From Marispirochaeta aestuarii (lineage in GTDB: Bacteria; Spirochaetota; Spirochaetia; JC444; Marispirochaetaceae), in assembly GCF_002087085.1 (NCBI RefSeq), contig NZ_MWQY01000019.1, positions 1 to 64,000 on the forward strand: a stretch of 64,000 nucleotides of DNA. The letters run 5' to 3'. Made by a program: the position numbers and the translations under genes. Shown in pieces: positions 1 through 64,000 of the stretch; positions within the stretch are counted from its first letter, which is position 1, and every line of letters starts with the position of its first letter. The notes below the pieces were generated by a model that was not told the DNA's origin, ran no database searches, and was given only the letters and a program-made list of their open reading frames with translations.

Positions 1-112
1 ATAAAAATTTACCTATCGCTCTTCGAGCCGACTGCCTGTGCATAACTATGTGCGCCGGCCCTGGGATAATATGATCTGGAAGCACCGGCGGCTTTGGTAT
101 AAACTACATGCT

Positions 113-865
113 ATGAAACGAGCCTGCGGATCCTGCCTGTACCCTGCTCCGGTGAGCCTTCTTCTTGTACTGGTACTGTTTACTGCCCTTTCTTCAGACC
201 TGTATGCCCAGACAGCAGCGGGACCTGCTGCCGCGGAGTCCCTGTCGGTAACCGCCGACCAGCGTGCGGCCCTGGCGGGAGAGATATCCCAGCTCAGAAT
301 CCTGCCCCCAGCCCTGGTACAGAGCAGCTTCGCGCAGGTTCCCCGGCATCGTTTTATCTCGGGATCCCCCCAGGCCCTGGCCTATACCAACAGCCCCCTG
401 CCCCTCGGGGCCGGTGCATTGATACCCAGCCCGGAGGAACATGCCAGGATGATTGCCGCGGCGGGAGACCTTTCGGGCACGTCGGTTCTGGTTGCAGGAC
501 CGGAATCGGGGTATCTTGCAGCCCTGGTTTCCAGAATAGCCGGGAAGGTTGTTCAGGTTGAGTTTCTCCCTTCCCGGGCCCAAAGTTTTACAGACCTCTT
601 TGTGGAACTGGGTTACGACAATATTGAAGTAGTAAGCGGAAAGGAGCTTCTTGAGCAGGATACGGTGAACCGCTACGACAGGATTCTTCTGGCCTACGGA
701 ACGGAGAATATTCCGCTCCCCCTGATAGCCCGGCTCAGCCAGTCGGGTACCCTGGTGGCGGTTCTCAGCTATCAGCAGGGAGAACAGCTCCTGGTCGAGT
801 ACCGCAGGGTGCGTAACGGCGCCTCTCTTCGCGTTGTGGATCGGGTGTTTTTTCCGGCGGAATGA
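113..865 (+). CDS. Exported PCMT-like (protein-L-isoaspartate methyltransferase fold) protein, probably degenerate
   Basis: About 250 aa from the ATG at 113, chosen because it begins a clean signal peptide (Lys/Arg, then a Leu/Val-rich stretch ending near LYAQ). Upstream in-frame starts lack a signal. The mature part resembles PCMT: VPRHRFI, then SPLPLGAG, then VLVAGPESGYLAALVSRIAG, which lines up with the SAM-binding motif I (normally GTGSGY). The glycine-rich loop is altered to GPESGY, and the usual GQTISQP segment reads GALIPSP. SAM is not expected outside the cytoplasm, so an exported enzyme of this type is odd. It ends one base before the convergent regulator gene. The fold assignment is fairly sure; catalytic activity is doubtful. 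Confidence 0.7.
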   Translation: MKRACGSCLYPAPVSLLLVLVLFTALSSDLYAQTAAGPAAAESLSVTADQRAALAGEISQLRILPPALVQSSFAQVPRHRFISGSPQALAYTNSPLPLGAGALIPSPEEHARMIAAAGDLSGTSVLVAGPESGYLAALVSRIAGKVVQVEFLPSRAQSFTDLFVELGYDNIEVVSGKELLEQDTVNRYDRILLAYGTENIPLPLIARLSQSGTLVAVLSYQQGEQLLVEYRRVRNGASLRVVDRVFFPAE

Positions 866-2101
866 TTATTTTCGCAGGTTCATGGAGCCCTGGCGCCGGG
901 CTTTTTCGATCTTCTCCATCTTGCGGTAGTACTTGGCCTGCTTTTCGATCTCTTCTATGTCGGAAACATAGACATGATTATCCACGATCTTTACCTTGGA
1001 ATTCTGAAAGAGTTTCTGTAAAACCAGATTCAGTTCTTCCTTCGGAAGGCCCACCATGTTGCCCAGTTCCCTGGGACCAAGATCGAAGGTATAGGCCTCC
1101 GAGGAGATGGGGATCCTCAGTTTTTCAAGCTGAATAAGAAGAGCGTCATAGAGCCGTCCCACAGGGTCGGAGAGCTGGGTATTGGCAAGCTGCTTGTAGA
1201 TGAACCAGATGCGCTCGGAGAGGATCTGGGTAAGTTTCGAAATCAGCTGGGGTTGATTGGAGACCATGCGGGTAAAGTTGGCCTTGTTTACAGCCATAAG
1301 GACCGTATCCTCATGAGCAATGGCCGAGGCGGAACGGGGCTTGTCTTCCAGCAGGGACATCTCCCCGAACATGTCACCGGCCTTCAGAAGCGCCAGCATG
1401 ACCTCGTTGTCATTCTGGATCTTGGTGATTTTGACACTTCCCTTCTGGATTATGTACATCTCTTTTCCAGGCTGAGCTTCGGAAAAGATCATGGTGTTCT
1501 TCGGGTAACTCCGGGTGAACTCCTCACCCTGGATGTCCAGATACACCGCCTTGGCGTAGGGTTGTATCTTTGCCATCCTCTCCTTGGCAAGGTTGACGTT
1601 CTGTCCCCTGGGAGAGTTGACGATATACTGGTGATAGGCGTAATAGGCCAGATTGTACTGACTCTGGCGGGCGTAATACTCGGCAACCCGAAAAAGATGA
1701 GCGATGTCCTCGGAATCGCCGCTTTTCAGGGTAAGACGGGCAAGAGCGGCATCCAGATAGCGCATCTTTTTAGAGAACTGCTGAATAATCTTCATGGCCA
1801 CCGGAGCGTTCCGCTCTATCAGAAGCCCGTACTGCTCCCGACGCACGGCTATGAGGGTGACATCAGTTATGGCCTGGGCGGTTTCAATGTGGCTGTGGGA
1901 CGACATTGTCGAAACGACACCGAAAAAATCTCCCGGTGCGAGGATGTTTCCTCCTTCTTCTTCGACAACCTCAACCTCTTTGCTGATACTTACCTTACCG
2001 GAGCGAATTATATAGAAGCAATCTGCTTTCTGCTTCCCCTCGACAATTATATAAGCTCCCTTTTTAAAGTTGACCAGCGACAGCTGTAAAGGATTATTCA
2101 T
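866..2101 (-). CDS. Double cyclic-nucleotide-binding-domain regulator with C-terminal winged helix (Crp/Fnr-like)
   Basis: 411 aa, cytoplasmic, no membrane segment. Residues about 8-120 form a first cNMP-binding-like domain whose phosphate cassette is degenerate (FGVVSTMSSHSH, no Arg). Residues about 130-180 are helical and TPR-like. Residues about 195-310 form a second domain with a canonical cassette, FGEMSLLEDKPRSA (Arg256). Residues about 330-385 look like a winged helix (DLGPRELGNMVGLPKEEL), followed by a charged tail. The ATG at 2101 has GGGAG four bases upstream. I infer that one domain senses cAMP or a related ligand and the other is structural. Targets are unknown. It is convergent with the PCMT-like gene and follows the transglutaminase-like gene on the same strand after about 110 nt. 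Confidence 0.85.
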   Translation of the reverse strand: MNNPLQLSLVNFKKGAYIIVEGKQKADCFYIIRSGKVSISKEVEVVEEEGGNILAPGDFFGVVSTMSSHSHIETAQAITDVTLIAVRREQYGLLIERNAPVAMKIIQQFSKKMRYLDAALARLTLKSGDSEDIAHLFRVAEYYARQSQYNLAYYAYHQYIVNSPRGQNVNLAKERMAKIQPYAKAVYLDIQGEEFTRSYPKNTMIFSEAQPGKEMYIIQKGSVKITKIQNDNEVMLALLKAGDMFGEMSLLEDKPRSASAIAHEDTVLMAVNKANFTRMVSNQPQLISKLTQILSERIWFIYKQLANTQLSDPVGRLYDALLIQLEKLRIPISSEAYTFDLGPRELGNMVGLPKEELNLVLQKLFQNSKVKIVDNHVYVSDIEEIEKQAKYYRKMEKIEKARRQGSMNLRK

Positions 2102-2210
2102 ATCGCTCCCGGTTCATATGCTACGATAAAGTATATGGCCCGCGCTATTGCTTTGTCAACGCCGACCGGCAATCCTAGTTTCGGTCAAAAGGGGCTAAAA
2201 ATGAAGCTGT

Positions 2211-3866
2211 CTACCAGCGGTCGATCACCCGTACCGGAAACCAGCGACTCTGGTAGGAAGAAATGTTCCCCACTGCCTCCTCGTGGATTGTCTGAAGGCT
2301 GTAAATGCGGCTTTTTACATTCAGCCTGCTGCCTGGATCGGTGGGCCTCAGTTCAATAATACCACGGGAGAAGGCAATTCTCCGGTTATCCACATTGGCA
2401 AAGTAATATTCCTGCGGGTCGTCCACCTCCGGTTCTTCCCCATATCCTCCATCGCCGATAAAAGGATCCGACGGAACCCAGCCGAAGCCGGGTACGTAAA
2501 ACTCGACCCAGTAATGAAAGGACGTCGTGCTGTCACCGAAAATGTAGCAGCCGCTTATTATACGCGCCGGGACTCCCGAGGCTCTCAGCATTGCGGTATA
2601 CAGACGGGCATAATCAAAGGAATCACCCTGCCTGTTCTCCAGGAATAGAGCGACCGTATCGTTCCCTGCGGCGGAAGGGGCAAAGTCTCTCGTTATGACC
2701 CGGAAGATGTTCCGCGCCTTCAAATAGGGATTGGATTCCCTGCCGATTGCCCGGGCGGACATGGTTTCAATCTCCCGGGTCGCCGAAGGAACATAGGAGT
2801 CGGGAGAGGTGTAGACCCGGTACAGGCGCCAGTCCCTGTCGTATTCACTGATTATCCGGGAGGGTACGATCCTCGTTTCCAGGGCGGTCCGGTCAAGCCA
2901 GTAGGTGACGGACACCGTATAGCGCCTCCAGGGTTCCAGCTCCTGCAGCCGGTATCTGGCAACGCCGTTGTAATCCTCCCACAGGGGAATGGGATCCCGG
3001 ACGGCCTCCAGATTATCCTGGGTAGGGGATTTCATAACATTGGGGATCCAGAGGTTCAGGGAGTTCCCGGGAGAAGCATCCGCTTCTTCTATTTCAACGG
3101 TATAGTTGATCTGGTACCCCCGCTTCTCCCTGAGTATGCGGTCTCCCGCCAGATCGGTAACCTCAAAATAGAGGGCATTGCTTACCCCCCTGTCGGTTAG
3201 CACCCGGATACTGCCGGAGGTGGCGTTATCCGGAACCCTGACCTCGATGGCCTGATCCTCCCAGCTTTCGTAATCGAAGTCGGCGAGACTGCATATAATA
3301 CCCCGGTCTATGACCTCCCGTCCCTGATCATTCTGGGCGATGGTGGAGGAAAAATAGACTCTGCCGCTGCCCTGTTCCGAGCCGAAGTTCAATCCCCGGA
3401 TACTGACTACAGAACCGATGGGGCCGCCGGGGTTGTCAAGGGAGGCGACATAGGGCATCCCCGGGGCCGCCGGACCGGAGAGCTGTTTCGGAATATGCCG
3501 GCTGTTGGTAAAGAGAACAGAGTTACTGGCTTTATTCCCGATCCTCACGTACAGCTTGCCGGATCCCACGTCCTCCGGAATCCGTACGCTGATACGGTTT
3601 TCCGTCCACTCCACATAAGAGGTGGAGTTCGGCCTGGTTCCTGCAAAGATAACCTCTGCACCGTTGCGCTCAGTTCCAAAGTGCTCGCCGCTTATTACAA
3701 GTACCTTTCCCGGGGCACCCACCTCGGGGGTGATACTCTCGATACGGGGAGACTGTTCAATCATCTGGGATGAAAATACATACAATCCGATCAGAAGCAG
3801 GAGGAAGAGAACAGGCAAACTGCGCTGGTCCTTTAACAGGTTCTTAAGAGGGGTAAATACAGCCAC
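2211..3866 (-). CDS. Membrane-anchored TIG/IPT-domain protein with transglutaminase-like domain lacking the catalytic Cys
   Basis: 551 aa. An N-terminal membrane anchor (about residues 16-32) is followed by two IPT/TIG-like Ig domains (about 40-120 and 135-235; motifs ITPEVGAPGKVLVISGEHFG and GSVVSIRGLNFG). A transglutaminase-like core lies at about 380-480. The family signature normally reads G-x-C-x-D-F/Y-A; here it is GDSFDYARLYTAMLRASGVP, with Ser416 (codon 2619-2621) in the Cys position. The His and Asp regions (FHYWVEFYVPGFGWVPSDP) are kept. The gene starts 13 nt after the exported protein upstream and belongs to the sigma/anti-sigma cluster. It is likely periplasmic, acting in adhesion or envelope structure. 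Whether the Ser variant is active is unknown. Confidence 0.85.
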   Translation of the reverse strand: MAVFTPLKNLLKDQRSLPVLFLLLLIGLYVFSSQMIEQSPRIESITPEVGAPGKVLVISGEHFGTERNGAEVIFAGTRPNSTSYVEWTENRISVRIPEDVGSGKLYVRIGNKASNSVLFTNSRHIPKQLSGPAAPGMPYVASLDNPGGPIGSVVSIRGLNFGSEQGSGRVYFSSTIAQNDQGREVIDRGIICSLADFDYESWEDQAIEVRVPDNATSGSIRVLTDRGVSNALYFEVTDLAGDRILREKRGYQINYTVEIEEADASPGNSLNLWIPNVMKSPTQDNLEAVRDPIPLWEDYNGVARYRLQELEPWRRYTVSVTYWLDRTALETRIVPSRIISEYDRDWRLYRVYTSPDSYVPSATREIETMSARAIGRESNPYLKARNIFRVITRDFAPSAAGNDTVALFLENRQGDSFDYARLYTAMLRASGVPARIISGCYIFGDSTTSFHYWVEFYVPGFGWVPSDPFIGDGGYGEEPEVDDPQEYYFANVDNRRIAFSRGIIELRPTDPGSRLNVKSRIYSLQTIHEEAVGNISSYQSRWFPVRVIDRW

Positions 3867-3879
3867 GACACCACCAAGT

Positions 3880-4362
3880 TTATCGGTTTTTCTGGAGTTG
3901 AGTATAGCGGTCTACGGTTATTTCTATTTCGATTATATACGCGGTCTTCTCGGTTTTCTCATTCAGCCCCAGGGGAAAAAAGATTGCACTCTCTCCCAGG
4001 GCGATGGGGATACTGGTCATGCCGGAATAGTATTTTACATCCCTGGGCCTGTTCCGGTTATACCAGACCTCCCCCTGGGCCACAAGAAGGACCTTGTCCT
4101 CCCCCTGAAGGTAGGGAGTCAGATGCGAAATGGCAAGGACATTCCCGCCCTCAAGACGAATGTCCACGGTCCGGCCGGAGATGGTATAGGCTTTATTCTC
4201 CATCTCCCACAGAAGTTCTCCGCTGCCGGAGAGGAGCCTGGCATGGAAATCCAGATACAGTACCTGGCGAAGCAGGTCTTCCCCGCTCCCTCCCTCCTGG
4301 GCAGTGCCGAGCATCGGGAACAGCAACATCAGAGCAAGAACAAGAAATCCCGTGGGCCTCAA
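3880..4362 (-). CDS. Exported protein of unknown function in the sigma/anti-sigma cluster
   Basis: About 160 aa if it starts at the TTG at 4362, which lies just after the anti-sigma stop codon and has GGGAG about six bases upstream. That start gives a good signal peptide (MRPTGFLVLALMLLFPMLGTAQ). An ATG at 4419 would add 19 residues with no signal character and overlap the anti-sigma gene. The mature part is beta-rich (LLWEMENKAYTISGRTVDIR, LAISHLTPYLQGEDKVLLVA), somewhat like periplasmic LolA/LptA-type folds, but I do not recognise a family. Its position between an anti-sigma factor and an envelope protein suggests an extracytoplasmic job. Confidence 0.7.
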   Translation of the reverse strand: MRPTGFLVLALMLLFPMLGTAQEGGSGEDLLRQVLYLDFHARLLSGSGELLWEMENKAYTISGRTVDIRLEGGNVLAISHLTPYLQGEDKVLLVAQGEVWYNRNRPRDVKYYSGMTSIPIALGESAIFFPLGLNEKTEKTAYIIEIEITVDRYTQLQKNR

Positions 4363-4363
4363 G

Positions 4364-4906
4364 TTATTCTCCCTGGCGATAATCCGCTGCCCGCAGCAGC
4401 TGCGGTTCCCCCAGAACAAGGAAGACCGGCTCCTCGGGGAGTTGTATCGTTATATTAAGGCTCTTTTCGTGTCTGGACAGATACTCCAGGAGTTCTTCCG
4501 TGCTGGTGAACTGGTGGTCCTCCGGGATTGCGGCAACCGCTCCTCCCTGGTCCATATAGCCCCCGGTCCACAGCATCATTGTACCAGCGCCCATAACCAG
4601 GCATAAGACCGCAATCAGGGCCATGGTCGGTACAGGTATCTTTACGACCCTGAAGGGAAAGGGGTGATAGGTCCTTTGTTCGCAGGAAGACCGAACCCCC
4701 CGCCAGACGCGGTGCCGGGCTGTCTCAAGGGCATCTTCGACAACAGAATCCCCGGTATGCATGATACGGGTTAATCCCCGCAACTGACTGACTTCCCGGG
4801 AACAGGCCGGGCAGTTTTCCATATGGGAGCCCAGGGTCTCATTCCAGCCCTGTTCCAGTTCGCCGTCGATATAGGCGGATATTGTTTCTTTATCAGGACA
4901 CATCAA
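4364..4906 (-). CDS. Zinc-finger anti-sigma factor, single-pass membrane protein
   Basis: 180 aa. The N-terminal domain carries the ZAS signature His-x3-Cys-x2-Cys (SHMENCPAC, about residues 27-35) preceded by SAYIDGELE, typical of anti-sigma factors that hold ECF sigma factors. One membrane helix lies at about 95-118 (TMALIAVLCLVMGAGTMMLW), leaving a short periplasmic domain of about 60 aa. Two adjacent ATG codons are possible starts. The gene overlaps the end of the sigma factor by 14 nt, which indicates translational coupling and a cognate pair. It presumably releases the sigma factor upon an envelope signal. Confidence 0.9.
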   Translation of the reverse strand: MMCPDKETISAYIDGELEQGWNETLGSHMENCPACSREVSQLRGLTRIMHTGDSVVEDALETARHRVWRGVRSSCEQRTYHPFPFRVVKIPVPTMALIAVLCLVMGAGTMMLWTGGYMDQGGAVAAIPEDHQFTSTEELLEYLSRHEKSLNITIQLPEEPVFLVLGEPQLLRAADYRQGE

Positions 4907-5420
4907 TTCCCTCCTGATCCAGATATTGCTGAAGCTGGTTTCTGGCCCGGAAGATCCGGACTTTTACGTTTCCCTCGGTTATACGAAGAATTTTTCCGAT
5001 TTCCTTGTAGCTCAAGCCGCCATACTCCTTGAGAATAATGGGAGATCGCAGACGGGGAGGAAGTTTTTCCAGGGCCTCCCTGACCATACGGGACGTCTCC
5101 CTTCGCAAGTACTCCTCTTCGCCGCCGGGCATCCGCGGTTGAGGTTCGTTGAATACTTTGACATTGGCCTTCTGTTCGCGTCCCTTGCGCTTCTGGTAAT
5201 TGAAACTGAGATTCTTGACAACTCGAATAAGCCAATATTTCGCATCATCTATCGTTTTCAGGGGAGTCGCCCGGTTGAAATATCGAATGAAGGCTTCCTG
5301 ACACAGGTCTTCTGTAGCGATCTTATCACCGGTTATATGATACGCCACCCGAAAAAGAACGGGAAAGACTTCCTTGTACACCCGCTCGAAGGATTCGGCG
5401 TGTTGCGCTTCGTGACTCAT
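4893..5420 (-). CDS. ECF-family RNA polymerase sigma factor
   Basis: 175 aa. Region 2 is recognisable in AYHITGDKIATEDLCQEAFIRYF and region 4 in LPPRLRSPIILKEYGGLSYK followed by an HTH (EIGKILRITEGNVKVRIFRARNQL). Regions 1 and 3 are absent, as in group 4 sigma factors. It lies 27 nt downstream of cysS on the same strand and overlaps the anti-sigma gene. I infer that it controls an envelope-related regulon, probably including its own cluster. No sigma-specific promoter motif was identified in the short 5' gap. Confidence 0.92.
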   Translation of the reverse strand: MSHEAQHAESFERVYKEVFPVLFRVAYHITGDKIATEDLCQEAFIRYFNRATPLKTIDDAKYWLIRVVKNLSFNYQKRKGREQKANVKVFNEPQPRMPGGEEEYLRRETSRMVREALEKLPPRLRSPIILKEYGGLSYKEIGKILRITEGNVKVRIFRARNQLQQYLDQEGIDVS

Positions 5421-5447
5421 CTCTTAAACAACTCTCCACCCTGAAGG

Positions 5448-6866
5448 TTACACCTCGGCAGGTTTCACCACCGTCCCTTCGGAGGTGTCTTTGAGTACAA
5501 GTCCCTTACTGCTGAAATAGTCACGGATTTCATCCGCCCTGGCAAAATTCTTCTCCTTTCTTGCGGTGTTGCGCTCTTCAAGAAGGGACTTCTCTTCAGC
5601 GGAAAGCACATACTCACCGGGAGCCTTGACCTCACACAGCCGGAGTCCCAGAACCTGGTCAAAATCGTATAGAAGGGTCAGCGCTTCTTCCCCGGCGAGC
5701 TCCTTATCCTTCATAAGCGTCCATACCGTAGCCAGGGCACGGGGAGTGTTCAGATCAGCTTCAAGATCACTTCGAAAGGCTTCACGATACGCCATGCCCC
5801 GTTCCGACAGGGCGCTGACATCTCCGGCCGCAGCACCGGATCCCAGAAGCTCCCGGATTCTTTCCACAAGGGAGATACGGGCGGAGCGGGCGCTTTTAAG
5901 GTTATCGAAGGAGAAGCGCAGCTGTGTGCGGTAATGGGCCCCGAGAAGGAAGTAGCGATAATCCAGAGGATCGTAGCCCTCGTCAATAAGGGACTGAAGG
6001 GTAAGAAATCCTCCCTTGGATTTTGACATTTTTCCCGAATCCATGAGCAGAAACTCGTTATGCAGCCAGTAGCGGACCCACTGCTTTCCCGTTGCGGCTT
6101 CTGACTGGGCAATCTCGTTGGTGTGGTGGACCGGTATATGGTCTATGCCGCCGCAGTGAATATCGAACTGTTCTCCCAGGTACTTCATGCTCATCGCGGA
6201 ACACTCGATGTGCCATCCCGGATACCCCCGTCCCCAGGGAGAATCCCAGAGCATGATATGGTTCTCGTACTTCGACTGGGTAAACCAGAGCACAAAATCC
6301 CGGGGGTGACGCTTGTTTTCGTCAACATCCACCCGGGCCCCGGCCTGCTGTTCCTGCCGGTCAAGCAGAGCCATTCTGCCGTAATCGGTGAATTTCGAGG
6401 TGTCAAAATAGACGTTTCCCCCGGCAGTATAGGTAAAGCCCTTTTCCTCAAGCCGTCTGATAAGGGCGATCATATCGTCGACGTGTTCGGTTGCCGCGCA
6501 TGCAACGGAGGGGCGTCGGATATTGAGACGGTCGGTATCCTGGAAAAAGGCGTCGGTGTAGAATTGTGCAATATCCCACACGCTTCTGCCGCTTTCCCGG
6601 GAGCGCTTGACCATTTTATCCTCACCTTCGTCGCCGTCATCGGTCAAATGACCGACATCGGTAATGTTCATCACGTGCTCAACGCTGTATCCAAGATATT
6701 CAAGGGTCCTCCGGAGAACATCCTCGAATACATAGGCCCGGAGGTTCCCTATATGGGCATAGTTATAGACTGTAGGACCGCAGGCGTAGAACGAGACGGT
6801 CTTGTCCTTCAGGGGTATGAACTCTTCCAGGGTCCGGGTATAGGAGTTGAAAAACTGAAGTGCCAT
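5448..6866 (-). CDS. cysS: Cysteinyl-tRNA synthetase
   Basis: 472 aa, normal length for the family. It charges tRNA-Cys with cysteine in the cytoplasm. The class I signatures are present: CGPTVYNYAHIGNLRAYVFE (zinc Cys29 and the HIGH-like HIGN at 38-41) and KMSKSKGG. HIECSAMSMKYLG and GGIDHIPVHHTNEIAQSEA contain the other zinc and active-site residues. The C-terminal helical part includes ARADEIRDYFSSKGLVLKDT. The ATG at 6866 has AAGGA about ten bases upstream. It is divergent from murB and may be co-transcribed with the sigma factor genes 27 nt downstream. Confidence 0.97.
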   Translation of the reverse strand: MALQFFNSYTRTLEEFIPLKDKTVSFYACGPTVYNYAHIGNLRAYVFEDVLRRTLEYLGYSVEHVMNITDVGHLTDDGDEGEDKMVKRSRESGRSVWDIAQFYTDAFFQDTDRLNIRRPSVACAATEHVDDMIALIRRLEEKGFTYTAGGNVYFDTSKFTDYGRMALLDRQEQQAGARVDVDENKRHPRDFVLWFTQSKYENHIMLWDSPWGRGYPGWHIECSAMSMKYLGEQFDIHCGGIDHIPVHHTNEIAQSEAATGKQWVRYWLHNEFLLMDSGKMSKSKGGFLTLQSLIDEGYDPLDYRYFLLGAHYRTQLRFSFDNLKSARSARISLVERIRELLGSGAAAGDVSALSERGMAYREAFRSDLEADLNTPRALATVWTLMKDKELAGEEALTLLYDFDQVLGLRLCEVKAPGEYVLSAEEKSLLEERNTARKEKNFARADEIRDYFSSKGLVLKDTSEGTVVKPAEV

Positions 6867-6928
6867 GAAGATACCGTCCTTGTGGGAAACACCCCGTATG
6901 GAATAATCCGGCCAAAACAGGGTAGAAT

Positions 6929-7852
6929 ATGACGATGAATAATGTACGTCATTCAGCGGAAAGAATCAACATCGAAGGCTCAATCGAGTTCGACGTACCC
7001 ATGGCCCCCTACACGTCCTTCCGGGTCGGCGGACCGGCAGAGATTTTCATACACCCGAAAAACTGGCAGGACGTTCAGCGTGCCATGGTGTGGGCGGACA
7101 CACAAGGCCTTTCCTTTTTTCTCCTTGGCGGCGGGGCAAATATCCTTGTAGCCGATGAAGGGATTCCCGGCGTTGTTGTTCATACCCGCAGTCTCAATGG
7201 AATCGAAATTGACGGGTCCCTCGTAACAGCGGAAGCGGGGGCGGAGATTTCCCTGGTGGCGGAGAGTGCCGCCGGCGCGGATCTCACGGGGCTGGAGTTT
7301 ATCTTTCGCATGCCCGGAAGCGTGGGCGGAGCAGTCTGGATGAATGCCCGCTGCTACGGCGTCTCCCTGAACGAACGCCTTGCATGGGTGGACCTCATCG
7401 ACACGGACGGGAGGCCCGGACGCTATCATCCCCGGGAGGAGGACTTTGCCTATAAAAAGTCCCCGTTTCAGGAAGGACGGCCCGTTATTACCCGCGCAGG
7501 ATTCACACTGAAACCGGGGAGTCCCGAAAAAATCCGCGCCCTCATGGATGAACACGCCCGGGACAGGGAGTCCAAGGGACATTTTCGCTATCCCAGTGCG
7601 GGTTCGGTTTTCAAGAACGACAGAGCCTTCGGTATGCCCACGGGCAAACTGATCGATACGGCAGGACTCAAGGGAAAGCGCATCGGAGGGGCCATGATAG
7701 CCCCGTTTCATGGTAACATAATAGTGAACACGGGCTCCGCCACGGCTTCTGACATTCTGGCCCTGATACGACTGGCGGAAGAAAAGGTGGACGAAATTTT
7801 CGGCTTCAGGCTGGAGAGGGAAGTCCTCCTGGTGGGAGCCTGGAGCAGATAA
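6929..7852 (+). CDS. murB: UDP-N-acetylenolpyruvoylglucosamine reductase
   Basis: 307 aa. It catalyses the NADPH-dependent, FAD-linked reduction that forms UDP-N-acetylmuramate for peptidoglycan. The FAD-binding part shows YTSFRVGGPAE and LGGGANILVADEGIPGVVV. PGSVGGAVWMNARCYG and the active-site segment YPSAGSVFKND (catalytic Ser) are intact, and the protein ends with the conserved EREVLLVG. AGGG lies just upstream of the ATG at 6929; a second ATG at 6935 is possible. It is divergent from cysS and 14 nt upstream of mgtE, so the two are probably co-transcribed. Confidence 0.96.
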   Translation: MTMNNVRHSAERINIEGSIEFDVPMAPYTSFRVGGPAEIFIHPKNWQDVQRAMVWADTQGLSFFLLGGGANILVADEGIPGVVVHTRSLNGIEIDGSLVTAEAGAEISLVAESAAGADLTGLEFIFRMPGSVGGAVWMNARCYGVSLNERLAWVDLIDTDGRPGRYHPREEDFAYKKSPFQEGRPVITRAGFTLKPGSPEKIRALMDEHARDRESKGHFRYPSAGSVFKNDRAFGMPTGKLIDTAGLKGKRIGGAMIAPFHGNIIVNTGSATASDILALIRLAEEKVDEIFGFRLEREVLLVGAWSR

Positions 7853-7866
7853 AAGGAAGGCACACA

Positions 7867-9207
7867 ATGCGGGATCTGAACGAAATACTCTCTGAACAGC
7901 CCCATACCCCCGCGCAGCTCAACGAACTGCTCGCAGGAATTCCCCTGGCGGAGCTGATAGACCAGTGGGACAGTCTTGAGGAGGAGCAGAAAAAGGAGGT
8001 TTTTCACGCCCTGGACCGGGAAGACAAGGGAGACCTGCTGATCTCGCTGCCGGCGTCGGAACAGGCGGCCCTTACGGAGATGATCGGAGATGGGGATTTC
8101 AAGGACCTGCTGCAGGACATGGAACCCGACGACCTGGTGGACTTTATTCAGGCCGCCTCCTCGGAGGTGCGTAAAACCCTCTGGAGAAAACTGAGCCCCG
8201 AATCAAAACGGGAAATCCTCTATCTGCTGCGTTTTGACGAAGACGACGCGGCGGGTCTGATGACTCCCCGCTTTCTGGCGGTTCAGTCCCACATAAGCGT
8301 TTCCCAGGCCCTTCATTTTCTGCGCCGCAACGCCAAGAAGGTGGAAATGGTCTATTACATCTATGTGGTGGACAAGGAGCGCCGCCTCCAGGGGGTCTGT
8401 TCCCTCAAGGACATCCTGACAGCCCCGGATGACGCGATTATAGAAAACGTAATGGAAAGGGAAATAATCGCGGTGCGGGAAGATACCGACCAGGAGGAGG
8501 TCGCGAAAATCCTTGAAACCTACGATGTCATGGCCCTTCCCGTTGTGAACAGCCAGAATGCCCTGCTGGGTATCATCACCTTCGATGACATTATCGATGT
8601 TATACGGGAAGAGCAGACCGAGGACGTTTACAAAATGGGAGCCATGGAGGGAGGTCTCGACCGTTACCTGGACAGCTCTATAGTGGCTCTGGTCAAAAAG
8701 CGGGTCCCCTGGCTGATAATCCTGCTGCTGGTGGGCACCATAACCACCAATGTGGTCCATCATTACGAATCCCTGGTCATAGGAGCAGCCTTTCTGTTTG
8801 TTTTCATGCCCGTCATAACCCAGACCGGAGGTAATACGGGCAGTCAGTCATCGACCCTGATGATCCGCGGTCTTGCAACGGGGGAGATCCATTTTCGCGA
8901 CATCGGAACTGTCATGCTCAAGGAGATCCTGGTTGGGCTGATTATGGGTTTTGTAACCGGGGGTGTGATAATCCTGCGCAGCTATCTTCTGCCGCCGGGA
9001 ATTCCCCTCTTCGATGCCGCGGTAATTGGAGTCAGTCTTACCTTTGTGGTGGTATTTTCAACCTTCATCGGAGCCCTGGCACCCCTTGTAATTCACCGCA
9101 TGGGTTTCGACCCCACGGTAATGTCCGCGCCTCTGATGGCCACGGTTATAGACGTCTGCGGACTGACGATATATTTTGAGACTGCCCGGATTTTTCTGGG
9201 CCTGTAG
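7867..9207 (+). CDS. mgtE: MgtE-family magnesium transporter
   Basis: 446 aa, typical of MgtE. An N-terminal acidic helical Mg-sensing domain (about 1-130, EQAALTEMIGDGDFKDLLQDMEPDD) leads to a CBS-domain pair (about 135-255; DDAAGLMTPRFLAVQ, LPVVNSQNALLGIITFDDII). A five-helix membrane domain follows from about 280 (PWLIILLLVGTITTNVV, MPVITQTGGNTGSQSSTLMI, VVVFSTFIGALAPLVIHRMG). The conserved pore segment GGNTGSQ is present. The protein gates Mg2+ (or related divalent) import at the inner membrane through cytoplasmic Mg sensing. AAGGAAGG precedes the ATG. Confidence 0.95.
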   Translation: MRDLNEILSEQPHTPAQLNELLAGIPLAELIDQWDSLEEEQKKEVFHALDREDKGDLLISLPASEQAALTEMIGDGDFKDLLQDMEPDDLVDFIQAASSEVRKTLWRKLSPESKREILYLLRFDEDDAAGLMTPRFLAVQSHISVSQALHFLRRNAKKVEMVYYIYVVDKERRLQGVCSLKDILTAPDDAIIENVMEREIIAVREDTDQEEVAKILETYDVMALPVVNSQNALLGIITFDDIIDVIREEQTEDVYKMGAMEGGLDRYLDSSIVALVKKRVPWLIILLLVGTITTNVVHHYESLVIGAAFLFVFMPVITQTGGNTGSQSSTLMIRGLATGEIHFRDIGTVMLKEILVGLIMGFVTGGVIILRSYLLPPGIPLFDAAVIGVSLTFVVVFSTFIGALAPLVIHRMGFDPTVMSAPLMATVIDVCGLTIYFETARIFLGL

Positions 9208-9240
9208 AAGGACTCAAAGGAATAAAAGAGAGACGAGCGG

Positions 9241-9729
9241 ATGAATCAGAAAGAAAAAGAACAGATACTGCGAAACGAGCTCGAGGCGGTCCTCGAGGGG
9301 GGTAACGCCCACGACGGCTGGCAGCATAAACTGAAAAACTTTCCCCCGGATAAGATAAACAGCGGACTTCCCGGACTGCGCACCCCTGTCAGGACCCTGT
9401 TGACGCCCTGGACCCTTCTGGTCCATATGAGAATCTGCGTAAAGGATATCCTGGATTTTATTCAAATGAGGGACTACAGTCCCCTTCCTTTTCCCGAGGG
9501 ATATTGGCCCGCGGAAGAGAAGGCCCCGTCACCGGAGGAGTGGAACAGGGAACTGGAAGGTTTTGCCCTGTTGATGGCCGAAGCTGTCCAGCTGGTCCGG
9601 GACCTGAAAACGGACCTTTTCTCACCCCTGCCCCACGCGCCGGAATATTCGGTCTACCGGGAACTGCTGCTCATTGCCGACCACAATGCCTATCATCTCG
9701 GACAACTGGGACTTTTTGAGGATCTCTAG
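9241..9729 (+). CDS. DinB-superfamily four-helix protein
   Basis: 162 aa. The C-terminal motif IADHNAYHLGQLG is the hallmark of the DinB/YfiT-like metal-binding helical bundle, and HDGWQHKLKNFP near the N terminus may supply the other His ligand. The family includes thiol transferases and many uncharacterised proteins. The substrate cannot be told from sequence. It follows mgtE after 33 nt and ends 12 nt before the convergent acetate kinase gene. Confidence 0.8.
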   Translation: MNQKEKEQILRNELEAVLEGGNAHDGWQHKLKNFPPDKINSGLPGLRTPVRTLLTPWTLLVHMRICVKDILDFIQMRDYSPLPFPEGYWPAEEKAPSPEEWNRELEGFALLMAEAVQLVRDLKTDLFSPLPHAPEYSVYRELLLIADHNAYHLGQLGLFEDL

Positions 9730-9741
9730 GCCTCCGGACCT

Positions 9742-10944
9742 TTACATGCCGTCGATAATCTCGTATGTGTCCCTGGCGATCTGCAGCTCTTCGTTGGTGG
9801 GTACAACGCAGATCGCGGTCTTTGAGTAATCCGCGGAGATTACCCCCTGGCGGTTTCCGTTTTCCCGGTTCCTTTCATCATCCAGGATTATCCCGAGACT
9901 CTCGAGACGGTGGCAGATCCGTTCCCGCATCTTTACGGAGTTTTCGCCGATACCCCCGGTAAAGACAAGGATGTCCGTCCGTACCATGTTGGCGGCAAAG
10001 GCGCCTATGTACTTGCGAATGCGATAGGCATAAACATCCAGGGCTTCCCGGCACTGCTTGTTCCCCGAGGCTGCGGCCTCCTCAATATCCCGCATATCAT
10101 TGGATATTCCCGAGAGTCCCAGCATGCCGCTCTCCTTGTTGAGAATGCGGTTAAGGTCCTCCTTGGAGAAGCCCCGCTCCATCAGATAGAATAGAATCTG
10201 CGGATCGATATCTCCCGATCTGGTTCCCATGACCACCCCTTCCAAAGGAGTAAATCCCATGGAGGTGTCCATGGATTTACCGTTGGCGATGGCGGTGATG
10301 GAGGCTCCGTTTCCCAGATGGCAGGAGATGACATTGGTGTTGGAAGGGTGCCGCTTCATCAGTTTTATGGCTTCCCCGGATACATACCGATGGCTTGTTC
10401 CGTGAAAACCGTAGCGGCGTATACGGTATTTATCGTAAAACTCCCTGGGCAGGCCGTAGAGATAGGCCGCAGGAGAAAGAGTCTGATGAAAAGCCGTATC
10501 GAAGACCGCCACCTGAGTGCAGTCCGGAAGCTGATTCATGGCTTCACGGATACCGATAAGGTTGGCGGGATTATGCAGGGGGGCAAGTTCTATGTTCTTT
10601 TCGATGGCGGCGATCACCTTGTCATCGATGGTGACGGAGGTGGAATACTCCTCGCCCCCGTGTACCACCCGGTGTCCCACACCGTGGATCTCCGCCATGG
10701 AGGAGATAAGGCCTGCCTCCCCGTCGATAAGGGCGCTTTTAAGGTGCTCCATTGCCGCTTTATGGTCCGGCATGGGTGCATTGCTGTCGTAAACCTTGCC
10801 GTCGGGACGTTTCTGACAGATATGACCCATATCCTGCCCGATCCGTTCAATCAGCCCTTTCCCGATGCTCTCCCTGTCGGGCATACGGTAAACCTCGTAT
10901 TTTATCGATGAACTGCCGCAGTTTATTACAAGGATTGTGTGCAT
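9742..10944 (-). CDS. ackA: Acetate kinase (first copy)
   Basis: 400 aa, the usual family length. It interconverts acetyl phosphate plus ADP and acetate plus ATP in fermentative energy metabolism. The ASKHA signatures are present: VINCGSSSIKYEV (phosphate 1), [51 protein letters not shown], and FTGGIGENS (adenosine). AAGGAG lies about eight bases upstream of the ATG at 10944. No phosphotransacetylase gene is next to it. A second acetate kinase lies about 1.6 kb away on the other strand. Confidence 0.96.
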   Translation of the reverse strand: MHTILVINCGSSSIKYEVYRMPDRESIGKGLIERIGQDMGHICQKRPDGKVYDSNAPMPDHKAAMEHLKSALIDGEAGLISSMAEIHGVGHRVVHGGEEYSTSVTIDDKVIAAIEKNIELAPLHNPANLIGIREAMNQLPDCTQVAVFDTAFHQTLSPAAYLYGLPREFYDKYRIRRYGFHGTSHRYVSGEAIKLMKRHPSNTNVISCHLGNGASITAIANGKSMDTSMGFTPLEGVVMGTRSGDIDPQILFYLMERGFSKEDLNRILNKESGMLGLSGISNDMRDIEEAAASGNKQCREALDVYAYRIRKYIGAFAANMVRTDILVFTGGIGENSVKMRERICHRLESLGIILDDERNRENGNRQGVISADYSKTAICVVPTNEELQIARDTYEIIDGM

Positions 10945-11035
10945 CAGAGGGCTCCTTCATAATTTGGTCTTACCAATTATAGACGGCAAACAGAAAAACT
11001 GCAACGTATTTTGTACCGGGCACCTTCAATTTAGT

Positions 11036-12361
11036 TCACATCCCCCCGAAACGGAAGCTTCGTCCTCCCGAAATGGAGAAGCTGAAGCCCGACTCCCCCA
11101 TGGAAAAACCGGCCCCGGTTTCCCAGTCATCAAAAATCAGAGCCAGGTCGGCTTTCATGAAAAAAAAACTCTCCTCCGGGGGCTCGCAGGACTCTTTTTC
11201 CCGGGAGATACCGGAAATGAAGGAGAGATCCAGGGGAAGTCTGCGCAGACTGAATCCTGCCCTAGCCTCTTCCAGCACATCATAGCTTACCAGGTAAGTG
11301 CCTCCCGCACAGAGACGGGTTCTCCAGGCGGCAAAGGTCCAGGGAAGGGAAAATGCAAGATTACCCGACATGGATTCCTCCCAGGTATAGAGACCCTCAT
11401 CCCTTTTTACCAGCAGATCCCGGGTAATCTCTCCCGAAAAGGCTGTGAACACCCAGGCGGCGCCCCCCTCCAGGCTGAAACGAAGGTCCGCCGGTTCCGC
11501 GCCACTGAGGGGTGGATGATCGAGGCGGACACTGCTCCTTACCAGCCCCTTTACCGGATACACCGGTAAAATCAGCAGATCAAAGGCGGAGGAAAGATTA
11601 TAGGGACTCAGACGATTCCGGGGACTGCGATAGTTCCTGTCCAGGCAGGAAAGGGCGAATCTGGTACTCAGGAGGGAGGAATCATAGAGAAGGGAGCCCC
11701 GCAGATAGCCCCCGGCGGGTTGTACACGATGCAGAGAGGCCCCGGCGAAACATGAAAGACCCGCGTGTTCCCCTTTAAGGATGAGCCGTAATCCTCCAAG
11801 CAGGAGCTCACCCTCGACCGGGACCCCCTCCCTTTGAATCCACTCATCATCCGGATCTTCCGGAATCTCAGAAAAAGAGCCGACCCCGGCCAGGCGGAGC
11901 CAGGGAAAAGGCGCAAACTCCGCTTCGATGCCCAGTTCCGGCAGCTTACCCTCCCCTTCAAGCATGGAAAACTGGATGATCCCCGGCAGTCCCAGAACAA
12001 GGGCTTCGCGGGAGGCCGGCGACCAGCTCCTCTGCAGTGAAAATGAAGGAGCATCACTGTACTTTGCAGAGGATGCAGTCTGGGCTCCGGGCTTGATAAG
12101 CTCCTGCAGGGGGCCGCGGACCGTCAGGGAACCCAGGGCCGCCCAGGGCAGGGCGAGTCCTCCGGAAAAGGAATATCCGCCCTCCTTTTCCCGGACTGCC
12201 ACAAGGCCGGCACTGAGTCTGCGATAATCCGCGGTAATTCTTCCCGCAGCTTCCCCGGGCTCCTCATAGCGGCCGGCAATCTGTACATGTACAGATGAAT
12301 CCTCGGCTGCCAGGGGGGAGCACAGACAGATCAGCATACCGAAAAAAGAGCGGAACTTCAT
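11036..12361 (-). CDS. Exported protein, probable outer-membrane or periplasmic beta protein, function unknown
   Basis: 441 aa with an N-terminal signal peptide (MKFRSFFGMLICLCSPLAAE). The rest is rich in alternating aromatic/hydrophobic strands (LSAGLVAVREKEGGYSFSGG, GFSMGESGFSFSISGGRSFR), which suggests a beta-barrel or beta-sandwich. The last residues (FRFGGM) do not give the classic terminal Phe of an outer-membrane barrel. No conserved family is recognised. It lies between two acetate kinase genes, with its 5' end facing the second one, and nothing links it functionally to acetate metabolism. No clear ribosome site precedes the ATG. Confidence 0.65.
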   Translation of the reverse strand: MKFRSFFGMLICLCSPLAAEDSSVHVQIAGRYEEPGEAAGRITADYRRLSAGLVAVREKEGGYSFSGGLALPWAALGSLTVRGPLQELIKPGAQTASSAKYSDAPSFSLQRSWSPASREALVLGLPGIIQFSMLEGEGKLPELGIEAEFAPFPWLRLAGVGSFSEIPEDPDDEWIQREGVPVEGELLLGGLRLILKGEHAGLSCFAGASLHRVQPAGGYLRGSLLYDSSLLSTRFALSCLDRNYRSPRNRLSPYNLSSAFDLLILPVYPVKGLVRSSVRLDHPPLSGAEPADLRFSLEGGAAWVFTAFSGEITRDLLVKRDEGLYTWEESMSGNLAFSLPWTFAAWRTRLCAGGTYLVSYDVLEEARAGFSLRRLPLDLSFISGISREKESCEPPEESFFFMKADLALIFDDWETGAGFSMGESGFSFSISGGRSFRFGGM

Positions 12362-12450
12362 ACAGGATAAAACCGTCCGTCTGCCTCTTTGATTCTACTT
12401 ACTGTAAAAAATCCCGTATTCAGGCATACTTGAAAGCCGCAGGGAGTTCG

Positions 12451-12480
12451 TTTACACTCAAAGGAAGAACCACTTTATAC
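12451..12480 (+). promoter_or_regulatory. Possible promoter of the second acetate kinase gene
   Basis: TTTACA (12451-12456) and TTATAC (12475-12480) are separated by 18 nt, upstream of a GGAGG ribosome site at about 12507 and the TTG start at 12518. It fits a sigma-70-type promoter moderately well. The opposite-strand gene starts at 12361, so this gap holds both 5' regions. Confidence 0.4.
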
Positions 12481-12517
12481 ACCAACGCAAAGTATCATTT
12501 TTTTTCGGAGGATTATT

Positions 12518-13861
12518 TTGACTATTCTTACCTTGAACTGCGGCTCCTCGTCGGTAAAGTATCAGCTCTACGACTGGGACAATAAAGTCATACTCGCCGC
12601 CGGTATCGTCGAAAGGGTTACCCAGCCCGGATCAGTAATTGAACACCGGAGTACCGGTAAAGAGGAAATCACCCGGGAACACGCATGTCCCACCCACAAG
12701 GAAGCCATCCAGCTCATCCTCGAAACCCTGGTTGATTCCGAGTACGGCGCCCTTTCGTCCATCGATGAGATCAGAGCCGTGGGGCACCGGGTTGTTCACG
12801 GCGGCGAGAAGTTCGCCCGCTCAGTAGTAGTGGACGGGCACGTCCTTGATTCCTTCAAGGCGATTCAGGACCTCGCTCCCCTGCACAACCCGGCAAACAT
12901 CCTGGGGATAACCTCCGCACAGGAGGTAATGCCGAATATTCCCCACTGCGCGATTATGGACACAGCATGGCACCAGACCATGCCCAAAACCTCCTACATG
13001 TACGCCCTTCCCTACAAATGGTACGAGGATCATGCCGTACGGCGCTACGGTTTTCACGGAACCTCCTTTCTCTACTGCGCGAAGCGGGCCGCCGTTCTCC
13101 TGGGAAAGGACCCCTTTGAAACGAACGTCATAATCGCCCACATCGGTAACGGATCCTCCATTAACGCGGTAAAGAACGGCGTCTCCGTGGACACATCCAT
13201 GGGTCTGACTCCCCTGGAGGGACTGATCATGGGCACCCGCTCCGGCGATATCGATCCCGCCATCCCCTTCTTCATGATGAAAAAACTCGGGCTCAGCCCC
13301 GACGAGATGGAGACGATCCTGAACAAGAAGAGCGGCGTTCTGGGAATCACGGAGAAGTATGTTGACCGCCGGGACATCGAGATGGCCGCCGCAGATGGTG
13401 ACAAAAAAGCGCAGCTTTCCATCGATATGGAATCCTACCGCCTCAAGAAGTACGTCGGTGCCTACGCCGCGGCCCTTGGCCGGGTGGACGCCCTGGTCTT
13501 TACCGCCGGCGTTGGCGAACGGGGACCCCAGGTACGGGAGAGGGTCTGCAAGGAGATGGAGCACCTGGGCATCAAGGTCGATATGAACAAGAACACCGCA
13601 TCCATGACCAGGTACGCCGAAACCGAGCTTTCCACCCCGGATTCACCGGTCAAGGTATTCGTAATTCCCACCGACGAAGAGCTGGTCATGACAGAGGACA
13701 CCTATGCCCTTCTGGAGGGGACCTACAAGGACCACACCGAGTACACCTACTACTTCCAGAATCCCAATTACGTCAACAAATCCCGCCAGGAAGCTCTCAA
13801 GAAGGACCTTGCCAAGCGGCCCGGGCTGGACAAGATTCTGGTTTATCCTCCAAAAAAGTAG
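12518..13861 (+). CDS. Acetate kinase (second copy, extended C terminus)
   Basis: 447 aa from a TTG start preceded by GGAGG; no ATG is available near the conserved N terminus [17 protein letters not shown]. All family motifs are kept: [69 protein letters not shown] and FTAGVGERG. It is about 45 residues longer than the first copy. The extra tail ([20 protein letters not shown] and onward to YPPKK) is rich in Tyr, Lys and Asn. The two copies are clearly different paralogues, not a recent tandem duplication. A hairpin terminator follows the stop codon. Confidence 0.93.
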
Positions 13862-13885
13862 AAGAGTCTGCAATTGTCATATTCA

Positions 13886-13913
13886 CCGCCGGTCAAACGC
13901 CGGCGGTTTTTTT
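13886..13913 (+). terminator. Rho-independent terminator after the second acetate kinase gene
   Basis: The stem CCGCCGG / CCGGCGG (13886-13892 and 13900-13906) with a 7-nt loop is followed directly by seven T residues. It lies 25 nt after the acetate kinase stop and separates that gene from the TetR module. Confidence 0.92.
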
Positions 13914-13977
13914 ATATCCGGGCAGATCTAAAAAACGCGGTATTCCTGTTGCAGGCAGGGCGGAGGGATTTATACTA

Positions 13978-14025
13978 TTGACGATCCCATCCTGCTGGTA
14001 TACATTAAATTTAACCATCTGGTTA
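13978..14025 (+). promoter_or_regulatory. tetR promoter with palindromic operator
   Basis: TTGACG (13978-13983) is followed by candidate -10 sequences (TATACA at 13999 or TACATT at 14001). Just downstream, around the expected transcription start, lies the perfect palindrome TAACCATCTGGTTA (14012-14025). Two further copies of the same pattern lie before the transporter gene, so this is probably the operator for autorepression by the TetR protein. Confidence 0.7.
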
Positions 14026-14055
14026 GTTTTCTCTTGAAGTAAAGGAGCAGTAGTA

Positions 14056-14730
14056 GTGGCAAAAACACCGGAGAGAGGTTCTCCTGACGCAACTGCCCGG
14101 GAGAAATCACCCGATTCAAGAAACCGGATACTCACGGCGGCGGAAAAACTTTTTGCAGATAAAGGTTTCAGCGGCGCACGGGTGGATGACATAGCCAGAC
14201 AGGCACGGGTAAACAAGGCTCTGATCTACTACTACTTCAAAAGCAAGGAAGACATCCTGGAAGAGCTTATGGAGACGCTGATCAACGAAGCCATGGAGGT
14301 GGTCAACGGTATCGTGCCCCGGGACTTCTCCCTTGAGTCTCTCTCTTCTCCGGAAGAGCGTGAAAAGATCATGCAGCCCCTCTTCGGCTTTCTCCGCAAG
14401 AGGGCGAACCTCCTGAAAATACTCCTCGCCGAATCCCTGAAAGAGTCTTCCCATAATGAAACGGTATTCCGGCTTATTTCCGCCATTGTGGAGCGTCAGA
14501 ACGAGTTCTTCAGACGGTTCAACATGCCCGCTCCCAACGAGGAAAACAAAGCTCATCAAATTGTCGGAGAGTTTTTTACCGGCTTGCTTCCTCTGGCCGG
14601 CTACTTTGCCATGGAGGAACGCTGGAGCGCCTTTCTTGATATATCCCGGGACCAGCTGTGGGATATTTTCCTGAAATCCTTTATCAGTTCCCATGTCAGC
14701 TACACCATCGAAGGTATAGCAAAGGGCTGA
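14056..14730 (+). CDS. TetR/AcrR-family transcriptional regulator
   Basis: 224 aa from a GTG start with AAAGGAG about eight bases upstream. The HTH is classic for the family: RILTAAEKLFADKGFSGARV then DDIARQARVNKALIYYYFKS (about residues 22-65). The remaining helical part would bind a ligand and dimerise. It is followed 83 nt downstream by the MMPL transporter gene. The palindromes at 14012, 14754 and 14789 probably bind it, so it likely represses itself and the transport operon until a lipid-like or toxic ligand is present. The ligand is unknown. Confidence 0.92.
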   Translation: MAKTPERGSPDATAREKSPDSRNRILTAAEKLFADKGFSGARVDDIARQARVNKALIYYYFKSKEDILEELMETLINEAMEVVNGIVPRDFSLESLSSPEEREKIMQPLFGFLRKRANLLKILLAESLKESSHNETVFRLISAIVERQNEFFRRFNMPAPNEENKAHQIVGEFFTGLLPLAGYFAMEERWSAFLDISRDQLWDIFLKSFISSHVSYTIEGIAKG

Positions 14731-14747
14731 AAGGTTGAAATTTCCCC

Positions 14748-14802
14748 TTGACTTAACTAAACAGTTAGTATAATACTATAAATATAACTAACTATTTGGT
14801 TA
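14748..14802 (+). promoter_or_regulatory. Promoter of the MMPL operon with two TetR-type operators
   Basis: TTGACT (14748-14753) and TATAAT (14769-14774) or TAATAC (14771-14776) form the promoter. The palindrome TAACTAAACAGTTA (14754-14767) fills the spacer. A second copy, TAACTATTTGGTTA (14789-14802), lies near the transcription start and ends next to the ribosome site AAGGA. Both match the site at 14012 (shared pattern TAACYAnnYRGTTA apart from one central position). Repressor bound here would block polymerase directly. Confidence 0.75.
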
Positions 14803-14813
14803 AGGATGTGTTT

Positions 14814-17561
14814 ATGGCCCTTCTGCAAAGACCGGGGGAAATACTGACCCTTCAGATAATCCGGAAAAAATGGTGGATTATCGGTGTTTCTGCGGCGCTT
14901 CTGCTGCTCAGTCTGTTTTTCTCCCAGAGGATCCTTATACGAACCCAGTTAAAGGACCTGCTTCCCGAATCCAACCAGCGGGTCACCAGCTACAACAGAA
15001 TCAGCGAGCTTTTCAGCACCAGCTCGATAATCCTCAGCTTCGAAGGAGACAGCAGAACGGAAATACTGCGGGCTGCCCGGGATGCCAGGGACTATTTGGA
15101 GCATGACCCGGGTATCTCGCCTTTTATAGAGACAATCCAGCTGGAATTGCCTGGTGATTTTATTGAACGCTGGGGACTCTACATGCAGAAGGCCGATGAT
15201 ATTCGCCGCAGCCGGGATATGTTTTCCAGGTTGAATCTGCTCCCCTTTATAGAGGCCCTGAACGATAATCTCGAAGCCAGCTACACCGGAGACTCTGCCG
15301 AAGAGGAGATCCTGACCAATCAGGATGAATGGGAAATGGTCGGGACGATGTCGAACATGGAACGCGCATTACTGCTCCTCCGGGATTACCTGGAAAACCC
15401 CGATACCGGAACCCCGGCGGAAAGGGCCGAAGAACTGGCTGCCATCCTGGCCATAGGCGACACCTATACCTTTGACCCGGAAGGCACAATGCTTCTTATG
15501 ACCCTGGTGCCGTCATTTTCGATATCCGACTACGACAGACTGCTCAGCATGATGCCGGAATTCCGGCGGGTGTTCGGGGAGATTACCAGGCGTCATCCGG
15601 GGGTCCGGATCGGTTATACCGGGGACCTGACCAGAGAGTTCGACGAACAGGCGGCATTGAGCTTCGACCTGCTGGTTCCCAGTCTGATTGCACTGCTTCT
15701 GATCCTTATTCTGTTTGTCTTCTCCTTTCAGCAGATACGGGCGGTGCTCCTTGCCCTTATATCCCTCGTCGTCGGAATTCTTTTCGACGTGGGGATAATC
15801 GGCATTACCCTCAGGGAGTTGAACATCCTGACAACCTCCTTCGCGGTTATTCTGATCGGCCTTGGAATCGATTTTGCCATCCATGTTATCTCAAACTTCA
15901 CCGACTATCGCGGCCGGGGCATGGATGAGGAGGATGCCATGACGGAGACCTTTAAAAAAGCCGGAGGATCCATTCTTATCGGCGGAATTACCACGGCCAT
16001 TGCATTTTTCATGCTGATGTTTTCAGACTCCAGGGCAATCAGCCAGTTTGGTTTTATCGCAGGCTGCGGAATCCTTACATGCCTGGCCTCGACATTGATT
16101 CTGCTTCCGGCGCTGCTGCTTGTGTTCGGTGCAAAACAGAATCAGACAAACCATACGTACATTATCGATTACCGCTTTCTCGGTTCCCTGGGAGGATTCT
16201 GCCGGAAACGCAGAATCCCGGTGCTTGCGGCGTCAATCATAGTTGCAGCGCTCCTTGCCGTCAGTGCCGCCGGAAACAGGGTTGAATACAATATCGAGAA
16301 CCTGACGGTTACCGACTCCCCCTCCTCGATCACCGAAAACCGTATCCGAGAAAAATTCAACCTCTCCCCCCAGGCGAGCATGACGACGGCCGCATCCATC
16401 GAGGAGGCCCGGGATTTGAGTGATACTCTGAAACAGGAGTTTCTGGTGGCCAGAGTAAGTTCGGTTGCGGATTTTATCCCCTCTCCCGGGGAGTCGCAAG
16501 AGCGCCTTAAAGAACTGTCGCTGTTTCGACAGGATCCGCCCGGCTACCGGAAGGAGTACCGCTACGATAACGAAGGGCTGGATAATCTTGTGTATGAGAT
16601 ACAGAGGCTTGAATGGAACATGATCGAGATCGGAGATCTGTCGGTCGCCAATCTCGGAGAAGAGAACATGATTCTGAAGAAACGGAATTCCATGATTCGC
16701 GAGATCTTCGGCGCCGAAGTCGGCCGTCCCGGCAGAGAGGTTTTTCAGAAGCTCATCAATACTCTGGAAGCTGACCGGGACAGAAGCATGCGGCTCCTGG
16801 AAAGACTGGATACCCATTTTGCCCCGGCAATGCTGAAGCTCCTGCAGCCCATGATGCAGACAGTACGGCCCATGGAGATAAGGGATATTCCGGAAAGTTA
16901 CAGCCGTGAATTAATAAGCCGGGACGGGAAACAGTTCCTGATATCCATTCAGCCCACCGAAGCTGTTGCCAGGGAGGCGGAGTTCATGAGCTTCGACCGC
17001 AGGATGGCAGAAATCAATCCCGCCATTACCGGAACCGTACAGATGGCCATAGACTGGACCCGGGAGATGGTTACAGAATCCCGGAGAGCATCAGTCTACG
17101 TTTTTGCCGCCATCCTTCTCCTGCTGCTCCTGACATTCCGAAAGCTCCTTCCCACTCTGATTGCCGCACTTTTTCTGCTGATCTCCCTGGTCATCATGTT
17201 CGGACTCTTCCCCATTCTGGGTATTCGGCTGAACCTGATGAGCGTGCTTGCGCTGCCCATGATTATCGGAATGGGAATAGACTACGCGGTCCATATTATT
17301 CACCGCTACATGCTGGAAGGGGACATCGAAACAACCATGACCTGGTCAGGCAAGGCAGTCCTTCTTTCGGGAGTAACAACCGGGTTCGGATTCGGTTCCC
17401 TGGCACTCTTCGGCAGCATGGCGGCTGTTTCCAGTTTTGGCGAGGCCCTTTTTATCGGGGTCATGGTCTGTCTGGTCCTTACATTAACATTTTTACCCGC
17501 GGTCTCGGGATTTCCTGCTCTTTTAGGCCGCGGCAATCAAAACACAATCGGGAGGCAGTGA
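14814..17561 (+). CDS. MMPL/RND-superfamily envelope transporter (HpnN-like)
   Basis: 915 aa from the ATG at 14814, which has AAGGA seven bases upstream; the more upstream in-frame TTG at 14796 lies inside the operator. The layout is twofold: TM1 (about 20-41), a large periplasmic loop, TM2-6 (about 280-440), TM7 (about 460-480), a second periplasmic loop, and TM8-12 (about 750-905). Each half carries the RND/MMPL motif: GLGIDFAIHVISNF and GMGIDYAVHIIHRY, with the proton-relay Asp. Relatives move lipids or hydrophobic molecules from the inner membrane outward. The two following genes (LolA-like and barrel) fit a trans-envelope lipid pathway. The cargo is unknown. Confidence 0.9.
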   Translation: MALLQRPGEILTLQIIRKKWWIIGVSAALLLLSLFFSQRILIRTQLKDLLPESNQRVTSYNRISELFSTSSIILSFEGDSRTEILRAARDARDYLEHDPGISPFIETIQLELPGDFIERWGLYMQKADDIRRSRDMFSRLNLLPFIEALNDNLEASYTGDSAEEEILTNQDEWEMVGTMSNMERALLLLRDYLENPDTGTPAERAEELAAILAIGDTYTFDPEGTMLLMTLVPSFSISDYDRLLSMMPEFRRVFGEITRRHPGVRIGYTGDLTREFDEQAALSFDLLVPSLIALLLILILFVFSFQQIRAVLLALISLVVGILFDVGIIGITLRELNILTTSFAVILIGLGIDFAIHVISNFTDYRGRGMDEEDAMTETFKKAGGSILIGGITTAIAFFMLMFSDSRAISQFGFIAGCGILTCLASTLILLPALLLVFGAKQNQTNHTYIIDYRFLGSLGGFCRKRRIPVLAASIIVAALLAVSAAGNRVEYNIENLTVTDSPSSITENRIREKFNLSPQASMTTAASIEEARDLSDTLKQEFLVARVSSVADFIPSPGESQERLKELSLFRQDPPGYRKEYRYDNEGLDNLVYEIQRLEWNMIEIGDLSVANLGEENMILKKRNSMIREIFGAEVGRPGREVFQKLINTLEADRDRSMRLLERLDTHFAPAMLKLLQPMMQTVRPMEIRDIPESYSRELISRDGKQFLISIQPTEAVAREAEFMSFDRRMAEINPAITGTVQMAIDWTREMVTESRRASVYVFAAILLLLLLTFRKLLPTLIAALFLLISLVIMFGLFPILGIRLNLMSVLALPMIIGMGIDYAVHIIHRYMLEGDIETTMTWSGKAVLLSGVTTGFGFGSLALFGSMAAVSSFGEALFIGVMVCLVLTLTFLPAVSGFPALLGRGNQNTIGRQ

Positions 17562-17562
17562 A

Positions 17563-18297
17563 ATGAGTAAAATGAAAGCGCTGTTCGCGATGCTGGTATG
17601 TGCATCCGCGGTATGGCCGGAAACAGCTCTGGAGATTATACGCAGGGTAGACGAAAGACAGTATTCGAAAACATCGGAACAGACGATGCTGATGAGGGTA
17701 TACCCGAGCATGGCGAGCGATTCAGGTCTTCGGGAGTTCAGGATCTCCAGTGTCAGCAGGGGAAATGACGAGACCTTCATGGTGTTCGAGGAACCCCGGA
17801 CCATCAAGGGAATGAAAATCCTCTCCAGGGGTGACGATCGCTGGGTACATTTTCCATCCACCGGACGGGTACGCAAGATAGTCGGAGAATCGAAAAAACA
17901 GTCCGTACAGGGAGTAGGCGGCGACTTTTCCTATGAGGATCTGGGGGGCGGAACCCTGGAAGAGGACTACCGTACACGCCTGGTGGATGAGTCGGGATCA
18001 ATGTACATAATAGAAGGCATCCCTGTTCAGGACGATTCCGCCTATACCCGGGTTGTGTTCGAGATCGAGAAAGGGAGCTACAGGATACTGAAGATGGAAT
18101 TTCACACGGAAAAAGAAGGTCACCTTAAGGACCTGTTTTTCAGGGACTATACAGTCATGGGGGGCAGGGAAATCGCCGGCAGCATGGAGATGATCAACCT
18201 CGAGAGGGAACGCAGGACGAGGGTCCTGATCCTTGAAGCACGTTTCGACAGAGCTGTTGATGAAAAGCTTTTCAATCCCACCCGTTTCTACCGCTGA
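17563..18297 (+). CDS. LolA-like periplasmic lipoprotein-sorting protein
   Basis: 244 aa. The ATG follows the transporter stop by one base. A signal peptide (MSKMKALFAMLVCASAVWPET) precedes a LolA/LolB-type open beta-barrel of the kind annotated as outer membrane lipoprotein-sorting protein: EIIRRVDERQYSKTSEQTML, VFEEPRTIKGMKILSRGDDR, WVHFPSTGRVRKI, DFSYEDLGG and LFNPTRFYR. Such proteins bind hydrophobic ligands in the periplasm and often sit beside MMPL transporters. It would hand cargo between the inner-membrane pump and the outer membrane. Confidence 0.88.
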   Translation: MSKMKALFAMLVCASAVWPETALEIIRRVDERQYSKTSEQTMLMRVYPSMASDSGLREFRISSVSRGNDETFMVFEEPRTIKGMKILSRGDDRWVHFPSTGRVRKIVGESKKQSVQGVGGDFSYEDLGGGTLEEDYRTRLVDESGSMYIIEGIPVQDDSAYTRVVFEIEKGSYRILKMEFHTEKEGHLKDLFFRDYTVMGGREIAGSMEMINLERERRTRVLILEARFDRAVDEKLFNPTRFYR

Positions 18298-18311
18298 CAG
18301 GGGAGAATCGG

Positions 18312-19586
18312 ATGAGATGCTGCAGAAAGACCTGCGGACTCCTGTGTGTGCTCCTGATTGCCCTCGCCTTTTCGGGCTGGGGGGATCCCTCTTCCCCCGA
18401 GATCTACGGTTACCTGGAAAGCGGAACAGGCCTGACCAGTTATACCGACGACGATTCCGCCGACACGTGGAAGCCGGGGGCCTATACCAGGCTCCGTTTA
18501 AAAGGAGACTGGGAACCGGAGGAGAGACTGCGCTTCCATCTTGAGACGGAGTGGACAACGCTTCATGGAACGGATAGTCCGGATTTCAGCGCCGGACGTC
18601 TTGGCCTTGACAGCCTCAGCGGCTGGGAAGCCTCGGATACCGGGGAGCTGCAGGTCGAGCATGCCTGGGGACTCCTTGACCTGGGGAACTTTGACCTCCA
18701 GGCTGGAAAGATTCCCCTGGCCTGGGGAACAGCCTATGTGTTTAATCCCAGCGCACGGGTAAATCCTGCGGATTCCCTGAATCCCGGGGGGGACGAAGAA
18801 ACTCCGGGTATAACGGGGATCAGCTCTTCCATCTACCTGAAGAATGGAGTTACACTTTCGACATACCTGGCGGCGGAGGACCGGGGAAGAAAGGCTGACC
18901 CGGATATGATTGCGCATAATGCCGCAAATATCCCCTGGGGAACACGGATCAGAGGTTTTGCCGGTCCCTTCGACCTTTCTCTGGGAATCCTTCGGGAGAT
19001 TCTGTATGATACCCGGACCTCAGGCTACGAACGCCCCCTCTGGCTCAGCTCCGACGGTGTCGGCACTATCGCCGGAATAAATCTCTACTGGGAAGCAGCC
19101 CTCTGCATCAGCGATCCTTCGGGGGATCCTGCTGATGGTTCCTGGGATTTTAAGGATAATCTGGAATTTGCGGCGGGTTTCCATGCCCTGCCGTCCGTGC
19201 TGCAGGGAGTGGAAGTCCGGGGAGAGTATTTTTTCCAGGGCACAGGCAGCAGCCGCGAAAGCGGGTATGAGGTGCTGCCGGTACTGGAGGGAACCAGGAA
19301 AGTCATGGGGAGGCATTACCTCTTCGGCTACCTGGAAAAACGCTTTTTTGACTATCATCTTGTATCCTGCGGTTCAGTACTGAACACAGGGGACCTCTCA
19401 GGGGCGGTTTTTTCCGAATACAGCTGGGAGCTTACGGCAAACAGCAGATTCTCCCTGGGATCGATTATGTATTACGGCAGCGGGGAGTTTCAGGGGCTTA
19501 TTGACCTGTCAATTCTCGGGACCGGAACAGGTTCCGTGGATATGGCAGGAAACCGGATATACGCTGAGCTCCGGATAAGCTTCTGA
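18312..19586 (+). CDS. Predicted outer-membrane beta-barrel protein of the MMPL operon (DUF1302-like)
   Basis: 424 aa with a signal peptide (residues 1-23; CCRKTCGLLCVLLIALAFSG). The rest has alternating beta strands and ends in RISF, with a terminal Phe typical of barrels inserted by BamA. LEVEHAWGLLDLG-type strand patterns and IPLAWGTAYVFNPSARVNP resemble DUF1302-like and porin-like proteins found beside MMPL and LolA/DUF1329-like genes in other diderms. It starts 14 nt after the LolA-like gene, so it is the third member of the operon. It is likely the outer-membrane exit or docking component. The family assignment is moderate. Confidence 0.72.
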   Translation: MRCCRKTCGLLCVLLIALAFSGWGDPSSPEIYGYLESGTGLTSYTDDDSADTWKPGAYTRLRLKGDWEPEERLRFHLETEWTTLHGTDSPDFSAGRLGLDSLSGWEASDTGELQVEHAWGLLDLGNFDLQAGKIPLAWGTAYVFNPSARVNPADSLNPGGDEETPGITGISSSIYLKNGVTLSTYLAAEDRGRKADPDMIAHNAANIPWGTRIRGFAGPFDLSLGILREILYDTRTSGYERPLWLSSDGVGTIAGINLYWEAALCISDPSGDPADGSWDFKDNLEFAAGFHALPSVLQGVEVRGEYFFQGTGSSRESGYEVLPVLEGTRKVMGRHYLFGYLEKRFFDYHLVSCGSVLNTGDLSGAVFSEYSWELTANSRFSLGSIMYYGSGEFQGLIDLSILGTGTGSVDMAGNRIYAELRISF

Positions 19587-19615
19587 TACGAAAGACCGCG
19601 TTCACCCCCGGGCAA

Positions 19616-20374
19616 TCAGCAAAACATCATCTCATGGGTTTCGGAAGTACCGTAACCCTCTATCTCTTCCCGGAAAAGCCCCTTCCCCGTCATGGCGGCA
19701 CGGACAATACGTCTGTTAAAAGCATGGGTATCAGGACTGTTCAGAAACTCCTCCACGGGCATCCAGAGACACTCGAAAATCTCCCTGCTGTCCGGAATAA
19801 TCTCGAAAGAGAGGGCTTTCAGACGGCAGACAAAATAGATATCCGACTTGTCGTAGCGGTAACCGTGCCAGTGGCGAAAGCACGCGGTATAGAGGAATTC
19901 AGTCCGTATGCCCGTTTCCTCAAGGACCTCCCTGACCACTGCTTCGGCGATGTGCTCACCCTGCTCCAGGGCGCCGCCGGGGAGCTTGTAATGCCGTTTC
20001 GATCTGAGGTGATAGCGCTCGGAGACCACCAGAAGACGATTATCTCCGTCCAGAACCACACCGCCGGCCCCGATATAGTGGGTGGCATAGGGCGGGATAA
20101 TAGAGCCCGGTATCAGGGTCAGGGTCATGTGAAGATACTCAGGCTCCGCGTGATGATAGACAAAGCCCCTCTGGGCAGCGACAGGCACAAGAGATGCCAG
20201 GGGAAGGGGCAGCGTAAGCCAGACCACCTTTATGTTCCGGCTGTTCAACTCTTTTATAACTGCGTCAAGCGTACGGGTAAACACCCCGGGGTTGTCAGGC
20301 AGGGAGACAGGATCGATTACAGCCCCGCCGAAGGGATTCAGCTCATAGGAAAGTACACACATGGGAGCTACCAT
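19616..20374 (-). CDS. NUDIX hydrolase with N-terminal pre-NUDIX domain
   Basis: 252 aa. The NUDIX box GGALEQGEHIAEAVVREVLE followed by ETGI (about residues 133-156) matches G-x5-E-x7-R-E-U-x-E-E-x-G-U. Before it, residues 1-90 form an extra alpha/beta domain (LDAVIKELNSRNIKVVWLTL, AAQRGFVYHHAEPEYLHMTL) like that of NUDT6-type proteins. Substrates of this subgroup are poorly defined, probably nucleoside diphosphate derivatives. It is convergent with the barrel gene and divergent from the thiamine riboswitch. Nothing in the context fixes its role. Confidence 0.88.
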   Translation of the reverse strand: MVAPMCVLSYELNPFGGAVIDPVSLPDNPGVFTRTLDAVIKELNSRNIKVVWLTLPLPLASLVPVAAQRGFVYHHAEPEYLHMTLTLIPGSIIPPYATHYIGAGGVVLDGDNRLLVVSERYHLRSKRHYKLPGGALEQGEHIAEAVVREVLEETGIRTEFLYTACFRHWHGYRYDKSDIYFVCRLKALSFEIIPDSREIFECLWMPVEEFLNSPDTHAFNRRIVRAAMTGKGLFREEIEGYGTSETHEMMFC

Positions 20375-20402
20375 AACCGGAAGTCAGACATAAATACAAG
20401 CA

Positions 20403-20431
20403 TTGACACTGCACCCCCTTCCGGTTATTTT
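20403..20431 (+). promoter_or_regulatory. Promoter of the thiamine operon
   Basis: A consensus TTGACA (20403-20408) is followed after 17 nt by TATTTT (20426-20431). The expected transcription start is at about 20438, immediately before the TPP riboswitch. Confidence 0.7.
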
Positions 20432-20440
20432 ATTTTCATA

Positions 20441-20537
20441 CACCTTGGGGTGCCGGAATTGGCCGGCTGAGAGGGGGGCCCGCAAAGTCCCCGACCCACG
20501 AACCTGATCCGGATAATGCCGGCGTAGGAAAGCGTGA
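20441..20537 (+). ncRNA. TPP riboswitch (thi box)
   Basis: All landmarks of the TPP aptamer are present: GGGGTGCC at 20447, GGCTGAGAGG around 20464, then ACCTGATCCGGATAATGCCG (20502-20521) and GCGTAGGAAAGCGTG. It lies about 110 nt upstream of thiD and binds thiamine pyrophosphate. After the aptamer, GGATCTC (20580-20586) is complementary to GAGATCC (20638-20644), which includes the thiD ribosome site. No T-rich terminator is seen, so control is probably translational. The pairing is a proposal from inspection. Confidence 0.95.
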
Positions 20538-20645
20538 GGTTGATTCTTCCATCATCCAATCATACATACCTACCCAACCGGATCTCAAAACCACTGTCCG
20601 ATCCTGAAGACCCAGGTCGTGTACAGGTATCGGAAAGGAGATCCT

Positions 20646-21458
20646 ATGTACAACGTTCTCTCAATTGCAGGAAGCGACTCCTCGGGAGGCGCGGGCATCC
20701 AGGCCGACCTGAAGGCCTTTGCCGCCAACGGCGTCTACGGGATGACGGTCATAACCGCCGTTACCGCCCAGAACACCCGGGGAGTCACAGCCATCAGGGT
20801 TCTTGACCCTGAAATTGTTTCCGCCCAGATCGAGGCGGTCTTCTCGGACATCCGGGTAGATGCGGTAAAAATCGGGATGCTTGCGGACGGAAAGATTATT
20901 TCCGCCGTTGCCCGGGCCCTTGCCAGGTGGAAACCGCCGGTCCTTGTCCTGGACCCGGTCATGGTGGCCAAGTCGGGACACAGACTGCTTGCTCCGGAAG
21001 CCGAGGAGAGCCTTATACGGGAGTTGCTTCCCCTGGCGGATCTGCTTACCCCCAACATACCCGAGGCGGAGACCCTTTCTGGAATGGAGCTTCAAAACGC
21101 CGACGGGGCGCTGATGGAAAAAGCCGGACGCCGTATTCTCGAAACCGGCGTCGGAGCGGTCCTGATAAAAGGCGGACACTCCCAGAATCCGGAGAGCTCC
21201 GCGGACATCCTTATCGACGCCGGGGGAAGCAGAGTCTACACCGCTCCCCGCCTGGAAGCCCTGCATACCCATGGTACCGGCTGCTCCCTCTCCAGCACCC
21301 TGGCCGCCCTGCTTGCCGGAGGATTATCCCTTGATGATGCAGTACGCCGGGCGAAGTCCTACATCAGCGAAGGAATAGCCCACGGCATTCCGCTGGGCGG
21401 CGGCTGCGGCCCGATCCACCATTTTTACAGCCTCTACGGCGGAGAGGAGCTTGCATAA
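20646..21458 (+). CDS. thiD: Hydroxymethylpyrimidine (phosphate) kinase
   Basis: 270 aa from the ATG at 20646, which has AAAGGAG six bases upstream; an in-frame GTG at 20619 lacks a site. It phosphorylates HMP and HMP-P to HMP-PP. The ribokinase-fold motifs are present: IAGSDSSGGAGIQADLKAF at the N terminus, LDPVMVAKSGH in the middle, LLTPNIPEAE, and the catalytic/anion-hole HTHGTGCSLSSTLAA near the C terminus. First gene of the TPP-riboswitch operon; its stop overlaps the cytX start. Confidence 0.96.
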   Translation: MYNVLSIAGSDSSGGAGIQADLKAFAANGVYGMTVITAVTAQNTRGVTAIRVLDPEIVSAQIEAVFSDIRVDAVKIGMLADGKIISAVARALARWKPPVLVLDPVMVAKSGHRLLAPEAEESLIRELLPLADLLTPNIPEAETLSGMELQNADGALMEKAGRRILETGVGAVLIKGGHSQNPESSADILIDAGGSRVYTAPRLEALHTHGTGCSLSSTLAALLAGGLSLDDAVRRAKSYISEGIAHGIPLGGGCGPIHHFYSLYGGEELA

Positions 21459-22693
21459 TGACAACTGAATCCACCCTTCACTCCGAGGTACGAACGTCCT
21501 CCCCGGTTTCCCTCTCCTCCCTGCACCTGGGTATCCTCTGGTTCGGTGCAGCCGTTTCCCTGGCGGAGATTATTACCGGCACACTGTACAGCTCCATGAG
21601 TACCGGGTCTGCCGTCCTCGCGATACTCGCGGGGCACCTGATAGGAGCTGTCGCCTTCTATGCTGTCGGCTGGATCTCCTGGAAGGAGGACAAGGACGCC
21701 ATAGCAATCGCGGACTCAAGCCTGGGTAATGCCGGGGTGCGGATTTTCGCCCTGATCAACGCCCTTCAACTCCTGGGCTGGACCGCAGTCATGATTCTGG
21801 CAGGGGCTGAAGGCCTGAAAGCTGCCGCAGCAGCGACGGGTCTGCAGATTAGTCTGCCCCGGGCACGGCTGATTACCGGCCTGCTGCTCCTTGTATGGAC
21901 AGCTGCGGGTTTCCGGGGGATGCGCAATCTGAACATCGCCGCTGTTACACTCCTTTTTATCTTATCCGTGCTATGGGCCGTAAAACTGTTCATGCTTCCG
22001 GGACCTGCGGGACAGGAGGCAAACACCGCTCCCGCCTTCGGCGGGATGCTGGAACTTGCCGTCATAATGCCACTGTCGTGGTTGCCCCTGGTGGGGGATT
22101 ATACCCGCAACGCCGGCAAGGGACGCAGGGGAGTAAGCGCAGCTGCCCTTGGGTATTTTATCGGGAGCTGCGCCATGTACCTTCTGGGACTGCTCTCAAT
22201 CCTAAAAGTCCCCGACGCAGGTCCCGTCGCCAGCATGCTGCTTGCGGGTCTCGGCCCGGGGGCCGCTCTGGTTGTACTGCTCTCCACGGTTACGACCGGG
22301 TTTCTGGATGTCCACTCCGCCGGGGTCTCCCTGCGTCTTGTATTTCCCCGCCTTGGACAGCGGACAACACCCCTTCTGATGGGTCTGTCGGGACTTGCAC
22401 TTGCCCTGGCGGTCCCCGGCGGATGGTACGAACACTTCCTCTATGCCCTTGGATCGGTCTTCGCCCCCTTCTTCGGGGTGATATTCTGCCGGCGTCTTTT
22501 TTTCTCCTCCTCTCCTCCCTCGATTTCTGATGTCCTTCTCGGTTTCGGTGCCTGGGCGGCCGGCCTTGCGGGTTACTACGTCCTGCTTCCCCAGGGATTT
22601 CCCCTGGGGGTTTCGGTTCCCGCCCTTATTATTTCGATGATTTCCTATTACCTGCTGCAGAAAGGAGCTGCCCTGTGGACACAAAAGCATTAA
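21458..22693 (+). CDS. cytX: CytX-type hydroxymethylpyrimidine permease (NCS1 family)
   Basis: 411 aa, about 12 membrane helices, for example LHLGILWFGAAVSLAEIITG, AVLAILAGHLIGAVAFYAVG, AVIMPLSWLPLVGDYTRNAG and FLDVHSAGVSLRLVFPRLG. It belongs to the nucleobase:cation symporter NCS1 group. Copies in thi operons controlled by TPP riboswitches are named CytX and predicted to import the pyrimidine precursor of thiamine. The ATG overlaps the thiD stop by one base. Placement between thiD and thiM supports HMP uptake as its job. Confidence 0.88.
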   Translation: MTTESTLHSEVRTSSPVSLSSLHLGILWFGAAVSLAEIITGTLYSSMSTGSAVLAILAGHLIGAVAFYAVGWISWKEDKDAIAIADSSLGNAGVRIFALINALQLLGWTAVMILAGAEGLKAAAAATGLQISLPRARLITGLLLLVWTAAGFRGMRNLNIAAVTLLFILSVLWAVKLFMLPGPAGQEANTAPAFGGMLELAVIMPLSWLPLVGDYTRNAGKGRRGVSAAALGYFIGSCAMYLLGLLSILKVPDAGPVASMLLAGLGPGAALVVLLSTVTTGFLDVHSAGVSLRLVFPRLGQRTTPLLMGLSGLALALAVPGGWYEHFLYALGSVFAPFFGVIFCRRLFFSSSPPSISDVLLGFGAWAAGLAGYYVLLPQGFPLGVSVPALIISMISYYLLQKGAALWTQKH

Positions 22694-23487
22694 TTGACAG
22701 CCTCGACCTGATTCAGAAGACCCATCCCCTGGTTCAGCATATTACCAATATGGTTACCGTAAACGACTGCGCCAATATAACCCTCGCTTTCGGCGGTGCC
22801 CCGGTCATGGCGGACTGGGGAGACGACGCCCTGGAAATGGTGGAGCACGCCGGAGCCCTTGTCCTGAACATGGGGGTCCTGACAGCAGAAAGCATAGAGA
22901 CCATGATAGCGGTGGGAAGAAAGGCTAAAACCCTGGGCGTTCCGGTGGTCTTTGATCCGGTAGGCGCCGGGGCCACGGAATCCAGGCGCAGTGCCTCCCG
23001 CAGGATACTGGCGGAAGCGGCTCCGGATATAGTAAAAGGCAATGCCGCGGAGATCCTTTTTTTGGCCGGAGAAGAAATCCGGCAGAAGGGAGTCGATTCG
23101 GATGTCAGCCACGGCGTCGCCGCTGTTACCCGACGTATGGCGGCGGAAAACGCTACAGTCGTCGTAGCCACCGGTATCTGTGACTATGTTTCCGACGGTA
23201 CAGAGACCTTTCGCCTGGAGGGAGGATCCTCCATGATGGGACGCATAACCGGGACCGGCTGTATGAGCGCCTCGGTCCTCGGTTGCTTTGCCGCCGTACT
23301 CGACTCGAAGCTCGAAGCAGCGCTTCTGGGGATACTTGCCATGAATATCGCCGGAGAACGGGCCGCAGAAAGCCTTTCTTCCCTGGAGGGCAGCGGTACC
23401 TTCCGTACACGCCTGATAGATGCCGCGAGCCTTCTCAGTTCCAGCACCCTGGAGATTAATCCTGACAGGAGGGTTTTCCATGAATAG
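22675..23487 (+). CDS. thiM: Hydroxyethylthiazole kinase
   Basis: 270 aa from a GTG start inside the end of cytX, preceded by AAAGGAG. It phosphorylates 4-methyl-5-hydroxyethylthiazole, a salvage step. Motifs: PLVQHITNMVTVNDCANITL, LNMGVL, VVFDPVGAGATESRR, VKGNAAEILFLAG, and GRITGTGCMSASVLGCFAA with the catalytic Cys of the ThiM family. Third gene of the operon; its last 8 nt overlap thiE. Confidence 0.95.
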   Translation: MDTKALIDSLDLIQKTHPLVQHITNMVTVNDCANITLAFGGAPVMADWGDDALEMVEHAGALVLNMGVLTAESIETMIAVGRKAKTLGVPVVFDPVGAGATESRRSASRRILAEAAPDIVKGNAAEILFLAGEEIRQKGVDSDVSHGVAAVTRRMAAENATVVVATGICDYVSDGTETFRLEGGSSMMGRITGTGCMSASVLGCFAAVLDSKLEAALLGILAMNIAGERAAESLSSLEGSGTFRTRLIDAASLLSSSTLEINPDRRVFHE

Positions 23488-24124
23488 CCGGAACCTTACA
23501 TTCTGCCTGGTTACCGACTCCGGGTTTCGACAGGATGAGGAGTTTATCCCCACCCTGGAGGCAGCCCTGGAAGCGGGAACAACGATGATCCAGTACCGGG
23601 AAAAAAGCGGCCGCCTCAGCGACAGACAAATTTATCTGCAGGCCCTGGAGGTGGCGGCTTTATGCCGCCGCTTCTCCGTCCCCCTGATCATCGATGACCG
23701 CCTTGACCTTGCCATGGCCGTGGGTGCCGACGGGCTGCACATCGGACAGAAGGATCTGCCCCTTGATGTAGTAAGAAAACTCTGGCCGGGGGAACGAATC
23801 TTCGGTGTTTCCGTGGCAAGCCCTGAAGAAATCGCCCGTGCAGAAGCGGAGGGGGCGGATTACCTGGGTATCGGAGCCTTTCCCACGGAGACAAAAACTG
23901 ACTATTCCAGTCTCGGCAGCGATGGTGTATCCTTGCTGCTGAAGGAGAGCAGTCTGCCGGTCATAGCCATCGGCGGCATCACAGCCTCGAACGCTCCCGG
24001 ACTTATCCGAACCGGCTGCGCCGGGGTGGCAGTAGTCTCTGCGGTCTGGAAAGCCCCGAATCCCGGCGCAGCTGCTCAGGAAATTCTGGATGCTGTTCAC
24101 AAGGCCAGGCAGTATAAAGCATGA
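23480..24124 (+). CDS. thiE: Thiamine-phosphate synthase
   Basis: 214 aa from the ATG at 23480, which follows AGGAGG by seven bases; a more upstream in-frame start lies deep in thiM and has no site. It joins HMP-PP and thiazole phosphate to thiamine phosphate. TIM-barrel motifs: MIQYREKSG, DDRLDLAMAVGADGLHIGQ, DLPLDVVRKLWPG, GADYLGIGAFPTETKTD and AIGGITASN. It overlaps thiM at its start and the HAD gene at its stop (ATGA), so expression is coupled. Confidence 0.96.
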   Translation: MNSRNLTFCLVTDSGFRQDEEFIPTLEAALEAGTTMIQYREKSGRLSDRQIYLQALEVAALCRRFSVPLIIDDRLDLAMAVGADGLHIGQKDLPLDVVRKLWPGERIFGVSVASPEEIARAEAEGADYLGIGAFPTETKTDYSSLGSDGVSLLLKESSLPVIAIGGITASNAPGLIRTGCAGVAVVSAVWKAPNPGAAAQEILDAVHKARQYKA

Positions 24125-24864
24125 AAAAACACCTGGAGTCCATTAAAGCCGTATTGTGGGACAAGGACGGGACCCTTCTGGATAACTTCAGTGTCTGGAT
24201 ACGCCGGGAAAGGTCCCTTATAGAATTCCTGTGCACAGATCTTGAAATTGCCGGGAACCTGCGTTCCGATGCGGTGGAGAGCGGACTCGCCGCCATCGGT
24301 ATTCGCGACGGGAAGGTGGATCCCCGCGGAGAACTCGCCGGAGGAACCGAGGCTTCCATCTGCGACGCCATATCGGGGGCCCTGTCCGACTTCGGCCAGG
24401 TGCCCGAACCGGAAGAGTTCCGCAGGCTGGTGAACGGACGCCTTCACGAAATACTGGCCCGGGACACCGAAACGCCCCCCCTGCGCCGCGGTGTTCTCGA
24501 AGCCCTAACGGCAGCCCGTACCCGCGGACTGCCCCAGGGCCTGGCCACGTCGGACAGCAGAAAATCAGCCCTCGGTGAACTTGCCCCATATGGGATAGAT
24601 AAGTTCTTCAGCTATTATTCCTTTGGAGATGAAGCGCTGCGGCCGAAACCCGATCCCTGGTGCATCCTTGAATTCTCCCGCCTCACAGGTATTCCTGCAG
24701 ATTCCATCCTCTTTGTGGGAGACACTCCAGTGGACGAGGCAACAGCCGACGCCGCGGGAGCAGTGTTCTGTGCAGTCCTCGGAGGAGCCGGAGGCCGAAG
24801 GGATTTTTCCGCGACAACCATGACCTGTAATGATCCCGGGGAGATAGCAGATGTATTCCTCTGA
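24121..24864 (+). CDS. HAD-superfamily hydrolase at the end of the thi operon, possible thiamine-phosphate phosphatase
   Basis: 247 aa. Motif I is VLWDKDGTLLDNF, motif II is about LATSDSRKSALGEL, and motif III/IV are DEALRPKPDP and ILFVGDTPVDEATADAAGA, typical of phosphoglycolate-phosphatase-like HAD enzymes with an alpha-helical cap. The ATG overlaps the thiE stop (ATGA). No thiL is in the operon. Organisms that make TPP from free thiamine with a pyrophosphokinase need a phosphatase for thiamine phosphate, and this gene is a reasonable candidate; that role is an inference from position. Confidence 0.85.
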   Translation: MKKHLESIKAVLWDKDGTLLDNFSVWIRRERSLIEFLCTDLEIAGNLRSDAVESGLAAIGIRDGKVDPRGELAGGTEASICDAISGALSDFGQVPEPEEFRRLVNGRLHEILARDTETPPLRRGVLEALTAARTRGLPQGLATSDSRKSALGELAPYGIDKFFSYYSFGDEALRPKPDPWCILEFSRLTGIPADSILFVGDTPVDEATADAAGAVFCAVLGGAGGRRDFSATTMTCNDPGEIADVFL

Positions 24865-25062
24865 TCTTTTTGTACCTGCTCCGGGGAAACAGCTGATATA
24901 CTGTCAGCGGAAGTACGAACAAAGAAAACGAAGGGCCGACTCTGCCTGCCCGAGACCTGGGAGAACGGAGCCGAACCCGGCACTGAAATCAACGATTTTT
25001 TGACCGGTCGTCGGCTTTCTTTAACCGGCCGGGGATTGCGAGCGGAAAAAAGGAGATTACTC

Positions 25063-25401
25063 ATGGAAAAAGAACTCAACATACTCTGGACAAATGCTGA
25101 TCCTGTAACTGCAGAAAAAATGGTCTTCATGTACGCAGGCAATTCATTGAAAAGAAACTGGTGGGAAAAGGTGACCGTAATAATATGGGGAGCGACTGCT
25201 CAACTCATAGCTGATAACGATGCCATACGTACATCAATTATCTCACTTATAGACCAGGGAGTATATTTTTCTGCCTGCAAAGCCTGTGCAGATCAGCTGG
25301 GTGTAACCGGGCAGCTGGAAGAGATGGGTATTGAAGTCAAATACTGGGGAGAACCGCTGACGGAGATACTGCAAAGCGGAAAAAAGATAATCTCTGTATA
25401 G
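25063..25401 (+). CDS. DsrE-family protein
   Basis: 112 aa from the ATG at 25063, preceded by AAAAAAGGAG. Rossmann-like DsrE/DsrF fold: KVTVIIWGATAQLIADNDAI, YFSACKACADQLG with two Cys residues, GIEVKYWGEPLTEIL and a terminal KKIISV. DsrE-like proteins handle sulfur transfer or act as small accessory proteins; the CKAC pair could be redox- or sulfur-active. It stands alone between the thi operon and a GNAT gene, and no terminator was seen on either side. Confidence 0.8.
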   Translation: MEKELNILWTNADPVTAEKMVFMYAGNSLKRNWWEKVTVIIWGATAQLIADNDAIRTSIISLIDQGVYFSACKACADQLGVTGQLEEMGIEVKYWGEPLTEILQSGKKIISV

Positions 25402-25458
25402 TCAGTCTGCATCAAAGACGGTTCAGGTCATAATTGTATAGTAAAAACTCTGCCCGTA

Positions 25459-25473
25459 AACAGATAATCTGTT
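25459..25473. repeat. 15-bp perfect palindrome in the GNAT gene promoter region
   Basis: AACAGATAATCTGTT (7-bp arms with one central base) overlaps the start of a TATAGT -10-like sequence (25473-25478), six bases before the GNAT start codon. Its position fits an operator. No second copy was noticed nearby. Confidence 0.5.
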
Positions 25474-25483
25474 ATAGTATTTA

Positions 25484-25987
25484 ATGATGATACGCCAACT
25501 GGACCTTAAGCATATCGACCAGGCAGTCCGGCTTTTCCGCGAAGTTGTCGAGGACATGCAGAAAAGAGGTATCGATCAGTGGGACGAGGTCTATCCCGCC
25601 CTCGCTGATATTACCGATGATCTGCACAAGGGCTGGGGCTTCGGATACTTTGACGGGAATACGCTTATCGGTTATGTTGCCCTGAACGAGGAATCTGATC
25701 CCGAGTATGAAACCGGAAACTGGCAGTACACCGAAGGCCGTCCCCTCTATTTTCATCGCCTGGCCGTCCGGCCGGCCTTCCAGAGCAAAGGAATAGCCGG
25801 AAGCCTGATACGCTTTGCGGAAAAATATGCCCTGGAAACAGGTTACGCCTCGATCCGCCTGGACGCTTTTCCACCCAATACAGCAGCTGTAGCCATGTAC
25901 GAAAAACGGGGTTACTCCCGGGCAGGGTATGTCACCTTCAGAAAAGGCAGATTTGTTCTGCTGGAGAAAGCTCTTTACTCCACGTGA
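25484..25987 (+). CDS. GNAT-family N-acetyltransferase
   Basis: 167 aa. Acetyl-CoA-binding motif A is visible in LYFHRLAVRPAFQSKGIAGS followed by LIRFAEKYALETG; the conserved SIRLDAFPPNTAAVAMYEKR and GYSRAGYVTF complete the fold. N-terminal helix: IRQLDLKHIDQAVRLFREVV. The acyl acceptor is unknown. Two adjacent ATG codons start the gene. No ribosome site is visible, and a -10-like TATAGT ends six bases before the ATG, so translation might be leaderless. Confidence 0.88.
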   Translation: MMIRQLDLKHIDQAVRLFREVVEDMQKRGIDQWDEVYPALADITDDLHKGWGFGYFDGNTLIGYVALNEESDPEYETGNWQYTEGRPLYFHRLAVRPAFQSKGIAGSLIRFAEKYALETGYASIRLDAFPPNTAAVAMYEKRGYSRAGYVTFRKGRFVLLEKALYST

Positions 25988-26117
25988 AGTATACGCTGGA
26001 AAAATCCCGTGAAAAACAAAGCCGCCGATAATTTATATTTTCCTCCACTTTATTCAAAACATGCTTTATAATTTGTGCAGATCAATATGAGTTCAATTCC
26101 AGTCAAGCAGTTTGATT

Positions 26118-28430
26118 ATGATTAGAAATCATCCTCATCGTTATTTCTTCTCCATATTTTTTACTTCTCTCCTTTCGTTCGGTTGTATTGCTGTAATCCT
26201 GTTTTCCATAGCATACCTGAACCATAAATGGGAATCTCAAATAAAAGCGGTCAGGGAATTCACAAAAGAAAAGAATACTGTCATGACGCATGTCCATGTC
26301 ATGTACACAAAGATATTGACCAAAGCCCAGCAAATATCCACCGACACATTTTTACGGAGATGGATACTGCTGGTACCCGGATATGAAGACCCTCTGGTTA
26401 TTCAGAAACTGTTCAACAATCTTCATTCGGTAGCAACAACCGATGATGATATTCATACAATAAATGTAATTGATACTCGTCGCCAGGTTATTCTATCAAC
26501 GTATTTTGGATACAGAACTCCCGATCAGGGAGATGCTTATGGAAATCTGAAAAAAGAGATATTTTCTCGCTTTTTCTCTTCTCATGAGACAACAAGTTTA
26601 TTAAGAACATACAGTAATTCCATACCAGACAGCGATTCCACACTTAATTTCCTTCTTTCGCTTCCTGAGAGAAGCAAGCTTGGGGCGATTTCGATAACCT
26701 TCAGACTGGATAATTTCCTGCCACCCTACGCCAGCCTTAACGATCGGATCTGGGCGATCGGGGATTCCGCAGGCACAATAATATCAAACCACCCCGATAT
26801 TGCAGAATCATCCTTCAGCAGCCTGGAGAATTCACCGGATTTCGAGAGAAGCTCTCCTTTCCCGTCTGAAATAGTTATAAACTCCAGGGCATACTGGTAT
26901 ACGTCCGAACCTGTTTTTAACAACTCATACTTTATTACACTTGCAGTTCCCAGGGATATCCTGTTTTCTGAGAGTTCCGCATTATTGAAATATGCACCCT
27001 TCGTGATACTATTCATATTCTCGTTATCTGTAATCGCATCGTTCATATTGTACAATAAGGCCAGAAAGCCTATCCTCGCTGCAGTTAATAACGCACGAAC
27101 ACAGATGAACCTTATTGGTATGGAACGGGATGATTCTTCGAAGACCGGGGATGCTATCTCAAATTTGAATAAAACCCTCAACACTCTTATTCTGCAGACA
27201 AAGAGCAGTAGAAGAATAATTTCAGAAAACAGGGACTTCCTGCATGAGAATGCATTACGAAACCTCCTTTTTGGGCGCCGTCGCGATATATATGGACGAT
27301 CGTTTTATGAGAGGGAATTTATCAATGAGGATAATAACTATTTCCTTGTTCTCGCTCTGCGAATTAATGAATATGGAGATGATCTTAATCCAGGCGGCAA
27401 CAATGACGCCTTCCTCGATCCTGAACTCCTGGAAAAAATCAAGGATGGTTTTGTCGGTGGCACCCTGAAAACCGGTTTAAGAAGCTGGGCATTACTGCTG
27501 AATCTTGAGAAACATGAAGACAAGAGAACCATACTTGAAAGGATAAATCTCCTTCAGAATTCCGGCACGAACATGGATGGTGTGCAATTTAATGCAGCAT
27601 GCAGCACGATTGTCAGAAACACGGAAGCAATACCGGATGCATATGATCAGGCAGTCGAGTGTTTACGCAGATGCCTTATGGATAATACGCGGAATCTGTT
27701 GGATGCGGCTGATCTGAAAGATAAAAAACCGATATATTACTTTTCCGTTAAAGATGGTCAAAACCTTATTGCCGAATTACGGATTCAGAACAGGCAGCAA
27801 ATAACTGCTTACACAAAAAAACTCGTTTACAGTAAAATAGAAATGTATTCACCTGAACTGATGGACGCTTACTGCCTATACCTTTTTTCTTGTGCCGCGA
27901 AAGTCGCGATGGAATACAATCTATCTGCCGATGTTGTTGCAAAGCATACGTACTCATCGGTACTGGAGAGTTCAGAACCGATAAACAGAAAAGTGGAAAG
28001 CCTGGCAATTCTGTGCAAGGAGATTGTAGAAAGTCGAGATAAAGAACAAAAACGATTTAAAAGCCTCTCTCTCGAAATCGCACTGAATTATATAAATGAG
28101 AATTATACGAAACCTATTTCCCTGTCTATAATCGCGGACAACCTGCATGTATCAACAAGTTACCTGAGCGAGCTTCTGAAACGTTCCCTGGGGATGAGTT
28201 ATATTCAATATATCAACAAACTGAGAATTGAAAAATCACTTGAACTTCTGCAGAATAGTGATCTGACAATAAAAAAGATCAGCAAAATGATAGGATACGA
28301 TACGGAACATTCATTCATCAGGAATTTCAAACGTGCATTCGGTCGAACTCCGGCGGATTATCGCAACAGAACAAAGAATATATCCATAAAAGAAAAAACA
28401 TACATCCCTGAAAACGATTTTTCGACATAA
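26118..28430 (+). CDS. Membrane-bound AraC-family transcriptional regulator with extracytoplasmic sensor
   Basis: About 770 aa from the ATG at 26118. One membrane helix near the N terminus (FFSIFFTSLLSFGCIAVILF) and a second at about 295-313 (FVILFIFSLSVIASFILY) enclose a sensor domain of about 260 aa. A cytoplasmic linker (INEYGDDLN..., a possible degenerate GGDEF-like or YesN-like domain) leads to a C-terminal AraC HTH pair: ALNYINENYTKPISLSIIAD then YLSELLKRSLGMSYIQYINK, and IKKISKMIGYDTEHSFIRNF. Such proteins control neighbouring carbohydrate ABC transporters, here the LplB/YtcP-type genes immediately downstream. The DNA is AT-richer than the thi region. Confidence 0.9.
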   Translation: MIRNHPHRYFFSIFFTSLLSFGCIAVILFSIAYLNHKWESQIKAVREFTKEKNTVMTHVHVMYTKILTKAQQISTDTFLRRWILLVPGYEDPLVIQKLFNNLHSVATTDDDIHTINVIDTRRQVILSTYFGYRTPDQGDAYGNLKKEIFSRFFSSHETTSLLRTYSNSIPDSDSTLNFLLSLPERSKLGAISITFRLDNFLPPYASLNDRIWAIGDSAGTIISNHPDIAESSFSSLENSPDFERSSPFPSEIVINSRAYWYTSEPVFNNSYFITLAVPRDILFSESSALLKYAPFVILFIFSLSVIASFILYNKARKPILAAVNNARTQMNLIGMERDDSSKTGDAISNLNKTLNTLILQTKSSRRIISENRDFLHENALRNLLFGRRRDIYGRSFYEREFINEDNNYFLVLALRINEYGDDLNPGGNNDAFLDPELLEKIKDGFVGGTLKTGLRSWALLLNLEKHEDKRTILERINLLQNSGTNMDGVQFNAACSTIVRNTEAIPDAYDQAVECLRRCLMDNTRNLLDAADLKDKKPIYYFSVKDGQNLIAELRIQNRQQITAYTKKLVYSKIEMYSPELMDAYCLYLFSCAAKVAMEYNLSADVVAKHTYSSVLESSEPINRKVESLAILCKEIVESRDKEQKRFKSLSLEIALNYINENYTKPISLSIIADNLHVSTSYLSELLKRSLGMSYIQYINKLRIEKSLELLQNSDLTIKKISKMIGYDTEHSFIRNFKRAFGRTPADYRNRTKNISIKEKTYIPENDFST

Positions 28431-28445
28431 ACGAATTATTGTAAA

Positions 28446-28475
28446 TTGACGGTTTTTCCCGACGGCTCATAAAAT
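28446..28475 (+). promoter_or_regulatory. Promoter of the sugar ABC transporter genes
   Basis: TTGACG (28446-28451) and TAAAAT (28470-28475) lie 18 nt apart. The ATG of the first permease begins only six bases later, so transcription would start at about the start codon. Confidence 0.55.
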
Positions 28476-28481
28476 CTATTC

Positions 28482-29411
28482 ATGCTTCACATACTTCAAA
28501 AGCGGAACAGTTTAATTACTACATTTGTCAAATACCGTTACCTATATCTGATGCTGTTTCCCGGTCTGTTGTGGTTTTTCATATATCGTTATCTTCCCAT
28601 GGCAGGACTTTTAATCGCGTTTAAGGAATTCAGTTTTTCAAAAGGAATACTCGGCAGCGACTGGGCGGGATTGAAATACTTTGAATTTATCTTTTTCCGA
28701 CATCCGGATTTTTATCGGATTCTCACCAATACACTCCTGATTAATTTCTATCGAATCGTCATCTCCATGCCTGTACCGATAATCCTGGCTTTAATGCTGA
28801 ATGAAGTTACATCATCGGCTTTCAGGAGATCGGTACAGACTCTGATCTATCTGCCCCATTTCGTTTCCTGGGTGATTTTTGGAGGCATAATTGTACAATT
28901 TCTTTCCCCTTCGTCAGGACTCATTAACGGAATCCTGAAAAGTATGGGCCTCGAACCGGTCTTTTTTCTTATACGGGAGGACCTTTTCCGTTCAATAATT
29001 GTAGTCAGTGATATCTGGAAAAGCGCCGGCTGGGGAACTATCATATATCTCGCGGCGCTTTCCGGAGTCGATCCGCAGCTTTTTGATGCTGCGACAATCG
29101 ACGGTGCAAACCGATGGCAGAAAATCATCCACATAACAATACCGTCGATTTCCGCTACCATTGTAATAATCTTCCTGCTGAAAATAGGTCAGCTTCTTCA
29201 AATCGGTTTCGAACAGATATACGTACTCTATAATCCTGCGGTCTACAGTACCGGTGATGTAATAAGTACCTATGTGTACCGGGTAGGTATCGGACAGGGC
29301 CGGTTCAGCCTTACAACGGCGATCGGATTATTTCAGTCGATTATAGGATTGATACTTATAAGCAGTGCAAACTGGTTTTCCAGACGATATCTTGACAGGA
29401 GTCTTTGGTGA
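28482..29411 (+). CDS. Sugar ABC transporter permease, LplB type
   Basis: 309 aa with about six membrane helices. YLYLMLFPGLLWFFIYRYLP and MAGLLIAFKEFSFSKGILGS are characteristic of LplB-type permeases; WVIFGGIIVQFLS and the EAA-like loop ALSGVDPQLFDAATIDGANR (contact to the ATPase) follow. Together with the next permease and the lipoprotein it would import oligosaccharides. No ATPase gene is present, as is usual for systems sharing an MsmX-like ATPase. No ribosome site is seen before the ATG. Confidence 0.92.
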   Translation: MLHILQKRNSLITTFVKYRYLYLMLFPGLLWFFIYRYLPMAGLLIAFKEFSFSKGILGSDWAGLKYFEFIFFRHPDFYRILTNTLLINFYRIVISMPVPIILALMLNEVTSSAFRRSVQTLIYLPHFVSWVIFGGIIVQFLSPSSGLINGILKSMGLEPVFFLIREDLFRSIIVVSDIWKSAGWGTIIYLAALSGVDPQLFDAATIDGANRWQKIIHITIPSISATIVIIFLLKIGQLLQIGFEQIYVLYNPAVYSTGDVISTYVYRVGIGQGRFSLTTAIGLFQSIIGLILISSANWFSRRYLDRSLW

Positions 29412-30274
29412 TTAAACATCGCGGCCTGGAAGTTTTTCCAGCGATCAACGGCATTATTCTGGCATTGGCAGCTTTTCTATGTTTCCTTCCATTCTACTAT
29501 GTTTTCACTATTTCTTTAAGTGAAGCGACCCAGGTACGGGAAGGCGTTATCAGTCTACTGCCCCAGGGATTCTCACTGGAAGCATACCAGACAATATTCA
29601 GGCAGGCAGCTTTTTTTAACGCGTTCCGCACAACAGTCATCCGTACTGTTTTGGGAACTGCTGTAAACCTGGCGTTACAGGCCACGTTCGGCTATGCTCT
29701 TTCACGGTCGTATCTGAAAGGCCGAAAGATCATGTTGATAATGGTCGTATTCACTATACTCTTCAATCCGGGAATCATACCTAACTATCTCATAGTTCGT
29801 TATACCGGACTCATTGATACAATATGGGCCCTGATTATTCCCAATGCAATTAATTCTTTTAATGTTCTAGTTCTCGTGAGTTTCTTTGCATCCATACCCG
29901 ACAGTATTGAAGAATCCGCAAAAATGGACGGAGCAAACGATATCATCATTTTCTGGAAGCTAATGATACCTCTATCCCTTCCGGCGATTGCTACCATTTC
30001 ACTTTTTATATCCGTTTTTCACTGGAATTCACTGATGGACGGAATCATGTACATAAATAAATCTACGTTAAAACCCCTGCAGGTCTACCTTATGGACCTG
30101 GTCATGCGCACCCAAACAGAAGGTTTAACAGGCGGTGAATCAGATACAGAGCTTACAACCATTACAATACAAACTGCAGCGATTTTTGCAGGAACTCTTC
30201 CAATCCTGCTTATCTACCCTTTTGTACAGCGCTACTTTATGAAAGGAATTATGCTTGGAGCTATTAAAGGATAG
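29408..30274 (+). CDS. Sugar ABC transporter permease, YtcP type
   Basis: About 288 aa from the GTG at 29408, six bases after GGAG and overlapping the stop of the first permease; the TTG at 29405 is too close to the site. It has six membrane helices. FYYVFTISLSEATQVREGVI, ATFGYALSRSYLKGRKIMLI, and the EAA loop SIPDSIEESAKMDGANDIII are typical. It ends with the family's RYFMKGIMLGAIKG. It forms the heterodimeric channel with the LplB-type protein. Confidence 0.93.
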   Translation: MIKHRGLEVFPAINGIILALAAFLCFLPFYYVFTISLSEATQVREGVISLLPQGFSLEAYQTIFRQAAFFNAFRTTVIRTVLGTAVNLALQATFGYALSRSYLKGRKIMLIMVVFTILFNPGIIPNYLIVRYTGLIDTIWALIIPNAINSFNVLVLVSFFASIPDSIEESAKMDGANDIIIFWKLMIPLSLPAIATISLFISVFHWNSLMDGIMYINKSTLKPLQVYLMDLVMRTQTEGLTGGESDTELTTITIQTAAIFAGTLPILLIYPFVQRYFMKGIMLGAIKG

Positions 30275-30340
30275 TTTCATGTATAAAAACCGGTGTAATC
30301 ATCGTTGATGAAAATAGCCGGAATAGAAAAGGAGGCTTCA

Positions 30341-31843
30341 ATGAAAAAACATTGGACAGAAATCTTATCAATTTTATGTGCAGTCTCGCTTACTGTGACC
30401 CTTCTTACAGGATGCAGTAAGGCGGAAAAGACCAGTGAAGAGGTTCAGGACAAACTGGAATACCTCACCAACATCAATGTAGACACGGAGAAATATGATA
30501 TAAATGACAACCCATACCTGGATTACATTGAAGAGCAAAATGGGGTTGATATCGAAATTATCAATGAGGCATCATCTTCTCAATACGTTCAGAAAGCGAG
30601 TATCATTTTCGCCTCCGGCAAACTGCCTGATTATGTACTGATTAATAATGATCTTCGAACAAACTTTTCTATCTGGGCGAGGGAAGGATTACTTCTGCCT
30701 TTGGATGAATATATCGATGAAACAACCTACATGAAGAACGATATTCTGCCCCTTTCCTGGGAACTCTCCAAAATAGATGAAAAGACCTATGCCATTCCGA
30801 TGCAGCGCTACGATGTTTCTCCCCGAATGACATTCGCCCGCAAAGACTGGCTGGACAAGCTCGGAATCGATCCCGACAATGTACGCAGCATAGACGACTG
30901 GTATCACATGCTGAAAGCCTTTGCCAGGAACGATCCCGACGGCAACGGTAAAGACGACACCTACGGAATTACCGGACGAAGTAATGACGAATATTCCCTT
31001 TATATTTTTCTCGATGCCTTCAATGCGGCAAAAGCCCGTTATGTAAACGGAGAGGTTTTACCCAATTATATCCTGCCGGAATACAAAGAGTGGCTAAAAT
31101 TCATGCACAGGCTTTATGAGGAAGGAATAATGGATCCTGAATACGTTGTTAACACGAAGCAGCAGTACTGGGAGAAAATCGCCTCGGATAAAGTCGGCGC
31201 GTTCTATCATTTCTGATCACTCCAGGAATACAGGGGACTGAACGGCAGCAGGGAGAATTTGGTACCGATGACTCCGCCCCAATGGGTTGACGGAACACCC
31301 GGAAAGAACATCAACGCGATGCCCGTCCGACACTGGATTGCAATAAGCAAAGATGCAGGGAATCCGAAAAAGATTGTCGATCTTCTCGACTGGGCATTCT
31401 CACCCGACGGCGGCAATTTTGTACATGCAGGAATCGAAGGAATGGACTATGAACTGACAGGAGACAAGCTTACTGTCAAGCCTGAACGCAAAGGCAAAAG
31501 CTGGGCCTGGAGATTCATTACCATGGGAGTACAGAAGACAAAAATGGATGAACAACTGCTTTATGTATTGGAACAATCATGGGGCAAGTTGGGTCTTCAG
31601 CATCTGGATTTCAGTACTCAACACGGAACATATGATGAAATATCCATGCTGATTCCTCCTTTTCCCGAACTGGCTGATTACGATTTGCTTTCACAACGCG
31701 ATGAATTCAGGGAAAAGGCCATTATTGGTGCAATCGACATCGACGCCGAGTGGGACGATTTTGTCGCACGGTGGAGAAGATCGGGCGGTGATGAATGGAT
31801 CAAATTATACACAGAGTCCTATAACGACATGCAGAATAAATAA
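30341..31843 (+). pseudogene. Extracellular sugar-binding lipoprotein gene interrupted by one in-frame TGA
   Basis: The frame runs from the ATG at 30341 (preceded by AAAAGGAGG) to TAA at 31841 and would encode 500 residues, normal for YtcQ/LplA-type binding proteins. A lipoprotein signal (VSLTVTLLTGC) starts it. At 31214-31216 one TGA (codon 292, between AFYHF and SLQEYRG) stops translation. The frame continues unchanged afterwards with PMTPPQWVDGTPGKNINAMP and a normal C terminus, so a single TGG-to-TGA change or a sequencing error explains it. If real, it yields a 291-residue truncated protein and could disable the transporter. No other damage was seen. Confidence 0.8.
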
Positions 31844-31855
31844 GTGAGGAATGGA

Positions 31856-33856
31856 ATGAGCAGGCAGGAACTACTTTTCAGCGATAATTTTCAGAAGATA
31901 CCCCTTGGAATGTTTTCCGCGAATGTCGGACCCCATACGGAATATCACTTCCGCGAAGAAGCAGCACCAAAGTATGGCTGGGGAGTGGCCTGCTTTTTCC
32001 ATGACGAATCAAAAGAAGCATGGCACATCAGCGAACGGAATGGGCGCAAAGTCATGCGCCAGACCTTCGCCAATCCCAACAGTTTTACGCACCCGATTGT
32101 CTCTGCAGGTAATCAGTACTGGACAGATTACATACTTACTGTTCTTTGCGCACCATCCGAAACAAATGGTCGATGCGGCTGTATTTTCCGCTACTCGACA
32201 AACCGACGATATTACTATTTCGGCCTGACAACGGAAGGCGCTGAGCTCATCGTTGTAAATGAGGAACTGAAGCTTCACGAAGTACGCGAGAAAGTACTGG
32301 GACAAATAAAATTCTCAAGGAAAAAAGATGTTGTTTATAAACTCACAGTAAGTACGGAAGGTAAAAATATAACATGTTCAATATCGACCGAGGGAGAACC
32401 TCAATCGCATATCGGAATAATTAAAACCATGGATGATACTTTTCAGCGCGGGAAAATCGCATTGATTTCCGATATCCCGGCGGATTTTCTTTCTGTGGAA
32501 GTTACAGGACCAGAATATGCAAGGAGTATAGCCGTTTCGGCACAGAAGAATGAAAAGAACCGACTGGAGCAGCTGCGATCCATGAATCCGAAACCCAGGC
32601 TCTGGAAAAAGATAGCCACCCCCGGTTTCGGAGTCGGCAGGAATCTCCGTTTCGGGGACCTGGATGGAGACGGTGAAATCGAGATCCTGGTTCCACAGGT
32701 GATCCAGCACGGCCCCAGGGACGCATACGCGGAAACAGGCTGCATTACGGCGATTGATCTATCCGGAGACATACTGTGGCGTCATGGGAAACCCGATCCT
32801 GAGGGGTGGTACCTGACAAACGATGTGGCTGTTCAGGTTCATGATGTCGATGGAGACGGCGCCGCTGAAATTGTCTATTGCAGCGGATTCGAAATCAAAA
32901 TTGTCGAAGGATCCACCGGCCGGGTACTCAAGAAGATACCGACACCCGAAAGCTGCGGGCACAACAATCAGTTCCCCAGGATACTCGGGGACAGTATCTT
33001 TTTTTGTGACGTCCGTGGTCTTGGCAGAAAAGGAGACATCCTGCTCAAGGACCGGTACTGGAATTTCTGGGTTTATGATCAGGACTTGAAACTCATCTGG
33101 AAAGGTTCGTGCAAGACCGGTCATTATCCCTACGCCTTCGACATAGATGGTGACGGTAAAGACGAAATTGCAATCGGCTACAGCCTCTATGACGACAATG
33201 GCGACCTTCTCTGGTCGCATGACGATCTCCTTATGGATCACAGCGATGGTGTCGCTATCGTCAACCTTCATGATCCTTTATCACAACCGGATACCGTCCT
33301 TTACGCGGCAAGCGATGAGGGCGTTTTGTTCCTTGATATTAATGGTACCATTCGAAAACACCACTACGTAGGCCACGCACAAAATCCCGCAATACTTAAA
33401 CTGCGCCCGGATCTGCCGGGACTGCAGACTGTGGCCATTGATTTCTGGGGAAATCAGGGAATACTGAATTTCTTCGATGCCGACGGCAACATCTATCATA
33501 CCTGTGAACCCAACAACTTCGGCAGCATGTGTCTTCCGGTTAACTGGCGTGGAGACGGACAAGAGTATTTCCTGCATTCCACCAACTGCAAGCTGGGAGG
33601 GATGTTCGACGGTTGGGGACGACCCGTTGTCGTATTTCCCGACGACGGGCACCCCGATCTGTGCAATGCTGTTTTGGATTTAACAGGAGACTGCCGTGAT
33701 GAAATCGTCACATGGAACCAGGACGAAATCTGGATCTATACCCAGGACGACAACCCTAAAAACGGCAAATTGTACAAACCCCTGCGGAACCCGCAATTCA
33801 ACAATTCCAATTACCAGGCATCAGTTTCAATCCCCGGTTGGACGGAGGAACACTAG
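31856..33856 (+). CDS. FG-GAP/VCBS-repeat protein with N-terminal lectin-like domain, possible polysaccharide lyase-related
   Basis: About 666 aa from the ATG at 31856 (GAGGA six bases upstream). Residues about 1-220 look like a concanavalin/DUF1080-like beta domain (LLFSDNFQKIPLGMFSANVG, CIFRYSTNRRYYYFGLTTEG). From about 245 there are calcium-binding FG-GAP-type repeats: FGDLDGDGEIEILVP, VHDVDGDGAAEIVYC, AFDIDGDGKDEIAIG and LDLTGDCRDEIVTW. The C terminus NPQFNNSNYQASVSIPGW resembles rhamnogalacturonan lyase (PL11)-related propellers. No signal peptide is present, so it is probably cytoplasmic and handles oligosaccharides brought in by the ABC system. The substrate is not proven. Confidence 0.7.
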   Translation: MSRQELLFSDNFQKIPLGMFSANVGPHTEYHFREEAAPKYGWGVACFFHDESKEAWHISERNGRKVMRQTFANPNSFTHPIVSAGNQYWTDYILTVLCAPSETNGRCGCIFRYSTNRRYYYFGLTTEGAELIVVNEELKLHEVREKVLGQIKFSRKKDVVYKLTVSTEGKNITCSISTEGEPQSHIGIIKTMDDTFQRGKIALISDIPADFLSVEVTGPEYARSIAVSAQKNEKNRLEQLRSMNPKPRLWKKIATPGFGVGRNLRFGDLDGDGEIEILVPQVIQHGPRDAYAETGCITAIDLSGDILWRHGKPDPEGWYLTNDVAVQVHDVDGDGAAEIVYCSGFEIKIVEGSTGRVLKKIPTPESCGHNNQFPRILGDSIFFCDVRGLGRKGDILLKDRYWNFWVYDQDLKLIWKGSCKTGHYPYAFDIDGDGKDEIAIGYSLYDDNGDLLWSHDDLLMDHSDGVAIVNLHDPLSQPDTVLYAASDEGVLFLDINGTIRKHHYVGHAQNPAILKLRPDLPGLQTVAIDFWGNQGILNFFDADGNIYHTCEPNNFGSMCLPVNWRGDGQEYFLHSTNCKLGGMFDGWGRPVVVFPDDGHPDLCNAVLDLTGDCRDEIVTWNQDEIWIYTQDDNPKNGKLYKPLRNPQFNNSNYQASVSIPGWTEEH

Positions 33857-33902
33857 CCGGCGGGAGAAAATGCTTGTACTTCGACCTGCAAGGGCCTATA
33901 CT

Positions 33903-33940
33903 CATTCTATACGGTTATCATGCGGCTGCCGTATAGAATG
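33903..33940. repeat. Long hairpin downstream of the FG-GAP gene
   Basis: Perfect 12-bp arms CATTCTATACGG (33903-33914) and CCGTATAGAATG (33929-33940) flank a 14-nt loop. No T run follows, so it is not a typical terminator; it may stabilise the mRNA end or mark a junction between the sugar island and the CRISPR island. The gap 33857-34234 otherwise contains only the HTH remnant. Confidence 0.6.
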
Positions 33941-33978
33941 TTGATTTCTGTTACAGTATCGGGTTAACAGACGCGTAA

Positions 33979-34200
<222 letters not shown>

Positions 34201-34234
34201 TGAAAAATTGCTTAATACAGGAACAGTGTAAAAA

Positions 34235-36466
34235 ATGAAAGAAATTATCGCCCACGTTAAACAGAACCCGGACGGTTCTTGGGCCATACCCCAAAACCTG
34301 CAAGACCATCTTATGGGAACTGCAGAGCTATCAGCCGCTTTTGCCAGGTCTTTTGATTCAGAATCCTGGGGATATGCTATCGGGATAGCGCATGATTCAG
34401 GTAAAGCTCCGAAGAAATGGCAAAAATATTTAAGAAAAAAGAGCGGATATGGATATGACGAAGAAGCCCATCTTGAAAATATTCCAGGGAAGCTGGAACA
34501 TTCTGCTCCAGGAGCAAAATTAGCCGAAGAAATCTGGGGGCAAGGAATCGGTCGCATACTGTCTTTCTGCATTGCTGGACATCATTCCGGTTTACCTGAT
34601 TGGAGCGGATCTCAAAGTACACTCGCTTTTCGACTTCAACAAGCGAAAGTAGATAAAATTCCGGACGACCTTCGATCTCTCCTTCAAAGAACACGTATAG
34701 ATAAACCGCCACGAAAGTTTGATACGACAGGACTTGATCTTTCATTTTGGATCCGTATGTTGTTTTCCTGTCTGGTTGACGCTGATTTTCTGGATACTGA
34801 ACGTTATATGGATTCAGGAAAACATAAAGATCGCGGAGGATACATTTCGATTCAAGAGCTCTTGATTCGCTTTAACTCGTATATGGAGAATCTCTCACGC
34901 ACATCTCCTGATACGAAAATTAACCGGATCAGACAGACGGTTCTTTCAGATTGTAGAAAAGCTGCCTTACTAAAACCTGGGTTCTTTTCTCTGACGGTCC
35001 CGACAGGTGGAGGAAAAACATTATCGAGCATGGCATTCAGTCTCGATCATGCCGCATTGTACAGAAAGGACCGTATTATCTACGTCATCCCATATACAAG
35101 CATTATTGAACAAAACACCGATGTGTTCCGCTGTGCCCTTGGCACAGCGCAGGTCGTTGAGCATCACTCAAATCTTAATGAAGACGATCTTACAGCTAAG
35201 GCCCGCCTGGCTGCCGAGAATTGGGATGCCCCTGTAATTGTTACGACTTCGGTTCAATTTTTTGAGTCTCTGTTTTCTGCAAAATCCAGCCGGTGCCGCA
35301 AACTGCACAATATCTGTAACAGTGTGATAATTCTGGATGAGGCACAGCTGCTGCCTGCAATATTCCTGGACCCGATTTTGCGGACAATGGAACTTCTCGT
35401 TGAACATTACCAGGTTTCCTTTGTTATTTGTACGGCCACACAGCCTGCACTGGAGAAGCAAGAACATATACCAGAATTTCCGGGGATCGCCGCGGGATCG
35501 ATCAGGGAGATTGTTCAGGATGTTCCATCCCTCTATCGGCAGTTAAAACGCGTTAATGTGAAGATTCCGGATGACTTAAAAACACCCAGAACTTGGGAGG
35601 ACCTTTCAGCAGAATTACAGGCATACGAAAGTGTTCTCTGTATTGTCTCTGACAGAAAAAGCTGTAAAGAGCTTTTTCATCTTATGCCGCACGGGACATA
35701 TCATCTTTCGGCATTGATGTGTGCCCAACACCGCAGTGAATTAATCAAGCAGATAAAAGCCGATTTACAAGCCGGAGTACCAACCAGGGTGATAAGTACT
35801 CAACTTGTAGAGGCAGGTGTGGATATGGACTTTCCGGTAGTCTACCGTGCCATTGCAGGTTTGGACTCCATCGCCCAGGCAGCAGGACGCTGCAACCGGG
35901 AAGGACGTCTGAACGAAAACGAACAAATGGGAAGGGTTGTATTATTTGTTCCGCCAAAGAGGCCCCCTTCAGGCATCTTGCGGAAGGCCCAGGAAACTGC
36001 CGTCCGCATCCTTAGTACAGGGATAAGGGACCCCATTGATCAAAGCGTTTTTTATGAATATTTCAGTGAACTCTATTGGAAAGTGAACTCGTTGGATGAC
36101 AGGGATATTATAAAACGACTGACCCCGGACCAGAAAAACCTGGATATAAGCTTTCGAACTGCTGGAGAGGCCTTCAAGATTATTGATGACACCTTGCAGA
36201 GAAGCATTCTTGTTCCCTATGGAGAAGGGGATGAGTTAATCACTCTTTTAAAGAACGTCGGACCTGAACGATGGTTGCTGCGTAAACTCCAGCGCTTTAC
36301 CGTCAACATTTACCGTTACGAATTCGACGAACTTTTAAATCGCGGATCTATACACGAAATAAGTCCGGGAATTTTCTCCCTTATTTGTAATGTAGAGTAT
36401 GATGACAATACAGGGTTAAAAACAGATTCGGAATTATTCGAACCGGAAAGTTATATAAGTTGTTAA
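34235..36466 (+). CDS. cas3: CRISPR-associated nuclease/helicase Cas3 (type I-C)
   Basis: 743 aa. An N-terminal HD nuclease domain (about 1-220; LQDHLMGTAELS, IGIAHDSGKAPKKWQKYL, IAGHHSGLPDW) is fused to an SF2 helicase: Walker A TVPTGGGKTLSSMAF, DEAQLLPAI (motif II), VICTATQPALE (motif III), STQLVEAGVDMDFPVV and SIAQAAGRCNREGR (motifs V, VI). It degrades invader DNA after recruitment by Cascade. AGGAAC lies about ten bases before the ATG. First gene of the cas operon, nine bases before cas5c. All catalytic motifs seen are intact. Confidence 0.96.
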   Translation: MKEIIAHVKQNPDGSWAIPQNLQDHLMGTAELSAAFARSFDSESWGYAIGIAHDSGKAPKKWQKYLRKKSGYGYDEEAHLENIPGKLEHSAPGAKLAEEIWGQGIGRILSFCIAGHHSGLPDWSGSQSTLAFRLQQAKVDKIPDDLRSLLQRTRIDKPPRKFDTTGLDLSFWIRMLFSCLVDADFLDTERYMDSGKHKDRGGYISIQELLIRFNSYMENLSRTSPDTKINRIRQTVLSDCRKAALLKPGFFSLTVPTGGGKTLSSMAFSLDHAALYRKDRIIYVIPYTSIIEQNTDVFRCALGTAQVVEHHSNLNEDDLTAKARLAAENWDAPVIVTTSVQFFESLFSAKSSRCRKLHNICNSVIILDEAQLLPAIFLDPILRTMELLVEHYQVSFVICTATQPALEKQEHIPEFPGIAAGSIREIVQDVPSLYRQLKRVNVKIPDDLKTPRTWEDLSAELQAYESVLCIVSDRKSCKELFHLMPHGTYHLSALMCAQHRSELIKQIKADLQAGVPTRVISTQLVEAGVDMDFPVVYRAIAGLDSIAQAAGRCNREGRLNENEQMGRVVLFVPPKRPPSGILRKAQETAVRILSTGIRDPIDQSVFYEYFSELYWKVNSLDDRDIIKRLTPDQKNLDISFRTAGEAFKIIDDTLQRSILVPYGEGDELITLLKNVGPERWLLRKLQRFTVNIYRYEFDELLNRGSIHEISPGIFSLICNVEYDDNTGLKTDSELFEPESYISC

Positions 36467-36475
36467 GGAGGAGAT

Positions 36476-37204
36476 ATGAGCTGGTGCCTAGAGGTCTGGG
36501 GCGACTATGCCTGCTTTACCCGTCCGGAAATGAAGGTTGAGCGTGTTAGCTACGATGTAATGACCCCCTCCGCCGCGCGCGCAATATATGAAGCCATTCT
36601 ATGGAAACCCGCCATTCGCTGGCACATAACAAGAATCGATGTTCTGGAACCAATCAAGTGGATTTCTGTCCGTCGCAACGAAGTAGGTAAAATATTTACC
36701 GGTCCAACGCAAGCACATCTTGATGGCCGAAGTGGTGATCCTATGGGATTTGCAGTCGAGGATTACCGTCAACAGCGGGCAGGCCTTTTTCTGCGGGATG
36801 TTCGCTACCGAATTCACGCTTGGTTTGAATTTATTCCACAAGAAAAAAGAATCAGAAACAAATCTGTAACACCTGAGTTCTGGGCCGACAGCGAGGAAGC
36901 GAGCCAGTTCGTCAATGCAAATGAAAACGAAGGAAAATACGCGGCTATGTTCGAACGACGGGCCAGGAAAGGGCAATGCTTTCACAGGCCCTATCTTGGA
37001 TGCAGAGAATTTGCCTGCGATTTCAAATTGGTAGATCCATCACATGATCTGCCACCTTCTATAGAGAAGACTGACGATCTGGGATGGATGCTGTACGACC
37101 TGAACTTTGAAGACCCACAGGACCCGCAACCGATGTTTTTTCGTGCCCTCTTGGAAAACGGTACCATCAACACTGACAGAAACAGCGTGGAGGTGCGTGG
37201 ATGA
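36476..37204 (+). CDS. cas5c: Cas5c (Cas5d), pre-crRNA processing subunit of type I-C Cascade
   Basis: 242 aa, normal length. In type I-C there is no Cas6, and Cas5 cleaves the repeat. Family features: LEVWGDYACFTRPEMKVERV at the N terminus, SYDVMTPSAARAIYEAILWK (with the active-site Tyr/Lys region), RYRIHAWFEF and the C-terminal FEDPQDPQPMFFRALLENG. AAGGAGGAG precedes the ATG. Its stop overlaps the cas8c start (ATGA). Confidence 0.95.
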   Translation: MSWCLEVWGDYACFTRPEMKVERVSYDVMTPSAARAIYEAILWKPAIRWHITRIDVLEPIKWISVRRNEVGKIFTGPTQAHLDGRSGDPMGFAVEDYRQQRAGLFLRDVRYRIHAWFEFIPQEKRIRNKSVTPEFWADSEEASQFVNANENEGKYAAMFERRARKGQCFHRPYLGCREFACDFKLVDPSHDLPPSIEKTDDLGWMLYDLNFEDPQDPQPMFFRALLENGTINTDRNSVEVRG

Positions 37205-38937
37205 TACTGCAGGCACTGAAAGATTATTATGACAGAAAAGCAGCTGATCCTGACAGCGGAATTGCACCGATAGGATGGGAGTTAAAGGAAATTCCCTTTG
37301 TGATTGTTCTTGATGCACAAGGAAATCTGGTGCAGATTGAAGATACCCGTGAGGGTATGGGAAAAGAGCGAAGAGCTAAACAGTTTCTGGTTCCAGAAGG
37401 TGTAAAAAAGACATCCGGGATTGCCGCAAATCTTCTCTGGGACGTTGCTGGATATGTTTTCGGTATATCATATTTGGATAAGCTGGACGAAAGTAAAAAA
37501 GCAAAAGCATTGGAACGAGCACCTAAGCAGAAAAAGGCCTTTTACCAGCGCATTTTCAACGAACTACCGCAGAACAAAAAAACACAGGCGATCCTGTCCT
37601 TCCTCAACAATATCAGCATCGATCGACTAAGACAGGAACCAACATGGGCTGAGATATATGAGAAGAATCCAGTGTTGAGTTTTCGCTTTGAAGATGAAAA
37701 TATCCTGTTCTGTCAAAGTGAATCTGTTGTCTCTGCTCTTAGGAAAGAGAATGCAACAGAATCAGCACCGGGATTATGCATGGTTACCGGAGAAGAGGAC
37801 AAGGTAGCCACGCTTCATACTGTAATAAAAGGAGTGTGGGGAGCGCAGAGTTCCGGAGCAAATATAGTTTCATTTAATCTTGATCCCTTTCGTTCTTTTA
37901 ATAAACAACAAGGCAACAATGCTCCGGTTGGTAAAAGGGCAATGTTCGCCTACACAACTGCATTGAATACCTTGCTCGCCAAAGGTTCTGCCCAGCGAAT
38001 GCAGGTGGGAGACGCCTCTACAGTGTTTTGGTCTGCAAAAGCGACCCATTTTGAAAACGATTTTTCTTCCTTTTTTAAAGAACCGGAAAAAGATGATCCG
38101 GATTCTCATACCTCCAGTATCAGAAACCTTTTTGACTCTGTAAACACAGGAGCGTATCTGGAAGATATAGGAACAGAAAGGTTCTACGTGATAGGCCTGG
38201 CCCCCAATGCAGCGCGTATCGCTGTCCGTTTCTGGCAGACAGGAACAGTATCCGAGTTTGCTGCAAGAATAAGGCAACACTTTGAGGATCTGCGGATTAG
38301 TAAACCGGAGAGAGAACAGGAATTCTATTCACTGTGGAGGCTGCTTGTAAACATTGCTGTCCAGGATAAAAGCGAGAATATTCCGCCAAACATTGCCGGA
38401 GACTTTATGCGCTCCATTCTAAACGGAACACCCTATCCGGCATCCCTGCTTCAAGCCGCCATCAGGCGAATTAAAAGCGATACCGTCAACCGGGTAAAAC
38501 CTGTGCGGGCTGCGTTGTTGAAGGCATATCTGAACAGGTATTACCGTTTTCATCCCAATAATAATGAAAAGGAGATTCAAATGTCATTGGATATTGAGCA
38601 AGGGTCAATAGGCTACCAGCTGGGCCGGCTTTTTTCCGTTCTGGAGAAAATCCAGGAAGAGGCAAATCCCGGATTAAACACAACCATAAAGGAGCGCTAC
38701 TACAGTTCGGCATGCAGTTCCCCTGTCACGGTTTTTCCAACCTTGATGCGGCTTAAAAATCATCACATGGCAAAAATGGAGCACAAAGGCAGGGTAACCA
38801 ATATGGAGCGATTGATCGGTGAGATTGTAGGCAGATTTTATGACTTTCCGCCGCACCTCAACCTGCACGAACAGGGAAAATTCGCTATTGGTTATTATCA
38901 TCAACGACAGGATTTTTTTACAAAGAAAGAACAATAA
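37201..38937 (+). CDS. cas8c: Cas8c (Csd1), large subunit of type I-C Cascade
   Basis: 578 aa, normal for Csd1. Recognisable parts: ILQALKDYYDRKAADPDSGI and PIGWELKEIPFVIVLDAQGN at the N terminus, CMVTGEEDKVATLHTVIKGV in the middle, NIVSFNLDPFRSFNKQQGNN, KRAMFAYTTALNTLLAKGSA, and the C-terminal GKFAIGYYHQRQDFFTKKE. It recognises the PAM and stabilises the complex, and in I-C systems an internal start also makes a Cas11-like small subunit. An internal ATG at 38581 (MSLDIEQGSIGYQLGRLFSV), 14 bases after AAAAGGAG, is a good candidate for that product. Confidence 0.94.
   Translation: MILQALKDYYDRKAADPDSGIAPIGWELKEIPFVIVLDAQGNLVQIEDTREGMGKERRAKQFLVPEGVKKTSGIAANLLWDVAGYVFGISYLDKLDESKKAKALERAPKQKKAFYQRIFNELPQNKKTQAILSFLNNISIDRLRQEPTWAEIYEKNPVLSFRFEDENILFCQSESVVSALRKENATESAPGLCMVTGEEDKVATLHTVIKGVWGAQSSGANIVSFNLDPFRSFNKQQGNNAPVGKRAMFAYTTALNTLLAKGSAQRMQVGDASTVFWSAKATHFENDFSSFFKEPEKDDPDSHTSSIRNLFDSVNTGAYLEDIGTERFYVIGLAPNAARIAVRFWQTGTVSEFAARIRQHFEDLRISKPEREQEFYSLWRLLVNIAVQDKSENIPPNIAGDFMRSILNGTPYPASLLQAAIRRIKSDTVNRVKPVRAALLKAYLNRYYRFHPNNNEKEIQMSLDIEQGSIGYQLGRLFSVLEKIQEEANPGLNTTIKERYYSSACSSPVTVFPTLMRLKNHHMAKMEHKGRVTNMERLIGEIVGRFYDFPPHLNLHEQGKFAIGYYHQRQDFFTKKEQ
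38581..38937 (+). CDS. cas11c: Possible internally initiated Cas11c small subunit within cas8c
   Basis: An in-frame ATG at 38581 lies within the C-terminal part of cas8c and is preceded by AAAAGGAG at about 38566-38573. It would give a 118-residue helical protein (MSLDIEQGSIGYQLGRLFSV, VTNMERLIGEIVGRF). Type I-C systems are known to express Cas11c from an internal site in cas8c; this assignment applies that knowledge to the visible ribosome site. The spacing is within a workable range. Confidence 0.6.
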   Translation: MSLDIEQGSIGYQLGRLFSVLEKIQEEANPGLNTTIKERYYSSACSSPVTVFPTLMRLKNHHMAKMEHKGRVTNMERLIGEIVGRFYDFPPHLNLHEQGKFAIGYYHQRQDFFTKKEQ

Positions 38938-38951
38938 TTATATAGGAGAAA

Positions 38952-39824
38952 ATGATGGAATTGAATAAGCGTTATGATTTTATACTCTTTTTTGATGTAA
39001 AGGATGGCAACCCCAACGGCGATCCCGATGCCGGCAATTTACCCAGGATAGATGCGGAAACCGGAAACGGCCTTGTTACCGATGTCTGCCTGAAACGTAA
39101 AATACGCAATTATGTCGGATTGGCCAAAGGTGAACAGCCTCCCTATGAAATTTATGTAAAAGAGAAGGCTGTCCTGAACGATCAGAACGAACGCGCATAT
39201 AAAGCCTTGGGAGTCGATTTGAGCCAGGACACCGGCAAAAGAAAAGGCGGCGACAAGGTAGAAGAAGCCAGGAAATGGATGTGTCAAAATTTTTACGATG
39301 TACGGACTTTTGGCGCTGTTATGTCTACAGGGATTAACTGTGGTCAAGTTAGAGGACCGATACAGCTAACTTTCGCGCGTTCCGTTGAGCAGGTAGTTTC
39401 TTTGGAACACAGCATTACCAGAATGGCTGTTGCCACACATCAGGAAGCAGAAAAGCAGGGCGGCGACAACAGAACCATGGGTCGCAAATTTACCATTCCG
39501 TATGGGTTATACAGGGTACACGGATTTGTTTCAGCACCCCTAGCAAAGCAGACAGGATTCTCGCAGGAAGATTTGGGACTGTTCTGGGAGGCTTTACAGA
39601 ACATGTTTGAGCATGACCGGTCGGCGGCCAGGGGGTTAATGAGTTCCCGGCGCCTCATTATATTTGAACATACTTCAGCAATGGGCAACAAGCCTGCACA
39701 GGAATTATTCGACAGGATTACCTTTTCCCGAACCAGCGATGGTCCTGCCCGGGATTTCTCCGACTTTAACATCGAATTAGACGGAAATAAACTGAAGGAT
39801 TTCAAAACTATTGTATCAGTATAG
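38952..39824 (+). CDS. cas7c: Cas7c (Csd2), crRNA backbone subunit
   Basis: 290 aa. Typical N terminus [20 protein letters not shown] then [20 protein letters not shown], and [47 protein letters not shown]. It forms the filament along the crRNA spacer. TAGGAG lies seven bases before two adjacent ATG codons. It is followed by an unusual 162-nt gap before cas4. Confidence 0.95.
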
Positions 39825-39986
39825 ATCTTGCTAGGATCCGGGCATAAGCCCCTGTGAAGGGGGTGTGGCGAGATCACCGGATGAGGAGAACAACGGTCAC
39901 GTTATACCAATGATGTTTCAACCTGCCATGGCAGGATTTTCTTGAACGTTTTTGGTCGGATTCATCATTTATGGAAGAATTAAAGA
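39825..39986 (+). other. Structured 162-nt gap between cas7c and cas4
   Basis: Elsewhere in this operon genes overlap or are at most 14 nt apart. Here the gap contains outer arms ATCCGG (39835) and CCGGAT (39877), inner hairpins GGGC-ATAA-GCCC and CCCC-TGTGAA-GGGG, and a 14-bp palindrome CCTGCCATGGCAGG (39922-39935) followed by ATTTTCTT. No coding frame is convincing. It may be a partial terminator/attenuator or the scar of an inserted element. Confidence 0.5.
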
Positions 39987-40646
39987 ATGTACCTTGAAGA
40001 AGATCTTATACCCATTTCCGCATTACAGCATGTGTTGTTTTGTGAACGGCAATATGCCCTGATTCATCTTGAACAGGCCTGGGAAGAAAACCGCTTTACC
40101 GCTGAAGGTCGTGTGTTGCATGAACGGGTTGACGACGAACACCACGAGTCCCGCCGACTGCTGAAAACCGAGTACGGCTTGGCAGTTCGATCCCTACATC
40201 ATGGGCTTGTTGGAAAAGCAGATGTGGTGGAGTTCGAAAAAGATCCAAGCGGAGGCTATACAGAAATCAAACCTGTAGAATTCAAAAGGGGCCGCAATAA
40301 AGAGGACGACTTCGACCGTGTACAGCTCTGTGCACTGGCTTTATGCCTTGAAGAAATGTTCGATATGAAAGTTAACCGGGGCGAGTTTTACTATCTTCAG
40401 GAACATCGGCGTACCTCGGTAATACTCGACTCTGAGTTGCGTGACAACACAACCAGTCTTATCATACGGATACGGGAAATTAACAACAGCGGAAAAACAT
40501 CATCAGCACAGTACAACAGAAGAAAATGTGATCGTTGTTCATTGATAGAAATTTGTATGCCCAGAGTAATAGAAAGCGGTGGAAAAAATGTCTCCCGGTA
40601 CATAAAAAACCAAATACGAGCAGCCATAGCTGAAGGGGAAGGATGA
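39987..40646 (+). CDS. cas4: Cas4 exonuclease of the adaptation module
   Basis: 219 aa. RecB-like nuclease core: GLVGKADVVEF, YTEIKPVEFKRGRNKEDDFD and QLCALALCLEEMF. The iron-sulfur ligands are one Cys near the N terminus (HVLFCERQYALIHLEQ, Cys19) and three near the C terminus (KCDRCSLIEICMPRV). It trims and PAM-selects prespacers with Cas1-Cas2. The ATG at 39987 is chosen because it begins the conserved LIPISALQHVLFCERQ region; its stop overlaps cas1 (ATGA). Confidence 0.94.
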   Translation: MYLEEDLIPISALQHVLFCERQYALIHLEQAWEENRFTAEGRVLHERVDDEHHESRRLLKTEYGLAVRSLHHGLVGKADVVEFEKDPSGGYTEIKPVEFKRGRNKEDDFDRVQLCALALCLEEMFDMKVNRGEFYYLQEHRRTSVILDSELRDNTTSLIIRIREINNSGKTSSAQYNRRKCDRCSLIEICMPRVIESGGKNVSRYIKNQIRAAIAEGEG

Positions 40647-41674
40647 GAAAGTTATTAAACACCCTTTATGTAAGCACCCAGGGTAGCTATCTACATAAGG
40701 AAGGTGAAACTGTAATTGTTGAGCAAGGACAACAAAAGTTATTACAGCTACCTATACATACGATCGGTAATATTATCTGCTTCGGTAATGTGCTCTGTTC
40801 CCCTTATCTGCTTGGACTGTGTGCAGAGCGAGACATAAGTGTCTCCTATATGACGGAATACGGAAGATTTCTTGCATCCGTAAACGGACCAGTACGAGGA
40901 AACGTGCTCCTGCGGCGTCAACAGTACCGACAGACCGATAATCCAGAAAAGACTAAATCAATTGCAGCAAATATTGTAGCTGCCAAACTGGCTAATTCAC
41001 GGGTAGTTCTGAACAGGGCACAACGAGACCATGGGATGAAAACAGACTTACAATCCATTTCTGATGCCTCTGAACAGTTATCCGGTTTAATCCGTCAGAT
41101 AGACAGAACAGAAACCACAGATGAGCTCAGAGGTATAGAAGGAACAGGTGCTGCCAGGTATTTTGGCGTGTTTAATCATCTTATTATTGATCAGAAAGAA
41201 GGGTTTTATTTTAAAGAACGTAGCCGCAGACCTCCTTTGGATGCGGTAAACGCCATGTTGTCCTTTACCTATACCATCCTTACTCACGATATTCGCTCTG
41301 CGCTGGAAACTGTAGGGCTTGATCCTGCAGTAGGATTTCTACATCGAGACAGACCTGGACGCCCTTCTCTTGCTCTTGATCTGCTTGAAGAGTTTAGGTC
41401 AGTCATTGCAGACCGGCTGGTGCTGTCACTGATAAACAGGCGACAAGTGAGCCCAGCAGGATTTACTATAGCAGAAAATGGTGCTGTGGTAATGGATACT
41501 GATACTCGGAAAATTCTTTTAACAGAATATCAGAACCGAAAACAGAAGGAAGTATACCACCCATATATAGAGGAAAAGGTCCAGATAGGTCTGCTATTCT
41601 TTGTGCAGGCAAATCTGTTAGCCCGGCATATACGTGGCGATATTGATGGATATCCCCCATTCTTCTGGAGGTAA
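40643..41674 (+). CDS. cas1: Cas1 integrase (type I-C)
   Basis: 343 aa. It starts with LLNTLYVSTQGSYLHKEGET, typical of Cas1c. The metal-binding residues lie in RGIEGTGAARYFGVF (Glu), VGFLHRDRPGRPSLALDLLE (His) and EFRSVIADRLVL (Asp). It forms the integrase complex with Cas2 that adds spacers at the leader end of the array. It overlaps cas4 by 4 nt and is five bases before cas2. Confidence 0.96.
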   Translation: MRKLLNTLYVSTQGSYLHKEGETVIVEQGQQKLLQLPIHTIGNIICFGNVLCSPYLLGLCAERDISVSYMTEYGRFLASVNGPVRGNVLLRRQQYRQTDNPEKTKSIAANIVAAKLANSRVVLNRAQRDHGMKTDLQSISDASEQLSGLIRQIDRTETTDELRGIEGTGAARYFGVFNHLIIDQKEGFYFKERSRRPPLDAVNAMLSFTYTILTHDIRSALETVGLDPAVGFLHRDRPGRPSLALDLLEEFRSVIADRLVLSLINRRQVSPAGFTIAENGAVVMDTDTRKILLTEYQNRKQKEVYHPYIEEKVQIGLLFFVQANLLARHIRGDIDGYPPFFWR

Positions 41675-41679
41675 AAATC

Positions 41680-41970
41680 ATGATGGTATTGGTAAGTTAT
41701 GATGTGGCAGTCACAACGCAAGGGGGTCAACGTCGACTACGAAAGATCGCTAAAGCTTGTCAGAATTACGGACAACGGGTCCAGTTCTCCGTATTTGAAT
41801 GCATCGTCGATCCTGCCCAATGGACTAAATTAAAAAATACCCTTGAGAAGATAATCGATACAGATACTGATAGCTTACGGTATTATTATCTTGGAGCGAA
41901 TTATAAAAACCGTGTGGAACATGTCGGAGCTAAACAATCTATGGATGTTGATGCCCCGATAATTGTATGA
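41680..41970 (+). CDS. cas2: Cas2 integrase subunit
   Basis: 96 aa, normal length. The ferredoxin-like fold starts with MMVLVSYDVAVTTQGGQRRL (conserved Asp after VSY) and includes RVQFSVFECIVDPAQWTKLK and LRYYYLGANYKNRVEHVGAK. It is the structural partner of Cas1. Two adjacent ATG codons start it, preceded by TGGAGG. The leader of the CRISPR array begins right after its stop. Confidence 0.96.
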   Translation: MMVLVSYDVAVTTQGGQRRLRKIAKACQNYGQRVQFSVFECIVDPAQWTKLKNTLEKIIDTDTDSLRYYYLGANYKNRVEHVGAKQSMDVDAPIIV

Positions 41971-42145
41971 CGCGAACCTTGATGAAACAGAAAAATCCGG
42001 GACAATCGCAGATAAAATAATTCTTTATATTGTAAGGATCTTTGAAAAATCAGAGAAGGATATCATGTAAAATGTAGTCTTGAACCTGAGGTTCGCGAAA
42101 TTGACCTTCTAATTTATTTTATGATATATATTTAACTGTACTTAT
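41971..42145 (+). promoter_or_regulatory. CRISPR leader with inverted repeat and crRNA promoter
   Basis: AT-rich 175-bp leader between cas2 and the first repeat. Exact 9-bp arms CGCGAACCT (41971-41979) and AGGTTCGCG (42089-42097) frame most of it; similar arms are known downstream of cas2 at other type I-C loci. Next come TTGACC (42101-42106) and TATATA (42125-42130) with an 18-nt spacer, a likely promoter for the pre-crRNA, with the first repeat 15 nt later. Confidence 0.8.
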
Positions 42146-45100
42146 GTCGCGCCCCTCGCGGGCGCGTGGATTGAAACATGAGCTCCGGGACAAATTCCAC
42201 GAAACCCGCAAGTCGCGCCCCTCGCGGGCGCGTGGATTGAAACTTTCTTATTCGTATAAGGCAATCCAGCATTTCCGGGTCGCGCCCCTCGCGGGCGCGT
42301 GGATTGAAACATATCCCATATCATATTCTGTTTTGGGATATATGTGTCGCGCCCCTCGCGGGCGCGTGGATTGAAACTATTTGGTTTGATATCTTTTCGT
42401 ACTCCTCAATCGTCGCGCCCCTCGCGGGCGCGTGGATTGAAACTCTGCACCATCCCACTTGAATACCCATTCGCTGTGTCGCGCCCCTCGCGGGCGCGTG
42501 GATTGAAACAGGATCAATCCGCATAGCCTGCCATGACCTCGGAGTCGCGCCCCTCGCGGGCGCGTGGATTGAAACTATACAGCGCCGTCAGCTACTTTTC
42601 CCGCGCTGTGGTCGCGCCCCTCGCGGGCGCGTGGATTGAAACCATTGATTAGCTCCTTGTATCGCTTGCGTAAGGTGTCGCGCCCCTCGCGGGCGCGTGG
42701 ATTGAAACCGACCTTATGTCGATGGAATCCATCTATAACCTGGTCGCGCCCCTCGCGGGCGCGTGGATTGAAACAAAACATCTTAGACAGGATAGCACCG
42801 CTGACACACGTCGCGCCCCTCGCGGGCGCGTGGATTGAAACGATAAAACTGATTTATCTTTGCTCCTGTCCATTGGTCGCGCCCCTCGCGGGCGCGTGGA
42901 TTGAAACCTGCCTATCTCCTGCGCCTGTGTGCCGTATATCGGGTCGCGCCCCTCGCGGGCGCGTGGATTGAAACTTTCTTGTTTTTGATCGGCCAGTACT
43001 TGAGAATTGGTCGCGCCCCTCGCGGGCGCGTGGATTGAAACATCAGTCTCCCCCGGGACACGGGGGAGGGTCAGGGGTCGCGCCCCTCGCGGGCGCGTGG
43101 ATTGAAACGGATGATACTCCAGCGAGACTCCAGGTTGTTACCGTCGCGCCCCTCGCGGGCGCGTGGATTGAAACATCTATCACACACCTGAGTGGGGGTG
43201 TTAACTCCGGTCGCGCCCCTCGCGGGCGCGTGGATTGAAACTTGACTCAAGTTCATTAACTGACTCTTGAGTTCCGGTCGCGCCCCTCGCGGGCGCGTGG
43301 ATTGAAACATGATGCTGGCAAAATCAGACATACTAAGAATAGGTCGCGCCCCTCGCGGGCGCGTGGATTGAAACTCAGGACCGCACACGCTGTCAAGACG
43401 GTCCTGAAGTCGCGCCCCTCGCGGGCGCGTGGATTGAAACTTGATAATCGGTGTTTGTTATACTGCGGAATTCTGTCGCGCCCCTCGCGGGCGCGTGGAT
43501 TGAAACTGTCTGTGTCAAACTGGCGAGGAGATAGGAGGCAGTCGCGCCCCTCGCGGGCGCGTGGATTGAAACCGATATTGTTGAGCAGGGGCTTGTCTGG
43601 TTCCTTGTCGCGCCCCTCGCGGGCGCGTGGATTGAAACTTGAAAGGGCTGGGAGGATTTACGGCTAATCACTGTCGCGCCCCTCGCGGGCGCGTGGATTG
43701 AAACAGATATATAAAGTCCGATTTTCTCCTTGTCTGTTTGTCGCGCCCCTCGCGGGCGCGTGGATTGAAACCTTGAGTGTACGGGGTATTGCCCCGGGGG
43801 GAATGGTCGCGCCCCTCGCGGGCGCGTGGATTGAAACCAAAAATCTGTGGGCGGTATAAACGATACCGCGCGTCGCGCCCCTCGCGGGCGCGTGGATTGA
43901 AACTACGAAGACAAGGTTATTAAGGCCGCGTTAAAGCGTCGCGCCCCTCGCGGGCGCGTGGATTGAAACAAAGGAACCGGCTGTACTACATCGGCGCTCA
44001 CCCAGTCGCGCCCCTCGCGGGCGCGTGGATTGAAACCCTGCAACTGTTGGAGATATTGCCGCAGATCCACGTCGCGCCCCTCGCGGGCGCGTGGATTGAA
44101 ACTCGATGATGTGCTATGACCAGTTATCGCATAATGTCGCGCCCCTCGCGGGCGCGTGGATTGAAACCATCTAATGGAGCATTAGAGCCATAGGTGAGCG
44201 TGTCGCGCCCCTCGCGGGCGCGTGGATTGAAACGTTTCCTCTGCGACCGTTAAGCATTCCAGAGATTGTCGCGCCCCTCGCGGGCGCGTGGATTGAAACC
44301 ACCTGAGTCACCTACAAGCCCACGCGATAAACGGGTCGCGCCCCTCGCGGGCGCGTGGATTGAAACGAGCAAGGGCTTGATTCGGCAAGCAAGAAGGCCG
44401 GGTCGCGCCCCTCGCGGGCGCGTGGATTGAAACCGCAAAGTCTGGGAAAACACGTATGCCATCGGAAGTCGCGCCCCTCGCGGGCGCGTGGATTGAAACA
44501 CGATAAAACTCTTATTCTTCCCCGAATTGATCGGGTCGCGCCCCTCGCGGGCGCGTGGATTGAAACGCGTTTTTGCCCTGTCGCGTTCCCGCGTGTAGCC
44601 TGTCGCGCCCCTCGCGGGCGCGTGGATTGAAACGGTTTTTGCCGATTATGAGCATGTCTACACCCTGGTCGCGCCCCTCGCGGGCGCGTGGATTGAAACG
44701 TACCGCTCGCCGGTTGTGTTGATAAAAACCGTGGTCGCGCCCCTCGCGGGCGCGTGGATTGAAACGTTAAAATGCTCATGTGCTCCATTGCTCAGCCTCG
44801 TCGCGCCCCTCGCGGGCGCGTGGATTGAAACCTGACCACGTCCACGAGAAACTTAAAGAGTACAAGTCGCGCCCCTCGCGGGCGCGTGGATTGAAACTTA
44901 TCTAAGTCTGACCAGTAGACAGGCTTCCGGGGTCGCGCCCCTCGCGGGCGCGTGGATTGAAACACGTTCTGCTGTATGCGCCGAATGCCGGGAATCTTGT
45001 CGCGCCCCTCGCGGGCGCGTGGATTGAAACTTCTTTAACATGTAGCTTGCTTCGCCTGGTGAAGTCGCGCCCCTCGCGGGCGCGTGGATTGAAACAGTGA

Positions 45101-45626
45101 TAAATCTCGGGTTCGTATGCGGGATACTCGTCGCGCCCCTCGCGGGCGCGTGGATTGAAACCTGAATACAGCAATGTTCAGGATTTGTCCTTTTGTCGCG
45201 CCCCTCGCGGGCGCGTGGATTGAAACTTCTATCGACTCCCCGCAGGCGTGAGGCTTTCCTTGTCGCGCCCCTCGCGGGCGCGTGGATTGAAACACCGCGG
45301 CTAATGCCTACGCGGTTGTGATCTGGGGTCGCGCCCCTCGCGGGCGCGTGGATTGAAACAACCAGCTCACCTGTTGCAATATCCGCAACGGCTGGTCGCG
45401 ACCCTCGCGGGCGCGTGGATTGAAACATGAATCCCTCGTCATAGAGGTACTTCACCTCCTGGTCGCGCCCCTCGCGGGCGCGTGGATTGAAACAACTCCC
45501 GGGCGGCTGCAACCCCCTTCTGAGGCGGGTCGCGCCCCTCGCGGGCGCGTGGATTGAAACTTTAAACTCCGGTTGTAGAATTTCCTTGTCGTAGGTCGCG
45601 CCCCTCGCGGGCGCGTGGATTGAAAC
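42146..45626 (+). CRISPR. Type I-C CRISPR array, 53 repeats and 52 spacers
   Basis: The 32-bp direct repeat begins GTCGCGCCCC and ends GTGGATTGAAAC; an internal stem CGCGCCC / GGGCGCG with a 5-nt loop is the Cas5c processing hairpin. I counted repeats by start position from 42146 to 45595, at intervals of 65-67 nt, so spacers are 33-35 nt. All repeats look identical except the fiftieth (45395), which has A for C at its seventh base, near the leader-distal end as expected for ageing repeats. New spacers should enter at the cas2 side. Several spacers are self-complementary. Open frames in the array are translations of the repeat and are not genes. Confidence 0.98.
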
Positions 45627-45778
45627 ACGGGTGGGTTTGTTAGATTGTACGGGTTACTTTTATAAGCTGTTGCAGGAATTATGACTAATTAGATGTCTGC
45701 AGGCTGTACTGTTTCCATCAGGGATCCGGTTTGTTCTTGCCAGATGCCTTATACTCAGTCATCTATAATCTATTGCAT

Positions 45779-47095
45779 TTATCGCCTCCCACGCCACATT
45801 TTTAATAATGCCAATCCGCTCTTCTCACCACTAAGTCTTTCTGTCCTTAATGCCAGTACCAGCAACAGAGCAAGTATTCCCAGCACAAGCCTGAAAAAGA
45901 CCCGGTAGACATCAAGGCCCTCCACACCGACGGCCCGAATCAGGCTTAAGGCGGTTCCTCCCCCCAGGGCACTGGCTATACCTGCCACCAGTCCGCCGGT
46001 CATGCGGGCAAAGAGTGAAAGCCCAACCCGGTCGGTCGGCTGAACGGCCTGCAGAAAATAGTGGTTCGTTGCAATAATAAGTCCTGTCTTGCAGTACCCC
46101 TGCAGAAGAAAAATCAGGGCTGTGACGACGGTGAAGAACTCTTGTGGAGCAAATGACCAGAACACAGCGCTGATAAAGAATCCACAGATGTAGAGTATTA
46201 AAAGAGGCCGGGGTCCAATGGTATCGGCTACCCTGCCGTTGGTGTAGGAGGAGAGAATCCCCCCCGCCAGGATAAAAAGAGAGAACACAAGAGCATGATA
46301 ATCGGATATGTGGTATCCGTTCTTTATGGTCACGATGGAAAAGGGAATAACCAGCACAAAGGAAGAGATCCCCGCAGCCCAGCCTCCAAGAAGGCGCCGG
46401 TACTTTGCATTTCTTCTGATCAGTCTGAGGGTATCCCGTATGGGCATTGTCGCCGATTCACTGGGGGTTGAGGACTCGGGGATTTTAAGAAGCTGACGGC
46501 TCGCGTAAAAACCCACAAGACAGCCCAGAGCTATAACGGCCTGATATACCCATACCTTGTCAAAAAAACGCAGAATCACAACAACGACGGAAACTGAAAA
46601 GAAGTAGGCTGTCTGGGAGCGCACCCAGTTTCCGGACAAGAAACTGCCCCGTTCCTCGTACACGGTGACCTCCCCGGTCAGGGGGGTATTGGCCACAATA
46701 CCGATGCTGCGGAACATGGAGAACCCGAAGGCGCCGAGCAAGACTGTGACGGTAACAAGGGTTTGGGAAAAACCAAGGGCAATAAAGGGTGCCGCAATCA
46801 GGACAGACCCGAAGATATAACGCAGAAGCCAGGCGTACCCCCAGGTCCGGGCAAGGCCGAAACGGGGGATAAGCAGTTTGCCAGCCAGTAAAAAGGGCAT
46901 GGTCAGATGCATAAACGAGGCCAGCACGGCCAGCTGAGGATCGGACAATCCGTTTCGGATCCCGTAGAGGATCAGAAGATCATTCATCAGAAAGGCGATG
47001 GAAATACCGTTCAGCATGACAAAACGCCGGAGGTATCGCTTGCCGGTTTCCCGGTCTTCGCTACCGAGTTCAGAGGGAAAAGCTGATGAAGCCAT
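45779..47095 (-). CDS. Major facilitator superfamily transporter
   Basis: 438 aa with about 12 membrane helices (RFVMLNGISIAFLMNDLLIL, YAWLLRYIFGSVLIAAPFIA, VYQAVIALGCLVGFYASRQL, ALVFSLFILAGGILSSYTNG, LILYICGFFISAVFW). MFS signature-like GRVADTIGPRPLLIL is in the second half. Substrate unknown. It lies about 150 nt beyond the array and points toward it. The intervening 45627-45778 shows no clear feature. Confidence 0.85.
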   Translation of the reverse strand: MASSAFPSELGSEDRETGKRYLRRFVMLNGISIAFLMNDLLILYGIRNGLSDPQLAVLASFMHLTMPFLLAGKLLIPRFGLARTWGYAWLLRYIFGSVLIAAPFIALGFSQTLVTVTVLLGAFGFSMFRSIGIVANTPLTGEVTVYEERGSFLSGNWVRSQTAYFFSVSVVVVILRFFDKVWVYQAVIALGCLVGFYASRQLLKIPESSTPSESATMPIRDTLRLIRRNAKYRRLLGGWAAGISSFVLVIPFSIVTIKNGYHISDYHALVFSLFILAGGILSSYTNGRVADTIGPRPLLILYICGFFISAVFWSFAPQEFFTVVTALIFLLQGYCKTGLIIATNHYFLQAVQPTDRVGLSLFARMTGGLVAGIASALGGGTALSLIRAVGVEGLDVYRVFFRLVLGILALLLVLALRTERLSGEKSGLALLKMWRGRR

Positions 47096-47192
47096 AGGAG
47101 TATATTACCTGTAACACGAGGGTATGAAAACCTTAGGGGAAACGCGGCTGTTCGAACCGGATGTTTTTCGGTATGAAATATTCCCTATTTTC

Positions 47193-47222
47193 TTGACTAT
47201 TTTAGTAGTATTTATATATAAT
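47193..47222 (+). promoter_or_regulatory. Promoter of the DUF4395 gene
   Basis: TTGACT (47193-47198) and TATAAT (47217-47222) are 18 nt apart. This lies inside the longest possible reading frame, which argues against the ATG at 47124 and for a start at 47232. Confidence 0.65.
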
Positions 47223-47231
47223 TTAATTACT

Positions 47232-47750
47232 ATGAATAATCCTCACTATTACAGCCGACGTACTCAATCGCTGATGGTAAATGAGAGAGTTATCAGGGGT
47301 ATTGCCGTTCAGGTTTTCGGTCTCTCCCTTATGGCTCTGATCCTTACCACGCGACAAAGTACTCCGGCCGCACTGGGGCTTCTGTGTTTTCTTCTTGCGG
47401 ATTTCACCTTCAGGGCGGCAGGATGGGGTACGCTGAGCCTGACCGCTGCGGTTTCCAGACTCCTGGGGGGAAGACTGTTTCGCTTTGCGCCGCGGCTGAT
47501 ACGGGCAAAACCGAAGCGTTTTGCCGCAGGAATCGGGGCCTTCATGTCTCTCGCCGCGGGTCTTCTGGTGGTCCTTCGGATTCACCAGGCTGCCGTCCTG
47601 CTGCTTGCAGTACTTGCACTCTTCTCATTTCTGGAAGGGACTTTCCGCTTCTGCGCCGGCTGCCGGATATTCGCCCTGCTGATCCGCCTGGGACTGGCGA
47701 AGGAAGATCTGTGCACCGACTGTGTGCTGCCCGGCGGTGACGGCATATAA
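47232..47750 (+). CDS. DUF4395 membrane protein
   Basis: 172 aa from the ATG at 47232. The conserved NERVIRGIAVQVFGLSLMAL at the N-terminal side and RFAAGIGAFMSLAAGLLVVL and FLEGTFRFCAGCRIFALLIR at the C-terminal side match DUF4395. About four membrane helices are present. Family members have no defined role, though many sit near thioredoxin-like or sulfur genes; the FCAGC motif suggests a redox or metal link. The start is uncertain: ATG at 47124 would precede the promoter at 47193, and no ribosome site marks 47232. Confidence 0.75.
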   Translation: MNNPHYYSRRTQSLMVNERVIRGIAVQVFGLSLMALILTTRQSTPAALGLLCFLLADFTFRAAGWGTLSLTAAVSRLLGGRLFRFAPRLIRAKPKRFAAGIGAFMSLAAGLLVVLRIHQAAVLLLAVLALFSFLEGTFRFCAGCRIFALLIRLGLAKEDLCTDCVLPGGDGI

Positions 47751-48038
47751 TACCCTCCCCCAAAAAAGAACTACTCCTCCATGGCCTTTTTCCCGACACA
47801 TGCATTACCCACCATGAAAGGGGAGTTATTCTTTCAGCCGCCTGTCTCTATAAATCCGTGAGGGTTCTGTCCGCTGCTGCCTCTGTTACCGCTAATCCTT
47901 TTTGAAAATTCTGCATTTTGAATATCCTTCGTTTTATCCGCCGGAGATCTGTAAAGGCTGTGGTCAATGAATTAAAATATAAAATATGCTATAGTGCGGA
48001 ACGTCAGAATACTTCGAACAGCAGGAGACAGATCAGGT
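47751..48038. other. Non-coding gap of about 290 nt
   Basis: No gene, clear terminator or structured RNA was seen. A -10-like TATAGT (near 47990) lies about 45 nt before the DUF362 gene start, without a convincing -35. Confidence 0.5.
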
Positions 48039-49145
48039 ATGGCAAAATCAACAGTCTATTTTACGAATATGCATGTAACATCCAGGGAGAATCAGCAGCA
48101 GAAGCTCGAACGGCTGATTAAAACCGCCGGAATTGAACAGATCGATTTCAAAAGGAAATACGCGGCCATAAAAATCCACTTCGGAGAGCTGGGAAACCTT
48201 GCGTTTCTTCGCCCTAATTATTCCAGGACAGTTGCGGATGTCATAAAGAGCCTGGGGGGCAGGCCCTTTCTGACCGACTGCAACACCCTCTACGTGGGGG
48301 GAAGAAAGAACGCCCTGGACCACCTGGAGACCGCCTACATCAACGGCTACTCACCCTTTTCAACGGGCTGTCATATCCTGATTGCCGACGGCCTCAAGGG
48401 AACCGATGAGGCCCTGGTGCCGGTGGAAGGAGGTAGGTACGTCAAGGAGGCCAAGATTGGACGGGCGGTAATGGATGCGGACATTATAATCTCCCTGAAC
48501 CATTTCAAGGGTCATGAGCTTACCGGGTTCGGAGGGGCCATAAAGAACATCGGGATGGGCTGCGGGTCCCGGGCCGGCAAGATGGAGATGCACTCCAGCG
48601 GTAAACCCCACGTAAACGCCGGCAAATGCATAGCCTGCGGGGCCTGCGTGCGCAACTGCGCTCACTCTGCAATTACCATTACCAACGGGACCGCCCTGAT
48701 CAATCACAGCAGGTGCGTCGGTTGCGGTCGCTGTATCGGGGTATGCCCCACCGACGCGGTACGGCCGGCCTCGGACGAGTCCAACGATATCCTGAACAGA
48801 AAGATGGCGGAGTACACCTGGGCGGTGCTCAACGGAAAACCCCATTTCCACATAAGCCTGGTTATCGATGTATCCCCCTACTGCGACTGCCACTCTGAAA
48901 ACGATATTCCCATCGTACCGGATGTGGGAATGTTCGCCTCCTTTGATCCGGTGGCCCTGGATGTGGCCTGCGCCGACGCTGTAAACCGGCAGCCCGTCCA
49001 TGCGGGAAGCCTGCTGGAAAAACACGGGTCCCGGCACAACGATCACTTTACCGACACCAGCCCGGAGACCGACTGGCGCTCCGCCGTAGAACATGCGGTC
49101 AACATGGGAATCGGCAGCCGGGAATACGAGCTGATCAGCATATAA
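48039..49145 (+). CDS. DUF362-domain protein with two [4Fe-4S] ferredoxin motifs
   Basis: 368 aa from the ATG at 48039 (AGG eight bases upstream). The DUF362 part contains AAIKIHFGELGNLAFLRPNY, GGRPFLTDCNTLYVGGR, DADIIISLNHFKGHELTGFG and GAIKNIGMGCGSRAGK. Two ferredoxin clusters follow: CIACGACVRNC and CVGCGRCIGVCPTDA (about residues 193-238). It ends with VALDVACADAVN and EHAVNMGIGSREYEL. It is likely cytoplasmic, an electron-transfer or maturation protein of anaerobes; the exact reaction is unknown. The nearby DUF4395 and ars genes do not clarify it. Confidence 0.88.
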   Translation: MAKSTVYFTNMHVTSRENQQQKLERLIKTAGIEQIDFKRKYAAIKIHFGELGNLAFLRPNYSRTVADVIKSLGGRPFLTDCNTLYVGGRKNALDHLETAYINGYSPFSTGCHILIADGLKGTDEALVPVEGGRYVKEAKIGRAVMDADIIISLNHFKGHELTGFGGAIKNIGMGCGSRAGKMEMHSSGKPHVNAGKCIACGACVRNCAHSAITITNGTALINHSRCVGCGRCIGVCPTDAVRPASDESNDILNRKMAEYTWAVLNGKPHFHISLVIDVSPYCDCHSENDIPIVPDVGMFASFDPVALDVACADAVNRQPVHAGSLLEKHGSRHNDHFTDTSPETDWRSAVEHAVNMGIGSREYELISI

Positions 49146-49170
49146 ACGGAGAACGGGAGTCCTGTCTGAT

Positions 49171-49605
49171 TCAGGAATACTCTGCTATGAATTCCAGGAT
49201 TGTCCTTCGTATCTGGTCCCGTATGCGCCTGGTTTCCGCCAGGCGTTCTTCTTCGCTGCCGCCCAGGGATGAGGGATCATCGAAGGGCCAGTGAAGGCGG
49301 ATCCCTTTTCCGGGGAATATGGGACAGCGTTCCTGGGCCTCTTTACTGCATACGGCAACCACGATGTCGAAGGACCGGCGATCCCGGGCATAGTCGAATA
49401 CACTGTTGGTGGAGTTGCCTGAGATATCGTACCCCAGCTCCGCCATCGCCCTGACCACCAGGGGATTCAGTTTGCCCGGTTCAAGACCGGCACTCAGAGC
49501 CTTGAACCTTCCTTTACCAAGATCATTCAAAAAGGTTTCCGCCATCTGGCTGCGTGCACTGTTGTGCACACAGATGAACAACACATTTACAGGTTTATTG
49601 TCCAT
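49171..49605 (-). CDS. arsC: Thioredoxin-coupled arsenate reductase
   Basis: 144 aa from the ATG at 49605, which has GGAG eight bases upstream; a longer start at 49635 is less likely. It reduces arsenate to arsenite. The low-molecular-weight phosphatase loop [12 protein letters not shown] gives the first Cys, and [10 protein letters not shown] gives the other two redox Cys residues; [20 protein letters not shown] is typical. Last gene of the minus-strand ars operon behind acr3 (39 nt). Confidence 0.94.
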
Positions 49606-49644
49606 TCTGCTTTCTCCATACTCCATAGTATACAATATGCATGC

Positions 49645-50697
49645 TCAGGCCTGGGCCGGAAATGCGCTCCGGGTGGAAACGGCTATCCTTACCAGGGCCA
49701 GCATGACCGGCACCTCCACCAGAACGCCCACAACCGTTGCCAGGGCAGCGCCTGACTGGAGGCCGAAAAGACTGACTGCCACCGCCACGGAAAGCTCGAA
49801 GAAGTTACTCGCTCCGATCATTGCCCCGGGAGCAGCAATGGAATGGGGAAGCTTCCAGAGCTTGGCCCAGCCGTAGGCAATGCCGAAGATAAGAAAGGTC
49901 TGTACCACCAGGGGGACCGCAATCAGCACGATATGAAGGGGGTTATTCAGGATTATCTCCCCCTGAAAAGAGAAGAGGATTATCAGTGTCAGCAGCAGTC
50001 CGCCGATTGTGGTGTTGTCGAATTTCTTCAGAAAGACATTCTCGAAATAATCCAGTCCCCGGTGTGCTGTAATTAGCCTCCGGGAAATGTATCCCCCCGC
50101 AAGGGGTACTACAACAAAGAGGAGCACCGACAGGAGAAGCGTATCGTAGGGCACCTGGATATTGCTGACTCCCAGGAGAAAAGCAACAATCGGCGTAAAA
50201 GCGGCCAGTATGATCAGGTCATTCACCGCCACCTGCACCACTGTATAGGCAGGATCCCCGTCGGAAAGGTAACTCCACACAAATACCATGGCGGTACAGG
50301 GGGCAGCTCCGAGCAGAACAGCTCCCGCGATGTACTCCGTTGCAAGATTATCGCTGATAAGGGGCCTGAACAGAATCTTCAGGAAAAAAAAGGCGATAAG
50401 ATACATGGTAAAGGGCTTTATGAGCCAGTTGGTTACGGTGGTAACCGTCAGCCCCTTCGGCTTTTTAGTGGCCTTCACGATACTGGTAAAATCGATCTTC
50501 AGCATCATGGGATATATCATGAGCCATATGAGAACCGCTACCGGAATAGAGACCCGGGCGTACTCGAGGGTGGACAGGAACTCCGGCACTGCCGGCAGGA
50601 ACCTTCCGATCAGTGTTCCGATCACAATACAGAGCGCAACCCACAGGGTGAGATATTTTTCGAAAAAGCTTATCCGTTTTTTTTCCGCCGTCGACAT
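49645..50697 (-). CDS. acr3: ACR3-family arsenite efflux transporter
   Basis: 350 aa from the ATG at 50697, preceded by AAAGGAGG. About ten membrane helices. Signature segments: [60 protein letters not shown] (the conserved Cys of ACR3) and [20 protein letters not shown]. It exports arsenite from the cytoplasm. It is 22 nt downstream of the permease gene. Confidence 0.96.
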
Positions 50698-50719
50698 ACA
50701 TATGCCTCCTTTCAAAATC

Positions 50720-51907
50720 TCAGTTCAGGGTTCCGAAAAGAATTCCCGCAGCGGTAGAGAGAAGAACCACCAGCATCACATAGGTGGCGGTCTTCTTCCA
50801 GCCAAGTTCGCCGTGAATTACCAGCATGTTGGGCAGGGAAAGACTGGGACCGGCCAGGAGCAGCGCCAGGGCGGGCCCCTTCCCCATTCCGCTTCCCATC
50901 AATCCCTGCACAATAGGGACCTCCGTCAGGGTGGCGAAATACATGAAGGCCCCGGCGATGGAGGCGAAAAAATTGGCCCAGACTGAATTTCCCCCCACGA
51001 GTCCAGCTATCCATTCCCCAGGGATCAGGGCCTGGTGACCGGGACGTCCAAGGAGAAAACCTGCTATAAGTACTCCGCCGAAAAGGTAGGGAAGAATCTG
51101 GAGGCTGAAATCCCTGGTAGTTACAGTCCATTCGATCAGATCATCCCGGCTGAACCATCGGACCAGGCTGTAGATCAGGACAGCGGCAAAGACTGCGGTA
51201 ATCCAGTACCTGCCGGTATAGACGGCGTCCCACAACACCGACGTTCCCCGGGAAGGAGCCCAGTTCACAAAAACGAGGATTCCCACCATGGAGGCCATGT
51301 AGACGACGGTTTGACCAAGGCTCCGACCTTTTTCATCCTCCCCTGCATAGGAGAACATGCGCTCGTCGGCGAGGCGTGCCTCATCCTCCCTTCGGTAGAT
51401 TACCTGCATCAGGTATCCGATTACAAAGGCAAACAGCACCGCACCCATCATGCGGGCGAGGCCCAGCTCCCAGCCGAATACCTTGTAGGAGAGAACGATG
51501 GCCAGAATATTTATTGCCGGTCCGGAGTACAGGAACGAAACAGCAGGCCCCAGGCCTGCACCTTTTTTGTAAATCCCTTTGAACAGAGGGAGGACCGTGC
51601 ATGAGCAGACCGCCAGTATCGAACCCGAAACCGAGGCAACCGAATAGGCCAGCAGCTTCGGTGCGGAGGGCCCGAGATAGCGGATTACCGCCTGCTGGTT
51701 CAGAAAGACCGTAATTGCTCCGGCAATGAACATGGCCGGAACAACGCACAGAAGCACGTGCTGCCGGGCGTATTCCGAAAGCATCAAGAATGCCTCCTGA
51801 ATCGCGACGATTACCCGGGGAGCATCAAAGGGAACGAAGTATGCACAAAGGAATACTCCGAGGGTAATCAGGAGTAGCCGATTCGGCGACAACGCTTTCT
51901 TTGCCAT
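50720..51907 (-). CDS. Permease of the ArsP/DUF318 type in the ars operon
   Basis: 395 aa with about ten membrane helices. The motif VSGSILAVCSCTVLPLFKGI with a Cys-x-Cys pair, followed by GAGLGPAVSFLYSGPAINIL, is typical of the DUF318/ArsP permease family; a second half repeats GPALALLLAGPSLSLPNMLV. Members export organoarsenicals or are linked to metal/metalloid handling. It lies between the thioredoxin-like gene (8 nt) and acr3 (22 nt), so it is part of the arsenic operon. Specific substrate unproven. Confidence 0.85.
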   Translation of the reverse strand: MAKKALSPNRLLLITLGVFLCAYFVPFDAPRVIVAIQEAFLMLSEYARQHVLLCVVPAMFIAGAITVFLNQQAVIRYLGPSAPKLLAYSVASVSGSILAVCSCTVLPLFKGIYKKGAGLGPAVSFLYSGPAINILAIVLSYKVFGWELGLARMMGAVLFAFVIGYLMQVIYRREDEARLADERMFSYAGEDEKGRSLGQTVVYMASMVGILVFVNWAPSRGTSVLWDAVYTGRYWITAVFAAVLIYSLVRWFSRDDLIEWTVTTRDFSLQILPYLFGGVLIAGFLLGRPGHQALIPGEWIAGLVGGNSVWANFFASIAGAFMYFATLTEVPIVQGLMGSGMGKGPALALLLAGPSLSLPNMLVIHGELGWKKTATYVMLVVLLSTAAGILFGTLN

Positions 51908-51915
51908 GGCGGAGG

Positions 51916-52155
51916 TTATTCAGCTTCCTGCAGCATGGGGATGATCTGATCCTTTTTCAGGACCTTGCCGGAACTCACGACCTTCCCGTCTATTGCCAGG
52001 GCGGGAGTCATCATTACCCCCATCTCCATTATTGTATCGATGTCGGTGACCTTGACGATCTCTGCATCGATATTCGCATCCGCAAGCGCCAGACGCGCCT
52101 GTTCTTCAAGCATTCTGCATTTCGGGCAGCCGGCGCCCAGGACCTGAATGATCAT
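51916..52155 (-). CDS. Small thioredoxin-like redox protein
   Basis: 79 aa from the ATG at 52155 with GGAGG ten bases upstream (a more upstream start at 52176 has no site). Thioredoxin fold with the active site GAGCPKCRMLEEQ and the cis-Pro region MGVMMTPALAIDGKVVSSGK, matching the small redox-active disulfide proteins found beside DUF318 permeases. It could reduce ArsC or shuttle thiols or arsenite to the permease; this is an inference. First gene of the minus-strand operon. Confidence 0.9.
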   Translation of the reverse strand: MIIQVLGAGCPKCRMLEEQARLALADANIDAEIVKVTDIDTIMEMGVMMTPALAIDGKVVSSGKVLKKDQIIPMLQEAE

Positions 52156-52189
52156 TATTGCCTCCTGTAAAATCAATCTGATAGCACAC

Positions 52190-52245
52190 TTGGCAATATA
52201 GCCAAATACACAAGAACTTGCAAGTCCCGACCAGGTTATTTGGTC
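52190..52245. promoter_or_regulatory. Candidate ArsR operators in the divergent ars promoter region
   Basis: Between the thioredoxin-like gene and arsR lie three inverted repeats: TTGGC-AATATA-GCCAA (52190-52205), the 10-bp palindrome ACTTGCAAGT (52216-52225) and GACCA-GGTTATT-TGGTC (52229-52245). Their placement suits repression of both directions by ArsR. Which of them is the true site cannot be decided by eye. Confidence 0.6.
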
Positions 52246-52283
52246 ATCTTGCCAAGAACATTACAGGAAGGTATACTGTCATC

Positions 52284-52643
52284 ATGTATTGTACAAATCC
52301 GGAAGAGGCCGGCGGGCAGCCGAACATGCAGCGGATATCAGAACTCGCCGGGGTATTAAAGGCCCTGGGGCATCCGTCGAGATTGCTGATCGTTGAAGCC
52401 CTGGGAAGAGAACCCCATTGTGTCTGCGAGCTCACAGCCATGATAGGCGCCGATACCTCCACCGTATCCAAGCACCTGTCCCTGTTGAAGAATGCCGGGG
52501 TTGTCCGGGATGAAAAACGGGGAAACCAGGTATTCTATTCCCTTACCTGCCGGTGCGTGATTGAAGCGGTAAGCCATCTTCTTCCACTCATGGAGCAGAA
52601 GCTCCAGCATTACAGCGAGGTAATGGAAACATCCCGTACCTGA
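52284..52643 (+). CDS. arsR: ArsR-family metalloregulator
   Basis: 119 aa from the ATG at 52284 (an upstream in-frame TTG at 52218 lies within the candidate operator). Winged helix: VLKALGHPSRLLIVEALGRE, CELTAMIGADTSTVSKHLSL, KNAGVVRDEKRGNQVFYSL. The arsenic-binding CVC pair (HCVCEL) sits at the start of the recognition region, as in classic ArsR, and a further CRC follows in the C-terminal part. It is divergent from the arsenic operon, which it should repress until arsenite binds. Confidence 0.93.
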   Translation: MYCTNPEEAGGQPNMQRISELAGVLKALGHPSRLLIVEALGREPHCVCELTAMIGADTSTVSKHLSLLKNAGVVRDEKRGNQVFYSLTCRCVIEAVSHLLPLMEQKLQHYSEVMETSRT

Positions 52644-52647
52644 AGCA

Positions 52648-53802
52648 CTATACTCCGCCGAACCAGATCAGAACCGCAAGCAGAAGGAAGAGCAGTCCCA
52701 TGGCAGTCTTACCTGCGGGAATATGCCTGCTGAACCAGTCCCTGATAAACTGCTGCTCCACCCCCGCAAGGGCAAGGACGAGAATCCCGGTAAGGGGCAG
52801 AATAAAAGCCAGGTTATATACAAAAAGCCAGAATATCTGTATACCCGCCCCTTTCCCTGCCCCGGATTGAAGCATGTACGCGATGGTGGGAAGGTAGATC
52901 TGTCCCGTGCAGGCGAGCTCAAGCAGGGCGACAATAAATCCGGAAACAACAAATGCGATAAGCAGCGGGACAACCGGAGTGCCCTTTCCCGAAGGGTTCC
53001 TTCGAATCACCCCATGGATTCGCCTCTTCAGTCCTTTCGGCAATTGAAGGAGCATGGTACCGGCCTGCCCACTGCCTGCCCGGAGAGCATCCTTGAAGGA
53101 AAGCAGCGCCAGCAGCAGGGCCATACCAGCAAACAGATACCGAACTGCCAGACGCAAAAGATCCATGGCAGAGGCGCTGCGTAGAAAAGCCAGCAGCCCG
53201 AAGCCGATCCCCAGGTAGGCAATAAAAACGCCCGAGATAAAAGCGCCGCCGGATAAGAGAATACGCCGACGTCCGCCTCCCCTTAAGGTAATCCAGGAAA
53301 TAAAAAAGAGCATCGTCACAAAAGCGCAGGGATTAACACCATCGATGAGGCCGGCGAGAAACACAGGCACCACAGCAAGGCTTACCGGAGAGCTCTTATT
53401 CGCCGTCCCTTTTTCCGGGACCCGGGGGCGGTATTCCCCATGCTCTGCAAAATGGATTAATTCTTCCGGAAGGTTCTCTTCCACGGCACTGTTTCCCTGG
53501 TAGACGTTATTGCCGATAACGAGAACCGGGAAAACAGTAAATTCATAGCCCCGCCGGGAAAGCTCCTGTTCGCAGCGTTCATATCCTGACCGGGACAGAA
53601 TATCGTAGTAGTTGGCCGAGGCCCTGATGCCGGCCTCCTCCTCCGCCTGGGGAAGTACCTTTTCTGCAAACAGATCACAGTGGGTACAGCCGATTTCGCC
53701 GTAGTAATCAAAGACGACGGGACTCCCCTCTTCACCCAGAAGGGTGGAGCCGGAGCAGTGGAGAATAATGAGCAATGCAGTAAACAAGAATGATCTTTCC
53801 AT
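52648..53802 (-). CDS. Glutaredoxin/thioredoxin-like domain fused to CcdA/DsbD-type membrane domain
   Basis: About 384 aa from the ATG at 53802. A signal or anchor (FLFTALLIILHCSG) leads to a thioredoxin-like domain with GEIGCTHCDLF and FTVFPVLVIGNNVYQG (about residues 25-125), then six helices of the CcdA type with PVFLAGLIDGVNPCAFVTML and ALLELACTGQIYLPTIAYML, whose Cys residues relay electrons across the membrane. It should pass reducing power from the cytoplasm to the outside. It converges on arsR with a 4-nt gap; a link to arsenic is possible but unproven. Confidence 0.85.
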   Translation of the reverse strand: MERSFLFTALLIILHCSGSTLLGEEGSPVVFDYYGEIGCTHCDLFAEKVLPQAEEEAGIRASANYYDILSRSGYERCEQELSRRGYEFTVFPVLVIGNNVYQGNSAVEENLPEELIHFAEHGEYRPRVPEKGTANKSSPVSLAVVPVFLAGLIDGVNPCAFVTMLFFISWITLRGGGRRRILLSGGAFISGVFIAYLGIGFGLLAFLRSASAMDLLRLAVRYLFAGMALLLALLSFKDALRAGSGQAGTMLLQLPKGLKRRIHGVIRRNPSGKGTPVVPLLIAFVVSGFIVALLELACTGQIYLPTIAYMLQSGAGKGAGIQIFWLFVYNLAFILPLTGILVLALAGVEQQFIRDWFSRHIPAGKTAMGLLFLLLAVLIWFGGV

Positions 53803-53929
53803 GTCCTTAGGGAAACTATCACATTCCACGACTGCTGTCACTGAAATTTAGAGGATGCAGATCAGCGGATCAATGGTATACTGACTCAACTAAGCTTCGC
53901 TTCACAGAATGAAAAAGGAGTATCTCCAC

Positions 53930-54559
53930 ATGAACAACTATCCTCCTGTCGATACCGATCTTCTTTCAGCACAGCCTGAAATCCCTGGTTTCGAATGGTT
54001 TAATCCTCCGGCGGAATGGGTGATCGAAAAAGGATCGATGATTATTACCTCTGAACCGGAAACCGATTTTTTCCGTTCCCCCCGGGGAGTCCAGCCGAAG
54101 GACAATGCCCACTTCCTGTTTTATCCGGTTTCTGGTGACTTCTCCGTTAAAACGCACCTGAAGGCTGATCTCAAGGCATTCGGTGATGCCGGCGGGCTGA
54201 CCATTCGTCTGTCAGCGGAAAGATGGGCAAAACTCTGCATAGAGAGAAGCCCCGCGGGAGAAATCAACATTGTCAGCGTCGTGACCGACGGCTACTCGGA
54301 TGATGCCAACAACGAGCTGCTCACCCAGCCGGAAGCCTTTTTACGGATCACCCGGCGGGGGGGCCTGGTGGGATTTCATTACAGTCTGGATGGAAAGATC
54401 TGGCGTTTTGCACGAAACTTCCGTTTTCCTGTTCCCGACGGAGAGGCTCTTCTTACAGGAATTCATGTTCAGTCTCCCTACAGCGATGGCTGCAGTGCGG
54501 GATTCAGAGAATTAGTCTTTTCCAAGGATACCGTTGAAAATTTCAAATCGGGAGAATAA
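53930..54559 (+). CDS. DUF1349 concanavalin-like protein
   Basis: 209 aa from the ATG at 53930, nine bases after AAAAGGAG. Family features: FEWFNPPAEWVIEKGSMIIT, TDFFRSPRGVQPKDNAHFLF, YPVSGDFSVKTHLKADLKAF, DAGGLTIRLSAERWAKLCIE and GFHYSLDGKIWRFARNFRFP. It is a beta-sandwich protein, probably carbohydrate-binding, with no signal peptide. It precedes the sensor kinase by 18 nt on the same strand. Confidence 0.88.
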   Translation: MNNYPPVDTDLLSAQPEIPGFEWFNPPAEWVIEKGSMIITSEPETDFFRSPRGVQPKDNAHFLFYPVSGDFSVKTHLKADLKAFGDAGGLTIRLSAERWAKLCIERSPAGEINIVSVVTDGYSDDANNELLTQPEAFLRITRRGGLVGFHYSLDGKIWRFARNFRFPVPDGEALLTGIHVQSPYSDGCSAGFRELVFSKDTVENFKSGE

Positions 54560-54577
54560 GCAGGCATATCGTTTTTT

Positions 54578-56434
54578 ATGAAAAAGGTTAATGAGGAAAT
54601 AAAAAGACAGATTCTTGGCCTGCTGGCGGTGGTACTTTTTGTAGGTACAATATGGGGAATAGTAAACAGCTGGTACTTCGCCCTGGCCAGAGAGTACACC
54701 CGTAACCATTTTGTTGAACTCGCCCTTCCCTACCGGGAATCCTTCATCGGGGCAATAAAGGAGCGCTTTGCCCTGGTTGAAGGGCTGGCCTCCTTTGCGA
54801 GTGCGGTCCCCGAAGAGACCGTATCCACCGCGTTCAATGATTTCGCCGCAGGTATCTTTGATGAAAAAAAAGGGATACGCAACATATCCATAGCCCCGGG
54901 GGGAATCCAGAAGTATGTGTATCCCCTGCGAACGAACGAGATTGTTTCCGGTCATAATCTATTGAAGGATCCCAGACCGGAGGTTCAAAAGGATATAAAG
55001 CTCGCCATGGAAACCGGGGAGCTGATAATCAGCGGCCCTTACGAACTGCGTCAGGGCGGTCAGGGACTTATCGCCCGAAAAGCCTTGTTCAGAGACGACA
55101 GCTTTCAGGGCCTTGTAACCATCGTACTCGATATGCCACCCATTTATCGGGAAAGCGGAATACAAGATGCCCGGAAGATTTCTATAACCCTGCTGGATGC
55201 ACAGCAGCGCCTGTTTTTCGGTCCTGAACCGGGAGAAAATCCCATAAACCTGAAAATGCAGATAACAGATGAAGTCTGGCAGATGCTGGTGATGCCTAAA
55301 AACAGCTGGCAGATCGAGTACTTCCGCGTAATGCAGCCCTTTTTCTTCATGACCATAATAATTGCGCTGTTTTCCGGCGGCGGCCTTTTTCTCCTGGCCC
55401 GGAAGATGTTCTCCCTTTCCCGAAAAGCCCGACTGGAACAACTGCGCTACAAAAACCTTTTTAACAGCATCAGTGATGCTATTTTTGTCACCGACGAACA
55501 AAGACGCATCATTGATGCCAACCAGCCTGCCCTGCAGAGCATGTTCGGGTATGACCTGGACGAGATTGCCGGAAAGGATACATCCCTGATTTATGCATCC
55601 CGAAGTGACTTTGATAAGATCGGGAATCTGCTTTCAGAAAAATCCACAGACAGAACCGGCACCCTCCTGGAGGTAGCTCTTAAACGGAAGGACGGTTCAG
55701 TTTTTCCGGCGGAAATAAGCATTCCCAGGTATCTGGATAACCGGGGAAAAACCATCGGTAAAATCGGAATAATCCGGGACATAACGGACAGAAAATTAGC
55801 CCGCGAAGCCCTGCACCGTGAAATCGAAGAAAAGAAAACACTCCTGAGGGAGATTCATCACCGGGTAAAAAATAACCTGAACATCGTGGCCAGTCTGCTG
55901 AATCTGCAAAAGAACGAGTTCCAGACCGAGGTATCGGCCCGTCAGTCCTTTGACGATATGGCAAAACGTATCCACTCCATGGCCATGATACATGATTCCC
56001 TCTACAACAGCGGAAGCCTTTCCAGTGTTACCATGTCAACGTATATACGGAAACTTATCAGCGAACTGAATGCCTCCCTGGGAAGACCTCCGCTGATAAG
56101 GATTGATGCCGACCTCGAGGACATCCAGCTGAATATAACCAGCGCTGTTCCCTGCGGAATTCTCATCAACGAACTGATTACCAACGCCATCAAGCATGCG
56201 TTCCGGGACCGTTCAGAAGGCAGAATCCATGTGTCCCTTGGGAAAAAAACTGGAACGCATACCATTGTGCTGACAGTCAAGGATAACGGCAGCGGCCTGA
56301 ATCCCGATTTCTCACTGGAATCATCTGCATCCCTTGGCATGCGACTGATACAGCTTTTGACATCCCAGCTGGACGGTACCTTGAGCTACAACAGTAACCA
56401 GGGCGCGACCTTCAGCGTGGAGTTCGAGGAGTGA
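54578..56434 (+). CDS. PAS-domain sensor histidine kinase (HisKA_2 type)
   Basis: 618 aa. A membrane helix at about 9-30 and a second at about 255-280 (FFFMTIIIALFSGGGLFLLA) flank an extracytoplasmic sensor of CHASE type (VELALPYRESFIGAIKERFA, IRNISIAPGGIQKYVYPLRT). A PAS domain follows at about 290-400 (NLFNSISDAIFVTDEQRRII, PRYLDNRGKTIGKIGIIRDI). The kinase has LLREIHHRVKNNLNIVASLL with the phospho-acceptor His, and an HATPase domain with LINELITNAIKHAFRD (N box) and VKDNGSGLN (G1). HisKA_2 kinases are often paired with response regulators encoded elsewhere; none is adjacent. It may be co-transcribed with the DUF1349 gene. Confidence 0.93.
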   Translation: MKKVNEEIKRQILGLLAVVLFVGTIWGIVNSWYFALAREYTRNHFVELALPYRESFIGAIKERFALVEGLASFASAVPEETVSTAFNDFAAGIFDEKKGIRNISIAPGGIQKYVYPLRTNEIVSGHNLLKDPRPEVQKDIKLAMETGELIISGPYELRQGGQGLIARKALFRDDSFQGLVTIVLDMPPIYRESGIQDARKISITLLDAQQRLFFGPEPGENPINLKMQITDEVWQMLVMPKNSWQIEYFRVMQPFFFMTIIIALFSGGGLFLLARKMFSLSRKARLEQLRYKNLFNSISDAIFVTDEQRRIIDANQPALQSMFGYDLDEIAGKDTSLIYASRSDFDKIGNLLSEKSTDRTGTLLEVALKRKDGSVFPAEISIPRYLDNRGKTIGKIGIIRDITDRKLAREALHREIEEKKTLLREIHHRVKNNLNIVASLLNLQKNEFQTEVSARQSFDDMAKRIHSMAMIHDSLYNSGSLSSVTMSTYIRKLISELNASLGRPPLIRIDADLEDIQLNITSAVPCGILINELITNAIKHAFRDRSEGRIHVSLGKKTGTHTIVLTVKDNGSGLNPDFSLESSASLGMRLIQLLTSQLDGTLSYNSNQGATFSVEFEE

Positions 56435-56472
56435 TAGAGTTGATACTTAGCCATACATAATTAATATACAGA

Positions 56473-58035
56473 TTATTCTTCTGTTGTAAATATATAGCTC
56501 GAACTATAAACCGTACCCCCACGTGAATGGGTAACATAACGCCATGTATAGGTTACACCAGGCTGAAGTTTCTGTGAAAGAGGGACAATAAAATAATTAA
56601 CATCCAGACCTGGAGCAACTGTTGTCCAAACATGACCGTTCAATATCTGCAGATCGTAGGTGGCAAGAAATGTGCCCGGCCATTGTATCGTCGGGGTCAG
56701 GGAAACCCCCTTCTCCTTATTGAATGGATATACAGGTGAAACATAGATTATCCTGCTCCCTGCAGGCGACCAGTTGTATCGGGCATCCCGTTCCATGACA
56801 GACACTGTATTGCTTCCATACGCAAGACTCGATCCGGGTGTATAACTGGTTGCTGTGGTAGAACTGCTCCAATTCCCGCTGTTCAATCTGTATTGATAGA
56901 CGCCAGCTCCGCCGTTACCCCCGGTAGACCAGCTCCACGTGGGTGTACGGTCCAAAGTAGGTGATGTTCCGGATACAGACGGGGCATTCGGAGGAATAGA
57001 ATCGATGTAAATCGTATCGGAATCCTGGGAGAAATTGCCCGCCCGATCATACACTGTAACTGTTGCAGATTTATTCACATAATTTGCCGCACCAAAATAG
57101 GCATTTGTCGATACGGGTGAACTTGATATATGTGTAAACAAGCCTGCGATATCCGTAGTATCAACCTTAACAAAGAGCTCACTAAGAGAACTGCTCCCCG
57201 CGTCGGACACTGAATATGTAAGTGGTACAGCGGTTGATGTAGAATATGAGGCTCCTCCGGCCAGGGATACTCCTGATACGACAGGATCGAGACTGTCCAA
57301 CTTAATGTTAACTGCTACAGGATTTCCTATAATATATGTGCCGCCTATCGTACATGAAACTCGAAACCACACAGTTTTATTACCTTCGCCTGTGGATAAT
57401 TCAAAGGGAACTGTTGTTGCTGTTAAGGCGCTTAATGAACCATTTACTTTCGGATCCCCAAAGTTCTCGTTTTCACTGACCACATAGTCGATTGACGAAC
57501 CAGCATCATTTACAGAAATACCGATATTCACAGTCCGTGAATCCGTATAGCCACTGAGACTGGCTGGATTCTGACTGATGACAGTAAATGATCCTGCCGG
57601 GAATTTGCCGGTAGTGAATCCCCATGAAACGCTCTCCTGTAAGGAGCTGTTATCAGTTCCACGCACCCCATTCACGGTTATAGTGTACGAGTGCTCACTC
57701 TGGAAGGGGGTTTCCGGTCGTATGGTCAGAACGTTTGTTACACTGTTAAAATCAGGATTATCAAAGGCGAGTCCGCTTGTCCCATCGCTGATATACACTG
57801 TGTCAGAACTTACTGACGTTAGAGCAACAGACCTGTCGAATTCTATTTCCAGAGGATCCTGCGGATTAATATTTTCAGCGCCTTTTCCCGGACTAAAACT
57901 TACCACCTCCAAAAACAGATCATTCGCGATCTTTACCTCAGTCTCGACCTCCGTGACAAAATCTATGGGTTCCGAGCAGGTTGTAACAAGGAGCAAGGCT
58001 GCAGAGAGCATAAAAATACCGATTAACCGTTTCAT
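56473..58035 (-). CDS. Lipoprotein with Ig-like (Big_5) and further beta domains
   Basis: 520 aa. Lipoprotein signal MKRLIGIFMLSAALLLVTTC. Residues about 47-155 are a Big_5/SbsA-type Ig domain: SFSPGKGAENINPQDPLEIE, FDRSVALTSVSSDTVYIS, GVRGTDNSSLQESVSWGFTT. Further beta domains follow with repeated DSLDPVVSGVSLAGGASYST-like and SIPPNAPSVSGTSPTLDRTP motifs, then FNKEKGVSLTPTIQWPG and the C-terminal TYTWRYVTHSRGGTVYSSSY. It is likely anchored in the outer membrane or periplasm and may bind a surface polymer. It begins two bases after the TPR protein stop codon and is clearly in its operon. Confidence 0.82.
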   Translation of the reverse strand: MKRLIGIFMLSAALLLVTTCSEPIDFVTEVETEVKIANDLFLEVVSFSPGKGAENINPQDPLEIEFDRSVALTSVSSDTVYISDGTSGLAFDNPDFNSVTNVLTIRPETPFQSEHSYTITVNGVRGTDNSSLQESVSWGFTTGKFPAGSFTVISQNPASLSGYTDSRTVNIGISVNDAGSSIDYVVSENENFGDPKVNGSLSALTATTVPFELSTGEGNKTVWFRVSCTIGGTYIIGNPVAVNIKLDSLDPVVSGVSLAGGASYSTSTAVPLTYSVSDAGSSSLSELFVKVDTTDIAGLFTHISSSPVSTNAYFGAANYVNKSATVTVYDRAGNFSQDSDTIYIDSIPPNAPSVSGTSPTLDRTPTWSWSTGGNGGAGVYQYRLNSGNWSSSTTATSYTPGSSLAYGSNTVSVMERDARYNWSPAGSRIIYVSPVYPFNKEKGVSLTPTIQWPGTFLATYDLQILNGHVWTTVAPGLDVNYFIVPLSQKLQPGVTYTWRYVTHSRGGTVYSSSYIFTTEE

Positions 58036-58037
58036 GT

Positions 58038-60101
58038 CTACTCCTCCTCGTCCCAGCTGCCCACTTCCCGCTTAAGCGCCTGGGAAGCCCGTCCGGTCCC
58101 CTCCTGCGCTGATCCAAGATAGGCAAACTCCGATGCCAGTCCCGGAGCAGTGCTCCGGAGTTTCTGCAGAGCCCTGTCGGTCTCATCGTAGCGTTCCAGT
58201 TCGTAACTCGCCCTGGCCACCCCCAGGAGGGCCTTACTGTTGTTTGGAGCCGTCCTGCTCGCCCGGTCGTAATACTCCAGGGCCCGGGACATCTCTCCCT
58301 GCAGGTAGTATATATTTCCCAGGTTGACCATGGCGGGGACATATTCACTGATCCTGAGTATGGCCCTGAACTGCTCCGCCGCTTTATCCAGCACACCGAA
58401 GCGGGCATAGAGAATCCCCAGCTTGTTCCTGGTCCAGACGGTATTTGTCGCCGAGGCGAGCTGTCCATTCAGTTCAATTACCCTGGGTTCGATCTGCCGG
58501 TTGATAAAGGTAATCAGGGCCTTCCGGTAGTTTTCCATCAGCCGATCCTCGTTGGGAAGCATGATGCCTGCTCCCCCTGCTGCGAAACCGACGGGTTCAT
58601 AAAGCTTCCAGGCCTCCCGGACGGAATAGAAACCGGCTGTTCCGGCCTCACTGGTCTCCCGCCACTCCCTGGCGCCGATCTGCCAGGATTTCAGGAAGCC
58701 TTCACGCACAAGGGTTATTTCCACGGGAATCCAGGTATCATCTTCACGAAAGATCAGTTCCCGGGTGTCAATAAACAGCTTCTCCGCCTGCTCCGGGGCC
58801 ATTCCAAGGGCAAAGGCCATGTAGATGTGACCGGGGGCGGTTATAAAAGCCGTCCTGATTCCCACTGACTCCAGCAGAGCTGCATACAGAATGGAGAGAT
58901 CGTCGCAGTCTCCCGCCTTGTAGGCGATGGACTGGTTCGGAAACTGAAGATAATCAAGGGCTTCTTTGTTGGCAGAGAATTCGGCATAGGGAGTAGTCGG
59001 GTCCTGAACATATCCCATGCCGTATACTCCCAGGGCTTCGTAAACGCCAAGGGCGGTGCGAAAGTTTTCGTTGATGGCGGTGGATTTATCGGAACCCACA
59101 ACGGCGGCGACGTTCTTGGCAAAACTCATGACCAGGGGGTCCCGGGCGGTAACGAAGGCCGCAGCCTTGCGGTCATCATCCCAGGTCATGGCGTTCCGGT
59201 TATTTACGATTACGGTAACCGGTACGGTGGTACTCATGGATGTTCCGATATAGTCGTACTCCAGCAGCAGTTCCCCCGCGACCTTGGTGCCTTCGGTCAC
59301 CCGGAATATCTCCTCGGAAAACAGGGCATATACAGGAACCGTCTCCTGTGCACCGGCCGGAAAGGTCCTGTACTCGGCGCACAGCTTCGGCTGGTCCATA
59401 AACTGCCGGACATAAAAACTGACCTTAAGGCTGTTCAGGGGTAAGGAGTCCCGGTTTTCCAGGTGAAGTACACCGGCGGGGTTATTTTCGTAATAAGAAT
59501 AAAAAAGCGGAAATATGGGTATAAGCTCCGGGACATAGTAGAGGTCTGCCCCCCTGGAGGCGCCCCCAAGCTGGTAACGGACCCCCAGACCAAAACTCAG
59601 CCCCTGAAGGGCAGACTCACCGCTTGTCATATAATCACGATACTCGGCATCCAGACCAATGCTCAAACCCGGATTTATACGGTAGGCGGCAAAGGCCCCT
59701 CCCCCCCAGAAAGGATCACGTACGGACCCAGCTTCTATAATTCCCATATAGATACCGCCGAAACCCCGAAGTCCCAGATTCAGACGGGCTATCGGCTGAT
59801 ACTGTAATCCGAGACTTGGCCCGATACTGAGAAAACTGGCGTTCTGATCGGAACCGTTTATCGGTACCACCGTTGCATCCAGCAGAAGTCCGGAAAGAAG
59901 ATACGGCAGAGAAGACGGAGTATAGGTACCTTCGAGGCTGACGCCTCCGCCGGCGGTGTAAAAGGCGGTTCCATCATCCAGCTCGGGACCAAGGGGTACA
60001 GTAAGCATGGGCCGGGCGCTTATGTTTATATCTCCGGACTGGCAAAAAATAAAACCGGAACACAGGAGCAGCAAGGCGGGGAGCATTCCATACTTTTTCA
60101 T
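58038..60101 (-). CDS. Exported transglutaminase-like protein with TPR repeats and N-terminal beta domain
   Basis: About 687 aa from the ATG at 60101 (GGTAGG about nine bases upstream; GTG at 60110 is an alternative). A signal peptide (MLPALLLLCSGFIFCQ) precedes a barrel-like N-terminal part (YTAGGGVSLEGTYTPSSLPY, SIGPSLGLQYQPIARLNLGL). A transglutaminase-like core has the intact Cys motif IAYKAGDCDDLSILYAALLE and the His segment APGHIYMAFALG. At about 560-670 are TPR units: LGILYARFGVLDKAAEQFRA, VNLGNIYYLQGEMSRALEYY, RASYELERYDETDRALQKLR. Unlike the TIG protein at 2211 it keeps the catalytic Cys. It pairs with the Ig-like lipoprotein downstream. Confidence 0.85.
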   Translation of the reverse strand: MKKYGMLPALLLLCSGFIFCQSGDINISARPMLTVPLGPELDDGTAFYTAGGGVSLEGTYTPSSLPYLLSGLLLDATVVPINGSDQNASFLSIGPSLGLQYQPIARLNLGLRGFGGIYMGIIEAGSVRDPFWGGGAFAAYRINPGLSIGLDAEYRDYMTSGESALQGLSFGLGVRYQLGGASRGADLYYVPELIPIFPLFYSYYENNPAGVLHLENRDSLPLNSLKVSFYVRQFMDQPKLCAEYRTFPAGAQETVPVYALFSEEIFRVTEGTKVAGELLLEYDYIGTSMSTTVPVTVIVNNRNAMTWDDDRKAAAFVTARDPLVMSFAKNVAAVVGSDKSTAINENFRTALGVYEALGVYGMGYVQDPTTPYAEFSANKEALDYLQFPNQSIAYKAGDCDDLSILYAALLESVGIRTAFITAPGHIYMAFALGMAPEQAEKLFIDTRELIFREDDTWIPVEITLVREGFLKSWQIGAREWRETSEAGTAGFYSVREAWKLYEPVGFAAGGAGIMLPNEDRLMENYRKALITFINRQIEPRVIELNGQLASATNTVWTRNKLGILYARFGVLDKAAEQFRAILRISEYVPAMVNLGNIYYLQGEMSRALEYYDRASRTAPNNSKALLGVARASYELERYDETDRALQKLRSTAPGLASEFAYLGSAQEGTGRASQALKREVGSWDEEE

Positions 60102-60316
60102 AGCCGTCACCTACCAGGCATTATTTGCAGGCAAATGCCGAAGCTCAACAAAGCAGGCAGGACTAAGGTCTTTGTCTACCTACAAGTATAGCACTTTTTT
60201 GCGAATGTGCCAGAATACTGCTGCTGTTTCTCCCGGCTTTCTTCGTACGTACTGCTCTTCTTACACCTTGTTTTCTCCTGAGCTTTGAGGTATATTGCAG
60301 ATCACAAATAAACAGT

Positions 60317-61303
60317 ATGAGCAGATTACCTATTATTGATCAGGACTGGATTAAAGTACGCGCCACAAACCTCAAGTATTACGATAATATCGAGCTGTAT
60401 TTCAAGAATCCCTTCGGCAAGATCGTCCTGTACAAACCTGCGGGTATGAATTTCACCGATGAGAGCCTTAAAAAGAAGCCTTTCCTGGGGGATCTGTATG
60501 TTAAACCTGAAGATAAAATCCGGGCGCTTCAGGAGGCCCAGAGGGGATTCAGCAATAATTTCTCCGGCAGTATAATCTCCCAGGGAACCAGGAAAGTAAA
60601 AGAAGAACTGATCAGTATAATCGACGAAACCCTGGCTGAACCCCGGGCCGGAAGTCTGGCGGTGGTACCGGAGGCCATGGAGGCCATAATTGACGGCTAC
60701 TCCCGGCAGCCCAGCGTAATTAAAAACCTGGCAAAAATTTCCCACTCTGACTACTCAACGGCTATCCATTCCATCAATGTCATGGCTCTTGCAGTGGGAT
60801 ACTGCTTTTATACCTGCCGTTCCAGGGAAGAGACCTTAACCATCGGTCTTGCAGCCCTGCTCCACGACGTGGGAAAAACTGAAATTCCCCAGGAAATCCT
60901 GACTGCCCCCCGGAACCTGAGCAGTTCCGAGTTTCTTATCATGAAGAAACACCCGGAAATAGGGGCGGACATACTGGAAACCTACGCCTCGGACCTGCTC
61001 CAGACCCTCCCCGGAACCCTGGAACATCACGAAAAACTCGACGGCAGCGGGTACCCCCGGGGGACTACCGACATATCCGATATTGGACAGATCCTCAGTG
61101 TAATCGACTGTTACGAGGCAATCACGAATGACGAGCGCCCATACAGGAACTCAATGAAACCGATCAGCGCGCTGAAACTCCTGAAGGAAGAGACTGACCT
61201 GGGCAGATTCAACCGCCGGATCTTTGAAGATTTTGCCTACAGCCTTACGGATTTTTCATCCGTTTCGAATCACAAGACCTACCGATCAATTCTGGGAACC
61301 TGA
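60317..61303 (+). CDS. HD-GYP domain protein, probable cyclic-di-GMP phosphodiesterase
   Basis: 328 aa, no membrane segment. The N-terminal about 130 residues are unassigned (KYYDNIELYFKNPFGKIVLY). The HD-GYP domain starts near 140: HSDYSTAIHSINVMALAVGY, LAALLHDVGKTEIPQEIL (HD), MKKHPEIGADILETYASDLL, LEHHEKLDGSGYPRGTTD (GYP), QILSVIDCYEAITNDERPYR. It likely hydrolyses c-di-GMP, or acts in signalling if inactive; all metal-ligand motifs seen are kept. The upstream gap 60102-60316 shows no clear promoter. Confidence 0.92.
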   Translation: MSRLPIIDQDWIKVRATNLKYYDNIELYFKNPFGKIVLYKPAGMNFTDESLKKKPFLGDLYVKPEDKIRALQEAQRGFSNNFSGSIISQGTRKVKEELISIIDETLAEPRAGSLAVVPEAMEAIIDGYSRQPSVIKNLAKISHSDYSTAIHSINVMALAVGYCFYTCRSREETLTIGLAALLHDVGKTEIPQEILTAPRNLSSSEFLIMKKHPEIGADILETYASDLLQTLPGTLEHHEKLDGSGYPRGTTDISDIGQILSVIDCYEAITNDERPYRNSMKPISALKLLKEETDLGRFNRRIFEDFAYSLTDFSSVSNHKTYRSILGT

Positions 61304-61360
61304 GTATCAGGCTCTTTCCACCTTGCGTAATTACTGCTCCCCGTTGCATACTCGGGAACC

Positions 61361-61648
61361 ATGAGCGTAAACATACGGGACCTTCTTAAAGAGTACGACC
61401 TCGAAATAGATGATCTGCGCTGGTATCTGAGCATACAGATGACAGAACGCCTGTTGACCTACCGTGAGGAACCCCTGCTGCTCACGGAACTGATCTGGCG
61501 GGGGACCCTGGGAGACGAACTCTACGATATGGAAGAACGTTACCTTCGGGAATCCCAGGAACAGATGGACCGTGGAGTTCTGGATGAGACCCGTGTGCGG
61601 GAGCAGCTCAACCAGGCCCTTAGGGCCCGGCGGCTGCGGCATCGATAA
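61361..61648 (+). CDS. Small charged protein of unknown function
   Basis: 95 aa, helical and highly charged (IRDLLKEYDLEIDDLRWYLS, MTERLLTYREEPLLLTELIW, RVREQLNQALRARRLRHR). No signal peptide or membrane segment. I do not recognise a family. It lies 57 nt after the HD-GYP gene on the same strand and ends 7 nt before the convergent phosphohexomutase gene. CGGGA precedes the ATG weakly. Confidence 0.6.
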   Translation: MSVNIRDLLKEYDLEIDDLRWYLSIQMTERLLTYREEPLLLTELIWRGTLGDELYDMEERYLRESQEQMDRGVLDETRVREQLNQALRARRLRHR

Positions 61649-61655
61649 ACTTCAA

Positions 61656-63407
61656 TCAGTCCGGAATCCAGGATTCAAGCTCCTTTCGGATCTCCTCAAG
61701 CTGCGCGGCGACATCCTCTTCTGCTTCTTCCAGCGGAACCCCCGCAGCGGAGCGGCAGGAGGCATAAAACTTTATCTTCGGCTCGGTTCCCGATGGTCTG
61801 GCGGTTACAACTGCCCCGGTCTCCAGGAAGAACTGCAGAACATTTGAAGAAGGCAGATCGATGTTGTCGTCGCTGTCCCCTTCCTCCATGTAGTAGCTTG
61901 TTCCGTAGAGATAATCCTTGATCATGGTGACTTTGCGGGATCCGATTCTCTCCGGGGGCTCTTTTCTGAGCCGCTCCATCAGGTCACCCATTATCGTCAG
62001 TCCCTTCTGCCCCTTGAAATAGGCGGAGATGAGGCTCTCCCGGAAAAGACCGAAACGGCTGTAGATATCCTTCAGATGGTCCAGTACCGAGCGTCCCAGG
62101 GAGCGATTATAGAGGGCCATTTCCGCTGTTAAAAAGGCCGCCGATATGGCATCCTTGTCCCGGACTTCGGTTTCTATCAGGTATCCGTAGCTCTCTTCTC
62201 CACCGAAGATGTAATCCTCGTCGGTAAACTCGAATTTCTTTATCAGATCGGCGATGTACTTGAACCCGGTAAGCACGTCATAGGTCCCGGCTCCGTAGCT
62301 TTCCGCTATAAGGCGCTGAAGTTCCGTGGTGACAATGGTCTTGACCACCCGGGGCCGGGGGGGCATGGTCCCCGCTTCTTTATGGGAAAGAAGTATATAA
62401 TCCTCCAGCAGACAGCCGAGCTGGTTTCCGTTTACAAGGACATACTCGCCCTGCTCGTCGGGGACGGCTATTCCCAGCCTGTCTGAATCGGGATCGGTTC
62501 CCATTACCAGGTCGGCCTTCTCCTTTTTCGCAAGAGCCAGGGCCATCTTCATGGCAGAGGCCTCCTCGGGGTTGGGAAACTCCACGGTGGGGAAGTTTCC
62601 GTCCGGCTCCCTCTGCTCAGGTACGCTTATCACCTGTATACCGGCCTCTGAAAAAATCCTCTCCACCATCATGGTTCCTGTACCGTGGAGGGGCGTATAC
62701 ACGACCTTGAGTTCCCGTCCCCGCTCCTTTACCAGATCCGGCCGGAAGCTGTAGGACTTTATAAGCTCCACAAAGGCGTCGTCGATTTCCCTGTCTATCG
62801 TTACCAGAAGACCGGCGTCCTCTGCCTGCTTCAATTCCATATCCGGAACGTCCCCTTCCACGGAACGCACCTCTTCGATAATACCCTTGTCATGGGGTTC
62901 TATGATCTGCCCGCCGTCGTCCCAGTAGACCTTATATCCGTTGTATTCCTTCGGGTTGTGGGAGGCTGTAATGACAATGCCCGAAGTACATCCCAGTTTC
63001 CGAACGGCGAAGGAGAGTTCCGGAGTCGGCCGAAGGGAACTGAACAGATAGGTCTTTATGCCGTTGGCGCAGAGGGTCCTGGCGGCTGTTTCGGCAAAAT
63101 CCCTGCTGAACCTGCGGGAATCGTAGGCGATGGCCGCCGAGGGATTTTCCGAACCGGAGTTCTCCCGTATATAGTATGCAAGTCCCTGGGTTGCCCTGCG
63201 GACCATGAGAGGGTTCATGCGGTTGTAGCCGCCGCCGATTACCCCCCTCAGGCCGCCGGTACCGAAGGCGAGCTGAGTATAAAAGCGATCGGAGAGCTCA
63301 TCCCAGTTTTCCGCCGCCAGAAGATTCTCCATCTCCTGCCGGAAATAGTCGTGTTTTTCCTGCTGTATATATTCCTTTGCCCTGGAGATCAGTTCATTTC
63401 TATCCAT
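61656..63407 (-). CDS. Phosphoglucomutase/phosphomannomutase family enzyme
   Basis: 583 aa, the length of the PgmB/ManB-like 'large' alpha-phosphohexomutases. The phosphoserine motif is GIVITASHNPKEYNGYKVYW; Mg-binding GTDPDSDRLGIAV, substrate-binding GGEESYGYL and the phosphate-binding RPSGTEPKIKFYASC are all intact. It interconverts hexose 1- and 6-phosphates for glycolysis, glycogen or cell-wall precursors. The ATG at 63407 follows AAGGAG by eight bases. It is divergent from the MinD-like gene. Confidence 0.94.
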   Translation of the reverse strand: MDRNELISRAKEYIQQEKHDYFRQEMENLLAAENWDELSDRFYTQLAFGTGGLRGVIGGGYNRMNPLMVRRATQGLAYYIRENSGSENPSAAIAYDSRRFSRDFAETAARTLCANGIKTYLFSSLRPTPELSFAVRKLGCTSGIVITASHNPKEYNGYKVYWDDGGQIIEPHDKGIIEEVRSVEGDVPDMELKQAEDAGLLVTIDREIDDAFVELIKSYSFRPDLVKERGRELKVVYTPLHGTGTMMVERIFSEAGIQVISVPEQREPDGNFPTVEFPNPEEASAMKMALALAKKEKADLVMGTDPDSDRLGIAVPDEQGEYVLVNGNQLGCLLEDYILLSHKEAGTMPPRPRVVKTIVTTELQRLIAESYGAGTYDVLTGFKYIADLIKKFEFTDEDYIFGGEESYGYLIETEVRDKDAISAAFLTAEMALYNRSLGRSVLDHLKDIYSRFGLFRESLISAYFKGQKGLTIMGDLMERLRKEPPERIGSRKVTMIKDYLYGTSYYMEEGDSDDNIDLPSSNVLQFFLETGAVVTARPSGTEPKIKFYASCRSAAGVPLEEAEEDVAAQLEEIRKELESWIPD

Positions 63408-63521
63408 TTTTTCTTCTCCTTACTGAATTCGTAGCACGAAAGAGGATGGAGCGCAACAAGAACCGTTATCAAACAAAAAAAGATCCTTGCCAAGGGAGGG
63501 CTTCTCTCCTATGCTGAAAAC

Positions 63522-64000
63522 GTGGTTTCATTAGTACCTGTAGCAAGCGGAAAAGGAGGGGTCGGGAAATCCCTGATCACCGCCAATCTCGGTTTGAGCC
63601 TCGCCCGGAAAGGAAAAACCGTTATCATGGTTGATCTGGACCTGGGGGGATCGAACCTTCACTCTTTTATCGGCGTTAAAAACAAGCACACCGGCATAGG
63701 CGGATACATCTACAAACAGGCGGAGAACCTGGAGGAGTGTATTCTTCCAACGGAGTATCCCAAACTCTTCCTGATTCCCGGAGACTCCCTTCTTCCGGGC
63801 ACAGCCAACCTTCCCTTCTTTACCAAGCAGAAGATCATCAGGGAACTGCAGAACTCGGTAGCGGATATCGTTCTTCTGGATCTGGGTGCCGGGAGTTCCT
63901 ACAACACGGTGGATTTTTTCCTTTCCGCCTGGTCCGGACTGATCGTCACCACCGGAGAACCGACATCCATTCTGAATGCCTACTCCTTTCTGAAAACAGC
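63522..64000 (+). CDS. MinD/ParA-family ATPase, cut by the window end
   Basis: At least 159 residues are visible. Deviant Walker A VASGKGGVGKSLITANLGLS, Walker A' region VIMVDLDLGGSNLH and Walker B ADIVLLDLGAGSSYNTVDFF are present. The family positions proteins or regulates flagella (MinD, FlhG) or partitions DNA. No ATG is in frame; the GTG at 63522 is the only usual start, but the strong ribosome site GGGAGGG (63494-63500) sits in front of an ATG at 63511 in another frame. One extra A in the run 63517-63520 would join that ATG to this frame. Confidence 0.85.
   Translation, partial: MVSLVPVASGKGGVGKSLITANLGLSLARKGKTVIMVDLDLGGSNLHSFIGVKNKHTGIGGYIYKQAENLEECILPTEYPKLFLIPGDSLLPGTANLPFFTKQKIIRELQNSVADIVLLDLGAGSSYNTVDFFLSAWSGLIVTTGEPTSILNAYSFLKT

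Follow-up and report, generated by a model that had tools for sequence, protein, structure and literature searches.

A TetR-family regulator and its candidate operators at an MMPL transporter operon of Marispirochaeta aestuarii

Three copies of an inverted repeat (O1, O2 and O3) in the Marispirochaeta aestuarii genome are very probably operators of the TetR-family protein encoded beside them, which would repress its own gene and an mmpL-lolA-like-OMP operon until relieved by a ligand. This reading builds on what is seen in the compared sequences: the sites and their positions, their conservation, their association with a particular recognition helix, and the multiple operators at MMPL genes. 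The window that we analysed is a stretch of 64,000 nucleotides (contig NZ_MWQY01000019.1, C19 in our numbering), in which the locus comprises the following features.

13885..13907, + strand: predicted intrinsic terminator between an acetate-kinase gene and tetR
13978..14006, + strand: predicted tetR promoter, TTGACG-17-TACATT, placed by consensus match alone
14012..14025, + strand: O1, TAACCATCTGGTTA, over the predicted tetR transcription start; extended form TTAACCATCTGGTTAGTTT at 14011-14029
14056..14730, + strand: tetR, TetR-family regulator, GTG start, 224 aa, recognition helix VNKALIYYYFKSK
14748..14777, + strand: predicted MMPL promoter, placed by consensus match, with CTTGACT kept in a same-genus relative
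14754..14767, + strand: O2, TAACTAAACAGTTA, within the -35/-10 spacer of the predicted MMPL promoter
14789..14802, - strand: O3, in the 5' leader, immediately 5' of the ribosome-binding site
14814..17561, + strand: MMPL/RND (HAE3, HpnN/BstA-like) transporter gene, ATG start after AAGGA
17563..18297, + strand: gene for a LolA-like outer-membrane lipoprotein-sorting protein (PF17131, 1.4e-40), operon gene 2
18312..19586, + strand: probable outer-membrane protein gene, so named from position and sequence, operon gene 3

The tetR product matches the Pfam TetR_N domain (PF00440, 4.3e-18, 65.3 bits against a cut-off of 24), and its AlphaFold2 model (pLDDT 89.5) has the predicted all-helical TetR fold with a C-terminal ligand domain. 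The solved chains nearest to the model are DesT, FadR-like proteins and EthR (Z 13-16), and the recognition helix was not found in the five TetR structures aligned. Near-palindromic operators in the own and the neighbouring promoter, which characterize the TetR/AcrR family, are present as three sites and kept in relatives. The protein is predicted to be a TetR/AcrR family repressor that would bind DNA and repress until relieved by a ligand.

The transporter belongs to the MMPL family (PF03176, 1.1e-40, 140.1 bits against a cut-off of 20.5). It also matches the models of the HAE3 RND proteins HpnN (TIGR03480, 1.6e-94) and BstA, but its scores fall below both cut-offs (317.5 bits against 751.85 and 206.8 against 1400, respectively) and, in a further difference, a LolA-like gene follows it; because of these scores we regard it as an MMPL/HAE3 relative and nothing narrower. 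The LolA-like gene keeps its place in the gene order of related loci. The product of the third gene has no Pfam match and gave weak tblastn matches in related loci. Upstream, the terminator at 13885-13907 is predicted to end the acetate-kinase transcript. Two genes of the acetate-kinase type are near neighbours on opposite strands (9742-10944, -; 12518-13861, +). In the second, the Pfam domain match covers residues 3-392 of 447, and about 55 residues extend past it.

The motif copies that the preliminary description had placed at 14012, 14754 and 14789 are all present there, and O1, O2 and O3 match TAACYANNYRGTTA with 0 mismatches and are intergenic. O3, read on the - strand as TAACCAAATAGTTAGTTA (14785-14802), also matches an 18-bp consensus with 0 mismatches. 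Searching the genome by pattern (4.21 Mb, 78 contigs), we found exact TAACYANNYRGTTA at three places, which are O1, O2 and O3 themselves. The same search yielded no further exact site for the wider regulon that had been envisaged, and the regulon of the window TetR appears to be local. The remaining places with one mismatch in the 14-bp form lie inside open reading frames, except for three intergenic ones. One of the places scored as in-frame, C16:90709, is really just 5' of another TetR gene, the frame being a spurious antisense one. With the 18-bp form, the sites of the tetR-mmpL locus took the top ranks (0 and 1 mismatch), and four further places had 2 mismatches. A relaxed pattern was not commoner genome-wide than its reversed control. 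No exact match occurred on either strand in 2 Mb of sequence from a Markov model trained on the window, and about 0.0003 would be expected by chance on one strand of the 277 intergenic bases. Nevertheless, the information content of the pattern leads us to expect a handful of matches per genome even at even base composition, so that genome-wide rarity alone is weak evidence. The striking feature is that all three sites are clustered in two short intergenic gaps. Moreover, TAACYANNYRGTTA was derived from the three sites themselves, and it is therefore the comparison with relatives that provides an independent test.

The placement described earlier, with O1 at the tetR promoter, O2 filling the MMPL spacer and O3 near the MMPL start, holds on the predicted promoters. 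The predicted -35 of the MMPL promoter (TTGACT, 14748-14753) is directly followed by O2, and the -10 may be either TATAAT (14769-14774, 15-bp spacer) or AATACT (14772-14777, 18-bp spacer). O3 would lie some 8-21 bp downstream of the inferred start. Since O1 begins 6 bp after the inferred tetR -10 (TACATT, 14001-14006), it covers the predicted tetR start.

A second genome of the same genus, whose TetR shows 76% identity across the matched region, retains both the tetR-mmpL pair and the full set of three operators. The operator at tetR, TAACCAATCAGTTA, is the counterpart of O1; those at mmpL are TGACCAAACGGTTA, the counterpart of O2, and TAACCGTTCAGTTA. The alignment retains the CTTGACT box and has the TAAC/GTTA arms nearly intact, the only altered arm base being in the first mmpL site; most changes fall in the inner six bases, within or close to YRnnYR. 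The tandem mmpL operators are spaced by 35 bp in the window and by 36 bp in the relative. The shared three-site layout lends support, at the level of sequence, to the reading of the repeats as TetR operators. Candidatus Marispirochaeta associata (L123) has three operators before its MMPL gene, spaced by exactly 27 and 27 bp.

In other spirochaete lineages, TetRs at 30-42% identity carry the operator element over their own promoter, and a second element usually precedes the neighbouring gene. To reach further, bacterial and archaeal genomes were scanned with the helix peptide as seed, which gave 80 loci from many phyla; a profile search across the phylum had matches in 23 genomes. Among TetRs with the helix VNKAL(I/L)YYYF, TAACYRnnYRGTTA with at most one mismatch is present in 78 of 98 tetR promoters (150 bp), against 5 of 1,110 random 300-bp windows from the same loci; about 20% of the promoters have no site within 150 bp. 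Exact TAACN6GTTA was found within 260 bp upstream of 70 of the 104 family TetRs and of 1 of 20 other TetRs, and in 3 of 1,200 random windows. When 51 TetRs were chosen regardless of helix peptide, the exact motif lay upstream of 14 of the 20 with an xNK helix but of 1 of the 31 others (Fisher p = 4e-7, kinship ignored); such p-values overstate significance, because most loci came from a helix-seeded search and are not phylogenetically independent. The single exception among the 31 (L040) has a helix that reads VNKALVHYYF and was missed by the regular expression. Helices of the IPKSLIYYHF type are without the motif, and it is mostly absent from TetRs with other recognition helices. Thus, the motif accompanies this TetR class in the same-genus relative, in other spirochaete families and in other phyla, which points to the adjacent TetR as the binder.

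Several individual loci are of note. A TetR with the helix INKATVYYHF (L139) has related but shifted sites, TAAACGGTTGGTTA and CAACCAGTTGGTTA, in front of tetR and likewise before the next gene, which suggests a variant operator paired with a variant helix. Four TetRs with the helix VNSALLYYYF (L145, L146, L148 and L151) have AT-rich TTAATTAATTAGTTAATTAA-like elements at the same place upstream of tetR, possibly another helix-operator variant. The TetR-operator pair of the main family is found in an archaeal contig, of Methanosarcina spelaei (L072); at 4.3 kb the contig is short, so that it may be contamination. Finally, the M. aestuarii genome itself encodes a second TetR (L022, G000:C16, 1534-2184) with the helix VNKALLHYYFRSK, and a long inverted repeat, TTGGTTTAACCATAAGGTTAAACCAA, lies just upstream (1490-1560); the next gene is outer-membrane-factor-like. 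The operator of this paralog is of a related yet distinct type, and there might be cross-talk between the two systems.

The relatives also define the shape of the operator more closely. The consensus from 64 tetR-promoter sites is TTAACYRnnYRGTTAGTTA; the sites had been selected for their TAAC and GTTA arms, but not for the remaining positions. In 117 sites the inner bases obey YR..YR and do not clearly covary as base pairs, and on one side conservation runs on by GTTA. The core of the 14-bp palindrome originally described is not strictly palindromic, its inner pyrimidine-purine steps accounting for the central mismatch that had been allowed. The operator is better written TTAACYRnnYRGTTAGTTA, of about 18-20 bp, as judged from the aligned sites. 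With the extra GTTA there may be two dyads that overlap at an offset of 4 bp, and hence the operator could possibly receive two dimers.

A homologue of the window transporter is encoded near tetR in 23 of 104 loci (a few loci being counted twice), mostly in spirochaetes but also in SAR324. Usually the MMPL gene is directly next to tetR, and in many cases a LolA-like gene comes after it; in the Chitinispirillaceae, WOR-3 and Aminicenantes loci the MMPL gene is farther along. Elsewhere the next gene codes for a hydrolase, a ferredoxin-type protein, a nitroreductase, an HlyD-type pump, a methyltransferase or a radical-SAM protein. In many loci the gene downstream of tetR has its own operator. At least two operators precede 12 of 16 MMPL targets (usually two or three), against 3 of 36 other targets (usually one), and the tetR promoters of the loci scored for operator number never have more than one. 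Multiple operators at MMPL genes and a single one at tetR predict that the transporter is controlled more tightly than the repressor.

The sign of the regulation is not proven by position alone, and the TetR family has activating members, such as FasR, which is also among the weak profile matches of the window TetR. That the protein binds O1-O3 yet activates mmpL, or acts both ways, is nevertheless very improbable: at both genes the sites extend over the -10/start region, and the spacer is taken up by one, as is typical of steric repression, and in most loci of the family an operator lies close 5' of tetR. It is a little less probable still that the sites are chiefly bound by a different regulator, such as the C16 paralog (helix VNKALLHYYF). 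Cross-binding by this paralog is possible because its upstream palindrome, TTGGTTTAACCATAAGGTTAAACCAA, contains TAACCATAAGGTTA, but the flanks of that palindrome are TTTAACC/GGTTAAA, not GTTAGTTA, and across genomes the sites accompany an adjacent TetR with the helix VNKAL(I/L)YYYF.

The repeats could also be thought of as RNA hairpins, terminators or chance AT-rich palindromes, as O1 and O3 are imperfect inverted repeats that probably lie in, or at, transcribed leaders. We give this almost no credence. O2 sits in the promoter spacer and would be untranscribed from the MMPL promoter, and conservation far exceeds that of random windows. A hairpin was rejected because the inner positions are without clear pair covariation.

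In the repressor model that we favor, a TetR homodimer, or possibly two dimers on overlapping dyads, would bind O1 at the tetR start and damp its own synthesis. At the mmpL-lolA-like-OMP operon, TetR bound to O2 in the spacer and to O3 just past the start would block polymerase, with a stronger effect than at tetR. The protein would then be freed from DNA by a small molecule bound in its C-terminal pocket, plausibly a lipid, an acyl-CoA or another hydrophobic substrate of the transporter. Here we infer repression from the position of the sites, and binding, dimer number and ligand are likewise deduced. The DesT/FadR-like neighbours of the structural model hint at a lipid ligand; this is a hint and not evidence. 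Fold ranking does not fix the ligand.

Systems of this type are well known, and the circuit is an ordinary TetR circuit. For the TetR MAB_4384 of Mycobacterium abscessus, a published model has the protein repressing both its own gene and mmpS5/mmpL5 (PMC5895659). There too, a TetR repressor adjoins an MmpL-type RND transporter and uses a palindromic operator for itself and the pump; however, the MAB_4384 genes are divergent and have a single 27-bp operator in common, to which two dimers bind, whereas those in the window are in tandem, and tetR has an operator of its own while mmpL has two. RefZ of Bacillus subtilis brings about repression when its operator is positioned in the -35/-10 spacer (PMC6657595), the place that O2 occupies, and it has a TetR fold (PDB 6mj1), as the window TetR does. 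RefZ functions in septum placement, whereas the window TetR is encoded next to a transporter. The NCBIfam model for RefZ, NF037937, matches all 34 family members scanned and is the best NCBIfam model for the window TetR; equivalence to RefZ was rejected, at 62.8 bits against a cut-off of 180 and with a match mainly in the N-terminal half. Equivalence to the Bacillus-type FadR was rejected likewise (45.4 bits against 200, NF053878), and FasR and other named TetR groups fell below their model cut-offs. FadR, DesT and FasR are TetR regulators of hydrophobic ligands, responsive to acyl-CoA, and are among the nearest solved structures, but their identity to the window TetR is roughly 10-22%. QacR and other two-dimer TetR repressors are comparable in that the extended operator, with its overlapping half-sites, might accommodate two dimers. 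The operator sequence and the target of QacR differ from those of the window system.

The operator strings that we tried were not found in a TetR context in the open-access papers searched, and no paper on a spirochaete TetR operator was found in the open-access literature. The helix-operator family is broad and apparently undescribed in open-access papers. We lean slightly towards viewing it as an undescribed TetR subfamily in which the helix VNKAL[I/L]YYYF and the operator TTAACYRnnYRGTTAGTTA are near-constant, the regulated gene is exchanged, and operator number is set by the type of target. On the same narrow balance, its range would cover Spirochaetota, Bacillota, Fibrobacterota, Aminicenantes, SAR324, others and one Methanosarcina contig; the exchanged targets would include, again with only a little more for than against, MMPL transporters, alpha/beta hydrolases, ferredoxin-type and nitroreductase proteins, HlyD pumps and methyltransferases.

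What began as a visual guess has become a testable repressor-operator pair. The recognition helix alone would suffice to predict the operators of many unannotated TetRs in uncultured and anaerobic lineages, and a helix-operator pairing that stays constant across phyla while the targets change would be useful for regulon prediction and for the choice of orthogonal parts. For the spirochaetes, the pair may offer a handle on the signal to which the MMPL/LolA-like transport operon responds.
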